A stretch of DNA of 64,000 nucleotides, taken from contig NZ_BSDC01000003.1 of NCBI RefSeq assembly GCF_030268045.1, forward strand, positions 124,001 to 188,000. The letters are read 5' to 3'. The DNA comes from Geothrix edaphica (GTDB lineage Bacteria; Acidobacteriota; Holophagae; Holophagales; Holophagaceae). Below, piece after piece: positions 1-64,000 of this stretch; position 1 is the first letter of the stretch; the number at the start of each line of letters is the position of its first letter. Under the pieces are notes generated by a model. The model was given only the letters and a program-made list of their open reading frames with translations. It made no database searches and had not been told where the DNA came from. Made by a program: the position numbers and the translations under genes.

Positions 1-840
1 ACCGCCCCCACCAAGGTCAAGGCCCGGCAGAAGCTCGCCGCCATGCGCGTGAAGATCGGCTACCCGGACGCCTGGCGCGACTACGCGAAACTCGGGATCA
101 AGCGCCAGCCTTACGTCCTGAACCTCCTGGAGACGCGGCGGTTCGAGTTCCAGCGGCGCCTGGCGAAGCTGGGGAAACCCATCGACCGGAACGAATGGGA
201 GATGACCCCCCAGACCAACAACGCCTACTACAGCCCCACCATGAACGAGATCGTGTTCCCCGCGGGCATCCTCCAACCGCCCTATTTCGACGCAACGGCC
301 GATGACGCCGTGAACTACGGGAACATCGGGGCCACCATCGGCCACGAGATGACCCACGGCTTCGATGACGAGGGCCGCCAGTACGACGCCGACGGCAACC
401 TCAAGAGCTGGTGGACTCCCGAGGACGAGAAGGCCTACAACGTCCGCGCCGCCCTGGTGGTGAGCCAGTTTGATGCCTTCGAGCCCCTGCCCGGCCTCAA
501 GCTCAACGGCAAGCTCACCCTGGGCGAGAACATCGCCGACCTGGGCGGCCTCAAGATCGCCTGGGACGCCTGGAAGCTGAGCCAGAAGGGCAAGGCCCCC
601 GTGGGCCGGATCGAAGGTTTCACCCCCGAGCAGCGGTTCTTCCTGGGCTACGCTGAGACATGGCGGACCCTCACCCGGGAGGAGGCCACGCGCCTCCGTG
701 TCGTCACCGACCCCCACAGCCCCGCCAAGTTCCGCGTCAACGGGCCCCTGGCCAACCTTCCCGAATTCTATGAAGCGTTCGACTGCAAGGACGGCGACCC
801 ACTGAAGCGGCCCCTCAACGAACGACCTTCCATCTGGTGA
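1..840 (+). CDS. M13 family metallopeptidase (neprilysin/PepO-like), 5' partial
   Basis: The reading frame is open from base 1, so the N-terminal part of the gene lies upstream of the window. The visible 279 codons contain the zinc-binding motif HEMTH (bases 343-357) inside the M13 signature GATIGHEMTHGFDDEG, and the downstream GENIADLGGL motif (from about base 523) that supplies the third zinc ligand and catalytic support. It ends in the family-like C-terminus RPLNERPSIW. M13 enzymes are usually secreted or periplasmic oligopeptidases of about 650-700 aa. The stop lies 4 nt before the next gene, which suggests one transcript with the two genes that follow, one of which is another peptidase. 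Confidence 0.95.
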   Translation, partial: TAPTKVKARQKLAAMRVKIGYPDAWRDYAKLGIKRQPYVLNLLETRRFEFQRRLAKLGKPIDRNEWEMTPQTNNAYYSPTMNEIVFPAGILQPPYFDATADDAVNYGNIGATIGHEMTHGFDDEGRQYDADGNLKSWWTPEDEKAYNVRAALVVSQFDAFEPLPGLKLNGKLTLGENIADLGGLKIAWDAWKLSQKGKAPVGRIEGFTPEQRFFLGYAETWRTLTREEATRLRVVTDPHSPAKFRVNGPLANLPEFYEAFDCKDGDPLKRPLNERPSIW

Positions 841-844
841 CGCC

Positions 845-1471
845 ATGACGCGATCCACCCTCTCCCTGATCCTCCTGTCCGCTCTGGCGCTGCCCCTCAG
901 CGCCCAGAGCGATCCCGGCGGCGAACGCACCGGCATCGCCGTGTCCTACCTGGCCCCGGTGGACAACCTGGACTCGGTGTTCAACCCCGGGTTCCAGGTG
1001 GGCTTCCAGATCCACTTCAACCGCGAAAGCCGCCACCTGGGGCGCTTCCGCATGGACTACCTGCGCATGGATGCCAAGCGCCCCGTGGTGGCGGGCACGC
1101 TCCTCACGCTGAGCGGCACCACCTGGGTGACGTCTCCGCTGATGGCCGACAGCCGCATGGAGGCCTACAGCGTGGCCTACGAGTGGATGCCCCACGTGGA
1201 GGAGCCCGCCCGCCACGGCCTGTTCGGCATCTTCGGCGTGGGGGGCACCCTGTGGAACGAGACCATGCGGAACCCCGTGCTCTTCGGCGGCAGCCACACG
1301 GACACCAAGTGGGGGCTCACCCTCAGCGGCGGCGCGGGGTGGCGGTTCAACCCGGCCTTCTCCGTGGAGGCCCGCTATGTCTACAGCGACCTGGCCTTCC
1401 ACGAGCATCGTGATGTCCGCTACGGTTCCACCCGGTCGTTCCTGACCTGTGGCGCCACCTTCCGATTCTGA
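845..1471 (+). CDS. Putative outer-membrane beta-barrel protein
   Basis: 208 aa with a clear Sec signal peptide (TLSLILLSALALPLSAQ, residues about 4-20, cleavage probably after the Ala before QS). The mature part has alternating hydrophobic and aromatic strands (for example YSVAYEWMPH and FSVEARYVYSDLAF) and ends in Phe (ATFRF), as many barrels recognised by the BAM complex do. No specific family is recognisable. It lies between two peptidase genes, starts 4 nt after the M13 stop, and its TGA overlaps the upstream-most possible start of the next gene. An opacity-like or OmpW-like small barrel is the best guess. Confidence 0.75.
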   Translation: MTRSTLSLILLSALALPLSAQSDPGGERTGIAVSYLAPVDNLDSVFNPGFQVGFQIHFNRESRHLGRFRMDYLRMDAKRPVVAGTLLTLSGTTWVTSPLMADSRMEAYSVAYEWMPHVEEPARHGLFGIFGVGGTLWNETMRNPVLFGGSHTDTKWGLTLSGGAGWRFNPAFSVEARYVYSDLAFHEHRDVRYGSTRSFLTCGATFRF

Positions 1472-1494
1472 TGGACCTGTTTCGAGGACTTTCC

Positions 1495-3144
1495 ATGCGT
1501 CTCCGCCCCATCGTCCTGCTCGCCACCCTCCTCGCCGCCGGCGCGGCCCTGGAGGCCTGCACCAACCTGCTCGTCACCAAGGGCGCGAGCAAGGACGGCT
1601 CGACCATGATCACCTACGCCGCTGACAGCCACACGCTCTACGGCGAGCTCTACTTCAAGCGCGGCGGGCGCCATCTGCCCGGCGAGATGCGCGAGATCCG
1701 CGAGTGGGACAGCGGCTACACCTTCGACACGGGCAAGAGCCTCGGGAGCATCCCCGAAGCGCCGGTGACCTACACCCGCGTGGGCAACATGAACGAGCAC
1801 CAGCTCACCATCGCCGAGACCACCTTCGGCGGGCGGAAGGAGCTGCACGTGCCCAGCGGCATCGTGGACTACGGCAGCCTCATCTACATCGGGCTGGAGC
1901 GCGCCAGAACCGCCCGCGAGGCCATCGAGGTGATGACCAGCGTCGCCGAGACCTACGGCTACGCCTCCGAGGGCGAGAGCTTCTCCATCGCCGATCCGGA
2001 TGAGGTGTGGATCCTCGAGATGATCGGCAAGGGCAAGGGCCAGAAGGGCGCCCTATGGGTGGCCTACAAGCTCCCCGACGGCACCATCAGCGCCCACGCC
2101 AACCAGGCCCGCATCCGCCAGTTCCCCCAGAACGACCCCAAGACCGCGCTCTTCAGCAAGGACCTCATCCCCTTCGCCCGGGAGAAGGGCTGGTTCAAGG
2201 GCGCGGACAAGGACTTCAGCTTCGCCGACACCTACGCGCCCCTCACCTTCGGCGCCCTGCGCGCCTGCGAGGCCCGCGTCTGGAGCCTGTTCCGCCGCGC
2301 CGCCCCCAGCCTGAACATCCCCATCGACTACGTGAAGGCGGAGAAGGGCGCCAAGCCCATGCCCCTCTTCATCAAGCCCGACCAGAAGCTGGACGTGCGA
2401 GACGTCATGCAGCTCATGCGCGACCACTACGAGGGCACCGAGTTCGACATGACCAAGGATGTGGGCGCCGGCCCCTACAAGCTGCCCTACCGCTGGCGGC
2501 CCATGGGCTTCAAGATCGACGGCCAGGACTACGTCCACGAGCGCGCCATCAGCACCCAGCAGACCGGCTTCTCCTTCGTGAGCCAGGCCCGCGGCTGGAT
2601 GCCGGCTCCCGTGGGCGGCGTGCTCTGGTTCGGCGTGGATGACACCTACACCACCGTGTACGTTCCCATCTCCTGCGGCATCAAGGAACCGCCGAAAGCC
2701 TTCGCCATCGGCACCGGCAACTTCGATTCCTTCAGCTGGGACAGTGCCTTCTGGACCTTCAATTTCGTGAGCAACTACACCTACACCCGCTGGAGCGACA
2801 TGATCGTCGACGTCCAGAAGGTGCAGCGCGAGTTCGAGGGCCGCTTCCTGGCCGACCAAGCCGAGGTGGACCACACGGCCCTGAACCTCTACAAGCAGGA
2901 TCCCGGGCTCGCCAAAGACTACCTCACCCGGTACGCCGGCCAGCAGACCGAGCAGCTCATGGCCCGCTGGAAGAAGCTGGGCGAGTCCCTCATCTGGAAG
3001 TACCTGGATGGCAACGTCCGCAACGAGAAGGGCGAGGTCACCCACCCCAAGGCCCCCGAGGACTGGCTGCGCTGCATCGTCAAGGACCACGGAGATGTCA
3101 TCAAGGTGAAGAAGGTGGATGGGTTGGCTCCCGACGAAGAGTAG
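1495..3144 (+). CDS. C69 family dipeptidase (peptidase U34-like)
   Basis: I choose the ATG at 1495 because GAGGA lies about 6 nt upstream and a signal peptide (MRLRPIVLLATLLAAGAALEA) then begins directly; an in-frame ATG at 1471 is a weaker alternative. The 549-aa protein has CTNLLVTKGASKDGS right after the signal. In C69 Ntn-hydrolases this Cys (here residue 22) becomes the N-terminal nucleophile after processing. Conserved blocks such as TYAADSH, GNMNEHQL and RARTAREAIEVM also match the family. Its likely role is hydrolysis of dipeptides in the periplasm or outside the cell, complementing the neighbouring M13 and M1 peptidases. Confidence 0.92.
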   Translation: MRLRPIVLLATLLAAGAALEACTNLLVTKGASKDGSTMITYAADSHTLYGELYFKRGGRHLPGEMREIREWDSGYTFDTGKSLGSIPEAPVTYTRVGNMNEHQLTIAETTFGGRKELHVPSGIVDYGSLIYIGLERARTAREAIEVMTSVAETYGYASEGESFSIADPDEVWILEMIGKGKGQKGALWVAYKLPDGTISAHANQARIRQFPQNDPKTALFSKDLIPFAREKGWFKGADKDFSFADTYAPLTFGALRACEARVWSLFRRAAPSLNIPIDYVKAEKGAKPMPLFIKPDQKLDVRDVMQLMRDHYEGTEFDMTKDVGAGPYKLPYRWRPMGFKIDGQDYVHERAISTQQTGFSFVSQARGWMPAPVGGVLWFGVDDTYTTVYVPISCGIKEPPKAFAIGTGNFDSFSWDSAFWTFNFVSNYTYTRWSDMIVDVQKVQREFEGRFLADQAEVDHTALNLYKQDPGLAKDYLTRYAGQQTEQLMARWKKLGESLIWKYLDGNVRNEKGEVTHPKAPEDWLRCIVKDHGDVIKVKKVDGLAPDEE

Positions 3145-3174
3145 TCCCGGGCTGGAAACCCGCGGTTCCCATAT

Positions 3175-3200
3175 GGAAGGCCCCGCTTGCGGGGCCTTCC
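3175..3200. terminator. Strong GC hairpin after the C69 peptidase gene
   Basis: A 12-bp perfect inverted repeat (GGAAGGCCCCGC / GCGGGGCCTTCC) separated by TT lies 30 nt after the stop at 3144. No clear T tract follows, so it may be a weak or Rho-assisted terminator or a 3'-end stabiliser. Confidence 0.6.
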
Positions 3201-3259
3201 CAGTTGTGATCTCTGCTATTCCAGACCCTGTGGGATGATGGCGGGTTCCCCGAGGTTTT

Positions 3260-5038
3260 ATGCACCGCCCTGATCCGCATTCCTACTACGATGCTGCCCA
3301 GCCCAAGGCCCGGCGCCTCCGTTTGAAGCTGGGCGTGGACTTCACCGCCAAGCGCATCGACGGGGAAGTGGTGCTGGAGTTCGACGACCCGGTTTCGGGC
3401 CCGCTCGACCTGGACACCAAGGGCCTGGAGATCCAGGCCGTGCAGGTACCGGGCCAGGGTCCCATCCCCTGGGAGCTGGGCGGGGCGGATCCCATCCTCG
3501 GCAGCCGCCTCCGGGTGACCGCGCCGGCTGGCACGAGGGAAGTCGTCATCCACTACCGTACCGCCCCGGACGCCATGGCCCTCCAGTGGCTGGATCCCGG
3601 GCAGACCGAGGGCAAGGTGGCGCCCTACCTCTTCAGCCAGTGCCAGCAGATCCACGCCCGCACCATGGTGCCCTGCCAGGACACGCCCATCGCGCGTGTC
3701 TCCTACCAGGCCGAGGTCACGGTGCCCGAGGGCCTCACGGCCGTCATGTCCGCGGGCCCCGATGGCGACGAGGCCACCGGGGACGGCCGCCACGTCTTCC
3801 GCTTCACCATGCCCCAGCCCATCCCCAGCTACCTGCTGGCCCTGGCCGTGGGACGCCTGGAATCCCGTGATCTGAGCCCTCGCAGCCGCGTCTGGGCCGA
3901 GCCGGAAACGGTCGCCGCCGCCGCCTGGGAGTTCGCGGGCGTGGAGGGCATGATCGCCAAGGCGGAGGGCCTCTTCGGGCCCTACCCCTGGGACCGCTAC
4001 GACATGCTGGTGCTGCCGCCCTCCTTCCCCTACGGCGGCATGGAGAACCCCCGCATGACCTTCCTCACGCCCACGCTGCTGGCGGGGGACCGCAGCCTGG
4101 TGGACGTGGTGGCCCACGAGCTGGCCCACAGCTGGACCGGCAACCTCGTCACCAACGCCAGCATGGAGCACTTCTGGCTGAACGAGGGCTTCACCGTGTG
4201 GGCCGAGCGCAAGATCCTGCGCACCCTCCATGGCGACGACGCGGCCGCCCTGGGCTGGGCCATGGGCCAGAAGGCCCTGGAGGACAGCCTGGAGCGCTTC
4301 AAGAACGAGCCCCACCTCACCCTCCTGCGCCTGCACCTGGAGGGCATCGACCCCGACGACGCCTTCTCCAGCATCCCCTACGAGAAGGGCGCCCGCCTCG
4401 TGGCCGCCCTGGAGCGGCAGGTGGGCGAGGACCGCTTCCACCGCTTCCTCCGCGACTACATGGACGCCTTCCGCTTCACCTCCATCACCACCGAGCAGTT
4501 CTGCGCCTTCGTGGACGAGCAGCTGCCCGGCGCCCTGGCGGCGGTGAACGCCAAGGCCTACCTGGACGAGCCCGGGATCCCGGCCACCGCGCCCCAGTTC
4601 CGCAGCGCCCAGCTGGACGGCCTCACGACCCTGGCCGAAAGCTGGGCTGCGGGCGGACGGCCCACGCCCCAGCAGATCGCGGCCTGGACGCCTGCGGAGC
4701 TGCAGGTCTACCTCCAGAAGCTGCCCCGCCAGCTCAGCCAGGCCGACTGCGCGTGGCTGGACGCGCACCTCCAGCTGATGGACCGGGGCAACCACGAGAT
4801 CCTGGTGGAGTGGCTCACCCTGGCCGCCGCCGCGGACTACGAGCCGGCCTTCGCCCGCATCCGCGAGGTGCTGATGCGCGTGGGCCGCATGAAGTACCTG
4901 CGGCCCCTCTACGGCGCCCTGGGCCAGCACGCCCGCACCCGCGCCCTGGCCCGCGAGATCTTCGCCGCCGCCAGCCCCGGCTACCACGGCCTGTCGCGCC
5001 GCGTGGTCCAGTCCGTCCTCGAGTCCTATCCCGCCTGA
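3260..5038 (+). CDS. M1 family aminopeptidase (leukotriene A4 hydrolase-like)
   Basis: 592 aa without a signal peptide, so probably cytoplasmic. The GAMEN-equivalent exopeptidase motif is GGMEN (residues 259-263). The zinc motif is HELAHSWTGN (H286, E287, H290) with the third ligand in LNEGF (E309), the HExxH-x18-E spacing of clan MA. The all-helical C-terminal part (about residues 470-592) resembles the LTA4H/aminopeptidase B C-terminal domain. It should remove N-terminal residues from peptides, and it precedes an oligopeptide transporter, consistent with peptide import followed by intracellular hydrolysis. Confidence 0.95.
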   Translation: MHRPDPHSYYDAAQPKARRLRLKLGVDFTAKRIDGEVVLEFDDPVSGPLDLDTKGLEIQAVQVPGQGPIPWELGGADPILGSRLRVTAPAGTREVVIHYRTAPDAMALQWLDPGQTEGKVAPYLFSQCQQIHARTMVPCQDTPIARVSYQAEVTVPEGLTAVMSAGPDGDEATGDGRHVFRFTMPQPIPSYLLALAVGRLESRDLSPRSRVWAEPETVAAAAWEFAGVEGMIAKAEGLFGPYPWDRYDMLVLPPSFPYGGMENPRMTFLTPTLLAGDRSLVDVVAHELAHSWTGNLVTNASMEHFWLNEGFTVWAERKILRTLHGDDAAALGWAMGQKALEDSLERFKNEPHLTLLRLHLEGIDPDDAFSSIPYEKGARLVAALERQVGEDRFHRFLRDYMDAFRFTSITTEQFCAFVDEQLPGALAAVNAKAYLDEPGIPATAPQFRSAQLDGLTTLAESWAAGGRPTPQQIAAWTPAELQVYLQKLPRQLSQADCAWLDAHLQLMDRGNHEILVEWLTLAAAADYEPAFARIREVLMRVGRMKYLRPLYGALGQHARTRALAREIFAAASPGYHGLSRRVVQSVLESYPA

Positions 5039-5043
5039 AGTCT

Positions 5044-5107
5044 CACCACCAAGACACCAAGAACTGAAAAAGATTTCTTTTCTGCCTTTCTTGGTGCCTT
5101 GGTGGTG
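5044..5107. repeat. Imperfect inverted repeat in intergenic space
   Basis: Left arm 5044-5063 (CACCACCAAGACACCAAGAA) and right arm 5088-5107 are complementary with one mismatch, around an AT-rich 24-nt centre. It fills the gap between the M1 peptidase and the OPT transporter. The sequence resembles a dispersed repeat type I have met in unrelated GC-rich genomes; that resemblance is from memory, not tested here. Confidence 0.7.
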
Positions 5108-5137
5108 ATCAGTTTTCTCTAGTTCCAGGAGACCTCC

Positions 5138-7180
5138 ATGTCCCAAGGATCCGAACCCCAGGAGATCAAGGGCCTGCCCTTGAATGCGCGTCGGCCGCTG
5201 AACCCCGGCGAAGCCTACGTTCCCCTGGTGCCCCAGGACGGCGTACCGGAAACCACGCCCCGGGCCATCACCATGGGTCTCATCTTCTGCGCCATCTTCA
5301 GCATGGCGGCCGCCTACCTGGCCCTGAAGCTGGGCCAGGGCATCGAGGCCGCCATCCCCATCGCCATCCTCGCCGTGGGCCTCAGCCGCTTCTTCCCCCG
5401 CAAGAACACGATCCTCGAAAACGTCATCGTCCAGTCCATCGGCGCCAACAGCAGCCACGTGGTAAGCGGCGCGGCCTTCACCATCCCCGCCCTCTACATC
5501 CTGGCCCAGACACCCGGCAGCGGCGTGCCCACGCCCACGCTCTGGCAGGTGGTGCTGGTGAGCTTCCTGGGCGGCTGCATCGGCATCCTATTCCTGGTGC
5601 CCCTGCGCCACCACTTCATGGTGGAGAACCACGGCATCTTCCCCTGGCCCGAAGCCACCGCCACCGCAGAGATCCTGGTGACGGGCGAGAAGGCCGGCAA
5701 CCAGGCCAAGGAGCTGGCTGTCGCCGCCGGCATCGGCGCACTCTATGACGGCATCACCTCGATCTTCCGCGGCATGGGCGAGTACCTGCGGTTGGAGCAT
5801 GTCTGGGTGGGTCGGGCCCTCCGCGACCGGTTCATGTCCTTCAACTTCCTGAACAGCGCCGCCACGCTGGGCATCGGCTACATCATCGGCCTGAAGTACT
5901 CCGCCGTGATCGCCGCCGGCTCGTTCTTCAGCATGTTCGTGCTGGTACCCCTCTTCCACGCCATCGGCCAGTACGTACCCCTGATCGTGGCCCCCGGCAC
6001 CAAGCTCATCGCCGACATGACGCCGGAGCAGGTCTTCTTCTCCTACATCCGCATCGTGGGCGTGGGGGCCATCGCCGGCGCTGGCGTCATGGGCGTGCTG
6101 GCCTCCATGCCCAACATGATCCGCAGCATCATCAGCAACATGAAGGCCCTGATGAACCGCGATGCCGCTGCCGAATCCCCCAAGGCCGTGCGCACGGAAC
6201 GAAGCCTTCCTGGCTCCATGATCGCCGTGGGCCTGGTCACCTGCACCGTCGGCACCATGGCCTTCCTCAGCTTCGGCGTGGGCATCCAGCACGCCCTGGT
6301 GCCCGCCCTGGTCGCCACCGTCGTGGTGATGGTCATCTCCTTCTTCTTCGCGCCTGTGGCGGCCCGCGCCATCGCCACCATCGGCACCAACCCCATCAGC
6401 GGCATGACCATGCTGACCCTTGTCATCACGGGCGTGCTGATGCTCAAGCTGAACTTCACGGGCGGCTACGGCATGTTCCTCACCATGATGGTGGGCGGCA
6501 TCGTCTGCACGGCCCTGGCAGCCTCCGGCGCCTTCAGCACGGACCTCAAGATCGGCCACTGGATCGGCGCCACGCCCGCCCGGCAGATCGGCTGGAAGTT
6601 CGTGGGCACCTTCGTGGCGGCGCTCTTCACGGGCATCGCCATGTGGCTCATGGCCAAGCAGGTGAACCTGGACGGCACCATGGCCCTGGGCACCTCCATC
6701 CCTGCGCCCCAGGCCAGTGCCATGAAGGCCATCCTCGAAGGCATCTTCGGCACCGTGTCCATGCCCCTGCGCTGGTACGCCTTCGGCCTCGGCGTCATGC
6801 TCTCCGTCGTGCTGCGCATGGTGGAGCTGCCTGCCCTCGGCTTCGCCCTGGGCATGTATCTCCCCATCGAGCTGAACACCCCCCTGTTCCTGGGCGGCCT
6901 GCTGGCCCACTGGGTGAATCGGCCCAAGGCCGGCACCTCCGAAGCCGACGCCAAGGCCCGGGAGAACCGCGGCGTGCTCATCGCCAGCGGCCTCATGGCC
7001 GGCGGCGCCATCATGGGCGTGGTGGCCAGCTTCGTGAAGCTCAAGTGGACCGAGGGTTTCCCCATCCTCACGACCCACCAGGCCGAAGGCGCCCTGGGCG
7101 AATGGCTCGGCCTCACCGCCCTAGTGGCCCTGTGTCTCTACGTCGTCGTCTACAGCCGACGGGCCAGGGGCGAGGCGTAG
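5138..7180 (+). CDS. OPT family oligopeptide transporter
   Basis: 680 aa, almost entirely hydrophobic segments (a dozen or more membrane spans). The N-terminus is typical of bacterial OPT/YSL-like proteins: a short polar leader with YVPLVPQ, then a first helix rich in small residues followed by the conserved AYLALKLGQG segment. NSSHVVSGAAFTIPALYI and GTNPISGMTMLTLVITG also match OPT helices. The family imports small peptides or metal-chelate complexes with protons. It follows an aminopeptidase gene, supporting peptide uptake. The start is set by GGAG about 8 nt upstream of the ATG. Confidence 0.93.
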   Translation: MSQGSEPQEIKGLPLNARRPLNPGEAYVPLVPQDGVPETTPRAITMGLIFCAIFSMAAAYLALKLGQGIEAAIPIAILAVGLSRFFPRKNTILENVIVQSIGANSSHVVSGAAFTIPALYILAQTPGSGVPTPTLWQVVLVSFLGGCIGILFLVPLRHHFMVENHGIFPWPEATATAEILVTGEKAGNQAKELAVAAGIGALYDGITSIFRGMGEYLRLEHVWVGRALRDRFMSFNFLNSAATLGIGYIIGLKYSAVIAAGSFFSMFVLVPLFHAIGQYVPLIVAPGTKLIADMTPEQVFFSYIRIVGVGAIAGAGVMGVLASMPNMIRSIISNMKALMNRDAAAESPKAVRTERSLPGSMIAVGLVTCTVGTMAFLSFGVGIQHALVPALVATVVVMVISFFFAPVAARAIATIGTNPISGMTMLTLVITGVLMLKLNFTGGYGMFLTMMVGGIVCTALAASGAFSTDLKIGHWIGATPARQIGWKFVGTFVAALFTGIAMWLMAKQVNLDGTMALGTSIPAPQASAMKAILEGIFGTVSMPLRWYAFGLGVMLSVVLRMVELPALGFALGMYLPIELNTPLFLGGLLAHWVNRPKAGTSEADAKARENRGVLIASGLMAGGAIMGVVASFVKLKWTEGFPILTTHQAEGALGEWLGLTALVALCLYVVVYSRRARGEA

Positions 7181-7392
7181 CCGCCGCACACGGTGCTTCA
7201 TCCGGACCGACGGATGTACCTGATGAAAGAGCCTAAGCAGCACGGTTGAACCGCAGGGCTGATGGTCAGCGTGGGCGCATTGACGACGAGGGCATCTTTT
7301 CCCTTGAAAAAGGCGACCTATCGCTGAACCATTTATCTGCTTAATCCACCCCATCCTCCTGATCCGGCTCGCGAAGCACCAAGGGAGGCAGC

Positions 7393-10302
7393 ATGTTGTC
7401 CCCGCGGTCCGTCAGCTACTTGATCCCTCTTCTGCTGATCGCCGGCCCGCCGCTGCGGGGGCAGACGTCCACCACTGGGGCTGTCACCGGTCTGGTGTGT
7501 GACACCAGAGGCACACCCCTGGCGGGCGCCAGGGTTCGGGCGACCTCATCGCAAATCCAGCGAACGACCACCTCGGACCAGAAGGGCGGATTCCATCTCC
7601 CCCTGCTCAACCCCGGCGACTGGATCCTGGAGATCACGCTGGCGGGCCACTCCACGCTGTCCCTGCCCCTCACCGTCACCACCAACAATGTCCACCCTGT
7701 GAAAGTGAAGATGGCACCGTTGGGACAGGCGCGGGTTGAGGTTTTAGCCGCGACCCTGCAGGTGGACCTGAGCGCGAACACCCAGGGCTCCAGCTTTACC
7801 GCCCCCGACCTTGAGCGGTTGCCCACCGGCCGGGACTTGAGCGACATGCTCATGCTCGGGCCCGGGGTGGAGGATTCGGGCTTCACGAACACTGGCGCCA
7901 CCAACTGGAATGGCAATCCCTCGGTGAGCGGCGCGTCTTCCCTGGAAAACCAGTACCTGCTCGATGGACTGCTGACGAACGACTTCCGCACCGGCTTCCA
8001 GGGCGCGGTCGTGCCGAAGGATTGGATCGAGCAGGTGGAGGTACAAACTGGCGGCTTCGCCCCGGAGTACTCGGCGCTCGGCGGTATCGTGGTGGCGGTC
8101 ACCAAGCAGGGCACCAACACCTTCGCCGGTTCCCTGGCATACACCTCGACCATTCCGCAGTTGCAGGCACGCGCGAACTACAACCCGGCCGAGGGTCAGC
8201 TGAAGCCCAACGACCCGCAGCGGACCTGGGACTCCACCTTCACGGTCGGCGGGCCCCTGCTCAAGGGCCGCCTGTATTTCTTCCTCGGCGGTTATTTCAA
8301 CCGGGTGGAGCCCGACCCGGCCTCCGTGACCCCCAACAACCAAGGTTTCAGGTCCGACCCACCGAAGGATGACACCCGCAACCTGTACGGCAAGGTGAAC
8401 TGGTTCCCGCACCTGGACCATCAACTGATCCTCGTGCTCCAGGACCGCAACCGCGATCAGAGCCAGGACCACCGCTATCCCTCACCGAACGGCACCGCCC
8501 AGCTCGGCCGGTCGATCCATGACCGCACCCGAAACGTGAACCTCAACTGGGACTGGAGCATCAGCCCCTCGATGGTGCTGGCGGTGAAGGCTGGACGTTC
8601 CCAGTTCGACCTGAAGCGAAGGCCGACGGATGGCACCGAGGTGCGGGTAAACGACCTGATGTACTACAGCCCCTTGGGGCCCTGGGGCTCCCAGCCACTG
8701 CCCCCGTCCACCCTTCCCGGAAGCGGTTTCCAGTACGGTGGATTTGGGCCGTACAACCTGAATAACGCAATCACCACTCGTCAGGTGCGCGCCGATTTCA
8801 CCTGGCTGCTGGACGGCCACGCCATCAAAGCCGGAGTGAGCCGAGTCATGCCGGAGTGGATCAGCCAGGGACAGACCACGGGCGGTTATGCCGTCAACAT
8901 CTATCAATTCAACTCCGGACCCAATCAGTACCAATTCCGGGGTCTGCGGCGGATCTTCTCCTCCGGGGATTCGCGGGCCACCGGCGACTACTCCGCCCTC
9001 TACCTCCAGGACACCTGGGAGATCCGGCCGGGTTTCCACCTGATGTACGGGCTCCGCTACGAGGGCCAAGAGCAGCGCGACAACCAGGGGAGCACCTTCT
9101 TCAAGTTCACCCGGGCCAAGGATGTCACCCAGCCGCGCATCGGCTTCACCTGGGACCTGCAGGGCGACGGCCGAAGCAAGCTGAGCGGAAGCTACGGCCG
9201 CTACTACGAGCAGATCCCCCTGAACCCAGTGATGTCCACTGGGGGGGGCGGCGTGAACCTCTGGGAGAACTACAGCCCCGCCAGCGCCAGCTACGACCTC
9301 ACGACCCGCGCCTGGGCCATTACAGGTCCTCCGGACGGCATCCCCGGGTTCGACCCGCGTCCGACCTTCGACATCGGCGCATTCTGGGGTACGCGTCCGC
9401 CCATCGCCGAGGGCATCCAGCTTCCGCAACGGGACGAGTACACCTTCGGCTACGACCACCAGTTCGCCAGCGGATGGCTGACCGGCGTCCACCTCCGCTG
9501 GCGCAAGCTGACCCATGTCATCGAGGATTCGGTCCCCACCGACCGCGACGGCAAACCCATCGACGGTAAAGGGTTCTCTATCCTCTGGAATCCCAAGTCC
9601 GGCGCCACCGTGCGCTGGCGGAACAATGCCCTGCACCGTGATCCCGGCGCGCTCAATGTGTGGGTGAACGATGTCTTCCCCACCGCCTACAACCTCTACC
9701 GGGCCATCGACTTCACCCTGGCCAAGCGCGGCCCCGACTACAGCCTCGAGCTCAGCTACACCCGCAGCCGCTTCGAGGGCTCCTACGAAGGCTTGGCCGT
9801 GCAGTTCCAGGCCAGTGCCAACCTGTCAGTCACCTACGACTATTGGCCCTATGTGGGCGTGGGCCTCCTGCCCCTCGACCACACCCACAGCCTGAAGCTG
9901 CTCGCCACCAAGAGCCTCCCGCTCTTTGGCCACACCTTCACCGTCGGTACCTTCACTCGGCTGGTGAGCGGTATCCCCAGTACCGATTGGGACGACACCA
10001 ACAACTTCGGCGGCTACAACGGGGCGGTACACCCCATCGACGGCAGGTACGGCAACCACGGCCGCATGCCCACCCAGGTGGTATGCGACCTCATTCTGCG
10101 TTATGAGCTGCGCTTCAGCCGGGTCAAGGTCACGCCCTCCTTGAACGTGTTCAACTTGTTCAACCAGCGGACGGTTGTCGGCGTGGACGAGAGCAAAGCC
10201 TGGGGGGAGTATTCCTACCCGGAAGGCAACCCCAACTGGCGCCAACCCTGGGCCTGGCTCACCGGCCGCAACCTGAGCTGGGGCCTGTCCCTGACCTTCT
10301 GA
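7393..10302 (+). CDS. TonB-dependent receptor with carboxypeptidase-like N-terminal domain (Oar-like)
   Basis: 969 aa. Signal peptide at residues 1-24 (cleavage near LRGQ). A CarboxypepD_reg-like beta-sandwich follows (about 28-110, GAVTGLVCDTRGTPLAGARV), then a plug domain (about 130-230, with DGLLTNDFRTGF) and a large barrel ending in Phe (GLSLTF). This is the Oar/SusC-like architecture common in Acidobacteriota and Myxococcota. The ligand is not readable from sequence. GGGAGGCAGC precedes the ATG. A kinase gene begins 10 nt after its stop, so the two are likely co-transcribed. The 212-bp gap upstream (7181-7392) shows no gene. Confidence 0.93.
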   Translation: MLSPRSVSYLIPLLLIAGPPLRGQTSTTGAVTGLVCDTRGTPLAGARVRATSSQIQRTTTSDQKGGFHLPLLNPGDWILEITLAGHSTLSLPLTVTTNNVHPVKVKMAPLGQARVEVLAATLQVDLSANTQGSSFTAPDLERLPTGRDLSDMLMLGPGVEDSGFTNTGATNWNGNPSVSGASSLENQYLLDGLLTNDFRTGFQGAVVPKDWIEQVEVQTGGFAPEYSALGGIVVAVTKQGTNTFAGSLAYTSTIPQLQARANYNPAEGQLKPNDPQRTWDSTFTVGGPLLKGRLYFFLGGYFNRVEPDPASVTPNNQGFRSDPPKDDTRNLYGKVNWFPHLDHQLILVLQDRNRDQSQDHRYPSPNGTAQLGRSIHDRTRNVNLNWDWSISPSMVLAVKAGRSQFDLKRRPTDGTEVRVNDLMYYSPLGPWGSQPLPPSTLPGSGFQYGGFGPYNLNNAITTRQVRADFTWLLDGHAIKAGVSRVMPEWISQGQTTGGYAVNIYQFNSGPNQYQFRGLRRIFSSGDSRATGDYSALYLQDTWEIRPGFHLMYGLRYEGQEQRDNQGSTFFKFTRAKDVTQPRIGFTWDLQGDGRSKLSGSYGRYYEQIPLNPVMSTGGGGVNLWENYSPASASYDLTTRAWAITGPPDGIPGFDPRPTFDIGAFWGTRPPIAEGIQLPQRDEYTFGYDHQFASGWLTGVHLRWRKLTHVIEDSVPTDRDGKPIDGKGFSILWNPKSGATVRWRNNALHRDPGALNVWVNDVFPTAYNLYRAIDFTLAKRGPDYSLELSYTRSRFEGSYEGLAVQFQASANLSVTYDYWPYVGVGLLPLDHTHSLKLLATKSLPLFGHTFTVGTFTRLVSGIPSTDWDDTNNFGGYNGAVHPIDGRYGNHGRMPTQVVCDLILRYELRFSRVKVTPSLNVFNLFNQRTVVGVDESKAWGEYSYPEGNPNWRQPWAWLTGRNLSWGLSLTF

Positions 10303-10312
10303 GGCGAAGGCA

Positions 10313-12889
10313 ATGCCTGCTCAAAATCTTCCCATCGGCACCTCCCTCGGTCCGTACCGCGTGCTCGCGCTGCTGGGCAAGGGCGGGATGGGCGAGGTGT
10401 ACCGCGCCCATGACCCGAAGCTCGGGCGAGAAGTGGCCATCAAGGTCCTCCCGGCGGCCTTCGCCGAGAACGCAGAGCGGTTGCACCGCTTCGAGCGGGA
10501 GGCCCGGGCGGCGAGTGCGCTGAACCACCCGAATATCCTCACAGTCTATGAGCTCGGTACCCACGAGGGCTCGCCCTTCCTGGTCATGGAGCTGCTCCAG
10601 GGGTTGACCCTGCGCGAGCTGATGAACCAGGGCCCGCTGACAGTGGCGCGCATCGCGGAACTGGGGCGGCAAATCGCCGCAGGGCTGGCGGCGGCGCACG
10701 AGCGAGGCATCATCCACCGGGACCTCAAGCCCGAGAACCTCTTCCTCACCCAGCGCGATGTGGTGAAGATCCTGGATTTCGGCTTGGCCAAGCGCAGCTG
10801 CGCGGGGGAGGAACCCACGTCGGTGATGACCCTCGCTACCAGCACCGGGATGGTGGTGGGAACCTCGTTCTACATGAGCCCCGAGCAGGCGACCGGGAAG
10901 ACCGTGGGGTTCGCGTCCGATCAGTTCAGCCTCGGCGTGGTGCTCTACGAGATGCTTGCCGGGAGCCGCCCCTTCTCCGGCGATTCGATTGCGGAGACGC
11001 TGGCGGCGATCGTACGGGATGAGCCGGTGCCGCTGGAACACCTGGCGACCGGCATCCCGGCGGGTCTCACCGCGATCGTCCACCGCTGCCTGGCGAAGGA
11101 TCCAGCCAAGCGCTACGGGAGCGACGGCGAGCTCGAGGCGGCACTGGCGGCTCTGACGACCGAGGAGGGCACGCCGGTCCCCCGGCCCCCGTCCAGGCTG
11201 CGGGCCCGCCTGCGGCTGCCCCGCAGAAGGCTGCTGCCCGCCGCCGGAGTGGCCCTGGCCGCAGCTCTCGGCCTTCTTCTGTGGTGGCACCCCTGGGAGC
11301 CGGCTGCGCCCAGGTGGGACGACCACCTCGCGCTGGTCCTGCCCCTGGAGAACCGGACGGGGGACCCCTCCCTGGACGAGCTGGGCCAGCAGGCTGCAGA
11401 CCTGGTCCGCCAGGACCTGGAGAAGGTGGGGAGCCTGAAGCTGGCCGTGAACCCTGGGGGACGCGACCTGCAACGCCTGGCGGAGACCACGCACGCGCGG
11501 CTGGTCGCGACCGGCAGCTACGCACGGCGCGGCCGGGACCTGGTGTTCCAGGCCCGGCTCGAGGATCCGTGGACAGGCACGACCATCTATTCCCTCGGGC
11601 CATGGCAGGCACCGGCGGAGGACCCCACTGCCGCGCTGAAGGAGCTCCGGCAGTACCTGGCCGGGGCGCTGGCCGTGTCCCTCTGCGACAACGGCGGCAC
11701 GAGGCTCGGCACCTGGCGGGCGCCCCGCCTGGACACCTGGCTGCAGTCGAAGAAGTACTACGAGCAGTTCAATGCCGATCCCGAAGGTACAATCGCTGGA
11801 TTGCGCAAGCTTCTGGAAAGCGACCCAGACGGATTCGACGCCATCCAGGTGCTCCTCGCCTACCTCGCCACGCCCAAGCGCGCTGAGGAGGCGAGGGCCC
11901 TGCTCGACGCGATCGAGCCCCGCAGCTCCGCCTACACGTTCGCGGAGCGCGGCTACCTGCGCTACTTCCGGGCGAAAACCGAGAACCGGCCCGCGGAGGG
12001 CGTCAAGGCCCTGTTGGATGTCCGTGCGACCTGTGGCGATTTCGATGCGCTCCACTACGACCTGGGGAACCTGTACCTGCGTATGCACCGGGATGGCAGC
12101 GCGCTCCGGGAATTCCGGCCGATCCTGGATTCCTCGCTGAACTGGGAGGGCTGGTTCGCGGGATGGATCGCCCTCCCCATGGGGAGGATCCTGCACCAGC
12201 GGGGAGAGTACGAGGAGGAGCTACAACTGGCTCGCAAAGGCATGGCGGTGGTGCCGGACAACATCGTCTTCCGCGTACGAGAAATTGGGGCGCTCGCAGC
12301 CATGGGCCGGGTGGCAGAGGTGGAGCAGGCGGTGCTGGCCGGCGACCTCGTCAAGCCGAGCCGCGGGCTAGCTGGCCCACCCCGGGCCCTGGAGGCCGCG
12401 GCCGCCGTGGAGTTCCATGCCCACGGCCGGGAGGATGAGGGCCGGCGCTGGGCGGCGCGGTTCCTGGATCGCCATCCGCCTTCATCGGACCCGCGGCTGT
12501 GGTTCCACACCACCCACATGCTCCGCATGCTCGGGCGGCGGAGGGAGGCGCTGGCCCTGGCGGACGCCCGGCTGGCAAGCGACCCCGGCAATCCGGATCC
12601 GCTCTCCGATCGGGGGATCCTCCTGGCGGAACTGGGCGAGACCGCCGAGGCCCGGGCGGTGGAAGTGCAGCTGGCTGCCCTTCCGTCGCGGCCAGGCGCG
12701 ATACCCGGTCATCCGTTTGAATGCGCCTGTGTCCTGGCCGCGCTCGGGGAGAAGGAGAGGATGGTCGAATGCCTGCGCCAGGTCATTCTGGATGGCCAGA
12801 ACCTCACCTACGTCCTGACTCACGACGAGGCCTTCCGCAAGTTCCGCGGGTATCCGCCTTTCGAGGACCTGATCAAGCCGGTTGACTAG
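10313..12889 (+). CDS. Membrane Ser/Thr protein kinase with C-terminal TPR region
   Basis: 858 aa. The kinase domain occupies about residues 15-275: Gly-rich loop GKGGMG (22-27), ATP Lys K44, catalytic HRDLKPEN (H135, D137), DFG (155-157) and the activation end MSPEQ. A single membrane span follows at about 305-325 (LLPAAGVALAAALGLLLWW). The extracytoplasmic part starts with a region like FlgO/TolB-type enzyme-sensor domains (LVLPLENRTGDPSLDELGQQ) and continues with degenerate TPR-like helices. Such one-span kinases are common in Acidobacteriota. Its stop overlaps the convergent inositol monophosphatase stop by 4 nt. Confidence 0.95.
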   Translation: MPAQNLPIGTSLGPYRVLALLGKGGMGEVYRAHDPKLGREVAIKVLPAAFAENAERLHRFEREARAASALNHPNILTVYELGTHEGSPFLVMELLQGLTLRELMNQGPLTVARIAELGRQIAAGLAAAHERGIIHRDLKPENLFLTQRDVVKILDFGLAKRSCAGEEPTSVMTLATSTGMVVGTSFYMSPEQATGKTVGFASDQFSLGVVLYEMLAGSRPFSGDSIAETLAAIVRDEPVPLEHLATGIPAGLTAIVHRCLAKDPAKRYGSDGELEAALAALTTEEGTPVPRPPSRLRARLRLPRRRLLPAAGVALAAALGLLLWWHPWEPAAPRWDDHLALVLPLENRTGDPSLDELGQQAADLVRQDLEKVGSLKLAVNPGGRDLQRLAETTHARLVATGSYARRGRDLVFQARLEDPWTGTTIYSLGPWQAPAEDPTAALKELRQYLAGALAVSLCDNGGTRLGTWRAPRLDTWLQSKKYYEQFNADPEGTIAGLRKLLESDPDGFDAIQVLLAYLATPKRAEEARALLDAIEPRSSAYTFAERGYLRYFRAKTENRPAEGVKALLDVRATCGDFDALHYDLGNLYLRMHRDGSALREFRPILDSSLNWEGWFAGWIALPMGRILHQRGEYEEELQLARKGMAVVPDNIVFRVREIGALAAMGRVAEVEQAVLAGDLVKPSRGLAGPPRALEAAAAVEFHAHGREDEGRRWAARFLDRHPPSSDPRLWFHTTHMLRMLGRRREALALADARLASDPGNPDPLSDRGILLAELGETAEARAVEVQLAALPSRPGAIPGHPFECACVLAALGEKERMVECLRQVILDGQNLTYVLTHDEAFRKFRGYPPFEDLIKPVD

Positions 12890-13665
12890 GACGGGTGCAA
12901 ACAGGCCCGCAACGCTTGCTGCACTCCGGGATTCCCCACCACCAGGCTCCCGCTCTCGAACCACTCCTGCCCGCCTTCCCAGTCGGTGATGATGCCGCCG
13001 GCCTCCTGCACCAGCAGGGCGCCTGCGGCGATGTCCCAGGGCTTGAGGCCCAGCTCGAAATAGCCGTCGAAGATGCCGCAGGCGACATGGGCCAGGTCCA
13101 GGGCGGCGCTGCCGGCGCGGCGGATGCCCTTGGCGCGGGGGAAGACGCGGCCGAGGGCGGCGTTGAAGGCCGGCCAGCGCTCGCCCAGCTGGAAGGCGAA
13201 GCCCGTGGCCAGGAAGGCCCCGTCCAGCCCCGCCTGCCGGGAGACGCGCATGGGCTGGCCGTTCCAGGTGGCGCCCATCCCCCGCACCGCCAGGAAGCAG
13301 TCCTCCCGCAGGGGATCCAGCACGCAGCCCACCACGGGACCGTCCGCGTCCCACAGGGCCACGGACACGCACCAGTGGGGGAAGCCCTGGACGAAGTTGA
13401 GCGTGCCGTCCAGCGGATCGACAATCCAGCGGCGCTCGGTGTCTCCCGAGGCTCCGCCCTCCTCGCCCACGAAGCCGTACTGGGGGAAGCGGAAATCCAG
13501 CTCAGCGCGGATGGCCGCTTCGGCAGCGCGATCGGCGTCGCTCACGAAGTCGTTCTTGGTCTTCTCGGTGATGGCGGCCGGGTCGAGCTTCCGGAAGTAC
13601 CCGAGGAGCACCTTCCCCCCAGCCTGGGCCGCAGCCAGGCAGGCATCGCGTTGCGCATCGTACAT
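12886..13665 (-). CDS. Inositol monophosphatase family protein
   Basis: 259 aa, the usual IMPase length. Metal-binding motifs are present in order: GEEGG (about 67-71), WIVDPLDGTLNF (about 80-91) and the C-terminal KPWDIAAGALLVQEAGG. These make up the Mg-dependent phosphatase site of the FIG superfamily (SuhB/IMPase/CysQ-like). The substrate is probably inositol-1-phosphate or a related sugar phosphate, and the exact one cannot be read. It is the last gene of a tight minus-strand trio, starting 1 nt after the upstream SDR/DUF2867 stop, so it is translationally coupled. Confidence 0.94.
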   Translation of the reverse strand: MYDAQRDACLAAAQAGGKVLLGYFRKLDPAAITEKTKNDFVSDADRAAEAAIRAELDFRFPQYGFVGEEGGASGDTERRWIVDPLDGTLNFVQGFPHWCVSVALWDADGPVVGCVLDPLREDCFLAVRGMGATWNGQPMRVSRQAGLDGAFLATGFAFQLGERWPAFNAALGRVFPRAKGIRRAGSAALDLAHVACGIFDGYFELGLKPWDIAAGALLVQEAGGIITDWEGGQEWFESGSLVVGNPGVQQALRACLHPS

Positions 13666-13666
13666 G

Positions 13667-15160
13667 TCAGGCTCCCGGCCTCGATTCTGTCACGGCGGCT
13701 TCGGCCCGTCGCTTGAGCGCCCGGATCATGCCCGGGAACACAAAGAGGTGGAAGGGGAGCATCGAATACCAGTAGATGAGCCCGAGAACGCCGTGGGGCT
13801 CGAAGAAGGCCAGCTGTTCCAGCCGCGAGCCCGCCCCTTCGGGCCGCACCGTGAACTGGAGCCAGGCATGGCCGTCCAGCTTCATCTCGGACCGGAGCCG
13901 GAGGAGGCGGTCCTCCTCCAGGGCCTCCACCCGCCAGAAGTCCACGGGGTCGCCCACGCGCAGCTGCCTCGGGTGGCGGCGGCCCCGCCGCATGCCCATG
14001 CCCCGGAAGGCCCGGTCCAGGAGGCCCCGGATCTGCCACAGCCAGTTGCCGGCGGGCCAGCCGTTCTCCCCGCCCAGGGCGCAGAATGTGTCGAACACCA
14101 CGTGGGGCGGCGCCTTGACGTGCCGGTGGTGGCGCTCCAGGAACATGCCCTCGTGGGAACCCAGGACCTGCTCCTCCTGCTCGCGGGAGAGGCTCGTGGC
14201 CCAGGTGGTCTCCACGGCATCCTCGTCCAGGCGTTCGAGGGCCAGGGCCAGGGCCTCCTTGTAGGCCATGGGCCGCACCCGGAAGACCTCCAGGGCCCGG
14301 GGATCGCGGACCACCACCTCGGTGGTCATCCCTTCGATCAGGGGCTTCACGAGCTCCAGCGGGATCGGCGTGACCAGGTCCACCCACAGCGCCGACAGGA
14401 TCGGCAGCGGCACGCGCATGGGGATGATGAGGCGGCGCAGGCCCCGGGCCTCGGCGTAGCCCAGCATCATCCGCCGGTAGTCCAGGATGTCCCGGCCGCC
14501 GATCTCGAAGATGCCCGAGACCTCGGGATGTTCCAGCGCCTCGGTGAGGTAGCCCAGCACGTTGCGCACGCCGATGGGCTGGCAGCGCGTGTTCACCCAG
14601 CGCGGGGTGATCATGATGGGCAGGCGCTCCGTGAGGTGGCGGAGCATCTCGAAGCTGGCGCTGCCGCTGCCCACGATGACGGCCGCCCGGAACTCCAGCA
14701 CCGGCACGCCGGTGGACCCCAGGGCCGCGCCCACCTCCTGCCGGCTGGCCAGGTGCTCGCTGCGCTGCCGCGCGGGATCCCCCAGGCCGCCCAGGTAGAT
14801 GATCCGCTGCACACCGGCCTTGGCGCAGGCCGCCGCGAAGACCAGGGCGTGGCCCAGGTCACGGTCGCGGAAATCCGGCCGGTCCTCGCTCATGGCATGG
14901 ACCAGGTAGTAGGCCTGCGACACGCCCTCCAGGGCCACCGCCAGGGAGGCCGGATCGCTCACGTCCCCCTTCACCGCCTCCGCCCCGGGCCAGCTGCGCC
15001 CGGCCAGGCGGTCGGGGTTGCGGGCCATGCAGCGGACGCGGTGGCCCGCAGCGAGCAGGCGGGGCACCAGGCGTCCCCCGATGTAGCCCGTGGCGCCAGT
15101 CACGAGGATGAGCGGCCTGCCGGGATCCATCAGGCTGGCGCCCGTGGCCTGGGGCGTCAT
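13667..15160 (-). CDS. NAD(P)-binding SDR-type oxidoreductase with C-terminal DUF2867
   Basis: 497 aa in two parts. Residues about 16-300 form an atypical/extended Rossmann SDR with TGATGYIGG as the dinucleotide loop (YbjT-like). Residues about 330-490 match DUF2867: RHVKAPPHVVFDTFCALGGE, WLQFTVRPEG and LAFFEPHGVLGLIYWYSMLPFH. The combined architecture is known in bacteria, but its reaction is not established. The ATG overlaps the upstream gene's TGA (ATGA), which supports this start over the internal ATG at 15130. Confidence 0.9.
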   Translation of the reverse strand: MTPQATGASLMDPGRPLILVTGATGYIGGRLVPRLLAAGHRVRCMARNPDRLAGRSWPGAEAVKGDVSDPASLAVALEGVSQAYYLVHAMSEDRPDFRDRDLGHALVFAAACAKAGVQRIIYLGGLGDPARQRSEHLASRQEVGAALGSTGVPVLEFRAAVIVGSGSASFEMLRHLTERLPIMITPRWVNTRCQPIGVRNVLGYLTEALEHPEVSGIFEIGGRDILDYRRMMLGYAEARGLRRLIIPMRVPLPILSALWVDLVTPIPLELVKPLIEGMTTEVVVRDPRALEVFRVRPMAYKEALALALERLDEDAVETTWATSLSREQEEQVLGSHEGMFLERHHRHVKAPPHVVFDTFCALGGENGWPAGNWLWQIRGLLDRAFRGMGMRRGRRHPRQLRVGDPVDFWRVEALEEDRLLRLRSEMKLDGHAWLQFTVRPEGAGSRLEQLAFFEPHGVLGLIYWYSMLPFHLFVFPGMIRALKRRAEAAVTESRPGA

Positions 15161-15831
15161 GCGGGCACCAGGTCCGCGAACACGAACCCGTCCCGTTCCA
15201 CGACTTCGCCGCGCCGGACTGGCACGGGATGGTGGAACATGGGCCCGTCCCAGACGAAGGTGTGGAACTCGCCCCGCTCCCCGCAGGGATCCACCGAGGC
15301 CGGCAGGTCCGCCAGCAGCTGGGCGTCGAAGGCCCGGCCGGCGAAGGAGGCCTCCAGGGCCCGGGGATCCACGCAGGTCAGGGTGGCCTTCAGGCCCGCG
15401 GCCACCATGGCCTGGGCCAGGGCGGCCGTGTCGGGGTTCCAGATGGGGAAAAGGGGGGCCAGGCCCGTGCCCGCCAGCTTCTGGATGCGGTAGTCCCGCA
15501 CATCCTCCAGGAACAGGTCGCCGAAGGCCATGACCTCGATCCCCTCGGCCACGGCCCGGGCGCAGGCCTGGGCCATGAGGGCCTCATAGGCCTCGTTGGG
15601 GCAGGGCCAGGGCAGCGGCACCTTCCAGAGGGGCAGGCCCGCGGCCTCGGCCTGGGCCTCCAGCAGGGCGGCCCGCACCCCGTGCATGGCCACCCGGTCG
15701 AAGGCGGCGTTCGTGGTGGTGAGCAGGCCCACCACCTCCACCTCGGCCGCCTGACGGAGGGTGTGCAGGGTCCAGGCGGCGTCCTTGCCGCTGGACCAGC
15801 TCAGGAGAGCCTTGGGTCGGATCATGCCCAA
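15157..15831 (-). CDS. Dph6-like ATP pyrophosphatase (adenine nucleotide alpha hydrolase)
   Basis: 224 aa. The PP-loop near the N-terminus is SWSSGKDAAW (residues about 11-20), and the GDLFLEDVRDYR and TCVDPRALEASFAGR blocks are typical of the DUF71/diphthine-ammonia ligase superfamily. The bacterial members' substrate is not known; the archaeal/eukaryal relatives amidate diphthine, which bacteria lack. It is the first gene of the minus-strand trio and diverges from the Nfu gene with only 55 nt between starts. The downstream SDR/DUF2867 start overlaps its stop by 4 nt. Confidence 0.88.
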   Translation of the reverse strand: MGMIRPKALLSWSSGKDAAWTLHTLRQAAEVEVVGLLTTTNAAFDRVAMHGVRAALLEAQAEAAGLPLWKVPLPWPCPNEAYEALMAQACARAVAEGIEVMAFGDLFLEDVRDYRIQKLAGTGLAPLFPIWNPDTAALAQAMVAAGLKATLTCVDPRALEASFAGRAFDAQLLADLPASVDPCGERGEFHTFVWDGPMFHHPVPVRRGEVVERDGFVFADLVPA

Positions 15832-15886
15832 AAGGATACGGCTCGAAAATCCTGACGAATTTGGTAAACTTTATTGGGAGTCTGCC

Positions 15887-16432
15887 ATGCCCAAGGTCAT
15901 CAACATCGAGCCCACCCCCAATCCCGACGCTCTGAAGTTCCTGGTGCATCCGGCCATCCTCAAGGCCGGCTCGCGGTCCTTCAAGGATTTCGGCGCGGCC
16001 GTGGGCGATCCGCTGGGCTCGGCCCTCTTCGCCCTGGGCAAGGTGACCTCCGTGTTCTACATGGACCGCTTCGTCACGGTGAACAAGGAGCCGTCGGCCG
16101 AGTGGACCGACCTCATCGATCCCATCTGCGAATCCATCGAGGACCTGAAGCTCCCGGAGAACGACACGGGCGACGCGGCGGGGCTGACGCCCGGTGGCGA
16201 CGCGGACGCCACGCTGGAGCGCATCAACCAGCTGCTGGACTCCCGCATCCGGCCCGGCCTGGCCGGGGATGGCGGCGGCCTGGAGGTGATCTCCTTCGAC
16301 GGCCAGACCCTCCAGATCAGCTACCACGGCGCCTGCGGCTCCTGCCCCTCCTCCACCAGCGGCACCCTGCGCTACATCGAGGGGCTGCTCCAGGAGGAAG
16401 TGAGTCCCAGCATTCGCGTTGTGAGCTGGTGA
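15887..16432 (+). CDS. NifU-like Fe-S scaffold (Nfu type, two domains)
   Basis: The ATG at 15887 with GGGAG 6 nt upstream gives 181 aa and starts at the family N-terminus MPKVINIEPTPNPDALKF. Residues 1-90 are the Nfu N-terminal domain and about 110-181 the NifU C-terminal domain with the cluster-binding CGSC (within ACGSCPSST). Nfu proteins carry a [4Fe-4S] cluster and deliver it to target enzymes. A -10-like TAAACT lies at 15865-15870. An earlier in-frame start at 15761 would run through the divergent gene and is rejected. The last 12 codons are duplicated about 106 bp downstream. Confidence 0.93.
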   Translation: MPKVINIEPTPNPDALKFLVHPAILKAGSRSFKDFGAAVGDPLGSALFALGKVTSVFYMDRFVTVNKEPSAEWTDLIDPICESIEDLKLPENDTGDAAGLTPGGDADATLERINQLLDSRIRPGLAGDGGGLEVISFDGQTLQISYHGACGSCPSSTSGTLRYIEGLLQEEVSPSIRVVSW

Positions 16433-16472
16433 AATGCCCGTGGGAGGACTGGCCCCACCCCCTACACGGCAC

Positions 16473-16500
16473 CTCGGTCACGGCCGCAGGCCGTGCCGAG
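16473..16500. terminator. GC-rich hairpin behind nfu
   Basis: CTCGG-T-CACGGCC / GGCCGTG-CCGAG forms a 12-bp stem with one bulged base and a GCA loop. No T tract follows. It sits inside the short spacer between the true nfu 3' end and its duplicated copy. Confidence 0.5.
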
Positions 16501-16538
16501 TGGAGATCAGTCCCAGCCTCCGTGTGGTGAGCTGGTAG
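16500..16538 (+). pseudogene. Duplicated 3' end of the nfu gene (12 codons plus stop)
   Basis: This stretch reads VEISPSLRVVSW-stop, matching the authentic nfu C-terminus EEVSPSIRVVSW-stop at 16394-16432. The match is at codon level with several synonymous changes, so it is an old or imported duplicate rather than a recent slippage. It has no start codon of its own. Confidence 0.65.
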
Positions 16539-16608
16539 ATCCATTCGAGCCCACCCCTTGCGCTATGGGAAAAGCCCGGCACCCTAGGGATACCTTCTGG
16601 AGACACGA

Positions 16609-17610
16609 GTGAGCCCTGGAAAGGCGGTCAAGCGTCGCAGCGCCAAGGGGAACCACCTCGCCGCGCTGGCGGATCTGCTCAATGCCAGCCGGACGGATCC
16701 GGCCCGCCTCTTCGAACACGGCCTGGCTCTGCTGGTGGATCGGCTCAGCGTGGATCGCGCCCTGCTCACCCGGGTCACGGGGCTGGGCTATGAGGTCTTC
16801 TGGTGGGCCGTGGCGGACGACGCGAGCATGGACGACGTGTTCGCCGCGCCGGAGAAGGGGTTCTGCCCCTGGGTCATGGCCCATCCGGACCGCCCCCTCA
16901 CCATCCGCGACGCGGCCCTGGAACCACGGTGGCGGAAGAGCGCGGGGCACCTGCAGCTCGGCATCCGGGCCTACTCCGGCGTGGCCCTGAAGGAAGGCGA
17001 GAACGTGATCGGGACCCTGTGCGTGCAGCACCGCGCCCCCAAGGCCTTCGACCGCAGCGAGACGGAGCTGATCCGCGCCATGGGCCACCTCATGGCCCGC
17101 ACCCTGGAATCGGAGAGCATGAAGCAGGAGCTGCATGGCGCACTGGATGCCCTGGAGCTCAGCGGTGCCATCGTGGAGGACAGCGCCCTCCAGAGCGCCC
17201 GCTCGGGCCTGCCCAACCGCCGCTACCTCGACATCTGGCTGCGCGCCTCGCTGTTCATGGCCCGCCGCCGCAAGGAGCCCATCGCCCTGGCCCTCTGGTC
17301 CCAGCCCCTGGTCACGGGCACCCGGGGCCGCCTTGCCGCCGCCGCGTCCCGCCTGCGGGGCGAGGATCTGCTCATCGAGCTGTCGGCGGACCAGTACCTG
17401 CTGATCATGCCCCACACCAGCGAGGAGGGCGCGGAGGTCCTGATCACGCGGCTTCGCGGAACCCTTGGGGAGCATCCCACCGGCGCCACGCTGTGGTTCC
17501 CGGGGGAAGACGACATGACCTTGAAGTCGGCTTTGACGCGCGCCGCCAAAGCCTTTACTGAAGCCAATCGCCAGGGCGCGGCGCTGATCTGGAACAGCCG
17601 GCGGGGATGA
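16609..17610 (+). CDS. GAF domain protein with degenerate GGDEF domain
   Basis: 333 aa from a GTG start (TGGAG 6 nt upstream). Residues about 30-165 form a GAF domain (VLNASRTDPARLFEHGLALL-like opening, then LGIRAYSGVALKEGENVIGTLCVQ). The part from about 195 starts like a diguanylate cyclase domain (SGLPNRRYLDIWLR), but where GG(D/E)EF should stand it has ELSADQYLLIM, so catalysis is unlikely. The protein could act as a c-di-GMP-independent sensor or scaffold. It lies between nfu and the E1 dehydrogenase gene without an obvious partner. Confidence 0.82.
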   Translation: MSPGKAVKRRSAKGNHLAALADLLNASRTDPARLFEHGLALLVDRLSVDRALLTRVTGLGYEVFWWAVADDASMDDVFAAPEKGFCPWVMAHPDRPLTIRDAALEPRWRKSAGHLQLGIRAYSGVALKEGENVIGTLCVQHRAPKAFDRSETELIRAMGHLMARTLESESMKQELHGALDALELSGAIVEDSALQSARSGLPNRRYLDIWLRASLFMARRRKEPIALALWSQPLVTGTRGRLAAAASRLRGEDLLIELSADQYLLIMPHTSEEGAEVLITRLRGTLGEHPTGATLWFPGEDDMTLKSALTRAAKAFTEANRQGAALIWNSRRG

Positions 17611-17700
17611 GCCGCCGCCTGCGCGCTGGCCCGTGGGGCGGGTCCATGGGAAGATGAAAGGCTCTGGTACAGCCGGTGGAACCCGGCCTCGTGGAGGTGG

Positions 17701-19764
17701 ATGTTGGAAACTCCGACCCTGGTGAAAGCGGCCCTGAACGCGCTGGAGGCTCCGGCAGCCCCCAACCGCGAGGACCTCTGCCACTGGTATGAACTGATGC
17801 ACCTCGGACGCCTGCTGGACGACAAGGCGCCCAACTATCTCAAGCAGGCCATCGGCTGGTCGTACCACGCGCCCTGCGCCGGCCACGACGGCATCCAGCT
17901 GGCCGCGGGCCTGGCCTTCCGGGCCGGGCAGGATTTCCTGTTCCCGTACTACCGCGACATGATGACCTGCCTCGCCGCGGGCCTCACGCCCGAGGAGATC
18001 ATCCTCAACGGCATCTCCAAGGCCACGGACGTCGCCAGCGGCGGCCGCCACATGAGCAACCACTTCGCGAAGCCGTCCATCGGCATCCAGAACGTGTCCA
18101 GCCTCACGGGCAACCACACCCAGCACGCCGTGGGCCTGGCCCGTGCCGTCAAGTACTACGGCCGCGACAGCATCGTGTTCTGCAGCCAGGGCGAGTCCTC
18201 GCTGTCCGAAGGCTACTGCTCGGAGAGCATCAACGGTGCCGACCGCGAGCAGCTGCCCGTGGTCTTCGTCGTCCAGGACAACGGCTACGGCATCTCCGTG
18301 CCCAAGCACGACCAGAGCGCGAACGACTACATCTGCGACAACTTCAGCGGCTTCTCCAACCTGAAGATCATCAAGTGCGACGGGCTGGACCTCCTGGACT
18401 CCATGCGCGCCATGGCCGAGGCCATCGCCCACATCCGCACGGGGAAGGGGCCCGCCATGGTCTACGCCATGTGCGTGCGCATCGGCAGCCACTCCAACTC
18501 GGACCGCCACGAGCTCTACCGGGACGACGCCGAGCGGGCCGACGCCAAGGCCAAGGATCCCCTGCCCCGCTTCCGCGCCTACTGCCTGGCGCACGGCCTC
18601 AGCGAGGACGAGCTCAAGGCCATCGAGACCGAGAACCAGGCCCGCTACCTGGCCGCCCACGACCAGGCCATGGCCGCGCCGAACCCCGATCCCGCCACCA
18701 TCTACGACTTCGTCATCCCCGAGGGCTGGGTCTCGGCCCAGTACCCGGACGGCACCCACCACGCCGAGGGCACGCCCATCAGTGTGATCACGGCCCTCAA
18801 CCAGACCCTGAAGGAGGAGTTCCGCCTCAACCCCGACACCTTCATCTGGGGCCAGGACATGGCCAACAAGGAGAAGGGCGGCATCTTCAACGTCTCCAAG
18901 GGCCTGCAGCAGGAGTTCGGCGAGAAGCGCGTGTTCAACGCCCCCATCGCCGAGGACTTCATCGTCGGCACCGCCAACGGCTTCTCCCGCCTGGACGACA
19001 AGATCCGCGTGGTGGTGGAGGGCGCCGAGTTCGCCGACTACATCTGGCCCGCCGCCGAGCAGATCGTGGAGTGCAGCCACGACTACTGGCGCAGCAACGG
19101 CCAGTTCTCCCCCAACATCACCATCCGCCTGGCCTCCGGCGGCTACATCGGTGGCGGCCTCTACCACTCGCAGAACGTCGAAGGCTGGCTCACCACCCTG
19201 CCCGGCATCCGCGTGGTGGTGCCCGCCTTCGCCGATGACGCCGCGGGCCTGCTGCGCACGGCCCTCCGCAGCCGCGGGACGACACTCTACCTCGAGCCGA
19301 AGTTCCTCTACAACGCCAAGATGGCCCACGCCGTGGTGGCGCCGGACTTCGCCGTGCCCTTCGGCAAGGCCCGCGTCCGCCGCGAGGGCACCGACCTCAC
19401 CATCCTCGCCTACGGCACGCCGGTCCACTTCGCCCTGGAGGCCGCCGCCAAGCTGGAGAAGGAAGGCAAGTCCGCCGAGGTCATCGACCTCCGCAGTCTC
19501 AGCCCCCTGGACACGCCCGCCATCATCAAGTCCGTGAAGAAGACCCACCGCGTGCTCATCGCCCATGAGGACAAGGTCTTCGGCGGCTTCGGCGGTGAGC
19601 TGGCGGCCATCTGCGCCTCCGAGTGCTTCGTCTGGCTGGATGCCCCCGTGGAGCGCGTGGGCTCCGAGTTCACGCCCGTGGGCTTCAACCGCGTCCTCGA
19701 GCGCGCCACCCTCCCCAACGCCGACAAGGTCCTGGCGGCGGCCCGCAAGGTGTTGGCCTTCTGA
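17701..19764 (+). CDS. Fused alpha/beta E1 subunit of a 2-oxoacid (branched-chain type) dehydrogenase
   Basis: 687 aa containing both E1 halves. Alpha part about 1-330: YRDMMTCLAAG, the SGGRHMSNH segment and the TPP/Mg region QGESSLSEGYCSESINGAD followed by QDNGYGISVP. Beta part about 350-687: GQDMANKEKGG, APIAEDFIVGTANG, EGAEFADYIWPAAEQI and the C-terminal YGTPVHFALEAA transketolase-C-like domain. It decarboxylates 2-oxoacids and passes the acyl group to a lipoyl E2. No E2 or E3 gene is visible nearby. The TPP motif has GES where GDG is classical. Confidence 0.92.
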   Translation: MLETPTLVKAALNALEAPAAPNREDLCHWYELMHLGRLLDDKAPNYLKQAIGWSYHAPCAGHDGIQLAAGLAFRAGQDFLFPYYRDMMTCLAAGLTPEEIILNGISKATDVASGGRHMSNHFAKPSIGIQNVSSLTGNHTQHAVGLARAVKYYGRDSIVFCSQGESSLSEGYCSESINGADREQLPVVFVVQDNGYGISVPKHDQSANDYICDNFSGFSNLKIIKCDGLDLLDSMRAMAEAIAHIRTGKGPAMVYAMCVRIGSHSNSDRHELYRDDAERADAKAKDPLPRFRAYCLAHGLSEDELKAIETENQARYLAAHDQAMAAPNPDPATIYDFVIPEGWVSAQYPDGTHHAEGTPISVITALNQTLKEEFRLNPDTFIWGQDMANKEKGGIFNVSKGLQQEFGEKRVFNAPIAEDFIVGTANGFSRLDDKIRVVVEGAEFADYIWPAAEQIVECSHDYWRSNGQFSPNITIRLASGGYIGGGLYHSQNVEGWLTTLPGIRVVVPAFADDAAGLLRTALRSRGTTLYLEPKFLYNAKMAHAVVAPDFAVPFGKARVRREGTDLTILAYGTPVHFALEAAAKLEKEGKSAEVIDLRSLSPLDTPAIIKSVKKTHRVLIAHEDKVFGGFGGELAAICASECFVWLDAPVERVGSEFTPVGFNRVLERATLPNADKVLAAARKVLAF

Positions 19765-19770
19765 TCTTTT

Positions 19771-19890
19771 CGAAAAGCAGACAGCGCTCGCGGAGGGTCG
19801 CAGAGGGAACAGAGGACGCAGAGAAGAAGCAAGAACCGTTTCCTTCTCCGCATCCTCCGCCATCTCCGCGATCCTCTGCGAGTGTTTTTC
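19771..19890. repeat. Imperfect inverted repeat of GCGGAG/GCAGAG units
   Basis: Left arm (about 19772-19830) contains CTCGCGGAGGGTCGCAGAGG and GGACGCAGAGAAG. The right arm (about 19841-19890) is its approximate reverse complement (CTTCTCCGCATCC, CCGCGATCCTCTGCGAG, TTTTTC). The element fills the spacer between the E1 and MBL genes and shares its style, but not sequence, with the inverted repeat at 5044-5107. Confidence 0.65.
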
Positions 19891-19904
19891 AAAGAGGAGC
19901 GTTC

Positions 19905-20759
19905 ATGCAGTTCGGTCCCTGGGATGTCCAGATCGTCAGCGGCGGCACCTTCCGGCTGGATGGCGGCGCCATGTTCGGCACGGTGCCCAAGGTGGTGTGG
20001 AACAAGCTCTATCCGGCCGACGAGGAGAACCAGATCCTCATGGCCACCAACTGCCTGCTGATCCGCGGCGAGGTGGACGGGAAGAAGCACGTCATCCTCG
20101 TGGACAACGGCAACGGCGACAAGGAGAGCGACGACTTCATGGCCCGCTTCAAGTTCGAGGGCCGGGGCGTGCTGGATGCCAACCTCGCCCGCCATGGCGT
20201 GAAGCCCGGGGACATCACCCTCTGCATCCTCACCCACCTGCACTTCGACCACGCGGGCGGCAGCACGCGCTTCGGCGCTGATGGCCAGCCGGTGCCCAGC
20301 TTCCCCAACGCCCGCTACGTGGTGCAGGCCAAGGATCTCGCGGACGCGAAGCATCCCCACCTGCGCGTGAAGGCCAGCTACCTGCCCCAGAACTGGGAGC
20401 CGCTGGAGGCCGCGGGTCTCCTCGACACCGTGGACGGCAGCACCGAGCTCCTGCCGGGCATCTCCGTGCGCCCCGCGCCGGGCCACATCGAGGGCCTGCA
20501 GAACGTGGTCGTCGAAGGCGGTGGCAGGCGCCTGGTCTACCTGGCGGACCTCATTCCCACCGCCCGCCACATCCAGCCGGCCTGGGTCATGGGTTACGAC
20601 CTGGACGTGGTCACCTGCGTGAACGAGCGCCAGAAGCTGCTGGATGAAGTGACCGGCTCCGGCACCGTCTGCGTCTTCGAGCACGATCCCGACTTCCCCG
20701 CCGGCACCGTCAGCCGCGATGCGAAGGGGAAGTACAGCGTGGCCCCCGTTCAGGTCTAG
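19905..20759 (+). CDS. Metallo-beta-lactamase fold hydrolase
   Basis: 284 aa from the ATG at 19905, which has AGAGGAG about 5 nt upstream; an open frame extends to 19623 but overlaps the E1 gene. The metal motif THLHFDHAGG (HxHxDH) is at about residues 106-115, followed by PAPGHIEGLQN (third His) and VYLADLIPTARH (bridging Asp, late His). It resembles the lactonase-like/quorum-quenching branch of the superfamily, but the substrate is not readable. The start lies just after an intergenic inverted repeat. Confidence 0.92.
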   Translation: MQFGPWDVQIVSGGTFRLDGGAMFGTVPKVVWNKLYPADEENQILMATNCLLIRGEVDGKKHVILVDNGNGDKESDDFMARFKFEGRGVLDANLARHGVKPGDITLCILTHLHFDHAGGSTRFGADGQPVPSFPNARYVVQAKDLADAKHPHLRVKASYLPQNWEPLEAAGLLDTVDGSTELLPGISVRPAPGHIEGLQNVVVEGGGRRLVYLADLIPTARHIQPAWVMGYDLDVVTCVNERQKLLDEVTGSGTVCVFEHDPDFPAGTVSRDAKGKYSVAPVQV

Positions 20760-20863
20760 CCGCCTCCCGCCGGGCCTAGAGGCGGGTCGGGAAAAAACGT
20801 CATCCGGAACCAAATGTCCGATGGCGGTGGCCGGCGAAATGGCACACAATCCTGCCAGCCGCC

Positions 20864-22486
20864 ATGACCCCCCTGACGCTCCTCCTCCCAGGCCGTCCGC
20901 CTCTGCTCCTCCGGGGCGAGGAGGGCCGGGCCTGGCACTTCGGGCGTTCGCACGAGAACGAGGTGGTCTTCCTCGACGGCGGCCTCAGCCGCAGGCATGC
21001 CCGCATCGTGCTCCAGGATGGGACCGCCCGCCTGGAGGATCTCGGCTCCCGGAACGGCACCTTCGTCAACGATGAGCAGATCCAGGCCCCGCGCGCGCTG
21101 CAGGGCGGCGACGACATCCGCATGGGTTCGGTGCGGATCCATGTGACCCACGGATCCCAGGGGCCCGACGTGCGGATCCAGGCCCGGGACCGTCCGGACT
21201 CCCAGCAGAGCCTCATCATGTCCCTGGCCCAGGCGCGGAAGGCCTGGACGCCCGCCCAGGACCGGGACCGGACCGGAGCGGTCATCCGGGCCCTCCAGGC
21301 GCTGAGCCTCGAGCTCATCAAGGACGTGCCCGCGGATGCCCTGCTCGCCCAGGTGCTGGACCAGCTCTGGACGCTCCTCGGCCCCTGGCGGGCGGCGATC
21401 CTGATGAAGGAGCCCTCGGGCGAGCTCCGCCTGGTGGTCTCCCGCGCCAGTGAAGGGCAGGCGACCATCCTGCTCCCCCGCAGCCTGGTGGAAGCCGCCC
21501 TGGAGCGACAGGAGGCGGTGCTCTTCCGGGAACTCGGCCTGGACCTGGCAAGTCCCTCCATCCTGCTCAGCGGCATCACGTCGGCCATCGTGACCCCCCT
21601 GGAATACGAGGGGACCGTGCTGGGCCTGCTCTACCTCGACGCCCGCCCCCCGCGGGACTCCTTCAGCGAGCAGGACCTGGGTCTCGCCACCACCTTCGCC
21701 CACCTGGCCTCCGCCAAGCTGGAGCAGGCGCGCCTGCGCGAGGCGGAACTGAGCCGGCGGAAGGTGGACCACGAGCTGGGCCTCGCCCGCCAGATCCAGC
21801 AGGGGCTGCTGCCCGGCTTCCCTCCGGAGATCCCCGGCTACCAGCTCTACGGCAACAACCTGCCGAGCCGCCAGGTGAGCGGCGACCTGTTCGGGTGGTG
21901 GCCCCGCGGCGATGGCCGCTGGCTCATCGCCCTGGCCGACGTGAGCGGAAAGGGCCTGGGGCCGGGGCTGGTGATGGCAAGCCTCGCCGCCTTCCTGGAG
22001 GCCTGGGCCGGCCGGGATCTCTCCACGGACACACTGGCGTTCCACCTCTCCAAGGCCCTGGCCCGGCACACCGACGGCCGGCGCTTCGTGACCGCCTTCC
22101 TCGTCCTGCTGGACCCGGCCACCGGCGCCGTGACCTACACCAATGCCGGCCATAACCCGGCGTTCCTCCTCAGTCCGGAGGGGGCCTGCCTTGAGCTGGA
22201 AGCCCAGGGCCTCCCCCTGGCCATGCTGCCCGGCCGGCCCTATGGCTCCGCCACCATCACCCTTCCGCCGGGCGGCCTCCTCGCGCTCTACACGGATGGC
22301 ATCACCGAGGCGGCCAACGCCAAGGATGAGGAATACACCCCGGAACGGCTCAAGGCCTTCCTCCAGGCGAAGGCGGCGGCCCCCCTCGAAGCCGTGGATG
22401 CCGAGCTCATGGCCGAGCTGGACGCCCATGCCCAGGGCACGCCCTTCGCCGACGATCGCACGCTGCTCCTGCTGCGGCGGTCCTGA
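20864..22486 (+). CDS. FHA-GAF-SpoIIE (PP2C-type) phosphatase
   Basis: 540 aa. FHA domain at about 20-95 with the phosphothreonine pocket residues GRSHENEV, LSRRHARI and GSRNGTFVN. A GAF-like domain spans about 145-285. The PP2C/SpoIIE phosphatase part (about 300-540) has QIQQGLLP, SGDLFGWW, ADVSGKGLGPGLVMA, TYTNAGHNPAFLL and ALYTDGITEA, with metal-binding Asp residues in place. It should bind phosphothreonine partners through FHA and dephosphorylate Ser/Thr targets. The three TPR kinases in this window are natural candidate partners (inference). Confidence 0.93.
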   Translation: MTPLTLLLPGRPPLLLRGEEGRAWHFGRSHENEVVFLDGGLSRRHARIVLQDGTARLEDLGSRNGTFVNDEQIQAPRALQGGDDIRMGSVRIHVTHGSQGPDVRIQARDRPDSQQSLIMSLAQARKAWTPAQDRDRTGAVIRALQALSLELIKDVPADALLAQVLDQLWTLLGPWRAAILMKEPSGELRLVVSRASEGQATILLPRSLVEAALERQEAVLFRELGLDLASPSILLSGITSAIVTPLEYEGTVLGLLYLDARPPRDSFSEQDLGLATTFAHLASAKLEQARLREAELSRRKVDHELGLARQIQQGLLPGFPPEIPGYQLYGNNLPSRQVSGDLFGWWPRGDGRWLIALADVSGKGLGPGLVMASLAAFLEAWAGRDLSTDTLAFHLSKALARHTDGRRFVTAFLVLLDPATGAVTYTNAGHNPAFLLSPEGACLELEAQGLPLAMLPGRPYGSATITLPPGGLLALYTDGITEAANAKDEEYTPERLKAFLQAKAAAPLEAVDAELMAELDAHAQGTPFADDRTLLLLRRS

Positions 22487-22674
22487 ACCGGACCATGGAA
22501 ACGCGCCCAGCGCTTCGGACCGCCGCGGCCTATCGCATCGATGGATAAAGAAACTTTTTTATTAAACAATTGCGGTTTATTCCATGACGCGACTAGGCTA
22601 TGAGGCCACTCCCGATCTGCCAGGGTCCGATCTGGGCCTCTGGCTTCCACCCCACGCCCTTCTCTGGAGGCCCC

Positions 22675-22968
22675 ATGGCCACCAAGCAGATGAACGTCAA
22701 ATCCGACGGGTTCAACCCGAAGGACCTGTCGGTGAACAAGAACCAGGACTCTGTGCACTTCGTGCAGAGCGGCCCGGACGCGCCCAGTTCGGTGACCCTC
22801 AGCAGCTCCGCGCTCTTCGGCGTGACCACCTGCGTGGTGGACGCCAGCACGAGCGGAACGAACGTGTACCAGGTCCTGGGCACGGCCACCGTTGGGGACT
22901 ACACCGTGTCGCTGCCCCCATCCCCCAGGCTGACCAAGGACAGCGGCACGATCAAAGTCACCGGCTGA
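22675..22968 (+). CDS. Small hypothetical protein, beta-rich
   Basis: 97 aa from the ATG at 22675, chosen because CTGGAGG precedes it by 5 nt; an upstream in-frame ATG at 22600 lacks such a site. It has no signal peptide, starts MATKQMNVKSDGF and is rich in Ser, Thr and Val with short beta-strand-like segments (SVTLSSSALFGVTTCVVDAS). No family is recognised. The upstream 190 bp contains an AT-rich patch (about 22545-22580) that may hold its promoter. Its 3' end overlaps the convergent kinase by 11 bp. Confidence 0.65.
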   Translation: MATKQMNVKSDGFNPKDLSVNKNQDSVHFVQSGPDAPSSVTLSSSALFGVTTCVVDASTSGTNVYQVLGTATVGDYTVSLPPSPRLTKDSGTIKVTG

Positions 22969-25900
22969 GACCCACCTGACTCGGCGGCAGGAGCGGCGGG
23001 GCGTCCCCGCGCTCCAGCCGCCGGGCCCGCTCCATCCAGGGCGCCAACGTCCGCGCGAGGTGCGGGTTGGCGCTTCCGCAGGCGGCGAGTTCCCTCGACG
23101 CTTCCCGCCCCTTCTCGCGGCGCGTCTCCCGGGGTTCCGCCTCGGCCTCGAGCAGGCGCAGCGTGGCTTTCAAGGCCAGGGCCTCGGCCCACTGGGGACG
23201 GGCCTGGAGGAGGGTCCCGGCCCGGGCGCTCCCTTCCGCCAGGGCCTTGCCTGCCTTGCGTCCCTGGGCCTGCTCCCACTCGGCCTGGGCACACCAGAGC
23301 TGCCCGAGGGCGAGCAGCGATTCCTGGGAGGCCGGATCCGCCGCCAGCGCCTGGTCGAAGGCCTCCCGGGCGGTGCCGAAATCCGCCTCCGTCGCCTGGG
23401 ACCAGGCGGCCTTCCAACGGGCATGGGCGGCCCGGAGCATCCCCAGGTACTGCCAGGTGTCGTGATTCTTGGCATCCAGGGCCAGCGACTGGGCCAGGAG
23501 GGCCTCGCCCGCGCGCACCTGGGCGCGGGGGTCCGCCCCTGAGACCACCGCCCATGCCACCCGGACCGCGCTGCAATGACCGGCATTGTCCAGGAGCCCC
23601 TGGTCTCCCGGGGCGACCTGGCGGCCCTGCCGCAGCACGGCCTCGGCCTCGGCCAGGATCCGGGGGGCGGAGAACCACTGGCTCTCCGTGATGAGCTGAT
23701 CGGAGAGGTTCAGGTAGCCGTAGGACTGGGCCGGGGCCGCCAGGATGGCCCGCCGGTAGCAGGCCTTGGCCTCGCTGCTCCACGGAGCCGGATCCTCGCC
23801 CCGCCCCCAGGCCTCCCGGGCCAGTTCGGACAGGGCCATGCCCTCCCCGTTGTGGAGATGGGGACTGGCGGCATTGATGGCCAGCCCCTGATGGTTCAGG
23901 TCGCGGGAACGCAGCAGGGCCGGCCGGGGATCCTCACCCTTGGCCCGGGCCCGGAGGGCCTGGGTGTAGTACACCTTGCCGAGCATGAAGTAGGGGACGA
24001 AGTGCTGCGGGTTCAGGCTGCGGGCTCGTTCCAGGGCTTCGGCCGCGGCCTGGAGGTCGGCCTCGGGCTGGGCGGCCCTGGGCAGCCTCGCCCGCTGTTC
24101 AAGGCAGGCGCCGAGGTTGATCCAGGCGGGGAGGAGGTGGGGCTCCATCCGCGTGGCCGTCCCGAAGCTCTCGATGGCCGCACTGAAATAGACGGAGGGA
24201 TCCTGCCCCCGGCCGCCTTCGAACTGGGCCAGGGACTGGTTCACCATGCCCAGGTGATTCCAGACCGCGTAGTCGCGCTTCTCCACAGACAGCCCGCCGA
24301 AGGCTGCGAGCCCCCGCGACAGGGGGTCCGTGGGGTCCAGGTTGCGCAGGAGGCGGACATTCCCCAGCGTGTAGTAGGCCTTGCCGAGGGCCACCCGGGC
24401 ATCCGCGCGGGTGGGGCCCGCCGCCACGGCCTGCCTGGCGGAAGCCACCGCTTCCGCCGCGAGTTCCTGGGCGTCCTCCCCCCGGAGGGCCCGCGTGTCC
24501 GCGAGGTTCCCCTGCAGGCCTGCAGCGAGGATCAGCGACGGGGCGTGGTCCGGCTGGAGGCGGAGGGCCGCCGCCAGGGCCCGCATCCCACGGTCGAAGG
24601 GCCCCTGGACATCCCCCTGCCCGTACTTCTCCATGAAGAACGCGTTGTTCTCCAGATCGGCGGCCGCGGCGTACACCGCGGGCACGCTGCGGCCCGTGAT
24701 GGCGGCAGCTTGCAGGGCCTGGCGTCCCTCCTCGAAATCCTGGCGGGCGCCCTCGCGGTCACCCTGGTTCCACTTCTGCCAGGCCCGGGCCTGGAGCAGG
24801 GAGCCGCGCAGCAGGGGCGCCTCGTAGAACCAGGGCAGCTCGGTGCCCAGCGCCTTGAGCCGGACCAGGGCCTCGTCCAGCCGCCCCTCGTAGAAGGCCA
24901 GCAGCGCCTCCAGGTAGGCGGGCGAGGGCACGTCCGCGCCCCGGGCCTGGCGGAGGTAGGCGAGGGCCGGGTCCCGCAGGGTGCGCTCCACCTCCCGCAG
25001 GCGGGCCTCCCGCTGGTCCTTGGAGACGATGCGCTCCGCCTCCAGGAACCGGTCCCGGAACTGCTGGCCCAGGGCGAGGCTCAGGGCGTACGCCACGCGC
25101 GGCTCGCGGTAGCCGGCGTCCCAGGCCATCTGCAGGTGCTCCCGGGCCTGCTCGGTGTCGTCCAGGGTCCAGTGGCCCCGGCCCAGCGCGTAGTGGCCGG
25201 GCCCGTTGGCGATGGCCCCGGCCCGGGCCATGTCGGCCTGGAGCCGGGTCATCTGCTCCCGCACGGCCTGCAGGTCGGGCCGGATGTCGTGGGGCGGCGC
25301 CAGCGCCGAGTAGCGGGCCATGGAATCGATGCGGACCGCGGCCTCGGTGAACTGCTGGGCGAGCCGCTCCCGGCGCCCCGCGTCGCGCCGGGTCTTCACC
25401 GCCACGCCCAGGGCCACCAGCACCGCCAGCAGGGCCACGGCGGCCACGGCGGTGAGCTGCCGGTGCTTGCGGGCCTTGCGCTGGAGCCGGTACCAGAGCC
25501 CCGTGGGCCGGGCCAGCACGGGATCCGCCGCCAGGAACCGGTCCAGGTCATCGGCCAGGGCGCGCGCCGAGTCGTAGCGCCGCGCACGGTCCTTCTCGAG
25601 GCACTTGAGCGTGATGGCCTCCAGATCCCGGGGGATGTCCAGGCCGGGCCCGCGCATGGGCTGGATGTCCTCGGAGCCGATGGCGCCCAGGATCTCCAGG
25701 GCGTTGGCGCCGGAGACCGGCGGGCGGCCCGTGGCCATGTGGTAGAGCGTGGCGCCCAGGCTGTAGATGTCCGTGCGGCGGTCCAGGCGCGAGACCTCGC
25801 CCCGGGCCTGCTCCGGCGACATGTAGGCCGGCGTGCCCAGCACCGAGCCCGTCTCCGTGAGGTCCTGGTTCCACTCCCGCGCCAGGCCGAAGTCCATGAC

Positions 25901-26476
25901 GAAGGTGCGGAGGGAGCCGTCCGCCACCCGCTCCACCATGATGTTGGAGGGCTTGAGATCCCGGTGGATGATGCCCACACGATGCGCTTCCTGGACGCCC
26001 AGCGCCGCGTCCCGCAGCACCAGCACCTTCTGCTCCAGCGACAGCTCCTGGGCCGCGGCGTCGAAGGGCAGGCCCGCCACGTACTGCATGGCGATGAAGA
26101 CCCGGCCCTCCACCTCGCCCACCTCGAAGACCTTGCACACGTGGTCGTGGTCCACGCGGGCCTGGGCCCGGGCCTCCAGCATGAAGCGCGTGACGTAGCG
26201 GTCGTCGTCGAGGCGCACGAACTTGAGGGCCACCTCGCGGCCCAGGCGCCGGTCGCGGCCGTGGAACACCTTGCCCATGCCGCCCTGCCCCAGGAAGCCC
26301 AGGCACTCGTAGCGGTCCCAGCCGGGCACGGGAAAGTCCGGATCACCGGCCCGGGGCCGCGGAGGGACGGTCGCATCCAGCGTGGAACCGCTGCCATCGG
26401 CGCCCGGGCCACTGTCCAGGGTCTCCGCCCCGGACAGCATGAGGTCCATGTCGCGCGCCCTCGGATCTGCTTCCAT
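22958..26476 (-). CDS. Large Ser/Thr protein kinase with TPR array
   Basis: About 1172 aa from the ATG at 26476 (GGGAGC 7 nt upstream); an in-frame ATG at 26551 lacks a ribosome site. The kinase domain follows a short acidic leader: GQGGMGKVF loop, VALKF Lys, HRDLKPSN, DFGLAREW and the MSPEQARGE segment. A membrane span (LTAVAAVALLAVLVALGVAV) follows. The remaining ~750 residues are helical TPR-like repeats (PDHAPSLILAAGLQG, PAWINLGACLEQRARL, HDTWQYLGMLRAAHARW). This places a protein-binding or sensing array outside the membrane. Confidence 0.93.
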   Translation of the reverse strand: MEADPRARDMDLMLSGAETLDSGPGADGSGSTLDATVPPRPRAGDPDFPVPGWDRYECLGFLGQGGMGKVFHGRDRRLGREVALKFVRLDDDRYVTRFMLEARAQARVDHDHVCKVFEVGEVEGRVFIAMQYVAGLPFDAAAQELSLEQKVLVLRDAALGVQEAHRVGIIHRDLKPSNIMVERVADGSLRTFVMDFGLAREWNQDLTETGSVLGTPAYMSPEQARGEVSRLDRRTDIYSLGATLYHMATGRPPVSGANALEILGAIGSEDIQPMRGPGLDIPRDLEAITLKCLEKDRARRYDSARALADDLDRFLAADPVLARPTGLWYRLQRKARKHRQLTAVAAVALLAVLVALGVAVKTRRDAGRRERLAQQFTEAAVRIDSMARYSALAPPHDIRPDLQAVREQMTRLQADMARAGAIANGPGHYALGRGHWTLDDTEQAREHLQMAWDAGYREPRVAYALSLALGQQFRDRFLEAERIVSKDQREARLREVERTLRDPALAYLRQARGADVPSPAYLEALLAFYEGRLDEALVRLKALGTELPWFYEAPLLRGSLLQARAWQKWNQGDREGARQDFEEGRQALQAAAITGRSVPAVYAAAADLENNAFFMEKYGQGDVQGPFDRGMRALAAALRLQPDHAPSLILAAGLQGNLADTRALRGEDAQELAAEAVASARQAVAAGPTRADARVALGKAYYTLGNVRLLRNLDPTDPLSRGLAAFGGLSVEKRDYAVWNHLGMVNQSLAQFEGGRGQDPSVYFSAAIESFGTATRMEPHLLPAWINLGACLEQRARLPRAAQPEADLQAAAEALERARSLNPQHFVPYFMLGKVYYTQALRARAKGEDPRPALLRSRDLNHQGLAINAASPHLHNGEGMALSELAREAWGRGEDPAPWSSEAKACYRRAILAAPAQSYGYLNLSDQLITESQWFSAPRILAEAEAVLRQGRQVAPGDQGLLDNAGHCSAVRVAWAVVSGADPRAQVRAGEALLAQSLALDAKNHDTWQYLGMLRAAHARWKAAWSQATEADFGTAREAFDQALAADPASQESLLALGQLWCAQAEWEQAQGRKAGKALAEGSARAGTLLQARPQWAEALALKATLRLLEAEAEPRETRREKGREASRELAACGSANPHLARTLAPWMERARRLERGDAPPLLPPSQVGLSR

Positions 26477-26679
26477 CGGCTCAGCTCCCACGGGGCGAGG
26501 TTGGCTTCGGAGATCGCTATTCAGAAATGGATCATGGCACGGTAGATCCATAGATCATCATCAGTCAATTTGTTAATTTACGATCAATCAGTAAGCTACG
26601 GTGTTTTTGAGAAACGGGCAGGTCGCGGGGAAGAAAGGCGCCACCCGGAGCATCCAAGAGGTCGTTCCCGGAGGCCCCC

Positions 26680-27789
26680 ATGCCTGGCTGGATCTCCTTC
26701 GTGGCGTTGGCCACCCTCGTCGCCTGCGGACATGGAGGCGGCAGCGTCCCCCCATCCCAGCCACCAGCGGGTGGGACCTTCACCACCACCACGGTGGTCG
26801 CGGGGCTCACCCAGCCCACCGCCATGGCCCTCGTGCCGGATGGCCGCATCTTCGTCTGCGAGCAGGGCGGCGCCCTGCGGGTCGTCAAGGCGGGCGCCCT
26901 CCTGGCCACCCCCTTCCTGAGCGTGCCCGTGGACGCCACCGGCGAGCGCGGCCTGATCGGTGTCACGGTGGACCCCGCCTTCGCGGCCAACGGCTTCGTG
27001 TATGTCCACTACACCGCCACCTCGCCGAATCTGCACAACCGGGTGAGCCGGTTCACGGCCGCGGGAGACCAGGCGGTACCGGGCAGCGAAACTGTGCTCC
27101 TGGACCTGGATGACCTGAGCACGGCCACCAACCACAACGGCGGCGCCCTGCACTTCGGCCCGGACGGCAAGCTCTACGTCGCCGCGGGCGACAACGCCAA
27201 CGGCAGCAACGCCCAGAGCCTCACCAACCTCCTGGGGAAACTGCTCCGGCTCAACCCGGACGGCAGCGTCCCTCCGGACAACCCCCTGCTGGCGCAGACT
27301 TCGGGAAAGAACCGGCTCATCTGGGCCCTGGGTTTGAGGAACCCCTTCACCTTCGCCTTCCAGCCCGGCACCGGCCGCCTGCTGATCAATGATGTGGGGC
27401 AGAACACCTGGGAGGAGATCAATGGCGGTCAGGCAGGCGCCAACTACGGGTGGCCCGCCACCGAGGGCGCCACCTCCAACCCGGCCTACCTCTCCCCGAT
27501 CTACGCCTATCCCCACAGCGGCGGTCCGGTGACCGGCTGCTCCATCGTGGGCGCCGCGTTCTATGACCCGGCGACGCCCACCTTCCCGGCCGCGTTCCTC
27601 CACAAGTATCTCTTCATGGATTACTGCGGGGGCTGGATCCGCACCCTGGATCCCGCCACGGGGACCGTGGGCGACTGGCTGACGGGTCTCTCCAGTCCCG
27701 TGGATCTGCGGGTCGCGGGAGATGGCTCGGTCCTCGTGCTGTCCCGCGGCGGCGGGAGGCTGCAGCGCGTGACCTACACGGCGCCCTGA
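26680..27789 (+). CDS. PQQ-dependent sugar dehydrogenase (soluble GDH/Hip-like), lipoprotein
   Basis: 369 aa. A lipobox-like ATLVAC ends the signal (Cys about 16), so the protein is probably a lipoprotein. The beta-propeller family marks are GLTQPTAMALVPDGRIFVCE, RGLIGVTVDPAF, NHNGGALHFGPDGKLYVAAGD, LWALGLRNPF-like (IWALGLRNPFTF) and GANYGWPATEG. These are typical of GSDH/PQQ-dependent aldose dehydrogenases acting on sugars in the periplasm. It diverges from the kinase at 26476 across a 200-bp AT-rich spacer that shows no other gene. Confidence 0.9.
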   Translation: MPGWISFVALATLVACGHGGGSVPPSQPPAGGTFTTTTVVAGLTQPTAMALVPDGRIFVCEQGGALRVVKAGALLATPFLSVPVDATGERGLIGVTVDPAFAANGFVYVHYTATSPNLHNRVSRFTAAGDQAVPGSETVLLDLDDLSTATNHNGGALHFGPDGKLYVAAGDNANGSNAQSLTNLLGKLLRLNPDGSVPPDNPLLAQTSGKNRLIWALGLRNPFTFAFQPGTGRLLINDVGQNTWEEINGGQAGANYGWPATEGATSNPAYLSPIYAYPHSGGPVTGCSIVGAAFYDPATPTFPAAFLHKYLFMDYCGGWIRTLDPATGTVGDWLTGLSSPVDLRVAGDGSVLVLSRGGGRLQRVTYTAP

Positions 27790-27851
27790 GCCCGTCCCGC
27801 CTGCCCCGTCCGCGCACGCGCTAAACTGGAACCTCTTCGTTCGAGGTGCCC

Positions 27852-28283
27852 GTGTCATTCACCCCAGGCAGCAGGCGCGGCGCCATGGCCGACATCAACA
27901 TGACGCCGCTCATCGACGTGATGCTGGTGCTGCTGATCATCTTCATGATCGCGGCGCCCATGATGATGACGGGCGTGGACGTGAAGCTGCCGGAGAGCCG
28001 CACGGGCCGCAACCTGGAGAGCGAGGCCCTCACGGTCTCCATCACCTTCGACGGCCGCCTCCAGTTCGACCAGGCCTTCATGGCCCTGCCCGTGCTCGCC
28101 AACCAGCTCAAGGCCAAGGCCCAGTCCGGCGGCAAGCGCCCCGTGCTGGTGCGGGCCGACCACAACGTGCCCTACGGCCGCGTCATCCAGGTGGTGGACG
28201 CCATCCGCGAGGCGGGCTTCACCCAGGTGGGCTTCGTCACCGCCGCCGCGCCCATCGCCGCCCCGCCTGCCGAAGCGAAATGA
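27852..28283 (+). CDS. ExbD/TolR family biopolymer transport protein
   Basis: 143 aa from the GTG at 27852, with GAGG 5 nt upstream (another GTG at 27846 overlaps that site). The N-terminus ADINMTPLIDVMLVLLIIFMI is the diagnostic ExbD/TolR membrane helix including the proton-relay Asp, followed by the periplasmic domain. It works with an ExbB/TolQ partner to energise TonB or TolA, but no ExbB/TolQ gene is in this window. The next gene overlaps by 4 nt. A TAAACT -10-like box lies at 27822-27827. Confidence 0.93.
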   Translation: MSFTPGSRRGAMADINMTPLIDVMLVLLIIFMIAAPMMMTGVDVKLPESRTGRNLESEALTVSITFDGRLQFDQAFMALPVLANQLKAKAQSGGKRPVLVRADHNVPYGRVIQVVDAIREAGFTQVGFVTAAAPIAAPPAEAK

Positions 28284-29095
28284 GCCAGGACCTGCAGGCC
28301 TACCTCCGCACGCGCGCCCACCTGGGCGAGCTCCGCTGGGGGCCGGGCCTGGCCCTGAGCCTGGCCCTGCACTTGACCGTCGGCGTGGCCTTCTTCTGGC
28401 CCCGGAGCGGCGGCGCGGAGAAGGCCGAGGAGCTCAAGGTCACCTGGGTGAACCTGCCCGCGGCCATGGGCGGCACCTCCGGCGGCTCCGATGCCATGGA
28501 GGTGGGCAAGACCGGCGAGCGCCTGCGGCGCGTGGAGGAGGTGGCGCCGGTGCGGGACACCACGCCCTCCGCCACAGCCCCGGATCCCTTCGCCACGAAG
28601 ACCACCAAATCCGCGGCCAAGGGCGACAGCAAGGACACCGCCAGCCAGGGCACGGGCACCACCGCCGCCAAGGGCAAGACCGCCTCGCCCAACCCCGTGG
28701 CCGGGGCCGTGGGCTCGGGCAACGGCGCGGCCTTCGGCGCGGGCTCGGGCATCCCGGGCCTGAACCCCACCTCCGGCGTCCAGGGCGGCGTGGGCCTGGT
28801 GGGCGGGGTGGATGGCAACTTCCCCTTCGTGTGGTACCTGCAGCAGGTCCAGGCCCGCATCACGTCCAACTGGAACCGGGTCTCCAGCACCCAGGGCCGC
28901 GTGCAGATCTACTTCCGCATCGCCCGGGACGGCAGCCTCGACCGCGTGCGCGTGGAGATCCCCAGCGGCAACGCCGCCATGGACGAGAGCGCCCGCATGG
29001 CCGTCCTGCGCGCCGCCCCCCTCCAGCGCCTGCCGGAGGGCTACGACGGCTCGTACCTGGGCGTGCGCTTCTGGTTCACGTACCTGGGGAACTGA
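28280..29095 (+). CDS. TonB/TolA-type energy transducer
   Basis: 271 aa. One N-terminal membrane helix (about 20-40, GLALSLALHLTVGVAFFW), a long Gly/Ala/Thr/Lys-rich linker to about 185, and a C-terminal TonB-like domain (WNRVSSTQGRVQIYFRIARD, then AMDESARMAVLRAAPLQRLP). The ATG overlaps the ExbD stop (ATGA), so the two are coupled. It probably transmits the proton-driven force to outer-membrane partners such as the Oar-like receptor at 7393 (inference). TolA rather than TonB remains possible. Confidence 0.88.
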   Translation: MSQDLQAYLRTRAHLGELRWGPGLALSLALHLTVGVAFFWPRSGGAEKAEELKVTWVNLPAAMGGTSGGSDAMEVGKTGERLRRVEEVAPVRDTTPSATAPDPFATKTTKSAAKGDSKDTASQGTGTTAAKGKTASPNPVAGAVGSGNGAAFGAGSGIPGLNPTSGVQGGVGLVGGVDGNFPFVWYLQQVQARITSNWNRVSSTQGRVQIYFRIARDGSLDRVRVEIPSGNAAMDESARMAVLRAAPLQRLPEGYDGSYLGVRFWFTYLGN

Positions 29096-29116
29096 GCAGC
29101 ACGGACCCGCCTGCGC

Positions 29117-29374
29117 TCACTCCACCAGACCGCCCCCGCCCGGATCCGGGTCGATGACGGCCACGGCCAAGTTCACGGAGTGCATGGGGAAATCGAGGGT
29201 GAACTCGCCTGCCGGCAAGGGGATCCGGACCATGACGCCGGTGGCATCGAAGCCCGTCAGCTCCCACGCCTCATCCGCCCGGAGGTGGATGGCCCGACTC
29301 ACTTTCGGATCTGAGAAGGTCCAGCCCCGGACGCCCGGAGGCAGGTGTTTGGCTGCGAATTTCAGGCTGTGCAT
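29117..29374 (-). CDS. Small hypothetical protein
   Basis: 85 aa, unknown family. The ATG at 29374 is well supported by AGGAGG 5 nt upstream. The protein has no signal or membrane helix and reads as a compact beta-rich fold (WELTGFDATGVMVRIPLPAGEF). It lies 65 nt downstream of the TPR kinase on the same strand and may be co-transcribed with it. Codon usage matches the neighbours. Confidence 0.7.
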   Translation of the reverse strand: MHSLKFAAKHLPPGVRGWTFSDPKVSRAIHLRADEAWELTGFDATGVMVRIPLPAGEFTLDFPMHSVNLAVAVIDPDPGGGGLVE

Positions 29375-29439
29375 GGTTCCTCCTGTTCATGGGGCGTTGG
29401 GGATGCAGGGCCCGATGGCGCGGCCCGGGAAAGAGCTGT

Positions 29440-32142
29440 TCAGGAACGCTTCCGCCAGCTGGAAACCAGCGAAAGGACTTCCTCATGGTGTTCGGAGTCC
29501 TCGCTGCGGGGGCTGGCCAGGGCCGAGGCCAGGGCATCCAGGGCCTCCTTGTCCCGCCCCCGCAGGTGCAGCACCCAGGCCCGGGCGCGCCAGATCTGGG
29601 GGCGGTCGCCCGCGAGCCCCCGGGCCTCGTCCAGCAGGCGCTCGGCTTCCGCCAGGTCGCGCTGCCGGGCCTTGCACTCGGCGAGGGCGGCGAGGGCCTC
29701 GGCCCGGTTCTGCGCCGTCCCCTTCTTCGCCAGCAGCGCCGAGGCCTCCATCAGGCGGATGGTGGCGGCCGGGAGCCTCCCCCGCGCCCGCAGGAGATCC
29801 CCCAGCCGGTAGAGGGCCCGCCCCTGGATCAGGAGGAAGTCGTGTTTCCGCGCCTCCTCCAGGACGGCGTCGTACCGGGCGGCCGCCTGGTCGAAGTCGC
29901 CCTTCATGTGGGCGGCGATGCCCAGCAGCAGCAGCGTCCGGCACTCGCCCTCGGCATCCCCCAGGTCCCGGCGCAGGCGGAGCACCTCCAGGAAGGTCTT
30001 CTCCGCCGGCCCGGGCCGCCCCTCCTCCAGGTCGAGGATGGCCAGGTTGTTCTGCGTGAGGGCCGTGTACAGAGGGCTCTCGGCCACGCCCGCGTCGGCC
30101 AGGGCATCCTGGTAGAAGCCGCGGGCCTCCTGGGTCCGGCCCAGGTACTTGGCCCGGTTGCCCAGGTTCACCAGGATGTCGGTCCTCAGCCCCCGGTTCC
30201 CTGTGGCGGTCACCATCTCGAGGGCGGGCGTGAGCGACCGTTCCGCCGCCGTCCAGTCCTCCTTGTGGATCCAGTGGGTGCCGAGCTCGTTCAGGATCTT
30301 GGCCTGGAGGTCCGTGTCCCGCGTGGCCCGGCCCAGCTCCAGGGCCTGCTCCAGCAGGGGGACCTCCTCATCGGACTTCCGGTCCGTCCTCCGGGCGAGG
30401 AGCGCCAGCCCGATCAGCCCTTCGGCTTCGGAGTACCGGTCCCGCGACTCGCGGGCGGTGGCCACGGCCCACATGAGCGTGGGCAGGGCCTTCGCGTCCC
30501 CCCGGCTGTACAGCACCGAGCCATAGACCCGCACCCCCGGAGCGAAGCGCGGCGCCAGCAGCGCGGCCCGCTCCAGGAAGGGAAGGGCCCGCATCCGGTC
30601 CCCGTGCCGGAGCAGGTCGAGGCCTGTGCCGTAGGCCTCGAGGGCCTCCTTCGGGGGCATGGCCGGGAACTCGGGGGACCGGCCCAGCGGCGACAGGGTC
30701 CGGTTCAGCTCCTTCAGCACCGAAGGCACCGCCAGGTTGGGTTCATAGTCGGGGGTGGCGGCGGCAGATTCCCGGCTGGCCCGCAGGCGGCCCTCGCGGT
30801 CCACCAGCCTCAGCCGCAGCACGGGAGCGCCCGAGCCGGGAACCGGGGCCAGCTCCCCCAGCATCACCAGGTCCGCGCCGGTCCGGGCCACCAGGCGGCG
30901 GATGAGCGCCGCCTCATCGCCTGCCGTCGCCGCCATGGCCGCGGCCCGGGGCCGGTCGTCTCCGGGATCGCGATCCTGCACGACCTTCACCTGGGGGAAG
31001 CTGCGGAGGATGTGCTCCAGCAGGTCCGTGGTGGTGATCTCCGCCTCGGGCGTGCGCCCGGGATCCGGCGTGAGGTTCCGGACCGGCGCCACCACCAGCC
31101 GGGCCTGGCGCGAGGCCGAGAACTCGGGGATCACGCCCCGGCCGTAGGCCCATGTGCCCAGCCCCGTCAGGGCGAGCGTCACGGCCGCCGCGGCGGCCGC
31201 CCACCACACAGGGGAGGTGGGCGCCTGGATCTGGTCCAGCGCCTCGACCACTTCCTGCGCCGTGGGGCGGGCCGACGGATCCAGGCAGAGCAGGCGGTCC
31301 ACCAGGTTCCGGAGGGCGTGCGGCCCGGCGGCGTGCCCATGGGGATGCGGCCCCGACCCTGAGCGCCACTTGAGCACCCTCCGGGTCCAGGGGACCGGGG
31401 TCCGCTCCGTCCCCGGCGGCGGATCGCCCGCCAGGGCCAGGGAGGCGACCACGCCGAGCGCATACAGGTCCGTGGCCGCCGTGGCACTCTCCCCCAGCAG
31501 CAGCTCCGGGGCGATGAAGCCGCGGGTGCCCATGACCGTCCCGGGCTGGGTGAGCGGCTCATCGGAACCCGGGCAGGTCGCCGTCGTGCCTTCCTCCCCA
31601 GGCGGGGCGGGCCAGGTGTCCCCGCGGTCCCCCGGTCCCGCCACTTCGAAGTCCTTCGCCAGGCCGAAATCCAGGAGCTTGGCCGAGCCCTCCGGCGTGA
31701 TCAGGATGTTCGACGGCTTCAGGTCCCGGTGGATGACGCCCTTGGCGTGGGCCGCCGCCAGGGCCAGGGCCACCTCGCGGAGCAGCCGGAGCGCTTTCGG
31801 GAGCGGCAGCGGCCCCTGCTCCAGCAGCTTCGAGAGGGGGGTCCCCTCCACCCACTCCATGGCCATGACCAGGGTCCCGTGGTGGTCCAGCCAGTCGTAC
31901 ACGTGGCAGATGCCCGCGTGGTCGAGCTTCGCGAGGATCTGGGCCTCCCGCTGGAAACGGCTCAGGGCGGCCCGCTGGCTGGCATGGTCCGCGCGGATGG
32001 TCTTCAGGGCGACGTGGCGCTCCAGCGAGCCGTCCCAGCCCCTGTATACCCGCCCCATGCCGCCCTCGGCGACAAACGCCTCCACCTGGTAACGGCCGAC
32101 CACGTCACCGGGCTGGAGCGGGCTGGCAGTCTGAGTCGCCAT
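29440..32142 (-). CDS. Ser/Thr protein kinase with TPR region
   Basis: 900 aa. Kinase domain about 15-310: EGGMGRVY loop, VALKTI Lys, HRDLKPSN, LLDFGLAKDF, and GTRGFIAPELL in the activation segment. A low-complexity acidic insert lies between DFG and that segment (about 172-205). A membrane span sits at about 325-345 (WWAAAAAAVTLALTGLGTW), then a TolB/enzyme-like region with LVVAPVRNLTPDPG and TPR repeats to the end. The architecture parallels the kinase at 10313, with matching order: kinase, membrane span, ENRT/RNLT segment, TPR. Confidence 0.93.
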   Translation of the reverse strand: MATQTASPLQPGDVVGRYQVEAFVAEGGMGRVYRGWDGSLERHVALKTIRADHASQRAALSRFQREAQILAKLDHAGICHVYDWLDHHGTLVMAMEWVEGTPLSKLLEQGPLPLPKALRLLREVALALAAAHAKGVIHRDLKPSNILITPEGSAKLLDFGLAKDFEVAGPGDRGDTWPAPPGEEGTTATCPGSDEPLTQPGTVMGTRGFIAPELLLGESATAATDLYALGVVASLALAGDPPPGTERTPVPWTRRVLKWRSGSGPHPHGHAAGPHALRNLVDRLLCLDPSARPTAQEVVEALDQIQAPTSPVWWAAAAAAVTLALTGLGTWAYGRGVIPEFSASRQARLVVAPVRNLTPDPGRTPEAEITTTDLLEHILRSFPQVKVVQDRDPGDDRPRAAAMAATAGDEAALIRRLVARTGADLVMLGELAPVPGSGAPVLRLRLVDREGRLRASRESAAATPDYEPNLAVPSVLKELNRTLSPLGRSPEFPAMPPKEALEAYGTGLDLLRHGDRMRALPFLERAALLAPRFAPGVRVYGSVLYSRGDAKALPTLMWAVATARESRDRYSEAEGLIGLALLARRTDRKSDEEVPLLEQALELGRATRDTDLQAKILNELGTHWIHKEDWTAAERSLTPALEMVTATGNRGLRTDILVNLGNRAKYLGRTQEARGFYQDALADAGVAESPLYTALTQNNLAILDLEEGRPGPAEKTFLEVLRLRRDLGDAEGECRTLLLLGIAAHMKGDFDQAAARYDAVLEEARKHDFLLIQGRALYRLGDLLRARGRLPAATIRLMEASALLAKKGTAQNRAEALAALAECKARQRDLAEAERLLDEARGLAGDRPQIWRARAWVLHLRGRDKEALDALASALASPRSEDSEHHEEVLSLVSSWRKRS

Positions 32143-32318
32143 GGGAGTCGCTGGAACAGGACACCATCAGGAGCCGACCATCCACTCGGGCCGCACATCC
32201 GTCCTTCGAGGAAGCCGGGGCATTCGCAAAAAGTCTACATCTCCTGTCCACCACCTCTGATTTCAACCGATCTCCGACCCGGCCCCTTCACCGGCCCGTC
32301 CGGCGGTACACTCCCGTC

Positions 32319-33548
32319 ATGCTTCCGCTTCTGCCCCTGGTGGCCCTCTACGCCCAGGCTCCGGCCTCCCCCGCCCTCGCGACCGTGACCGCCGAGCCCA
32401 GGGAGGTGCGCCCCGGCGAGTCGGTGCTGCTGACCTGGGCCTGCCCCAGGTCCACCCAGGTGCGGCTGGAACCCGGCGGCATGATCCTGCCGGGCCGCTC
32501 CCAGGTGACGCTGCGGCCCGCCTACACCACGACCTACCGCCTCTTCGACGCCAGCCCCGGGGCGGAATCTGGCGGCGCGGAGCTGGGCCACGCGGAGGTG
32601 CGCGTCACCCCCGGCCTGCCCCTGGGCGAGGCCGCCCGCATCTGCGCCTTCGACGCCAGCGCCAAGGCCGTGCTGCCCGGCGATCCCGTGGTGCTGAAGT
32701 GGGAATGCGCGGGCAGCGCCAAGGTGCGCCTGGAGCCCGGCGGCCTCGAGCTCGACGGCAAGAGCGAAGTCACCGTCACACCCCTGGAGAGCACCCGCTA
32801 CACCATCACCGCCAACAACGCCGCTGGCGGCCAGAGCCGCACGCTGGAGGTGTCCGTGCTGGGCCACCAGGCCCTGGCCCTCGCCAAGGCCGCCCGGACC
32901 CCCACGGCCAGCGTCTGCAGCTTCGAGGCCAGCCGCACGGTGGTGAAGCCCGGCGAGCAGGTGGACCTGAAGTGGGTGTGCCAGGGCGACGCCAAGGTGC
33001 GCCTGGAGCCCGGCGGCCTGGAGCTGGACGGCCAGTCCAGCATCGCCGTGGTCCCGGACAGGACCACGGTCTACACGCTGAGCGTCAGCAACCTCATGGG
33101 CGGCTCCTCGCGCAGCGTCGAGGTGCAGGTGGAGGCCCCGCGCCGGGTGCTCACCGAAAAGGATCTGGCTGATCCGGAAGAGGCCGTGAAGCCCCTGGAG
33201 CACATGGACCTCCAGGAGGCCCTGCACCGGGGCGCCGCCCTGCGGGCCGCCGCGCCGGAAGGCGCCTGGACGCTCCGGCTGGTGGTCTCCGGCCGCGCCG
33301 ACGGCCTCAAGCAGGTGGCCCGGGCTGCCGGCCCCAAGGCCCCGGGCGTGCTGGTGCTGCCCTACGTGCGCCCCGACGGCTTCCGCTGGTGGCAGGCCTG
33401 CTACGGCGCCTACCCCACCCGCGCCGCCGCCCTGAAGGCCTGGCGCAGCGCGCCGGAGGCCCTGAAGAAGGCCTTCCACGACGCCCTGCCCCTCCGCCTC
33501 CAGAGGCTGCCGGGCGATCCGCCGAAGGTCGAGCCTAGCCGCGGATGA
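32319..33548 (+). CDS. Secreted protein with three Ig-like repeats and a SPOR-like C-terminus
   Basis: 409 aa with a short signal peptide (MLPLLPLVALYAQAPA). Three related beta-sandwich repeats follow (about 20-105, 108-195 and 205-285). Each carries the marks VRPGE/LPGD/VKPGE, then TW/KW-C, then VRLEPGG. The C-terminal about 300-400 has a SPOR-like pattern (DGFRWWQACYGAYPTRAAALKAWRSAPEAL). SPOR domains bind denuded septal peptidoglycan, so a cell-wall role is possible. A TACACT box ends only 6 nt before the ATG, hinting at a leaderless mRNA. Confidence 0.75.
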   Translation: MLPLLPLVALYAQAPASPALATVTAEPREVRPGESVLLTWACPRSTQVRLEPGGMILPGRSQVTLRPAYTTTYRLFDASPGAESGGAELGHAEVRVTPGLPLGEAARICAFDASAKAVLPGDPVVLKWECAGSAKVRLEPGGLELDGKSEVTVTPLESTRYTITANNAAGGQSRTLEVSVLGHQALALAKAARTPTASVCSFEASRTVVKPGEQVDLKWVCQGDAKVRLEPGGLELDGQSSIAVVPDRTTVYTLSVSNLMGGSSRSVEVQVEAPRRVLTEKDLADPEEAVKPLEHMDLQEALHRGAALRAAAPEGAWTLRLVVSGRADGLKQVARAAGPKAPGVLVLPYVRPDGFRWWQACYGAYPTRAAALKAWRSAPEALKKAFHDALPLRLQRLPGDPPKVEPSRG

Positions 33549-34050
33549 CGTCGATGGTGTAGGGCTCGCCGATCATGTTGGCGTCCTGCGTGTCCACGAT
33601 GAAGTAGATGGTGCGCGTCGCCTTCGTGGGGTTCTCGTAGGTGGCCTGGGGTTCGCCGGTGGGGATGCGGTTCTGGAGCAGGCCGGGCTCATCCTGGCCC
33701 CAGGCGTTCACCGCCAGCACCCGGAACCAGGCCTTGCGGCCCTCCACCACCTGCACCTTCACCTTGCCGCCCGCGGGCACCTCGATGGCATAGGCCCGCC
33801 GGCCGCTCATGTCGGGGATCTTGTCCGTCACCCGGACGCTGCCCGCCGGCAGCTGCAGGGCCGGAATGGAGGGCCCCTTGCGGGCCCCCTGCCGGGTCTC
33901 GCCCAGGATGCCGGCCTCCGCCCCCGGATCCGGGCGGTGGGGCACCATGGGCCCCCGCGGAGCCTTGGGCAGGTCCTTGGCGTCCACCACCGGCAGGGGC
34001 GCCGGGGCCTGGAGGACCATCATGGGAAGCAGCAACAGACTGGGCAGCAT
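33535..34050 (-). CDS. Secreted hypothetical protein
   Basis: 171 aa from the ATG at 34050 (GGAGG about 6 nt upstream; an earlier in-frame ATG at 34068 is weaker). Signal peptide MLPSLLLLPMMVLQAPAPLP, then a Pro-rich stretch and a beta-rich domain (VRVTDKIPDMSGRRAYAIEV, VEGRKAWFRVLAVNAWGQ) that resembles a small fibronectin-like or pilus-associated fold. No family is recognised. Its 3' end overlaps the convergent Ig/SPOR gene by 14 bp. Confidence 0.68.
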   Translation of the reverse strand: MLPSLLLLPMMVLQAPAPLPVVDAKDLPKAPRGPMVPHRPDPGAEAGILGETRQGARKGPSIPALQLPAGSVRVTDKIPDMSGRRAYAIEVPAGGKVKVQVVEGRKAWFRVLAVNAWGQDEPGLLQNRIPTGEPQATYENPTKATRTIYFIVDTQDANMIGEPYTIDVIRG

Positions 34051-34212
34051 GGGCACCTCCGCGCACATCCACTCCTAGGATGCTCCCAAACCGGAATGGG
34101 TTTACCCCGGGAAGGAAGGTCGGGCCATGCCTCGGATTACTACCTGTTGAAACAGGCATGGCGAATGACTATCTTCAGACAGCCCAATGCGGGCTTTATC
34201 CAAGGAGGACAC

Positions 34213-34656
34213 ATGAAGATCAATCCCTTCCGGTCGGTTGCGCTTCCCGTGGCCCTGGCGGCCTGCGCGCTCGCCCCTGCCCACGCCGGCGAAACGCCCG
34301 GCAAGGCCGTGGCCTTGGCCGCCGACCAGCTTTCCTGGGAGGACCTGGCGGCCAAGGGGGCCGGCGTCATGATCTCCGACGTCGAGGGCCACCACGCCAA
34401 GGGGGCCTGGCACGGCTTCGTCAAGTTCCCCGTGGCCAGCAAGAGCGGCGTCCACGCCCACTCCAGCGCCCTGAGGCTCGTGGTGGTGTCGGGCACCTTC
34501 CGCTACGGAAGCGACCCCGACCACGAGCAGCCCTATGGGCCCGGCTCGTACGTCTTCATCCCGGCGAACCACCCCCACTCCAACAGCCAGCCGGACGGGG
34601 CCGTGGTCTACGTCGAGCAGTCGGGCAAGTACGACAACAAGCCGGCGGGGCACTAG
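34213..34656 (+). CDS. Secreted cupin-domain protein
   Basis: 147 aa; the ATG at 34213 has AAGGAGG 5 nt upstream. Signal peptide to about residue 25 (ending PAHAGE). The cupin core (about 60-145) shows GVHAHSSALRLVVVSGTFRYG and GPGSYVFIPANHPHSNSQ, with His residues suited to bind a metal. It looks like the DUF4437/ChrR-type small cupins, usually of unknown ligand. An open frame upstream to 33937 is not supported by a ribosome site. A spacer of about 160 bp separates it from the divergent gene to its left. Confidence 0.82.
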   Translation: MKINPFRSVALPVALAACALAPAHAGETPGKAVALAADQLSWEDLAAKGAGVMISDVEGHHAKGAWHGFVKFPVASKSGVHAHSSALRLVVVSGTFRYGSDPDHEQPYGPGSYVFIPANHPHSNSQPDGAVVYVEQSGKYDNKPAGH

Positions 34657-34680
34657 TTCAGATGGGACGGAGCCACCCGG

Positions 34681-35205
34681 TCAGTGGAGCACCTCGTACT
34701 CGCTCTGGACCAGTCCGCTCGGGAAGGACCGGGTGGCGACGTGATGCAGGCGCACATCGTGAGGCAGGGTGCTGAAGAGCGGGATGCCCTCGCCGATCAG
34801 CACGGGGACCCGGGTGATGATGAGGCGGTCCACCAGCCCCGCCCGCAGGAACCGCTGGATGGTGATGCCGCCGTCCACGTAGAGCCTCGTGGCCCCGCGC
34901 TCCGCCAGCCGGGCCACGATCTCCGCCGGCGAGCCGGCCATCTGCTCGACAGTGCTGCCGATGGCGCTCGGCAGCTGGAGCGGGCGGCCGCTCAGCACCA
35001 CCACCCGCTTGGCGCCGTAGGGCCAGGGATCGAAGGTCAGCACCTTCTTGAAGGTCTTGCGACCAATGACCAGGGCATCGATGCCCGCCAGAAATTCCTC
35101 GAAACCGTGGGGCTCCCCACCCTCCTCCGGCAGCCAATCCAGGTCATGGTTCGGGCGCGCCATGAACCCGTCCACGCTCACACCCACAAAGACGGACACC
35201 GTCAT
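34681..35205 (-). CDS. Dihydrofolate reductase-like / RibD C-terminal domain protein
   Basis: 174 aa, family length. N-terminus MTVSVFVGVSVDGFMARPNHDLDWL, then VIGRKTFKKVLTFDPWPYG, the Gly-rich ATRLYVDGGITIQRFL and the end-domain RLIITRVPVLIGEGIPLF. These place it in the RibD-C/DHFR-like group (YyaP/YwjB type), generally NADPH-dependent reductases of uncertain substrate. GGAGG 5 nt before the ATG lies inside a hairpin arm (35210-35240). The cassette array begins directly upstream of it. Confidence 0.9.
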   Translation of the reverse strand: MTVSVFVGVSVDGFMARPNHDLDWLPEEGGEPHGFEEFLAGIDALVIGRKTFKKVLTFDPWPYGAKRVVVLSGRPLQLPSAIGSTVEQMAGSPAEIVARLAERGATRLYVDGGITIQRFLRAGLVDRLIITRVPVLIGEGIPLFSTLPHDVRLHHVATRSFPSGLVQSEYEVLH

Positions 35206-35209
35206 CCGG

Positions 35210-35240
35210 CCCTCCCCACCTTTGGGTGGCGTGGGGAGGG
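35210..35240 (-). promoter_or_regulatory. Hairpin containing the ribosome site of the DHFR-like gene
   Basis: CCCTCCCCA (35210-35218) pairs with TGGGGAGGG (35232-35240). On the minus strand the arm holds GGGGAGGG, the only plausible Shine-Dalgarno for the ATG at 35205. Folding would mask it. The same bases overlap the decayed end of the last attC site. Confidence 0.45.
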
Positions 35241-35352
35241 TGAAAGTGACCGAAACTGCCTACCCCGAGGCGCTAAAACGAACCTTGGAAGCAAGGGCTA
35301 TCGGGGGTGGAAGGCAATGAAGGCCGGGTCCGAGTTGAGCAGGAGGTTAGGC
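35232..35352 (-). other. attC-like recombination site 3 (terminal, degenerate)
   Basis: Read on the minus strand, it begins with R'' GCCTAAC (35346-35352), then CTCCTGCTCAACTCGGACC, close to the two other sites. The distal half keeps GCGCCTCGG and CGGT but has lost a recognisable GTTRRRY R' box. R'' is the exact complement of the TTAGGC at the start of its own cassette. It marks the downstream end of the array. Confidence 0.75.
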
Positions 35353-35368
35353 ATGGAGGGAAACGCGC

Positions 35369-36253
35369 TTACATTGATCCCCGAGAATCGAAGACGAACA
35401 CCTCACCGGGAACCAGGTTGAAGTTGCAGTCTTCTGCAGGAAGTCCTCGACTCTTCAGTGTATTGATGACTTTCCCCTTTTCGATTAGGTCCATGAGCAT
35501 CCTGTGTTCAAGGTTTTCTACATGCGACAGCATGTGCACAAAACCATTGAGCACTTCTTGACTGTCTTGCATGAGTTGTAACTTGGACTCCGCAATAGAC
35601 CTGATGTTAAGTTTCTGGACTCCCGCGTGTGCGGCTTCTGAATTCCGAAGTCGGTTCACTAGGTCCATGTGGTCCATAGCGCAATGCTCAAACTCCATGC
35701 ATAAATGGAACGGGTGTGCCAGCGTGCCGACCAAAGAGACCAGATGAGGCTCTTTGCCACTTTGCCGTTTGCAATCTGGACACGGAGACTCTAGCAGCGC
35801 GCCTAAAGCCATGCGCCTGTAACGAGACTCTGGAATCTGGGTGCAGTATATGAGTTGCTTGATCGCAACCTCGCAGAATCGCGCCGAATACATGAGCACT
35901 TCGTTGTATAGACGGATGCGTTCCACCTCTGCGTCAACCTCGTTGTGATCCGGTGTGTCGGTGGTCGCGTACTCGTGAAAGGCATTGATGATCCTGCCCA
36001 TGAGGAGTTGCATTGTGACGCCGCTTGCCGTGTAGGGGTTCGTGAACCCACCGTTTGTAGGGGGTTCTGATGCCGGCATGAGAGACAGTCGACCACATTG
36101 CAGCATCCACGCCCGCATTTCACCTGCTAGCGGCAGGAGATTCACCCCTGCAATTCGCTCTCCTGCCCAGCGGAATGCGTGCGGACGGTAGCTCCACGAG
36201 TGATGGGTGCCGTGCCACTCACGTTTTGATGGGCGCATAGTCGTGTTGGTCAT
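35369..36253 (-). CDS. Cassette gene A: hypothetical protein, helical, CPDC motif
   Basis: 294 aa in a gene cassette (36289 to about 35232). No known family is recognised. It is mostly helical after residue 80. CPDC (158-161) followed by several Cys/His residues could bind zinc. The late helix RLRNSEAAHAG holds R203 and H209 (R-x5-H), a spacing compatible with HEPN nucleases, but that is only suggestive. Base composition is clearly lower in GC than lpxB or the DHFR-like gene, and the stop lies 16 nt before attC site 3. No strong ribosome site is seen before the ATG; a second in-frame ATG is at 36238. Confidence 0.75.
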   Translation of the reverse strand: MTNTTMRPSKREWHGTHHSWSYRPHAFRWAGERIAGVNLLPLAGEMRAWMLQCGRLSLMPASEPPTNGGFTNPYTASGVTMQLLMGRIINAFHEYATTDTPDHNEVDAEVERIRLYNEVLMYSARFCEVAIKQLIYCTQIPESRYRRMALGALLESPCPDCKRQSGKEPHLVSLVGTLAHPFHLCMEFEHCAMDHMDLVNRLRNSEAAHAGVQKLNIRSIAESKLQLMQDSQEVLNGFVHMLSHVENLEHRMLMDLIEKGKVINTLKSRGLPAEDCNFNLVPGEVFVFDSRGSM

Positions 36254-36283
36254 CGTTGAAGTGTTGGGGTGGTTTACTTTGAA

Positions 36284-36407
36284 GCCTAATGAATGAAGCT
36301 AACCGGCCCCGCCTGTACCGAGGCGATGAGCGGAGCCGAGGAAGCGAGTAACTGAGAGAGAACGAAGGGCAATGCAGGCGGAGCCCGAGTTGAGCGGAGG
36401 GTTAGGT
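36284..36407 (-). other. attC-like recombination site 2
   Basis: Minus strand: R'' ACCTAAC (36401-36407), CCTCCGCTCAACTCGG, a central region with inverted arms (CTCCGCCTG / CAGGCGGGG), CCGGTTAGCTTCATT and a variant R' ATTAGGC (36284-36290, first base not G). It is about 124 bp and over most of its length matches attC site 1. It lies between cassette genes B and A. Confidence 0.9.
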
Positions 36408-36420
36408 GCTGTATCTGTAG

Positions 36421-36909
36421 CTAAACTAGGCGAATGGTATCGAAGTGAAGCTTGGCCCAGGTGATGAGCTTGAGTGCCATTTCTGACATGGCTTCAGGAG
36501 GGAAATGTTTCAACTTGTTGCCATATCGAATTCGGTTTGGATACTTGGAGGCCCCGTATTTTTCGCCCTCAATCAAGGTTCCAATCGTTCCATTCCCAAA
36601 AGCTGGATCTACGGTTACACCGCGTACCTCGGATGCAGAAATCCAATGTGGAACTCCTGGAGCAATCTCTTTGTATATTTCACACGCGGATAGATCCATT
36701 AGCAACTGTGATAAATTGTGGGATCTTGCTCGAATCTGCCCGATGGGCTTTCCTGCTTTTTCGAGCAGGGCCTTAAGAGATATCTCGGCTGATAAGAGGC
36801 TTAGATAGAGTACGGTTTGTCTCGTAGCAAAATTCTTGAGTCCGCTTGTTACGAGGGACTGCGCTGTTTCAGCAAGTTTTTCACTAAACTCAAGGCTGTA
36901 TTCGGTCAT
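36421..36909 (-). CDS. Cassette gene B: HEPN-like protein
   Basis: 162 aa from the ATG at 36909, preceded by GAGG 7 nt upstream and by the cassette boundary GTTAGATGC. The longer frame to 37098 only translates the attC site. Residues 30-70 (YLSLLSAEISLKALLEKAGKP, then RARSHNLSQLL) show the helix pair and the R-S-H-N-L block typical of HEPN proteins of the KNTase-associated or DUF86-like type. The stop is 14 nt before attC site 2. HEPN proteins are often parts of toxin-antitoxin or RNA-targeting systems; no antitoxin gene is visible within the cassette. Confidence 0.78.
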   Translation of the reverse strand: MTEYSLEFSEKLAETAQSLVTSGLKNFATRQTVLYLSLLSAEISLKALLEKAGKPIGQIRARSHNLSQLLMDLSACEIYKEIAPGVPHWISASEVRGVTVDPAFGNGTIGTLIEGEKYGASKYPNRIRYGNKLKHFPPEAMSEMALKLITWAKLHFDTIRLV

Positions 36910-36923
36910 TTGGGACCTCGTGC

Positions 36924-37046
36924 ATCTAACGATGAAGCTAACCGGCCCCGCCTGCACCGAGGCGCCGAGCGGAGCCGAGGAAGCGGGACGAAGAGAAAGA
37001 GCGGAAGGCAATGCAGGCGGGGTCCGAGTTGAGCGGAGGGTTAGGC
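36924..37046 (-). other. attC-like recombination site 1
   Basis: Minus strand: R'' GCCTAAC (37040-37046), CCTCCGCTCAACTCGGA, an 11-bp perfect stem CCCCGCCTGCA / TGCAGGCGGGG, an inner conserved block, CCGGTTAGCTTCATC, and R' GTTAGAT (36924-36930). It is about 123 bp with the attC order of boxes. R'' complements the TTAGGC that starts its own cassette at 37802. Confidence 0.93.
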
Positions 37047-37064
37047 CTTGAAGAGACCTAGAAG

Positions 37065-37775
37065 TTACTGATGAGAATTGGACCATATGATTGGACATTG
37101 CCAGGTAAACATAAAGGGAGGGCGGTATGTTTGCCAGTCGAACCTTGATTTGTTATCTGGTACATTGTTTTGATGAAATTCGGATTTAAGCCAGAGATTG
37201 TATTCGAACTCAGCTAGTGAAATGAATTTTAAACAAATATCAATGAAATAATCCAAATCTTCTTTTTTATTACTCCAGGTTGTATCGCCGAATTGATAAC
37301 TGCTATCAGAAATACCAACAGAAAAGGAATCACCAGCCTTTTCCATACCTGGCAATCTCTCTGCAAAATGCGCAAATGTATAGCGTGCATTTTCTAATTT
37401 TCCAAAATAATCGATATTGTTTTTGTATAAATTGGCCGCATTACTACACTGAGGGAATCCGGAAATAAAATTTATTAAATATACAGATTTGTATATGGTC
37501 TCCCAGTATACTTCCCACTCCATCAATGGAGCCTGCATTCGTAAAATCGATTCTTCCGGGCTTATCGAAGTAATTCGCCCAATACGCAATTGGCCAAGTT
37601 GCTTAAAATCAGGTTCTTTTGTTAGATCTAAATCATTTTTGGATTGAGATTCCAATGCTCGGGTGTGTTGAGTGGGCAAAAAGCGAAGGTATAGCTTTAA
37701 GCGATCCATGGCTAAGCCAATAGTTCCCCAATCTTTTTTGTGAAGTGTTTTTGGCTTAATTTTGATTTTTCCCAA
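37065..37775 (-). CDS. Cassette gene C: AT-rich hypothetical protein
   Basis: 236 aa from a TTG start, with AGGA 7 nt upstream and the array boundary GTTAGGC just before. No family is recognised. It is markedly AT-rich against the GC-rich backbone, a strong sign of transfer. A helical middle holds LENARYTFAHFAERLPGM: R131 and H136 fit R-x4-H, and the F-x-H-F-x-E-R pattern resembles helical, HEPN-like hypotheticals (tentative). The stop lies 18 nt before attC site 1. It is the first cassette downstream of lpxB. Confidence 0.78.
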   Translation of the reverse strand: MGKIKIKPKTLHKKDWGTIGLAMDRLKLYLRFLPTQHTRALESQSKNDLDLTKEPDFKQLGQLRIGRITSISPEESILRMQAPLMEWEVYWETIYKSVYLINFISGFPQCSNAANLYKNNIDYFGKLENARYTFAHFAERLPGMEKAGDSFSVGISDSSYQFGDTTWSNKKEDLDYFIDICLKFISLAEFEYNLWLKSEFHQNNVPDNKSRFDWQTYRPPFMFTWQCPIIWSNSHQ

Positions 37776-37796
37776 GGTGATTTCCTAAAAAATGTG

Positions 37797-37846
37797 GCCT
37801 AACTTTGAATTAGACGACCAAACCCACCCTGAGCCCGCCGTCTAAT
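37797..37846 (-). other. Array entry boundary: attI-like or half-attC site
   Basis: On the minus strand CGTCTAATTCAAAGTTAGGCC ends in a full core GTTAGGC (37797-37803), one step before cassette gene C. The core and the AAAGTTAGGC context resemble attI1. An 8-bp inverted repeat (ATTAGACG 37809-37816 / CGTCTAAT 37839-37846) flanks it. No intI gene lies in the following bases, so it could equally be the right half of a truncated attC. Confidence 0.55.
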
Positions 37847-38004
37847 GTGGATGAAAACGATACCGGCATTGTAGATCACTGGGTCCCTTCCCCGCCGAAC
37901 GGGGCAAACCAAGGGGCGAACGGTAAGGCCCCTCCCCCCCTGGGTGGGAGAAGCAGGGATCGGCCGAGCGCTACCGCCTCCTTAGGCTCACCTGGCCACG
38001 CCCC

Positions 38005-39138
38005 TCAGGCCTGGAGCTTCCCCAGCAGATCCTCGGCCACGCGCCCCGCGGCTCCCGGCTCCCCCAGGTGCCCGCGCACTTCACTCAGCTCGGCGCGCAC
38101 GCGCCGAGCGACCTCGGAGTCCAGCAGGTGCGTCAGCTCCAGGCCCAGCCGCTCGGGGTTCACCTCACCCTGGAGCAGCTCGGGGGCCACTTCGCGGCGG
38201 GCGACGACGTTGGCGAGGCCGAAGTGGGGGACCTTCACGATGCGGCGGGCCATCTGATAGGTGAGGGCGTTCAGCTTGTAGACGATGGCGAAGGGGGTGC
38301 CCAGCAGGGCGGTCTCCAGGGTGGCGGTGCCGGAGGCCACCAGGGCCGCGTCCGCGTAGGCCCGGGCCGCGTAGGGGTGGTCGCGCACCAGGGTCACGGG
38401 GGCGTCCCCCAGGTGGGCGCGCACGAAGGCCGAGTCCAGCGTGGGTGCCACGGGCAGCACCCACTGCACCTCGGGCCGGGCCGTGCGCCAGCGCCGGGCC
38501 AGCTCGGCCATGGGCGGCAGCAGCCGCTCGATCTCGCCCCTGCGGCTGCCCGGCAGCAGGGCCACCAGGGGCCGCGCGGGATCGAGGCCCGTCTCCGTGA
38601 AGAAGGCGGCGCGGTCGCACTCGGCCTTCACCACCTCCACCAGGGGATGGCCCACGAAGCGGGCATCCACGGGGTAGCCGCGGAACAGCTCCGGCTCGAA
38701 ATCGAAGAGGCAGTAGAGGGTATCCAGCACCGTGCCCAGCTCGGGAATGCGGCCCTTCTTCCAGGCCCACACCTGGGGGCACACGTACTGGTGCAGCGTC
38801 ACGGCGGGCAACTGCTTCCGCAGGGCCTTGGCCATGCGCAGGTTGAAGCCCGGGTAGTCGATGAGCAAGGCGCCCGTGATCTTCTCCTCCGCCGCCGCGG
38901 CCAGGATCTGCTTGAAGAGGCGGTTGAGGCGCGGCAGGTGCTTGATGACCTCCACGAAGCCCACCACCGCCAGGTCCTTCACGTCCGCCAGCTTGCGGTC
39001 CAGGAAGGGCGTCATGCGCGGGCCGCCCACGCCGATGATGCGCAGCTCGGGACGCCGGGCCTTCAGCTCGCGCAGCAGCTCCGCGCCGTGCAGGTCGCCG
39101 GAGTCCTCGCCCGCGAGGACGAGCAGGGTCTGGGTCAC
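38005..39138 (-). CDS. lpxB: Lipid-A-disaccharide synthase
   Basis: 377 aa, normal length. LpxB marks are AGEDSGDLHGAELL at the N-terminus, GVGGPRMTPFLDRKL, DYPGFNLRMAKALRK, YVCPQVWAWKKGRI, LALLPGSRRGEIERLLP-type (VALLPGSRRGEIERL) and the late SGTATLETALLGTPFAIVYK. It joins UDP-2,3-diacylglucosamine and lipid X to form the lipid A disaccharide at the inner membrane. The upstream gene overlaps by 4 nt. Its stop is 229 nt before the cassette array, with no clear intrinsic terminator between them. Confidence 0.96.
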   Translation of the reverse strand: MTQTLLVLAGEDSGDLHGAELLRELKARRPELRIIGVGGPRMTPFLDRKLADVKDLAVVGFVEVIKHLPRLNRLFKQILAAAAEEKITGALLIDYPGFNLRMAKALRKQLPAVTLHQYVCPQVWAWKKGRIPELGTVLDTLYCLFDFEPELFRGYPVDARFVGHPLVEVVKAECDRAAFFTETGLDPARPLVALLPGSRRGEIERLLPPMAELARRWRTARPEVQWVLPVAPTLDSAFVRAHLGDAPVTLVRDHPYAARAYADAALVASGTATLETALLGTPFAIVYKLNALTYQMARRIVKVPHFGLANVVARREVAPELLQGEVNPERLGLELTHLLDSEVARRVRAELSEVRGHLGEPGAAGRVAEDLLGKLQA

Positions 39139-39821
39139 GCGTGGCCCCCCTCGCGCTCCAGGTGCCGGCCGAACACCACGCTGTCATCGGGCACCACCGG
39201 GCGGCCCAGGGCCGTGGCGGGCATCTCCGCGGGGAAGAGCACGGCCGGATGGGCGGCTTCCAGCGCCGCGGCCTGGGCGCGGAAGAGGTCGGGCTCCGTG
39301 GCGGGCAGGGCCATGTCCCAGCGGTAGCCGAGCTTCTGGAGGGCCTGCAGATCGGAGCCGGGTTCGCAGACGCCGCACCAGAGGCGGTCCGCCAGCGCTT
39401 CGGCATCGGCGGTGCCCGGGTGCCAGCAGTAGCCCACGGCCTCGGCCCGGGCCTGCCGGAGCAGCTCCACCACCTCGGCCTCGGCCCCGCCCTCGATCCG
39501 CAGGGCCAGCTTCACGCCCCGGCCGCTGGTGGCCTCCAGCAGGGTCTCCAGCTGGCCCAGCAGGCGGAAGCCCCCTTCCCGGTTCTGGGGGCGGGCCGCG
39601 GGCAGGATGAGGAAGTCCGGGGCCAGGGCCGCGTGGAGGGCCGCCAGGGCCTCTTCCACCGGGGCCTCGCCCGGCAGGTCGATGGCGTGGACCGCCAGCC
39701 CGCGGCGGACGGCGGCCGGCCACTCCGGATGCAGCCGGCCCTCCCACCGCAGGGTCACGGGGGCGAAGGGGAACCAGGACCCGGGAGCAAAACTGGATGG
39801 AATCTGGGGCACGAACCGCAT
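39135..39821 (-). CDS. Hypothetical TIM-barrel-like protein, coupled to lpxB
   Basis: About 228 aa from the ATG at 39821; in-frame starts at 39860 (GAGG upstream) and 39866 are alternatives but overlap the divergent DUF2203 gene. The sequence has repeating beta-alpha units (APVTLRWEGRLHPEW, GLAVHAIDLPGEAPVEEAL, DFLILPAARPQNREGG, VGYCWHPGTADAEAL) that suggest a xylose-isomerase-like TIM barrel, though no active-site motif is recognised. It lies directly before lpxB and overlaps it by 4 nt, so a role in lipid A or envelope sugar metabolism is possible but unproven. Confidence 0.7.
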   Translation of the reverse strand: MRFVPQIPSSFAPGSWFPFAPVTLRWEGRLHPEWPAAVRRGLAVHAIDLPGEAPVEEALAALHAALAPDFLILPAARPQNREGGFRLLGQLETLLEATSGRGVKLALRIEGGAEAEVVELLRQARAEAVGYCWHPGTADAEALADRLWCGVCEPGSDLQALQKLGYRWDMALPATEPDLFRAQAAALEAAHPAVLFPAEMPATALGRPVVPDDSVVFGRHLEREGGHA

Positions 39822-39849
39822 CGGCTTATCATGGAGCAATGGAGGCGCC

Positions 39850-40212
39850 ATGGGCCGCATTTTCACCCTCGACGAAGCCCGGGCCCTGATGCCCCAGGTG
39901 AAGGCGGTGACGGAACCTGTCTACACACTGGCCGCGAGCCTCGCCGAGGAACTCACCCACGCCGAGGAGGCGCAGGACGAGCGCCGGGCCGAGGAGCTCC
40001 GCGACCGCCTGCAGACCCTGGTCAAGTCCTGGCAGCAGAGCATGCAGGACCTGGAGGCCGACGTGAAGGGCCTGTGGCTCGTGGATTTCGATTCCGGCGA
40101 CGGCTACTGGTGCTGGGCCTATCCCGAGGAGGCCCTCGACCACTGGCACAGCTACGAAGGCGGCTTCCGCTCCCGCGTGCCCGCGGATCAGCGGCCGGGC
40201 GTGCAGGCCTAG
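39850..40212 (+). CDS. DUF2203 family protein
   Basis: 120 aa; the ATG at 39850 follows GGAGG by 4 nt and begins at the family N-terminus MGRIFTLDEARALMPQVK. A helical coiled middle with many Glu/Arg residues (HAEEAQDERRAEELRDRLQT) is followed by the DUF2203 end with VDFDSGDGYWCWAYPEEALDHWH. Its function is unknown in the family. The MGMT-like gene begins 3 nt after its stop, so they share a transcript. Confidence 0.9.
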   Translation: MGRIFTLDEARALMPQVKAVTEPVYTLAASLAEELTHAEEAQDERRAEELRDRLQTLVKSWQQSMQDLEADVKGLWLVDFDSGDGYWCWAYPEEALDHWHSYEGGFRSRVPADQRPGVQA

Positions 40213-40215
40213 GGG

Positions 40216-40623
40216 ATGCCGAAGCCCCTGCCTGCGAAGCGCATCGAGCCCACGGCCCCGCCCGGCGATTTCCGCGTGGCGGTGCTGGCGGTGGTGGCGC
40301 AGATCCCGGAGGGGTGTCTGGCTTCGTACGGCCAGGTGGCCCTGCTCGCGGGTTTCCCCCAGCGCCCGCGCCAGGTGGGCATGGTGCTGTCGGGCCTGCC
40401 GGAAGGCACCGACCTGCCCTGGCATCGCGTGGTGAACACGCGGGGCTACGTGCCCAGCCGGGGCCGCTGGTGGGGCGCCTTCGAGCAGATCGGCCGCCTG
40501 CGCGACGAGGGCATCGAGGTGGACGACCAGGGCAACCTGGACCTGGAGGCCCATCGGTGGGACGGGGTGGAGCGCAAGCCGAAGGTCGCCGCCAAACGCC
40601 CCGGTGCCCGGAAAAAAGCCTGA
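40216..40623 (+). CDS. Alkyltransferase-like (ATL) MGMT-family protein
   Basis: 135 aa with the MGMT DNA-binding fold (VLAVVAQIPEGCLASYGQVALLAG, RQVGMVLSGLP). The methyl-acceptor motif PCHR is here PWHR (LPWHRVVNTRGYVPS), as in ATL proteins, so the protein should bind alkylated guanine without repairing it and hand it to nucleotide excision repair. It follows the DUF2203 gene closely. Confidence 0.9.
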   Translation: MPKPLPAKRIEPTAPPGDFRVAVLAVVAQIPEGCLASYGQVALLAGFPQRPRQVGMVLSGLPEGTDLPWHRVVNTRGYVPSRGRWWGAFEQIGRLRDEGIEVDDQGNLDLEAHRWDGVERKPKVAAKRPGARKKA

Positions 40624-40699
40624 TTCCGGCGCCCCCCGGGCCGCCCTTCCCGCGCCAGGCCCGGGCCCGCTCAGGTACACTGGGGGGGCGGAGGGCTCC

Positions 40700-40935
40700 A
40701 TGAAGGTGCGTGTGTCGGTGCAGTTGAAGCCGGGGATCCTGGATCCCCAGGGCAAAGCGGTGGAGCAGGGCCTGCACGGTTTCGGCTTCGAGGTGGAGCA
40801 TGTCCGCATCGGCCGGCTCATCGAGCTGGACGTCCCGGGGACCGACGTCGCCGAGGTGAAGGCCAAGGCCCAGGCCATGTGCGACAAGCTGCTGGTCAAT
40901 CCCGTGATGGAGAAGGCCTCCATCGAGGTGTTGTG

Positions 40936-40936
<1 letters not shown>
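40700..40936 (+). CDS. purS: Phosphoribosylformylglycinamidine synthase subunit PurS
   Basis: 78 aa, the usual PurS length; MKVRVSVQLKPGILDPQGKA is diagnostic. PurS bridges PurL and PurQ in the fourth step of purine synthesis (FGAR to FGAM). GGAGGG precedes the ATG, and a TACACT -10-like box lies at 40676-40681. The stop and the purQ start share one base (TGATG). Confidence 0.95.
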
Positions 40937-41634
<698 letters not shown>

Positions 41635-41760
41635 GCCGGGGCCTTGCGGGTGCCATGGAAAAAAATCAGCCTTGGCTTGTGAAAATTTCATGCCTTGGAA
41701 AAAGTTTTCCTGTCATCCTTCCGGATAGCCCCGATGGGCATGCCTGTTTATTCCTGAGCC

Positions 41761-42618
41761 ATGAGCGAATCAGAAGCCAAGAACCTCCAGACCTACACCA
41801 GCGGGCCCCTCCGCCTGGCCGTCCTCAAGCGGGATCCCGTGCCCGCCAAGCTCCTGCCCGCGCGGGATGCGTGGACGCTGCTCCAGCCCACGCATGCGGT
41901 GCGCGTCTGCACCAGCGAGGACCGTGAGGAGGGCGTCATCCGCTCCGGCGACCTGGCCCTGCTGCTGCCGGGCTTCGGCCACACCCTGAAGCGCCACCAC
42001 GCGAACGCGCCCTTCGGCTTCACGGCGCTGTTCATGGAAGGCCCCTTCCCCGAGCCGCTGCTGTCCTCCCTCCAGAACCCGCCACGGAAGTGGCAGGAAT
42101 CCAGCTTCGCCGTGCTGCGCAGCCTCAGCCTCAAGCAGCTGTTCAGCATCTTCTCCCAGGAGCTGGCGAATCCCGATGGCGTGCAGCTCATGACCCGGGA
42201 GCTCTTCCTCATCCTGCTGGGCGCGGAGCTCTCCCGCCTGACGGAGAAGGAGGACCGGGGCCGCTTCCCCTACCGCCTGAACCGCTCAACCCTCCAGCTG
42301 GTGCTGGACCACATGGAAGTCCACATCGGCTCCAAGAACAGCGTGCCCGAGCTGGCCACCATGGCCCGCTGCACGCCGGACCACTTCATCCGCCTCTTCC
42401 GCGAGGCCACCAGCACCACCCCCCACCAGTACCTCATCGAGCGCCGCCTCCAGCGGGCCGTGACGCTGCTGGCCAACGGCGAGCGCCCCAGCGACGTGGC
42501 GAAGATCCTGGGCTTCTACGACGCCAGCGCCTTCACCCGCGCCTTCAAGCGCCGCTTCGGCGTCCCCCCCAGCGAGTACGCGCAGGAAGCCTACGACCGG
42601 CAGTTCCCCAAGAAGTAG
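41761..42618 (+). CDS. AraC family transcriptional regulator
   Basis: 285 aa. The N-terminal sensing part (about 1-165) is cupin-like. The C-terminal AraC double helix-turn-helix (about 180-280) has VPELATMARCTPDHFIRLFREATSTTP and the second recognition segment PSDVAKILGFYDASAFTRAFKRRFGVPPSEY. Target genes are not evident; the adjacent convergent gene is a small secreted protein. A strong bidirectional terminator follows. The upstream 126 bp holds an A-rich patch but no clear binding site. Confidence 0.93.
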   Translation: MSESEAKNLQTYTSGPLRLAVLKRDPVPAKLLPARDAWTLLQPTHAVRVCTSEDREEGVIRSGDLALLLPGFGHTLKRHHANAPFGFTALFMEGPFPEPLLSSLQNPPRKWQESSFAVLRSLSLKQLFSIFSQELANPDGVQLMTRELFLILLGAELSRLTEKEDRGRFPYRLNRSTLQLVLDHMEVHIGSKNSVPELATMARCTPDHFIRLFREATSTTPHQYLIERRLQRAVTLLANGERPSDVAKILGFYDASAFTRAFKRRFGVPPSEYAQEAYDRQFPKK

Positions 42619-42630
42619 GGCGAAGCCCCT

Positions 42631-42670
42631 GCTGAGAAAAAGGGCGCCGGATGGCGCCCTTTTTCTCAGC
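42631..42670. terminator. Bidirectional intrinsic terminator
   Basis: Perfect 18-bp inverted repeat (GCTGAGAAAAAGGGCGCC / GGCGCCCTTTTTCTCAGC) around GGAT. The A5/T5 tracts next to the GC stem give terminator geometry for both the AraC gene and the convergent secreted-protein gene. Confidence 0.9.
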
Positions 42671-42682
42671 TAGGACAAAAGC

Positions 42683-43039
42683 CTACTTGGCGACCTTTTC
42701 CGTCACGGTCTTGGCCTTCTGGGCGCCCTTGGTGGTGCCCTTCTTAGACTTGGCCTTGGCCTTGTCGGCGCCGGTCTTGGCGGCGCCCTCGCCCTTGGCG
42801 GTGGCGGCCTTCACGTGTTCGCCGGCCACGGGCACCGCCCCGGCCTTGGCATCCGCCTTGGCCTTGGCGTCCGCAGCCTTCTTGTCGGCCTTGGCCTTGG
42901 CCTCGTCAGCCTTGGTGTCCACCTTGGCCTGGCCCTTGTCCACCGCGGCATTCGCGGCGCCCTTCAGATCGTCCTTGCCGGGAACCTGCGCCACGAGCGC
43001 CAGCGAAGCACCCAGCATCAATGACAGAACCACTCTCAT
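42683..43039 (-). CDS. Secreted Ala/Lys-rich helical protein
   Basis: 118 aa from the ATG at 43039 (GGAGG 5 nt upstream). A signal peptide (MRVVLSLMLGASLALVAQ) is followed by low-complexity Ala/Lys/Asp sequence (KADEAKAKADKKAADAKAKA), predicted to be one long amphipathic helix, ending in a Lys-rich tail. Histone-like or LEA-like appearance; no family assigned. Two more Ala/Lys-rich secreted proteins lie close by. Confidence 0.75.
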   Translation of the reverse strand: MRVVLSLMLGASLALVAQVPGKDDLKGAANAAVDKGQAKVDTKADEAKAKADKKAADAKAKADAKAGAVPVAGEHVKAATAKGEGAAKTGADKAKAKSKKGTTKGAQKAKTVTEKVAK

Positions 43040-43078
43040 AGAAACCTCCACTGAGGACTTAGGACCGAGGACTGCCCC

Positions 43079-43705
43079 CTAGGGCTTGCACACTTTGCAG
43101 GCCTTGTAGCCGGCCTTGTCGGCTTCCGCCGCGGAGGCGAAGGAGGTCTTGTTCGCTTCCTTCATCTTCGAGGCGAGCTTGCAGTCGGCGCGGTGGTAGA
43201 TCTTGGAATCCTTGTTGGCGATGATGGCAGTGGAGGTCGCCGCGGCCTTGGGGGTGGCGGCCTTCGCAGCGGCGGCCGCAGCGGGGGCGGCCATGGGAGC
43301 GGGCTTCGCGGCGGCGGGGGTCGGCGCGGGAGCGGGAGCCGGCTTCGCGGCAGGCGCAGGGGCGGGCTTGGCCGCAGGCGTGGGAGCGGGCTTGGCGGCC
43401 GCAGCCTTGGCCTCGGCAGCCTTCTTCTCGGCTTCCGCCTTCTTGGCTTCCTTCTCGGCCTTCTTCTCCGCCTTCTTCTCGGCCTTCAGCTCGGCAGCGG
43501 TCTTGGCGGCGGCGGGCTTCGCAGCGGCGGCGGCCTTGGTATCCGCGGCCTTCTTCTCGGCTTCCGCCTTCTTGGCCTTCTTCTCGGCCTTCTTCTCCGC
43601 CTTCAGTTCGGCGGCGGTCTTGGGTTCGGCGGGCTTGGCCTTGGGCTCCTGGGCCACGGCCACCATGGAGGCAGCCAGCAGGAGGGCGAGCAGGGCGCGG
43701 TTCAT
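43079..43705 (-). CDS. Secreted Ala/Lys/Pro-rich protein with Ada-like Zn-binding C-terminus
   Basis: 208 aa from the ATG at 43705 (AAGGAG 6 nt upstream). Signal peptide MNRALLALLLAASMVAVAQ, then a long Ala/Lys/Glu/Pro region with internal DNA repeats, and a compact C-terminal about 48 aa: IIANKDSKIYHRADCKLA, then FASAAEADKAGYKACKVCKP. The C-x(n)-C-x2-C layout matches the small Ada-type metal-binding module (YHRxxC ... GYxxCxxC). A metal-binding or envelope role is likely, with the rest acting as a spacer. Confidence 0.78.
   Translation of the reverse strand: MNRALLALLLAASMVAVAQEPKAKPAEPKTAAELKAEKKAEKKAKKAEAEKKAADTKAAAAAKPAAAKTAAELKAEKKAEKKAEKEAKKAEAEKKAAEAKAAAAKPAPTPAAKPAPAPAAKPAPAPAPTPAAAKPAPMAAPAAAAAAKAATPKAAATSTAIIANKDSKIYHRADCKLASKMKEANKTSFASAAEADKAGYKACKVCKP
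43411..43640. repeat. Intragenic direct repeat in the Ala/Lys-rich gene
   Basis: Two copies of about 95 bp, spaced roughly 130 bp apart (starting near 43419 and 43549), share long runs such as CCTTCTTCTCGGCTTCCGCC and encode EKKAEKKAxKAEAEKKAA-type units. They are the source of the protein's low complexity. Confidence 0.7.
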
Positions 43706-43754
43706 GAGTTCTCCTTGAAAGGGTGCCCAAGCGTGCGCTTCGGGTCTTTGGCTG

Positions 43755-45365
43755 TCAACGAGATGCCAGGCAGGACGGCGCGAAGCGGGGCGGACGGCGG
43801 GCCTTGGAGGCCTGCTCGAAGGCATAGGCCAGCTTCAGCAGCGTGCCCTCCTGCCAGGGCGCGCTCACGAAGGACAGGCCCACGGGCAGGCCCGAGGCGA
43901 ACCCCGCCGGCACGGTGATGTGCGGGCAGCCCGCCACGGCGGCGGGGCTGGAGAAGCTGAGGCTGGAGCTGTCGCCGTTGAGGTGGTCGATGAGCCAGGC
44001 GGGCCCGCCCGTGGGCGCCACGATGGCCTGGGCCGCATGCTTCTCCAGCAGGCCCAGGATGTCCTTCCGGGCCTGGGCGCAGGTCTCGAGGGCCTTCCGG
44101 TAGGCGGGATCCGTGAGGGGTCCCTTGGCCTGGGCCTGGACGAGGATCTCCTGGCCGAAGAAGGGCATCTCCCGCGCCTTCTCGCGCTCGTCGAAGGCCA
44201 TCAGCGTGGCCAGATCCCTCACCGCCCCGCCCCGGCCGCCCAGGTAGGCGCTGAGACCCGCCTTGAACTCGTAGAGCAGCACCTCGAACTCGGCGTCATC
44301 GTAGGCGGCGGACTTCAGCTCCACCTCCACGAGCACGGCCCCGCGGGCCTTCAGCAGGCCGAGGGCGGGCTGGAGGACGGCATCCACGTGGGCATGGACG
44401 CCCAGGAGGTTCTTTGCCACCAGCAGGCGCGCCCCCTTCAACCCCTCATCGGCGAGGAACTGGGTGTAGTCCTTCTCCCGGCGGGCGCCGGGATCCCCGG
44501 TGGCCGCGTCCTTCGGATCGGCGCCGACCAGCGCGTTCAGCAGGAGGGCCGCGTCGCGCACGGTCCGCGCCATGGGCCCGGCCGTATCCTGCGTGGCGGA
44601 GATGGGGATGATGCCGCTGCGGCTCACCAGGCCCACGGTGGGCTTCAGGCCCACGAGGCCGTTGGCATTGCTGGGGCTCACGATGGAGCCATCGGTCTCG
44701 GTGCCCACGGCCACGGCACAGAGGCTGGCCGCCGCCGCCGCGCCCGAACCCGAGCTGGAGCCGCTGGGGCTGCGGTCCAGGGCGTAGGGGTTCCGCGTCT
44801 GCCCGCCCCGCCCACTCCAGCCGCTGCTGCTGCGGGTGGAGCGGAAGTTCGCCCACTCGCTGAGGTTCGTCTTGCCCAGGATCACGGCTCCGGCCTCGCG
44901 CAGCCGCTTGACCACGAAGGCGTCCTCCTTCGGCGGAGGTGCGTCCGCCAGGGCCAGCGAGCCGGCCGTGGTCTTCATGCGGTCCGCGGTGTCGAGGTTG
45001 TCCTTGATCAGCACGGGAATACCGTGGAGCGGCCCGCGCACGTTCCCCGCCTTCCGCTCCGCATCCAGCGCCTTGGCGATGGCCAGGGCGTCGGGGTTCA
45101 GCTCGATCACGGCGTTCAGCTTCGGCCCGGTCTTGTCCAGGGCCCGGATGCGCGCCTGGTACCGCTTCACCAGCTCCACGGCCGTCCAGCGGCCCGCCGC
45201 CATGCCGGCCTGGAGGCCATCCACCGTGGCCTCCTCCAGCACCAGGCCCTTCTGGGTGGAAGCCGCCTTCAGGTCGCCCCCCACCAGCGCCGCCGCGCCC
45301 GCAGCCAGCCCCGCGCCCAGGAAGGCACGGCGGTCGAAGGTCATGGAATCGTCTCGATGCGGCAT
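43755..45365 (-). CDS. Amidase signature family enzyme, exported
   Basis: About 536 aa. The N-terminus carries a Tat-like signal with DRRAFLGAGLAAGAAALVGG (ATG at 45365 or 45344). The amidase core has the Ser-cisSer-Lys triad: Lys in GIPVLIKDNLDT, the Gly/Ser-rich SPSGSSSGSGAAAAASLCAV, and the nucleophile region GTETDGSIVSPSNANGLVG. It likely hydrolyses amides in the periplasm; a peptide amidase-type substrate is plausible but unproven. Confidence 0.92.
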   Translation of the reverse strand: MPHRDDSMTFDRRAFLGAGLAAGAAALVGGDLKAASTQKGLVLEEATVDGLQAGMAAGRWTAVELVKRYQARIRALDKTGPKLNAVIELNPDALAIAKALDAERKAGNVRGPLHGIPVLIKDNLDTADRMKTTAGSLALADAPPPKEDAFVVKRLREAGAVILGKTNLSEWANFRSTRSSSGWSGRGGQTRNPYALDRSPSGSSSGSGAAAAASLCAVAVGTETDGSIVSPSNANGLVGLKPTVGLVSRSGIIPISATQDTAGPMARTVRDAALLLNALVGADPKDAATGDPGARREKDYTQFLADEGLKGARLLVAKNLLGVHAHVDAVLQPALGLLKARGAVLVEVELKSAAYDDAEFEVLLYEFKAGLSAYLGGRGGAVRDLATLMAFDEREKAREMPFFGQEILVQAQAKGPLTDPAYRKALETCAQARKDILGLLEKHAAQAIVAPTGGPAWLIDHLNGDSSSLSFSSPAAVAGCPHITVPAGFASGLPVGLSFVSAPWQEGTLLKLAYAFEQASKARRPPRFAPSCLASR

Positions 45366-45492
45366 GGGTCATTCCCCGGAGGTATGTGGAGGATCTTAAC
45401 CCCGGTCGGCCGCCGGTCCCCGCGGCGCGTTCGCCGATCCGCGTCCGCGCCGGGGATCAGGCCGGCCGATCCTGGGATTGTCGGAGGCTTCC

Positions 45493-45693
45493 ATGACCGC
45501 GTTCCTGCTCTGGCTCATCCTGCTGGTGGTCTGCTGGCCGCTGGCGCTCCTGGCGCTGGTCCTCTACCCGCTGATCTGGCTGCTGCTCCTGCCCTTCCGG
45601 CTCCTGGGCTTCGCCGTGGAGGGGGCCTTCGGGCTGGTGAAGGGGCTGTTCCTGCTGCCGGCCCGGCTCCTGGGTGGCAACAGGCTGGCGTAA
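45493..45693 (+). CDS. Small membrane protein
   Basis: 66 aa from the ATG at 45493 (CGGAGG 5 nt upstream; a TTG at 45478 is unlikely). Two closely spaced hydrophobic helices rich in Leu (FLLWLILLVVCWPLALLALV and IWLLLLPFRLLGFAV). No family. GC and codon use fit the chromosome. Confidence 0.7.
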   Translation: MTAFLLWLILLVVCWPLALLALVLYPLIWLLLLPFRLLGFAVEGAFGLVKGLFLLPARLLGGNRLA

Positions 45694-45765
45694 GGGCCGA
45701 CGGGAGCGGATATTGGGCTACGAACGCGGCCCACCGGGGCGCGGCCACGCGAACGGGAGGGACCC

Positions 45766-45954
45766 ATGGAACTCTACCTGGACCCCAAGGAAACCGAACT
45801 CCTCATACGGCTCCTGGATCGCAGCCTCGAAGAGATCCAGCGGGAGATCAACCACACCGACCACGCCGCCTTCAAGGCCGGCCTGAAGGTGGACCAGACT
45901 CTGATGCACGGCATCCTGGCCAAGCTGAAGGCCCCGGCAGCCATGGGGATCTGA
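45766..45954 (+). CDS. Small hypothetical protein, helical
   Basis: 62 aa, acidic and helical (ETELLIRLLDRSLEEIQREI), with no signal or membrane span. GGGAGGG precedes the ATG. It resembles small conserved proteins of Acidobacteriota with no assigned function. It ends 16 nt before the convergent coiled-coil gene. Confidence 0.7.
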   Translation: MELYLDPKETELLIRLLDRSLEEIQREINHTDHAAFKAGLKVDQTLMHGILAKLKAPAAMGI

Positions 45955-45969
45955 GTCTTCGGACGAGCG

Positions 45970-46518
45970 TTACTTGGGTACGTTTTCAGGCTCTGGTTTC
46001 GGGGCCGGTTCGGGCTTGGGGACAGGCTCGGCCTTGGCTTTCGGTGCCGGTTCGACCTTGGCTTTGGGTGTCGGCTCGGCCTTCGGGGCGGGTTCAGTCT
46101 TGGCTGCGGGTGCGGCTTCGGGCTTGGTGGCGGGCTTGGCCGGCTTCGCCTTGGCCCCCTTGAGGCTGGCCACCCGCTGCTGGGCCTCCCGGGCCTTCAC
46201 GCGGGCCTCGGAGGCCTTTTCGGCGGCCGCCTTCGCTTCGGCCTCTGCGGCCTTGGCCCGGGCCTCCGAAGCCCGGATCTGAAGGTCCGCCGCGCGGGTC
46301 TCCGCCTCCTTGGCCTTGGCCGCAGCCGCCTTGGACTGCGCTTCCGCCTTGGCAGCGCCGCTCTTCAGGCGCTCTGCCGAAGCCTTGGCGCGCTTGGCTT
46401 CCGCCTCCAGACGGGCGGCCTCGGCCCCCGCGGCCGAGGGCCGTGCCTTCACGGCTTTCGGCGGCACGCCGGTGGCGATGAGCGATGAGGCCAGGAGCAG
46501 CAGGATGGGCAGGCGCAT
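45970..46518 (-). CDS. Secreted coiled-coil protein with Pro/Lys/Glu-rich tail
   Basis: 182 aa. Signal peptide MRLPILLLLASSLIATG, then about 100 aa of Ala/Lys/Glu/Arg heptads (AARLEAEAKRAKASAERLKS) predicted as coiled coil, then a PAPKAEPTPK-type tail. It is the third protein of this kind between 42.7 and 46.5 kb. Confidence 0.75.
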   Translation of the reverse strand: MRLPILLLLASSLIATGVPPKAVKARPSAAGAEAARLEAEAKRAKASAERLKSGAAKAEAQSKAAAAKAKEAETRAADLQIRASEARAKAAEAEAKAAAEKASEARVKAREAQQRVASLKGAKAKPAKPATKPEAAPAAKTEPAPKAEPTPKAKVEPAPKAKAEPVPKPEPAPKPEPENVPK

Positions 46519-46566
46519 GGAACCCTCGGGGGAAGGTCCTCAGAATTTCCGGGCAAATCCCGCCTG

Positions 46567-48879
<2,313 letters not shown>

Positions 48880-49007
48880 GGAGGCTCCGGAAGCCTTGAT
48901 TCTAGCGGTTCCGGGGGCTCCAGACGAGGCTTGACATCCGTACCCGGAATGTCCGCTTCCCTCGGGAATCCCTTTCCGTACACTGGAAAGTCACGCCTTC
49001 GGAGCCC

Positions 49008-50663
49008 ATGACCCCTCCCCGCACCCTGCTCACCTACAGCGCCCCCCGCAGCGGCTTCGGGGACGAGTGGATGACCTTCCTGCCCATCGGGCTGGGCTAC
49101 CTGCAGGCCATGCTCAAGGCCCGGGAGCTGCCCTGCCGGGTGGCGAACCTGAGCGGCAAGGGTCGGAAAGAGGCCCTGGCCTACTTCAAAGCCCAGAACC
49201 CGCAGGTGGTGGGCGTGTCCATGTTCACCTTCAACCGGAAGCGCTCCTACGAGCTGCTGGCCTGGGCCCGGGAGGCCTGCCCCGGCGCCGTCCTGCTGGC
49301 CGGGGGCCCGCACCCCACGCACCTGGCCGAGGAAGTCTTCGAGGACTGCCCGGCCCTGGATGCCATCGTGCAGGGCGAGGGTGAGGCCGTCCTGCTGGGC
49401 ATCGCGGAGCGCCTCCAGACCGCTCCCGGTTCGGATCTTTGGAAGCGCACGCCGGGCCTCATCCTCCGCGACGGCCGCACCCTGCCCCAAGCACCGCTGG
49501 AGGATCTGGACGCCATCGGCATCCCCGCCGAGCACCTGGAGGCGGACTTCCTGAACGACGTGGGCCAGCTGGCCTACCTCAGCACCAGCCGCGGCTGCCC
49601 CGCCACCTGCAACTTCTGCAACACGCCGGAGTTCTGGGGCACGTCCATCCGCTTCCGCAGCGCGCCCTCCGTGCTGCGCGAGATGCGACTGCTGCGCGAG
49701 CAGCACGGCCTCACCTACTTCAGCTTCCGGGACGACACCTTCACCGCCAACCGCGACCGGGTGCTGACGCTGATGAAGGGCATCCAGGAGAGCTGCCTCC
49801 ATCCCCTGTGGAACTGCCAGAGCCGCGTGAACCTCGTGGACGAGGACCGCCTGGTGGCCATGAAGCGCGCCGGCTGCGAGTTCATGCAGTTCGGCGTGGA
49901 GCACGGCAGCGAGCGCGTGCTGCAGCTGCTGGACAAGGGCACCAACCTGCGACATGCGCGAAGGGCGCTGGGCCTGGTGCGCAAGGTCGGCATGAACCTG
50001 GGCATCTACCTCATCACGGGCATCCCCGGCGAGACCTGGGCCGACGTGGAGGAGACCGCCGCCTTCATCCGCGACACGCGGCCCCAGGACTGCCAGATCA
50101 GCCCCCTGGCCCTCTACCCCGGCACCCGCATGTTCGACCAGTACCGCGCCGAGGGCCGCATCCAGAAGGACTTCTACCGGGCCAGCGGCGACGCCGAGAT
50201 CTTCGCGCGGGTGGACGCCCACACGGAAAAGGCCCTGCGCCACATCGACCACGTCGCCCAGCAGGCCCGCGCGAAGTCGCGGTTCACGCCCGCCGAGTTC
50301 GCCGAGCAGAAGGCCTGGCTGGGCTTCTGCGCCGTCACCAACCTGCTCTGCGGCGAGGCCGCCGAGGAGGAGGGCCGCTTCACCGAGGCCGAGGCGGAGT
50401 ACGCCGAGATCATCGCGAAGGAACCCGCCAACCCCTGGGGCTTCATGAAGCGGGCCCTGCTGCGGGAGAAGCTCGGCCGGGTCGATCAGGCCCGCGCCGA
50501 CCTCGCCGAGGTGCTGGCCCTCGCCCCCGGCAACCCCGAGGCCACGGAGCTGGCCGCCCTCTGGGGCCTGAAGCAGCACAAGACGCGGGCGAAGAAGCCC
50601 GCCCACGGCCCCACGGCCGAGATGAAGGGCGCCGAGGCCTACCTCAGCCGGCCAAAGATGTAG
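49008..50663 (+). CDS. B12-binding-domain radical SAM protein with TPR tail
   Basis: 551 aa. An N-terminal B12-binding-like fold (about 1-140; VVGVSMFTFN, GGPHPTHLAEE) precedes the radical SAM core with the cluster motif CPATCNFC (CxxxCxxC) at about residues 199-206. A C-terminal helical part (about 445-530) has TPR character. These enzymes do methyl transfer or rearrangement chemistry; the substrate cannot be told. A TACACT -10-like box lies at 48979-48984. Confidence 0.9.
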   Translation: MTPPRTLLTYSAPRSGFGDEWMTFLPIGLGYLQAMLKARELPCRVANLSGKGRKEALAYFKAQNPQVVGVSMFTFNRKRSYELLAWAREACPGAVLLAGGPHPTHLAEEVFEDCPALDAIVQGEGEAVLLGIAERLQTAPGSDLWKRTPGLILRDGRTLPQAPLEDLDAIGIPAEHLEADFLNDVGQLAYLSTSRGCPATCNFCNTPEFWGTSIRFRSAPSVLREMRLLREQHGLTYFSFRDDTFTANRDRVLTLMKGIQESCLHPLWNCQSRVNLVDEDRLVAMKRAGCEFMQFGVEHGSERVLQLLDKGTNLRHARRALGLVRKVGMNLGIYLITGIPGETWADVEETAAFIRDTRPQDCQISPLALYPGTRMFDQYRAEGRIQKDFYRASGDAEIFARVDAHTEKALRHIDHVAQQARAKSRFTPAEFAEQKAWLGFCAVTNLLCGEAAEEEGRFTEAEAEYAEIIAKEPANPWGFMKRALLREKLGRVDQARADLAEVLALAPGNPEATELAALWGLKQHKTRAKKPAHGPTAEMKGAEAYLSRPKM

Positions 50664-50686
50664 TGGGAAGCCTCCCCAAGAGCTAA

Positions 50687-50713
50687 ACGGAGTCCGGCTG
50701 AGCCGGACTCCGT
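50687..50713. terminator. Hairpin after the radical SAM gene
   Basis: ACGGAGTCCGGCT / AGCCGGACTCCGT is a perfect 13-bp inverted repeat with a one-base centre, 23 nt after the stop. No T tract follows. Confidence 0.55.
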
Positions 50714-50720
50714 GCGGGGG

Positions 50721-50768
50721 TCCGGGGGTTCCCCTTGCAACGCATGCGTTGCGAGGGGAACCCCCGGA
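50721..50768. repeat. 48-bp near-perfect palindrome
   Basis: Arms of 24 nt (TCCGGGGGTTCCCCTTGCAA then CGCA, and its complement) with one mismatch (A against G). It lies directly beside the preceding hairpin, between convergent genes. It could be a terminator or a dispersed repeat. Confidence 0.7.
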
Positions 50769-50773
50769 GAGTA

Positions 50774-51316
50774 TCAATCATCGTGCTTCAGGTTCGGGCT
50801 GCGCTCGAGGACGATGAGCACCAGCCGCTCCAGCTGGTCCACCATGAGGAAGCGGAGGGTCGGATCCTTGGGGCCCGTGTGGCCCGGTTCGCCGCCGCCC
50901 CGCAGGACGAAGAAGGGGCCCGAGTGTTCGAGGCGCGAGATCCGCTTCCAGAGCAGGCGTCCGGCGCCCAGCTTGCGGGCCAGGGGCGCCGGCAGGGCGT
51001 TGTGCTCCACGGCCAGGCCCAGTTCATCCACCAGCACCTGGGAGCCCTCCACCAGCAGCAGGCCGAAGAGCGTGCCCAGGAGGAGCAGGCTCCCGGCCAC
51101 CACGGCGCCGATGGCGGCGATCACCGCGACCCAGAAGGACCAGGTGGGTTCGCTGGCGGCCTCGGCCACCTTCAGGGAGGCGCGCAGGACGGGCAGGTGC
51201 TCCAGGATCTGTGCCAGGGCCCGGACCCCCACCAGCCAGGATCCGGCAAAGAGCAGGACGGCCATGGCCCGCTGGGCGAAGGAGGGGCGGAAGACCAGGG
51301 GCGAGCCAACGGACAT
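50774..51316 (-). CDS. Membrane protein of unknown function
   Basis: 180 aa from the ATG at 51316. Two membrane helices (AMAVLLFAGSWLVGVRALA and FWVAVIAAIGAVVAGSLLLLGTLF) are followed by a soluble domain that resembles a PH/bPH-like fold (VEGSQVLVDELGLAVEHNALPAPL). The start shares one base with the pyrF stop (TGATG), so translation is coupled to pyrF. No family assigned. Confidence 0.75.
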   Translation of the reverse strand: MSVGSPLVFRPSFAQRAMAVLLFAGSWLVGVRALAQILEHLPVLRASLKVAEAASEPTWSFWVAVIAAIGAVVAGSLLLLGTLFGLLLVEGSQVLVDELGLAVEHNALPAPLARKLGAGRLLWKRISRLEHSGPFFVLRGGGEPGHTGPKDPTLRFLMVDQLERLVLIVLERSPNLKHDD

Positions 51317-52041
51317 CAGGCTTCCATTTCCGCGACGATGGCTTCCGCGGCAGCGGCGGGATCCGCCGCGTGGGTGATGGGCCGTCCCACCACCAGCCAG
51401 GTGGAGCCCTGCTTCAGGGCCTGGGCGGGCGTCATCACCCGGGCCTGATCCTGGGTGGCGGCGCCGGCAGGGCGGATGCCCGGGGTGAGGCGGTGGAAGG
51501 CCCCGCCACAGGCCTCGCGGATGCTGGCGGCCTCCCAGGCCGAGCACACCACGCCATCGCAGCCCGCCTGGTGGGCCAGCTTCGCGTAGGCCAGGGCCAG
51601 ATCCTCGGCGCGCCCCGCATGGCCCAGGGCCGCCAGGGCCTCCCGGTCCAGGCTGGTGAGCACGGTCACGGCCAGCAGCTCGGTCCGGCCGCCGGCGGCC
51701 CGGTGGGCGCGCACGGCCTCCACGGCCGCCTCCAGCATGGCGGGGCCGCCCTGAACATGGACATTGATGAGGCGCGGATCCAGCTTCAGCAGCGATTCCA
51801 GGGCCCGGCGCACGGTGGTGGGGATGTCGTGGAGCTTCAGATCCAGGAAGACCGGCGCCTGCTGCTGGAGCTCCCGGACGAACGCGGGCCCCTCGGCGCA
51901 GAACAACTCCAAGCCCACCTTCAACATGCCCACCCGGCCCGCCAGGCGCCCGGCCATGGCCAGGGCCTCCTGGGCCGTGGGCAGGTCCAGGGCCACGACA
52001 AGGCGCTCCCGGGGCGTGAGGGTTGCTGGAGCTGGGTTCAA
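51316..52041 (-). CDS. pyrF: Orotidine-5'-phosphate decarboxylase
   Basis: 241 aa from the TTG at 52041, preceded by GGGAG 8 nt upstream (alternative ATG at 52071). It reads LVVALDLPTAQEALAM, the catalytic DLKLHDIPTT, LINVHVQGGPAMLEAA and the phosphate-binding GIRPAG with VVGRPI. It decarboxylates OMP to UMP at the end of pyrimidine synthesis. Followed by, and overlapping by one base, the membrane-protein gene. Confidence 0.93.
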   Translation of the reverse strand: MNPAPATLTPRERLVVALDLPTAQEALAMAGRLAGRVGMLKVGLELFCAEGPAFVRELQQQAPVFLDLKLHDIPTTVRRALESLLKLDPRLINVHVQGGPAMLEAAVEAVRAHRAAGGRTELLAVTVLTSLDREALAALGHAGRAEDLALAYAKLAHQAGCDGVVCSAWEAASIREACGGAFHRLTPGIRPAGAATQDQARVMTPAQALKQGSTWLVVGRPITHAADPAAAAEAIVAEMEA

Positions 52042-52091
52042 GGACGACTCCCGTATGATGCGGAGAATCATTCTGCCACCAAGGGAGTCTC

Positions 52092-53054
52092 GTGCCGCCA
52101 CTGACCGCCCCGCCGCCCACACCGCCCGCCGAGATCCGTCCCGCCCCGCCCATGGCCGCCGAGCTGCAGGACCGGCTGCTGGAAGCCTACGACTGGGGCC
52201 GGGCCCTGCCGGACGCGCCGAAGGGCCCGGGGGCCACCGCCCACCGGTGGCTCCAGGCAGCGGCCACCTTCGATCCCCGGCAGGGCCCGCCGTCCAATCC
52301 CTTTCCGCCCGGAGCCGCCCATCGGGAGGCGGAGACCCTGCGGGCCCTGCTGAAGGCCCCCCGGGTGCGCCCGGCCGCCCGCCTCGCGGCGCTGCCCCTC
52401 CGCCAGACGGGCACGGCCCTGGCCTTGTGGCGGTGGGGCCAGACCCAGGTCCGTGACGGCCACTTCACCCCCGCGGTCCGGCGGGCCTGGGAGGACCGCC
52501 TGCTGACGGGCGGTCCCGGCCTCACCCGCGGCTACGCCCTCCGCCACGCCCTCTGCTGGGCCCTGGCCGAGCAGGACGAGGCGCGGTTCGCCGCGCTCAA
52601 GGGCCGGGCGGACGAGGCGGCCGAACCTGTCGTGGCCCGGTTCCAGCGGCTCTTCGGCCTGCTGGGCGGGCCTTCGCCGGTCCTGCGCCTCTGGACGCTG
52701 CCGGGCCTGGACTACCGCGACCTGCGGCTGGATCAGCTGGGCGCGGCCCGGGTCTGGATCCTGCCCGCGGAGGAGGGCCCCCTGCCGGACCTCCCGGCCG
52801 ATGTGGCCTGGATCATCCCCAGCCTCGACGCGGGCCTGGATGACCGCAGCGCCAGCATCCCGGGGAGCCTGCAGGCCGAGGCGAAGGCCCTGGAGAGCCG
52901 CTTCCGGGAGGCCGGGCGGACCGCCCACTTCGTCCCGAGCCGCGCCGCGTTCCAGGACCTGGGCCTGGCCTGGTTCCCCGTCCTTGTCGACCTGGATGCG
53001 CAGGGTCGCATCAAGGCCCTGCGCATGGGGGATGCGGCCCCGCTGAAGCCCTAG
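52092..53054 (+). CDS. Hypothetical protein, soluble
   Basis: 320 aa from a GTG with AAGGGAG about 6 nt upstream. A Pro-rich N-terminus (MPPLTAPPPTPPAEIRPAPP) is followed by a helical middle with repeated-looking helices (RLAALPLRQTGTALALWRW). The C-terminal about 100 aa (GAARVWILPAEEG to VLVDLDAQGRI) resembles a thioredoxin-like alpha/beta domain without a CxxC. No family is recognised. A good -10 (TATGAT) lies at 52054-52059. It overlaps the convergent M1 peptidase by 4 nt. Confidence 0.65.
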   Translation: MPPLTAPPPTPPAEIRPAPPMAAELQDRLLEAYDWGRALPDAPKGPGATAHRWLQAAATFDPRQGPPSNPFPPGAAHREAETLRALLKAPRVRPAARLAALPLRQTGTALALWRWGQTQVRDGHFTPAVRRAWEDRLLTGGPGLTRGYALRHALCWALAEQDEARFAALKGRADEAAEPVVARFQRLFGLLGGPSPVLRLWTLPGLDYRDLRLDQLGAARVWILPAEEGPLPDLPADVAWIIPSLDAGLDDRSASIPGSLQAEAKALESRFREAGRTAHFVPSRAAFQDLGLAWFPVLVDLDAQGRIKALRMGDAAPLKP

Positions 53055-54997
53055 CCGATCCCGCAGCCCTGCAGCCAGCCGGCCACGGCGCCCCAGACCA
53101 CCTGGGACCAGTAGTAGAAGCCGCGCTTCACGGGCTTCGGCGTGTAGCTGGCATGGAGCCGGTCCTTGAGCATGGGGTAGTTGCCGTCGGGATCCAGCAC
53201 CGCCGCGGCGACGGGGGAATCGAACTCGTAGGTGACCCAGCGGTCCTGCCCATCCCAGACGAGGCGCTGCTCCTCCCGGTTCTCCAGGCGCACCCAGAGC
53301 GTGATGGGCACCTTCAGGCCGCCCTTCCGCTCCAGGGTGATGGAGCCCACCCGGCCCGGCGCTGCGGGCTGCGGCGCCGCGAAGACCGGCGCCTTCTCCG
53401 AGAAGAGCCAGCCGCCCTGGGTGACCTCCCGGGTCTTCACGCCCCGGATGGCGTAGTCGAGGACTTCCGTCCCCTCCACGAAGTCCCGCCAGAAGGCTGA
53501 CAGATCGTGCCCCGACACCCGTTCGGCAATACGCCTGAAATCGTTCCGGGTCGGGTGGTGGAAGGCCATCTCCTGCGCGTAGGCCCGCACCACCTGCTCC
53601 ATCACGGGCCGGCCCAGCATGGCCTCGAGCTGGTTCAGGACCAGGGTGGCCTTCCCGTAGTTTGTCGCGAAGTAGCTCTGCATGTTCAGGGTCCTGAACC
53701 CGAAGCGCGTGAGGGGATCGGCGGAGGGCAGGGACCAGTAGCCCGCCCACTCCGGGAAGTCCGTAGGCACCTGGAAGCGCCGCCCGCCCAGCAGGCTGTG
53801 GTAGCTGCGCTCCATGGCCTTGTGGGTGAACCAGCTGTTGAAGCCCTCGTCCAGCCACGGTTCCTCGAACTCGTTGCTGGCCAGCATCCCGTAGAAGAAC
53901 TGGTGGCCGTACTCATGGGTGGCCACCACCTCGGGCTCGAAGCGCTGCTGCAGGGGATCGAAGGTGACGGAACTGGCGGTGATCAGCGTCGGATATTCCA
54001 TGCCGTCGGCCCCCTCGGCCTCCTTCGGCGTATCGATGACCGTGAGCGTGGGGTAGGGATACCGGAAGTACCACTCCTCGCTCCAGCGCAGGGCGTTCTC
54101 CACCGCCCGGCGCTGGCGCTGGAAGTTCCCCCGGTTGCGGTCGTTGATGTAGTAGAAGACCTGCACGCCGCGGTACTCGATCATGGCGGGATTGCGCCAG
54201 CTCTCCCGGGGCATCACGGCCCAGGCGAAGTCGTGGACGTCCTCCGCGTGCAGGCGCCAGATCACGTTCAGCGGGCGCTTGGGATCCTGTTCCACCTCGG
54301 TGATGAAGTTGGTCTGCGTCCCCGTGTGGGCCAGGCCCAGGGCGTTCGGCAGGGACAGGGACACGTCGTAGACGCCGAAATCCGCGAAATACTCCGTGTT
54401 CGCGTGGTAGGCGTGGCAGTTCCAGCGATCGCCCTGGTAGACCCCCACCTTGGGGAACCACTGGCCCGACAGGAGGAAGTCATCCGCCCACCCGCTGCGG
54501 GCGAAAACTTTCGGGTAGCGGTTCTCCCAGGCGATCTCCACCTGGATGGTCTCGCCCGGCGCCACCGGCCGCGGCAGCTTCAGCCAGTGAACGGTCTCAT
54601 CCTCGCCCGTGTGGCCCTGCAGGTCCCGGCCCTCCATGCGGGCGCTGACCAGCCGGCAGTAGCCCCAGGAGGCGGCCTCCGAAGGCCGGTCCTGGTGGTC
54701 GCTCCGCAGGCGCCCGCCGCTCTCCTTCACGAAGAGGCTCTGGGGGCCCTTGAAGGCATTGAGGTAGAGGTGCAGGGGCAGCTCCTGCGTGGGCGCCGTG
54801 CCCGTGTTCCGCCAGGACAGAGTCTCGGTCGCTTCCAGCGTCTTGTGCTCGAAGTCCAGCACCGCATCGATCCGGTAGTTGGCGATCCGTGGCGACTTCG
54901 GCTTCTCGAACCACTTCTCCGGCGTCCAGGTCCGCGGCGCCGCGCCCAGTCCCATGGCCGCGAACACCACCAGCGCAGCCACCATGCGGCGTCCCAT
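53051..54997 (-). CDS. M1 family metallopeptidase, exported
   Basis: 648 aa with signal peptide MGRRMVAALVVFAAMGLGAA. The N-terminal beta domain (about 35-230) precedes the catalytic domain: GADGMEYPTLIT as the GxMEN equivalent, HEYGHQFFYG (HExxH) and WLDEGFNSWF for the third ligand. This is the M1 branch found mainly in Bacteroidetes and Acidobacteriota. It probably acts on peptides outside the inner membrane, and with the M13, C69 and cytoplasmic M1 enzymes adds to a peptide-degrading repertoire. Confidence 0.94.
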   Translation of the reverse strand: MGRRMVAALVVFAAMGLGAAPRTWTPEKWFEKPKSPRIANYRIDAVLDFEHKTLEATETLSWRNTGTAPTQELPLHLYLNAFKGPQSLFVKESGGRLRSDHQDRPSEAASWGYCRLVSARMEGRDLQGHTGEDETVHWLKLPRPVAPGETIQVEIAWENRYPKVFARSGWADDFLLSGQWFPKVGVYQGDRWNCHAYHANTEYFADFGVYDVSLSLPNALGLAHTGTQTNFITEVEQDPKRPLNVIWRLHAEDVHDFAWAVMPRESWRNPAMIEYRGVQVFYYINDRNRGNFQRQRRAVENALRWSEEWYFRYPYPTLTVIDTPKEAEGADGMEYPTLITASSVTFDPLQQRFEPEVVATHEYGHQFFYGMLASNEFEEPWLDEGFNSWFTHKAMERSYHSLLGGRRFQVPTDFPEWAGYWSLPSADPLTRFGFRTLNMQSYFATNYGKATLVLNQLEAMLGRPVMEQVVRAYAQEMAFHHPTRNDFRRIAERVSGHDLSAFWRDFVEGTEVLDYAIRGVKTREVTQGGWLFSEKAPVFAAPQPAAPGRVGSITLERKGGLKVPITLWVRLENREEQRLVWDGQDRWVTYEFDSPVAAAVLDPDGNYPMLKDRLHASYTPKPVKRGFYYWSQVVWGAVAGWLQGCGIG

Positions 54998-55051
54998 CAG
55001 ATCCTCCCAGAGCGTCCGTCGAGTCTACCAACACTCGTCCAGCCTGCGTCC

Positions 55052-55079
55052 TTGCTACTCCCCAGAACCCTGCTACACT
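55052..55079 (+). promoter_or_regulatory. Probable promoter of the initiator tRNA gene
   Basis: TTGCTA (55052-55057) and TACACT (55074-55079) are 16 bp apart and place transcription start near base 55086-55090, close to the tRNA 5' end. Confidence 0.55.
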
Positions 55080-55089
55080 CAAGTTCTAC

Positions 55090-55166
<77 letters not shown>

Positions 55167-55177
55167 TCGAAACGATG

Positions 55178-55203
55178 ACCGGAGCCAAGTGCTCCGGTTT
55201 TCG
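55178..55203 (+). terminator. Intrinsic terminator of the tRNA gene
   Basis: ACCGGAGC / GCTCCGGT stem with CAAGT loop, followed by TTTTC. Confidence 0.85.
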
Positions 55204-55221
55204 CGTACGTCCCTAACGGAC

Positions 55222-55482
55222 GGGCAGGATTTGGACCTGCGAGTGGGATCGCGGAGGCCCTCCGGGGGAGGGCCGGGAGCGAGACCGGGGACCGCGCAGC
55301 GGGACCAGTTCAAATCGTGACCGCATGGGTCGGCGCGGGAATGGGGAGGATGGGAGGGATTTGGACCTGCGAGTGGCCGGCGCCCGATGAGCGTCCTGCG
55401 AAGACAGCCCGGGGGGCTGTCTTCGCAGCGGATACAAGCGCGAATCGCTGGTGGCAACGGTCCAAATCCTGCCCCGCTACCA
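55222..55482. repeat. Patch of tRNA T-arm-derived repeats in both orientations
   Basis: Four T-arm-like copies follow the tRNA: inverted at 55222-55242, direct-like at 55305-55324, inverted at 55354-55376, and direct at 55459-55482. The two inverted copies share an identical 20-mer, GGATTTGGACCTGCGAGTGG (55227-55246 and 55357-55376). The last copy, GGTCCAAATCCTGCCCCGCT then ACCA, matches the tRNA 3' end (55142-55166) with one mismatch and one deleted C. A 13-bp hairpin (55397-55427) lies between. No gene is seen in the 352-bp spacer 55167-55518. Confidence 0.75.
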
Positions 55483-55486
55483 ACCG

Positions 55487-55515
55487 AATAGGGCCGACTA
55501 CATGTCGGCCCTATT
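55487..55515. terminator. Hairpin between tRNA region and transglycosylase gene
   Basis: AATAGGGCCGAC / GTCGGCCCTATT (12 bp perfect) with TACAT loop, just past the transglycosylase stop at 55519. It can serve either strand. Confidence 0.75.
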
Positions 55516-55518
55516 GAA

Positions 55519-57549
55519 TTAGTTTCGGCGACCCTTATCAGCCAGCCTTACCGGAACCACAGGTTTAAAACGCAGGTCAGGTTGGGCCCGATTAGAACCC
55601 GGGCTTGTGGTGAATATGAGTGTCTCCGCCTCCGCGGCACGCAGCCCTTCGTCGTCGAGCACTCCGGTGGCGTGGAGCTTCGCGAGCAGGTCGCCCACCC
55701 GCGCTTCCCAGGCGGGCGTGAGTGCACCTCGCCTGCGGTACATTTCATACCGCACTGGGTTCGGGATCACGGTGGCGAGCAGGGCGGCCTCCTTGGTGCT
55801 CAGGGTGCGCGCGTCCTTGCCGAACCAGTGCTGGGCGGCCTCGCCGATCCCGTTCACACCGTCGCCCCACTCCGCCAGGTTGAGATAGACCTCGAGGATC
55901 CTGCGCTTCCCCACCGCCACCTCGAGCGCGACGGTCGCGAGCGCCTCGCGAACCTTGCGCGAGAGCGTGCGGTCGCGTGACAGGAAGAGGTTCTTCGCGA
56001 GCTGCTGGGTGAGGGTGGAAGCGCCGCGCAGTCGGCCTCCATTGGACAGGGCCTCCTGGACCTCAGACAGGTCGAAGCCCTTGTGCCCGTAGAAGCCGGC
56101 ATCCTCGCTTTCGAGCACCGCGCGCACGAGGTGGTTCGGAAGCTCGCCCAGCGGCACAAACGCCGGGTTCTCCGGGCCGATAGTCACCCGCCGCGTACCG
56201 CCACGCGTGAGGTGTGCCTCGTAGACGAAGGGGCGCGCCAGATCAGGTCCGTTGTTGGCCGGTGCTGGCTTGAGGTGGCTCGGGTCCACCTCTCCCTCGA
56301 GCCGCCATTCGGCCGGCTGGCCAAGCGGACCGGCAACTGTGAGTGCGCCGGCGAGGATGCCCGTGAGCCCCGGGGCTCCGCGCGGGGGCGCGAGCGTCGG
56401 GGGGAGTGCTGCGGTGAGGACCGTCCAGTCCACTGCGGTCGCGCGAAGGGCGAGCTCGAAGTGAGGCTCGGGGCGCGCCGCGACGGAGAGCGCGACCTTC
56501 AGCGCGGCCCGGCCCGCGTCGTCCAGGGCCGCCGTTGCCTCCACCAGGGCCACGGTCCGGGCCCCAGCATCCCAGCGCACGAGGCCCGCGACCTTCAGCG
56601 AGAGCGAGCCCACCGGCTCGGGAGCGAGCCGCTCGGCGAACACCGCGAGGTTGCGCGTGACGAACGTGAGCTGGCCCTCGCCCTGGGAGAGCGTCTCAAG
56701 GTGCGGCGCCTCGAATGAGAGATCGACGGTGCCGGCTCGGATCTCGAGGGGAAGAGTCGCACGCAGGCTTTCCGGGAGCGCCTCGGCGCCCAGCCCGTGG
56801 AGCCGGATCTGCAGTGCGCCAGGGCCACCACCCCAGGTGGCCTCGATCGCACCCTCCGCGCGCCCTGGCCCCACGGTCGCGATCGAGGCATGGGTGCGCT
56901 CCCCCAGACGATCGAGGTGAATGCGTCCGCCCAGCGGACCGAATACGAGGGGGGGGACAACGCGCGGTTGCCGGGACGACGAGCCCTCGAAGCGCACCTC
57001 CAGCCCGGAGAAGGCGACCACCGGCGGGGCAGGCACGTTGCGTCCCGGCCCCGGTCTGGTCATGTGCAGCTTGTCTGGGCGGAGGGTGCGCGCAAGGTCC
57101 GCGAAACGCTCCCCCTGCCGACCCGCATGGACGTGCACGCCTTGCAGGGTGACCGCCCCGGCCTCCAGGTGACCGCGGACCAGGCGCCACAGACGCGGTT
57201 GAACGGCGATCCGGTCGACCACGAGAAGGGGAGGCCGATCACCGGGTGGGTCGAGCACGACCGGTCCCATCACGAGTCGGAACGCGGCATCGACGGTTAC
57301 CGTTCCCTCCAGGCGAGCGCCTGGGAGCCGGGCGGCGAGCTCGGCGACGGTGCGTTCGCGGAGAGCGCGCCGAACCGGTGCCGAGCGGAGCAGCGTCAGG
57401 ACGCCAAGATACAGGAAGGCTCCCAGAGCGAGCCCCGCGCCGAGGGCGATCCACCGTCTCTGGGCGCGGGGCCGGGCGCTCGCCGGTTGCAGCGGCCTCT
57501 GAGGTTCAGGCTGAGGCCGGGGCGACTGGAAAGGAGGGGCTTGAGACAC
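55519..57549 (-). CDS. Monofunctional peptidoglycan transglycosylase-like protein with AsmA-like N-terminal region
   Basis: About 676 aa from the GTG at 57549 (an in-frame TTG at 57645 is a weaker alternative; neither has a clear ribosome site). A membrane helix (RRWIALGAGLALGAFLYLGV) opens it. Residues about 60-440 form a long beta-rich part with AsmA/DUF748-like appearance. The C-terminal GT51 domain has ESEDAGFYGHKGFD (catalytic Glu), RGASTLTQQLAKNLFLSRDRT and VYLNLAEWGDGVNGIGEA. It polymerises glycan from lipid II; no transpeptidase domain is present. Confidence 0.85.
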   Translation of the reverse strand: MSQAPPFQSPRPQPEPQRPLQPASARPRAQRRWIALGAGLALGAFLYLGVLTLLRSAPVRRALRERTVAELAARLPGARLEGTVTVDAAFRLVMGPVVLDPPGDRPPLLVVDRIAVQPRLWRLVRGHLEAGAVTLQGVHVHAGRQGERFADLARTLRPDKLHMTRPGPGRNVPAPPVVAFSGLEVRFEGSSSRQPRVVPPLVFGPLGGRIHLDRLGERTHASIATVGPGRAEGAIEATWGGGPGALQIRLHGLGAEALPESLRATLPLEIRAGTVDLSFEAPHLETLSQGEGQLTFVTRNLAVFAERLAPEPVGSLSLKVAGLVRWDAGARTVALVEATAALDDAGRAALKVALSVAARPEPHFELALRATAVDWTVLTAALPPTLAPPRGAPGLTGILAGALTVAGPLGQPAEWRLEGEVDPSHLKPAPANNGPDLARPFVYEAHLTRGGTRRVTIGPENPAFVPLGELPNHLVRAVLESEDAGFYGHKGFDLSEVQEALSNGGRLRGASTLTQQLAKNLFLSRDRTLSRKVREALATVALEVAVGKRRILEVYLNLAEWGDGVNGIGEAAQHWFGKDARTLSTKEAALLATVIPNPVRYEMYRRRGALTPAWEARVGDLLAKLHATGVLDDEGLRAAEAETLIFTTSPGSNRAQPDLRFKPVVPVRLADKGRRN

Positions 57550-57896
57550 GGGGTTTCTGCGGGTGAGAGACCAGGAAAGTTGACAGGCCGGGGCGCGGGA
57601 GGGTCTCTTGTGATGATGGCGCCGAAGACTAGGATGCCCCTCCAAGGCCCGATTTCCACATATTCTCCGGCCCCCTTTTCAGGTGACATCAGCCGCACGG
57701 AGCATGCCCCAGCGGCGCGGTGTCGGCCACAACCTCAGTGGTTGTCACCAATCTGTGAACCGGACGGCTCCCTGACGGGTGGGGTGGGGAGGACACGACT
57801 TGATGTCGCGCCCGGATAGGGCCAGGGACCACTCAGCGGGAGGCAGAGCAGGCCCCGTGTTGGCGCTGGCCCGGCCCGATGGGGGAGAATGCCCTC

Positions 57897-57992
57897 ATGC
57901 GCTACGCCGAACCCCTCTTCCGCCCACCCAGCGAGGCGGAGTCCTTCATCCTCCAGGCCACCCTCGGGTGCTCGTGGAATGCCTGCACCTAG
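57897..57992 (+). pseudogene. Truncated 5' end of a radical SAM gene
   Basis: 31 codons: MRYAEPLFRPPSEAESFILQ, then ATLGCSWNACT-stop. This is the N-terminus of a radical SAM family (MRYxxxxxRPPSEAxSxxLQATLGCSxNxCTFC) and stops exactly before the third Cys of the cluster motif. The sequence then becomes AT-rich and unrelated. A GGGGGAG site precedes the ATG, so the start region is intact. Confidence 0.75.
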
Positions 57993-58140
57993 TGGGCATA
58001 TGTTTACCGAACCGGCGTGTTGTGTGTGTGAGTGGCTGTTTTCAATAGAGTTATGAATGTAATAATTGACACATATGCAATCTTTTACTAGTTTCTCCCC
58101 ACTTCAGAGCCATGAAACTTTACATTTCCTGGTTCTAGCT
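57990..58140. other. AT-rich insert at the truncation point
   Basis: About 150 bp of clearly AT-richer sequence than both flanks. It carries a consensus -35 TTGACA (58064-58069) 17 bp before TAGTTT, and a tiny ORF (MKLYISWF). No transposase, terminal repeats or target duplication are visible. From 58141 the sequence is GC-rich again but without a gene until 58288; 57646-57896 likewise shows no gene. Confidence 0.6.
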
Positions 58141-58287
58141 TGACCAGAGTGGCCGTTACGATCCTCGGGCAACCCTGTGCCTTTGAGCGATGGCCGCCAT
58201 CGACGCCGCGCTCGGGGGCCGAACCCCGCTGCGGCCCGAGTGGGCGCGGGGGCTCTGAACCCCGCTCGCGCCTCCGGGGTGGCTCTT

Positions 58288-58431
58288 TCAGCGCCGCTTG
58301 GCCGCCGGGCAGCCCCCGGAGCTGCAGTGGGAGCAGGCGCTCCCCGCCTTCAGGTCCTGGTAGGCGCAGCGCAGGAAGTAGAAGGCCGACCAGCTGACGG
58401 CGGAGGCGACGAGGAGGACCTGGAGGTTCAT
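58288..58431 (-). CDS. FeoB-associated Cys-rich membrane protein
   Basis: 47 aa: one membrane-spanning N-terminal helix (MNLQVLLVASAVSWSAFYFL) then a tail with CSHCSSGGCP, the layout of the FeoB_associated family. It starts 7 nt after the feoB stop, on the same strand, with GAGG in front of the ATG. Family members accompany FeoB, presumably aiding ferrous iron handling. Confidence 0.85.
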   Translation of the reverse strand: MNLQVLLVASAVSWSAFYFLRCAYQDLKAGSACSHCSSGGCPAAKRR

Positions 58432-58438
58432 GGCCACC

Positions 58439-60610
58439 TCACGCGAAGCCGAGGGCGCGACCGGCCGCCACGGTGACCCAGGCCAGGCCCCAGCCCAGGA
58501 CCAGCCCGTAGAGGATGGTGAAGCCCGCCCAGCCCCAGCTGCCCGCCTCGCGGCGGATCATGGCGATGGTGCCCAGGCAGGGCGTGTAGATGAGGGTGAA
58601 GACCATGAAGGCCAGGGCCGTGAGGGGGCTCAGGCCCGAACCGTCCCGCAGGGCCACCTGGAGCGGGCTGAGCCGCTCGCCCTCCTTGGGTTCATCGCTG
58701 GCCTGATGGATGACCGCCATGGTGGAGACGACGATCTCCTTGGCCACGAAACCGGCGGTGAGGGCGATGACATCCTTCCAGGCCTCGGCGCGCTTGTGGT
58801 CCGGATCCAGGATGGGCCGGAGCACGGGCTCGACCTTCTGCCCGAGGCGGGCCGCCAGGCTCGTGTTCACGATGCGGCTCTCGTGGGCCAGCTGGAGGGC
58901 CTTCAGGCGGTCCTCCGTCTCCGCCGCGGGCAGCTTCAGGGCCTGCACAGCCTGGCGCTGGTCCTGGTACTGGGCCGTCCATTCGCGGTTGGCGATGCCG
59001 GGATAGCGCGAGAGGAACCAGATCAGCGTGGCGCCCGCAAAGATGGTCGTGCCGGCGCGGGTGAGGAAGACCGAGCCCTTCTCCCACATGTGGATGGCCG
59101 TGGCCTTCAGGACCGGCAGCCGATAGGGCGGCAGCTCCATCACGAAGGGCGAGCTGGGCCCGCTGAACAGGGCGCTGCGCAGCATGCGGCCCATGAGCAC
59201 CGCCAGGCCCAGGCCCAGGAAGTGCATGCCGATGATGACCAGGGCCGCCTTGAACGGCGTGAAGAAGGTCCCGGCGATGACGATGAAGACCTGGAGGCGC
59301 GCCGAGCAGCTCACGAGGGGCGTCACCAGGATCGTGATGAGGCGGTCCTGCCGGCTCTCGATGGTGCGGGCGGCCTGGATGGCCGGCACGTTGCAGCCGC
59401 TGCCCATGATGAGGGGGATGAAGCTCTTCCCGTGGAGGCCCATGACATGCATGAGCCGGTCCATGATGAAGGCCGCCCGGGCCATGTAGCCCGTGTCCTC
59501 CAGGAAGGCGATGCAGCCCATGAGGATCATGATCACGGGCACGAAGACGATCACGGCGCTCACGCCGGGGATCACCCCATCCACCAGCAGGCTGGTCAGC
59601 TCGCCCGCCGGCAGGCGGGCCTCGGCAAAGCCCGACAGGGCCTTGAAGCCCTCCGCGATCCAGTCCTGGGGGATCTTCCCGAGGACGAAGGACAGCGAAT
59701 AGACCAGGGCCAGGATGCCCAGGAAGATGGGGATGCCGAGCCACCGGTGGGTGAGAACCGCGTCCAGGCGGGAGGTCGGCGTCTGCCCCTCGTCCGGGGC
59801 CGTGGCCACTTCCTTCACCAGCCCGTGGGCGAAGCCGTAGCGGCGCTCGGCGATGAGGGTCGCGCCATCGGCGCCCAGGTGGGGTTCCAGGAAGGCGAAG
59901 CTCTTCGCCAACTGCTGCCCGATGGCCTCGCTGGCGTGGCTCTCCGCCACCCGGCGCTTGGCGTCGGCGTTGTTCTCCAGCAGCTGGAGGGCCAGCCAGC
60001 GGGGGGGCATGGAGGCCTCGAGCCGCTCGTCCCGGCAGATCTCCGTTTCGAGCTTGGCCAGCTCGCCCTCGATGTCGTGGCCGTAGTCCACGGTGATGCG
60101 CCGGCAGCGGTTGGATTCGCCGCGGGCCATGGCCGCCAGGAGGGTCTTGAGCTCGGGAATGCCCTGCTCGCGGTTGCCCACGGTGGGGATCACCGGGCCG
60201 CCCAGCAGGGTCTCCAGCGCCGCCACGTCGATGTGGACGCCGCGGTTCCCGGCGTCATCCACCATGTTGAGGACGAAGGCGACGGGCTTGCCCAGCTCCA
60301 GCAGCTGGGTGCTGAGGTAGAGGTTGCGCTCCAGGTTCGAGGCGTCGAGGACGTTCAGGACCAGGTCCACGTCGGGCGAGGCCAGGAACCGGGAAGCGAC
60401 ACGCTCATCCTCGCTGCGGGCCGCCAGCGAGTAGGTGCCGGGGAGGTCCACCACCTCCAGGACCGAGCCGTCCTGCTCGAAGGTCCCACTGCGCCGCTCC
60501 ACCGTGACGCCGGGCCAGTTGCCCACATGGTGGCGGGCCCCGGTGAGGGCGTTGAACAGCGTGGTCTTACCGCAGTTGGGATTGCCTGCCAGGGCGATGG
60601 TGAGGGACAT
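58439..60610 (-). CDS. feoB: Ferrous iron transport protein B
   Basis: 723 aa. The N-terminal G domain has GNPNCGKTTLFNALTG (P-loop), NWPGVTVERR (G2), DLPGTYSL (G3) and NMVD (G4). Membrane helices with two Gate motifs follow (about 290-720; GCNVPAIQAARTI and VSCSARLQVFIVIAG). It takes up Fe(II) across the inner membrane. The ATG shares a base with the feoA stop (TGATG). Confidence 0.97.
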   Translation of the reverse strand: MSLTIALAGNPNCGKTTLFNALTGARHHVGNWPGVTVERRSGTFEQDGSVLEVVDLPGTYSLAARSEDERVASRFLASPDVDLVLNVLDASNLERNLYLSTQLLELGKPVAFVLNMVDDAGNRGVHIDVAALETLLGGPVIPTVGNREQGIPELKTLLAAMARGESNRCRRITVDYGHDIEGELAKLETEICRDERLEASMPPRWLALQLLENNADAKRRVAESHASEAIGQQLAKSFAFLEPHLGADGATLIAERRYGFAHGLVKEVATAPDEGQTPTSRLDAVLTHRWLGIPIFLGILALVYSLSFVLGKIPQDWIAEGFKALSGFAEARLPAGELTSLLVDGVIPGVSAVIVFVPVIMILMGCIAFLEDTGYMARAAFIMDRLMHVMGLHGKSFIPLIMGSGCNVPAIQAARTIESRQDRLITILVTPLVSCSARLQVFIVIAGTFFTPFKAALVIIGMHFLGLGLAVLMGRMLRSALFSGPSSPFVMELPPYRLPVLKATAIHMWEKGSVFLTRAGTTIFAGATLIWFLSRYPGIANREWTAQYQDQRQAVQALKLPAAETEDRLKALQLAHESRIVNTSLAARLGQKVEPVLRPILDPDHKRAEAWKDVIALTAGFVAKEIVVSTMAVIHQASDEPKEGERLSPLQVALRDGSGLSPLTALAFMVFTLIYTPCLGTIAMIRREAGSWGWAGFTILYGLVLGWGLAWVTVAAGRALGFA

Positions 60611-60855
60611 CAGGCCACCCGGTGGACGAGGATGCAGGCGCTCTCGTCCCGCCGCAGCGACAGGTGGTAGCCCTTGATCACGAGTTCCATGGGATCGCCC
60701 AGGGGCGCCAACTTCTCGACCCGCAGACGCACCCCGCGGATGAAGCCCATCTCCAGCAGGCGCTGCCGGATGGGACCCTGGGCCTGGACCTGGACCACCT
60801 CTCCCTGGTCCCCCGGCTGGAGGTCGCTCAGGGGGATTGATAGATTTTGAGTCAT
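60610..60855 (-). CDS. feoA: Ferrous iron transport protein A
   Basis: 81 aa from the ATG at 60855 with GGAG 8 nt upstream; an in-frame start at 60909 would overlap the promoter region. SH3-like fold: SLSDLQPGDQGEVV-type opening (PLSDLQPGDQGEVVQVQ), LLEMGFIRGVRLRV, DPMELVIKGYHLSLRRDES. It acts with FeoB. A TTGTAG/TAGACT pair (60897-60902 / 60875-60880) may be its promoter. No clear Fur box is visible. Confidence 0.95.
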   Translation of the reverse strand: MTQNLSIPLSDLQPGDQGEVVQVQAQGPIRQRLLEMGFIRGVRLRVEKLAPLGDPMELVIKGYHLSLRRDESACILVHRVA

Positions 60856-60944
60856 AATCTCAACTCCGTGATCCAGTCTAGCCCAACCCCAGGGTGCTAC
60901 AAGGTCCAAGTCAAAGGATGTGATCTCCGTCTAAACTGGACCAA

Positions 60945-61514
60945 ATGAACGCCACCAGCCCCCTGACCCTGCCCAACGCGCTGACCCTGCTGCGGATCCT
61001 GGCGATTCCCTTTTTCGCCATCGCGGTCTGGTACGGGCACCACTGGCAGGCCTTCATCCTGTTCGCCGCGGCGGGGATCACCGACCTGCTGGACGGACTC
61101 ATCGCCCGGGCCTTCAACCAGGGTTCGGACTTGGGCGCCGTCCTGGATCCTGCGGCGGACAAGTTGCTGATGACCACGGCCTTCATCCTCCTGGCCTGGC
61201 GCACCCAGGGCATGACCGCCCCCATCCCCGTCTGGGTGGCCATTCTGGCCATCTCGCGGGATCTGCTGATCTCCTTCTATGCCTTCGCTTCCGTGGACCG
61301 CCTCAGCGACAACAAGTTCCACCCGAGCTTCCTGGGCAAGCTGAGCACCGCCGCGCAGCTGGTCGTCGTCGCTCTGTGCCTGATGTTCAACGCCCTCGGG
61401 TACCGGTCCTGGATGGACCCGTTCCTGCCGGAGATGTTCTGGGTGGTGGGCGCGCTGGTGCTGGCCTCGGGCATCCACTACTTCGTGCGGGCCACCCGGG
61501 CGACCGTGGCCTGA
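60945..61514 (+). CDS. pgsA: CDP-diacylglycerol-glycerol-3-phosphate 3-phosphatidyltransferase
   Basis: 189 aa with about six membrane helices. The CDP-alcohol phosphatidyltransferase motif is complete: TDLLDGLIARAFNQGSDLGA then VLDPAADK (D-x2-D-G-x2-A-R-x8-G-x3-D-x3-D). It makes phosphatidylglycerophosphate. A TAAACT -10-like box ends 7 nt before the ATG. The next gene overlaps its stop by one base. Confidence 0.93.
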   Translation: MNATSPLTLPNALTLLRILAIPFFAIAVWYGHHWQAFILFAAAGITDLLDGLIARAFNQGSDLGAVLDPAADKLLMTTAFILLAWRTQGMTAPIPVWVAILAISRDLLISFYAFASVDRLSDNKFHPSFLGKLSTAAQLVVVALCLMFNALGYRSWMDPFLPEMFWVVGALVLASGIHYFVRATRATVA

Positions 61515-62548
61515 TGGAGGGCCGGGGCCGGATCCCCCTGCGCTTCGCCCTGGCCGCGGCGACGGCCCTGCTGGCCCTCTGGCTGCTGCGGCGGGCCCTG
61601 GCCCCCTTCTTCCTGGCCATGGTCCTGGCCTACCTGCTGGGTCCCCTCGTGGACGGCCTGGAACGGCGCCTGGGCCGACCCTGGAGCGTGGTGGCGGTGC
61701 TGAGCGCCTTCGTGGCCTCGGCCGTGGGCCTCCTGATGGTCCTGGTGCCCTGGCTGGTGGATCAGGGCGAGCGTCTGGCGGCCTCCCTGCCCCGCTGGAG
61801 GCAGGCCCTCGAGGCGAAGCTCTTGCCCTGGTTCCAGGCCCACCCGGCCTGGCAGGTCCGCCTGGACCGCGGCCTGGAGGGCCTGGACCCGGGCCTGCTG
61901 CTGCGCGGCCTGCGCGCCACCGGCGGCGGGCTGCTGGGCTGCTTCCTGGACCTGCTCGCCCTCATCCTCGTGCCCCTGATCCTCTACTACCTGCTGCTGG
62001 AGGGCCCCCGGCTCGTCGCCACCCTCCGGGGCCTGGCGCCCCCGCGCCACCGGGAGCGCCTGGACCGCATGGCCGGGGCCATCCACCAGCGTCTGGGCGG
62101 CTACATCCGCGGCCAGGCCGCCGTGGCCGCCGCCATGGCGCTGCTCCAGGGTCTCGCCCTGACGATCCTCGGGGTGCCCTACGCATGGCTGGTGGGTCTG
62201 GTGGCCGGTGTGTCGAATGCCGTGCCCTATTCCCCCTACCTGACCGCCCTGCCGCCGGCCCTGGTGCTGGCCTACCTGGACGGCGGACGCACCGCGCACC
62301 TCGTGACCATCGCCGTGGTGTTCCTCGCCGTGCAGAAGGCCGAGGCCTTCTATTTCACGCCGGTCTGGGTGGGCCGCGCCAGCCGCCTGCATCCCCTGGA
62401 GGTGCTGCTGGCCCTCACGGCGTTCGGCTTCTGGTTCGGGGTGCTGGGGCTCGTCTTCGCCGTGCCCCTGGCCGTGGTCCTGAAGGTGGTGGCCGAGGAG
62501 CTGCTGGCGGACTACCGGGCCCATCCCTGGTTCGGCGAGGAAGCCTGA
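61514..62548 (+). CDS. AI-2E family transporter-like membrane protein
   Basis: 344 aa from the ATG at 61514 sharing a base with the pgsA stop. About eight membrane helices. RRALAPFFLAMVLAYLLGPLVDGLE at the N-terminus, the amphipathic middle, and the C-terminal ALTAFGFWFGVLGLVFAVPLAVVLKVV are typical of the PerM/TqsA (AI-2E) family. Substrates vary across the family (Na+/H+, small molecules, autoinducer efflux), and none can be chosen here. Confidence 0.9.
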   Translation: MEGRGRIPLRFALAAATALLALWLLRRALAPFFLAMVLAYLLGPLVDGLERRLGRPWSVVAVLSAFVASAVGLLMVLVPWLVDQGERLAASLPRWRQALEAKLLPWFQAHPAWQVRLDRGLEGLDPGLLLRGLRATGGGLLGCFLDLLALILVPLILYYLLLEGPRLVATLRGLAPPRHRERLDRMAGAIHQRLGGYIRGQAAVAAAMALLQGLALTILGVPYAWLVGLVAGVSNAVPYSPYLTALPPALVLAYLDGGRTAHLVTIAVVFLAVQKAEAFYFTPVWVGRASRLHPLEVLLALTAFGFWFGVLGLVFAVPLAVVLKVVAEELLADYRAHPWFGEEA

Positions 62549-62590
62549 TAGACTGGTGCTTCCGCGTCGGGAGACGCCGAAGGAGACGCC

Positions 62591-63589
62591 ATGAGAAAGC
62601 CCGCCCCGAAGGGGCCGCGCACCGCGCCCGCCACCCGCAAGCCCGCCACCGGCCGCCCGGCGACCGGAGCGCCCCGGCCCTCGGCTTCAGCCCGTCCGGC
62701 CGCAGGCCCGGCCCGGCCAGCCACGGCCTCCCGCCCGTCCTCGGGTGCCGGCGCCCGGTCCACGTTCGGCGCCCCCACCCGGCGGCCGGCCATCGACAAG
62801 ACCCGGCCCGCGGCCAAGCTGGCCCCGCGCAAGCCAGCCGCGCCCCGCCCCGGTGGCGCCCCGCCCCGGCCTCCCCAGGCCGGCCAGGAGCGCCTCCAGA
62901 AGATCCTCGCCGCCGCGGGCATCGACAGCCGCCGGGCCTGCGAGCAGATCATCCTGGACGGCCGCGTGCAGGTGAACGGGAAGACCGTCAGCGAGCTGGG
63001 CACCCGCGCGGATCCGCGCCGGGACGAAATCACCGTGGACCTGATCCCCATCCACCGGGAGGCGCCGGTCTACATCCTCATGAACAAGCCCAAGGGCTAC
63101 GTCACCACGGTGAAGGATGACCAGGGCCGGCCCACCGTCATGGCCCTGCTCAAGGGCGTGCCCGGCCGCCTCTACCCGGTGGGCCGCCTCGACTTCAACT
63201 CCGAGGGCCTGCTGCTCATGACCAACGACGGCGCCCTGGCCCAGGTGCTCATGGGCCCCGAGCACGAGATCCCGAAGGTCTACCTGGTGAAGGTGCACCG
63301 CAACCTCCGGCCCGAGCTGATGAAGGAGCTGCAGGAGGGCTTCCTCCTCAGCGGACGGCGCCTCAAGCCCTGCCACATCGAGGTCGCCGAGAAGGGCGAC
63401 AACCCCTGGCTGAAGGTGACGCTCACGGAGGGCAAGAACCAGCAGATCCGACGCATGTTCGCGGCCGTGGGGCACCCGGTCAGCAAGCTGCGCCGTGTGC
63501 AGTTCGGCCCCCTGTCGGACCCCATGCTGAAGCCCGGGGCCTGGCGGTTCCTGCACCCCCAGGAGATCGCGGCGATCAAGAGTCTGTAG
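62591..63589 (+). CDS. RluB-type 23S rRNA pseudouridine synthase
   Basis: 332 aa. The first 95 are low-complexity Ala/Pro/Arg (basic), probably a disordered RNA-binding extension. An S4 domain follows (about 98-140; ERLQKILAAAGIDSRRACEQ). The catalytic domain has GRLDFNSEGLLLMTNDG with the catalytic Asp, and NQQIRRMFAAVGHPVSKLRR. It isomerises a uridine in large-subunit rRNA. TAGACT at 62549-62554 may be its -10. Confidence 0.93.
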   Translation: MRKPAPKGPRTAPATRKPATGRPATGAPRPSASARPAAGPARPATASRPSSGAGARSTFGAPTRRPAIDKTRPAAKLAPRKPAAPRPGGAPPRPPQAGQERLQKILAAAGIDSRRACEQIILDGRVQVNGKTVSELGTRADPRRDEITVDLIPIHREAPVYILMNKPKGYVTTVKDDQGRPTVMALLKGVPGRLYPVGRLDFNSEGLLLMTNDGALAQVLMGPEHEIPKVYLVKVHRNLRPELMKELQEGFLLSGRRLKPCHIEVAEKGDNPWLKVTLTEGKNQQIRRMFAAVGHPVSKLRRVQFGPLSDPMLKPGAWRFLHPQEIAAIKSL

Positions 63590-63596
63590 GTCTCCG

Positions 63597-64000
63597 CTAC
63601 AGGAGGGAGGAGATCGCCCCGCCATCCACCGCCAGGGTGGTGCCGGTGATGTAGGAGGCGCCGGGGCCGGCGAGGAAGGCCACGGCCTCGCCGAACTCCC
63701 GCGGCTCGCCATAGCGGCCGACCGGGATGCGGGCGCCCTGCTCCGCCTGGATGTCCTCCATGGAGCGGCCGCTGGCCTTGGCGGCTTCGCCGTCCAGGAA
63801 CCGCACCCGGTCCGTGTAGATGCGCCCCGGCGCCACGCAGTTCACGGTGATGCCGTCCTTCGCCACCTGCCCGGCGAGGGTCTTGGCCATGGCCGTCACG
63901 GCGGCCCGCAGCGAGTTGGACAGGACCAGCGCGGGGATGGGCTGCTTGACCGCGCTGGAGGTGATGAAGAGGATCCGACCCCAGTTCCGCTCCGCCATGC
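63597..64000 (-). CDS. SDR family oxidoreductase, 5' partial
   Basis: The frame is open to the window's right edge, so the N-terminal Rossmann part lies outside. Visible: RILFITSSAVKQPIPALVLSNS, then TLAGQVAKDGITVNCVAPGRI, and the C-terminal PREFGEAVAFLAGPGASYITG with TTLAVDGG. Where most SDRs have the catalytic YxxxK, this branch reads SNSLRA, so the usual Tyr and Lys are missing. Such variants exist, and their reaction is unclear. It converges on the RluB-type gene with 7 nt between stops. Confidence 0.9.
   Translation of the reverse strand, partial: MAERNWGRILFITSSAVKQPIPALVLSNSLRAAVTAMAKTLAGQVAKDGITVNCVAPGRIYTDRVRFLDGEAAKASGRSMEDIQAEQGARIPVGRYGEPREFGEAVAFLAGPGASYITGTTLAVDGGAISSLL

Follow-up and report, generated by a model that had tools for sequence, protein, structure and literature searches.

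How did an array of integron cassettes with no integrase gene beside it come to be loaded into a Geothrix chromosome between lpxB and a gene with a RibD C domain? The locus lies in a window of 64 kb, by which we mean the whole stretch of DNA that was analysed, and comprises three cassettes that run on the minus strand from 37802 to about 35240. The GC content, measured in 500-bp windows, is 0.38-0.59 over 35000-38000 as compared with 0.66-0.76 in the remainder of 30000-42000, in good agreement with the remark in the earlier note that these genes are AT-richer than their neighbours. The sole tRNA in the window (ARAGORN) is 17 kb from the array, and a tRNA-linked island was therefore rejected. 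From left flank to right flank, in the direction in which the array is read, the locus consists of the following features.

38005 to 39138, minus strand: lpxB, the left chromosomal flank, conserved (Pfam LpxB, E 4.9e-91)
36930 to 37802, minus strand: cassette 1, including attC1 up to the exchange point (bounds G^TTAGGC at 37803 and G^TTAGAT at 36930)
37065 to 37775, minus strand: ORF of cassette 1, 236 aa, TTG start, no significant match in family searches
36925 to 37046, minus strand: attC1 (held-out profile, E 1.5e-32)
36290 to 36929, minus strand: cassette 2 (cassette boundaries read from the sequence)
36421 to 36909, minus strand: ORF of cassette 2, 162 aa, HEPN-like by eye only (sequence inspection)
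36285 to 36407, minus strand: attC2, with R' ATTAGGC (held-out profile, E 8.5e-32)
35236 to 36289, minus strand: cassette 3, with a truncated attC3 (boundaries and comparison of the right junction)
35369 to 36253, minus strand: ORF of cassette 3, 294 aa (ORF list and phylum search)
35241 (approximate) to 35352, minus strand: attC3, 5' half only, the 3' half replaced by DNA from upstream of ribD (held-out profile, E 7.3e-14; right junction compared with seven relatives)
34681 to 35205, minus strand: gene with a RibD C domain, the right chromosomal flank, common to seven relatives (Pfam RibD_C, E 6.1e-17)

The three sites were identified as attC with a nucleotide profile for which 42 other attC sites of the genome were used, none of them from the window. 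At E ≤ 10 this held-out profile matches the three window sites, two of which are full length, and nothing else in the 64 kb. The genome as a whole has 51 attC matches, and the copies elsewhere have cassette genes between them, contrary to the dispersed repeat without cassette-like genes that the earlier note named as refuting. In an alignment of 44 sites, which includes two of the window sites and excludes attC3 since it has no 3' half, the R''/R' boxes and the L''/L' inverted repeats are present, with 15 consensus pairs, six of them changed on both sides. At the right end of the array the DNA that stands in place of a recognisable 3' half of attC3 is the ribD upstream sequence common to the seven relatives. 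The R'' box complements the start of its own cassette exactly in cassette 1 (GTTAGGC, R'' GCCTAAC), with one mismatch in cassette 2 (GTTAGATGC, R'' GCACCTAAC) and exactly across six bases in cassette 3 (TTAGGC, R'' GCCTAAC).

The earlier note had thus read correctly three minus-strand cassette genes with attC-like sites, as well as the complementarity of R'' to its own cassette, two exact and one off by one; the held-out profile did not refute it. Its description of R' as GTTRRRY did not hold throughout, given ATTAGGC in attC2 and the missing 3' half of attC3, although the sites themselves are real. Folding of the bottom strands, also proposed there, offers weak support at most, with z-scores of -1.83 for attC1, -0.22 for attC2 and +0.66 for attC3, and in attC2 the top strand folds slightly better than the bottom strand. 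Since a search of 34600-38300 against Rfam returned no match at E ≤ 1, there is no ready-made RNA family for this region.

Pfam, NCBIfam and PADLOC gave nothing above cut-off for the cassette proteins, and no plasmid match was found for cassette 1. The cassette 2 protein is found at E ≤ 1e-5 in one of the 396 genomes of the phylum, its own; that of cassette 3 is found in two of 396, its own and one with a distant homologue (33%). A PDB sequence search with cassette 2 found no match. The two structure models made from single sequences are poor, with pLDDT values of 52.5 (cassette 2) and 41.9, and the fold search with the cassette 2 model gave no significant match, the best being a HEPN domain at E 2.8; its HEPN-like identity therefore stays a by-eye lead. 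We found no copies of the window cassettes elsewhere, cassettes 2 and 3 having been searched as proteins and all three only within the cassette stretches compared.

Is the array, then, a CALIN or the tail of a larger integron, as the earlier note had alternatively proposed? It was right that the window holds no intI, since IntI gave no tblastn match at E ≤ 1e-3 over its whole length. The genome-wide check for intI and attC that it called for returned, besides the attC matches above, one intI at a distance of 396 kb from the array (TIGR02249, 429 bits against a cut-off of 265), and 'integrase-less' accordingly describes the window and not the whole genome. Since it holds integron cassettes and no integrase lies next to it, the locus is rightly labelled CALIN-type. 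The reading as a tail is not supported and was rejected, because the array possesses its own head, an attI core between lpxB and cassette 1, and a similar head follows lpxB in other Geothrix loci.

37799 to 37816, minus strand: orphan attI core CGTCTAATTCAAAG^TTAG, head of the array (exchange point G37803^T37802; exact pattern and attI matrix)
37817 to 37887, minus strand: segment upstream of the core, with TGATCTACAAT..CGGTATCGTT and, about 29 bp before the core, TTAGACGGCGGGCTC (motif beside an attI-like core in other lpxB loci)

The window site is one of five matches to the exact core pattern in its own genome, where the control gave none. When a matrix built from 21 intI-adjacent attI sites of relatives was applied with its left half, the window core came first when both strands of the window were ranked position by position, scoring 21.9 versus 13.9 for the next; the core thus carries the G^TT found in the intI-linked attI sites of the genus. 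Extended to -36 or -60, the matrix no longer ranks it at the top, and the DNA upstream of it has no blastn match among the other 27 heads compared, meaning that the upstream accessory region is not like that of intI-linked attI. What the window core, which has no intI beside it, has in common with intI-adjacent attI is only the core of about 16 bp plus the exchange point. Other lpxB loci, even those with an otherwise different flank, show the upstream motif beside an attI-like core as well, and TGATCTACAAT..CGGTATCGTT is a possible promoter.

A similar, mostly inexact core after lpxB heads other cassettes at nine other loci with attC. Applied to the lpxB heads of 11 relatives, the attI matrix ranks the core first in six of these nine loci and second in two, and misses it in one (L022), where no head was recognised; the exact pattern is present in L078 only. 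In G. terrae the spacer is longer by two, and G. campi reads GATAGG. None of the first-cassette ORFs of at least 60 aa from the nine loci matches a first-cassette ORF of another locus, and a gene further along the array is conserved in four of the nine. In G. oryzisoli the lpxB cassettes match at 100% their own locus only, with no high-identity copy in other arrays, and one of them has relatives at 70-76% in four genomes.

Across 13 chosen Geothrix genomes the exact core motif has 27 matches, as opposed to none for a reversed-pattern control; three of the genomes have no exact core (G020 and the closed G030 and G032). Eight of the 27 adjoin intI, at 143-210 bp from IntI, whereas the loci fetched for the other 19 contain no IntI. 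Of these intI-remote cores, 18 are followed on the same strand by an attC 196-1093 bp downstream, which is about one cassette length. In two closed genomes identical cassettes are shared between the integrase-linked array and a remote one, two pairs in G007 and five in G014, at 100% identity except for one at 99.8% and at scattered positions; only four between-genome pairs pass the same loose threshold among the 275 cassettes compared. The spacer TTACTAG is common to the three orphan sites of G014 and to its integrase-linked attI, and is absent from the other 16 orphan sites. Since the orphan heads of G014 resemble each other (38 nt at 95%) and may be copies of one another, this match does not represent three independent events. 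An intI match over the cut-off was found in 29 of 47 Geothrix genomes, our own included, 26 of them having one and three having two (G011, G018 and G030); as a rule, then, there is one intI per genome.

The single intI of the genome studied here is broken. Its frame ends ...HKDVATTIIRTYGLL, just before the catalytic tyrosine, where 25 relatives read ..TT[MA]IYTHVLN, and the genome holds no intI with this residue. By IntI1, we take the tyrosine in the IYTHVLN stretch to be the nucleophile, and the frame break would abolish activity.

In our view this CALIN was probably built up through on-target insertion into an orphan attI-type site that was served in trans, and it is probably frozen now. The orphan site between lpxB and the ribD-like gene would have been the docking place. 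The integrase encoded by the single intI elsewhere on the chromosome would recombine CGTCYAATTCAAAG^TT, the double-stranded core, with the folded attC sites that circular cassettes carry, and in this way new cassettes would enter beside the orphan site as they do at an attI next to intI. The same enzyme would serve other orphan sites in Geothrix genomes, giving, as a rule, one integrase with several docking sites, each heading its own array. The intI of this genome was later interrupted just before the catalytic tyrosine, for which reason the array is probably frozen. From the sequence comparisons we infer that the attI and attC sites recombine and that IntI acts on orphan sites in trans. Since no copy of a window cassette was found elsewhere and those of G. 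oryzisoli match their own locus only, traffic to the window site itself is deduced from other sites.

Alternatively, cassettes could have been inserted after lpxB at a secondary site that resembled attG by chance, the array then being inherited and eroded and the core being merely a sequence that the integrase tolerates. Among the published routes to CALINs is off-target insertion by an IntI at a distance (PMC8618304), and attG sites are known (PMC12901181); moreover, most lpxB heads of the relatives are inexact, and several small heads in the studied genome have imperfect cores (L014, L016, L017 and L018, the last of which fits the pattern with another spacer). We nevertheless regard this as unlikely, given 27 exact cores versus none in the control: an attC follows 25 of these cores, whereas chance targets should also occur empty. 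The lpxB locus also retains a head-like core in different species even though their first cassettes are not the same, and at the position orthologous to L015, G023 carries a core that is followed by different DNA; in an empty-site check of the L015 array over 20 loci the match mostly ends at the end of the neighbouring gene, and the core is present in G023 alone.

Loss of intI from a complete integron that once stood at the lpxB locus, leaving attI and cassettes behind, would accord with the proposal that CALINs are degraded integrons (PMC9024848) and with the orphan head L155 of G014, which resembles intI-linked attI upstream (77% over 100 nt). This history is improbable in our view: no IntI-like stretch at E ≤ 1e-3 turned up in 59 lpxB loci (L020-L078, with a flank of up to 7 kb, in some shorter), in the window or in the remote-array loci of this genome and its relatives, the gap between the lpxB stop and the core is below 200 bp in the genome studied, and the upstream DNA of most orphan heads compared is not homologous to that of intI-linked attI. 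That part of the main array was moved to lpxB by rearrangement, likewise a published route (PMC8618304), is disfavoured as very improbable: pieces so moved would not each come with an attI core, nor would other species be expected to have different cassettes at this same chromosomal place.

On-target insertion at a dedicated site remains our preferred reading for the window, and the comparison across Geothrix suggests that one enzyme loaded genes into several chromosomal arrays rather than one. We lean, with caution, towards a distributed integron in this genus, in which a single integrase would serve, in trans, several dedicated docking sites of attI type, some of them retained at one chromosomal place from species to species and each building its own array. 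Many 'integrase-less' CALINs would then be live satellites and not debris, and a mobile unit of about 200 nt that occupies cassette slots, with attI and a possible promoter, would perhaps seed new sites. CALINs are about as numerous as complete integrons in a published survey (2961 versus 2760), according to which attI outside class 1 is poorly described and lies outside what the standard program looks for (PMC9024848). If CALINs own attI sites, they are additional platforms for capture, the CALIN loci that recur in Xanthomonas (PMC12444791) gain a testable cause, and attI heads help to sort live arrays from debris. The closed Geothrix genomes are material for testing whether one integrase serves several arrays.

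Our searches of the open-access literature found no description of orphan attI heads of CALINs. The known systems resemble the window array in part. The window core has L-like and R boxes, G^TT and the same spacer as many intI-linked attI sites, but differs from them in its upstream accessory DNA and in not being beside intI. Geothrix resembles a sedentary chromosomal integron in having intI, attI and a long array whose genes are mostly unknown; it differs in that each closed genome inspected has several arrays, most of them without intI and with a head site. Insertion at attG is likewise chromosomal and outside attI and attC, whereas the Geothrix site and the resident attI type have a specific core in common. 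Delta-attI-type cassettes of class 1 and 2 integrons also carry a short recombining attI core away from intI (PMC12901181), there at the 3' end of a cassette, while the window core heads a chromosomal array. A unit related to these cassettes sits inside Geothrix arrays. With CALINs the locus shares its three attC sites and cassettes, the lack of a nearby intI and the dispersal of arrays in Geothrix; in Xanthomonas, too, CALINs occupy recurrent loci away from intI (PMC12444791), and mobilisation of CALIN cassettes in trans has already been stated in print (PMC12444791, PMC9668308). The array differs from them in being headed by an attI-type site, where the explanations in the published excerpts are off-target insertion, intI loss or rearrangement, and not a dedicated second attI.

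The array in the window lies on the minus strand between lpxB and a ribD-like gene, with the following layout (window positions):

38005-39138, minus strand: lpxB, which precedes the attI-type core
37816-37797, minus strand: core CGTCTAATTCAAAG^TTAGGC, between lpxB and the first cassette
behind the core, minus strand: three attC-bounded cassettes, whose ORFs encode 236, 162 and 294 aa
34681-35205, minus strand: ribD-like gene, behind the third cassette

An attC of 122-123 bp closes cassettes 1 and 2, and that of cassette 3 is cut short. A profile trained on 42 of the genome's other attC sites matches the window exactly three times, at these attC sites, bearing out the earlier note's attC array. 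In an alignment of 44 attC sites, two of its rows coming from the window itself, six of the 15 consensus pairs are changed on both sides; single-strand folding by itself is weak evidence for the window sites. HEPN-like features can be picked out by eye, namely RYTFAH in cassette 1 (37065-37775), an RSHNL-type stretch in the cassette 2 protein (36421-36909) and RNSEAAH in cassette 3 (35369-36253); neither profile nor fold search gave significant support for HEPN in the cassette proteins.

The intI-adjacent attI of relatives reads ..YCGTCCAATTCAAAG^TTAGG, with variants. We built an attI matrix from 21 such sites, excluding the own genome and using only the half that is not supplied by cassettes. 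Window position 37803 on the minus strand ranks first (21.9 bits; runner-up 13.9), and it is lost when the matrix is lengthened to -36 or -60. Ranked first by the core matrix and lost by the lengthened one, the head is, at the sequence level, an attI core without the pyrimidine-rich accessory part. TTAGACG stands ~29 bp before it and by eye resembles the TAGRCG at about -30 of other attI. The earlier note's CALIN label (a cluster of attC sites lacking integron-integrase) holds by definition; the array it called 'integrase-less' is headed by what reads as an attI-type core, with one intI 396 kb away.

The genome (3.16 Mb, 6 contigs; window at C3:124001-188000; closest named relative by LpxB Geothrix campi, 95%) holds 51 attC places at E ≤ 1e-5 (model R1) and one intI-type gene above the family cut-off (429 versus 265 bits; C3:557586-558482, L010:2574-3551). 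Pattern search places attC in small remote groups and at the termini of contigs (both ends of C2, the start of C1 and the end of C3), so the contigs probably break within arrays. ACGTCCTCCCCAC.., near several contig ends within arrays (L010, L012, L013), may be an insertion sequence responsible for the assembly breaks. The intI frame terminates HKDVATTIIRTYGLL, interrupted just before the catalytic tyrosine, and a different tyrosine recombinase (473-aa ORF) is encoded directly behind it. At that place 25 of 26 aligned integrases of relatives read TTMIYTHVLN or TTAIYTHVLN, the remaining one being cut off earlier; another three loci yielded no sequence under the filter applied. The missing tyrosine we take, from IntI1, to be the nucleophile; with the frame ending before it, the host is probably integrase-dead. 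Four small own-genome arrays (L014, L016, L017, L018) have an imperfect core or an unusual spacer at their head; these may be genuine off-target insertions or orphan sites that have decayed.

Across 47 Geothrix genomes, own included, intI matches at E ≤ 1e-40 occur in 32 (above cut-off in 29) and attC matches in 46, with at least 75 each in six. G030 (L159, L160), G018 and G011 each carry two integron-integrase matches above cut-off. The exact core, sought in 13 chosen genomes, gave 27 matches in 10 of them versus 0 for the reversed control. IntI adjoins eight; one of these lacks an attC, its contig stopping after another 139 bp. Behind 18 of the 19 others an attC follows at 196-1093 bp (one weak, 20.9 bits); the 19th, L150 of G. 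campi, has by eye only a short attC of foreign type (L150:6440-6510), and it may be that Geothrix acquires such sites from outside. Remote arrays in the closed genomes G007 and G014 reach 34 attC. Judged from these sequences, a CALIN with an attI-type head is a design repeated in the genus. By the DNA preceding the core, 28 heads can be sorted three ways. One set resembles intI-linked attI and takes in a single orphan (L155). A second family occurs at several large orphan arrays as well as within arrays. The remaining heads, the window's among them, have no upstream relatives.

We also compared 59 lpxB loci (L020-L078), some of which stop soon after lpxB; IntI was sought in all 59 and not found. 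A loose motif search detected the upstream element and a core-like match just past lpxB in 11 (L020-L026, L028, L029, L054, L078); two further matches located elsewhere (L054:9678, L068:9787) were set aside. An attC match follows in nine of the 11 (exceptions L025 and L028). Among these nine, the attI matrix ranks the place first within its locus in six (L020, L021, L024, L026, L054, L078) and second in two (L023, L029), with L022 missed; the exact core fits only L078. In G. terrae (L021) the spacer has two extra bases; the G. campi locus (L020) shows GATAGG. First-cassette ORFs (≥ 60 aa) show no mutual match among the nine loci and the window, attC-read peptides aside; an ORF spanning cassette 1 of G. 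terrae matches cassette 3 of G. oryzisoli (42%). Genes lying farther from the head are 87-95% conserved among G. terrae, G. paludis, SG200 and partly G. fermentans. Differing first cassettes ahead of conserved genes, which need not be cassettes themselves, are consistent with insertion at the head.

Among 275 cassettes excised between attC matches in fetched stretches of five genomes, identical cassettes (99.8-100%, whole length) are shared by an intI-linked and a remote array in two pairs in G007 and five in G014. Two orphan arrays of G014 share one cassette at 100%, G017 has one more pair (97.8%, 135 bp) and G030 a cassette family at 82-91%. The pair L139/L151, an overlap of two fetched stretches, was left out of the count, and the own-genome intI-linked array yields no cassette for comparison, since its contig ends. 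Between different genomes only four pairs exceed the threshold (80% identity over 80%). Shared cassettes sit at scattered positions, indicating that cassettes were moved or copied singly. Inside arrays, cassette slots also hold a ~200-nt unit ending in an attI-like site, GGTCTGCCCATTCA..GGTAAAAT..GGATTAGGCG..GTCCAAGTCTAG^TTAGG (L010:3747-3980, L011:1909, L143:4267, L148:13543; also L101 and L112). Homology to this unit extends over some 90-130 nt (72-88%) in three orphan heads, L012:13050, L139 and L152, and the unit could be a mobile docking-site seed.

As far as the cited texts go, CALINs originate by off-target insertion, intI loss or rearrangement (PMC8618304), and it is already in print that their cassettes can be mobilised in trans (PMC12444791, PMC9668308). 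If orphan attI-type sites recombine, as we infer, arrays growing on target at such an attI would give CALINs a fourth origin beside those three.
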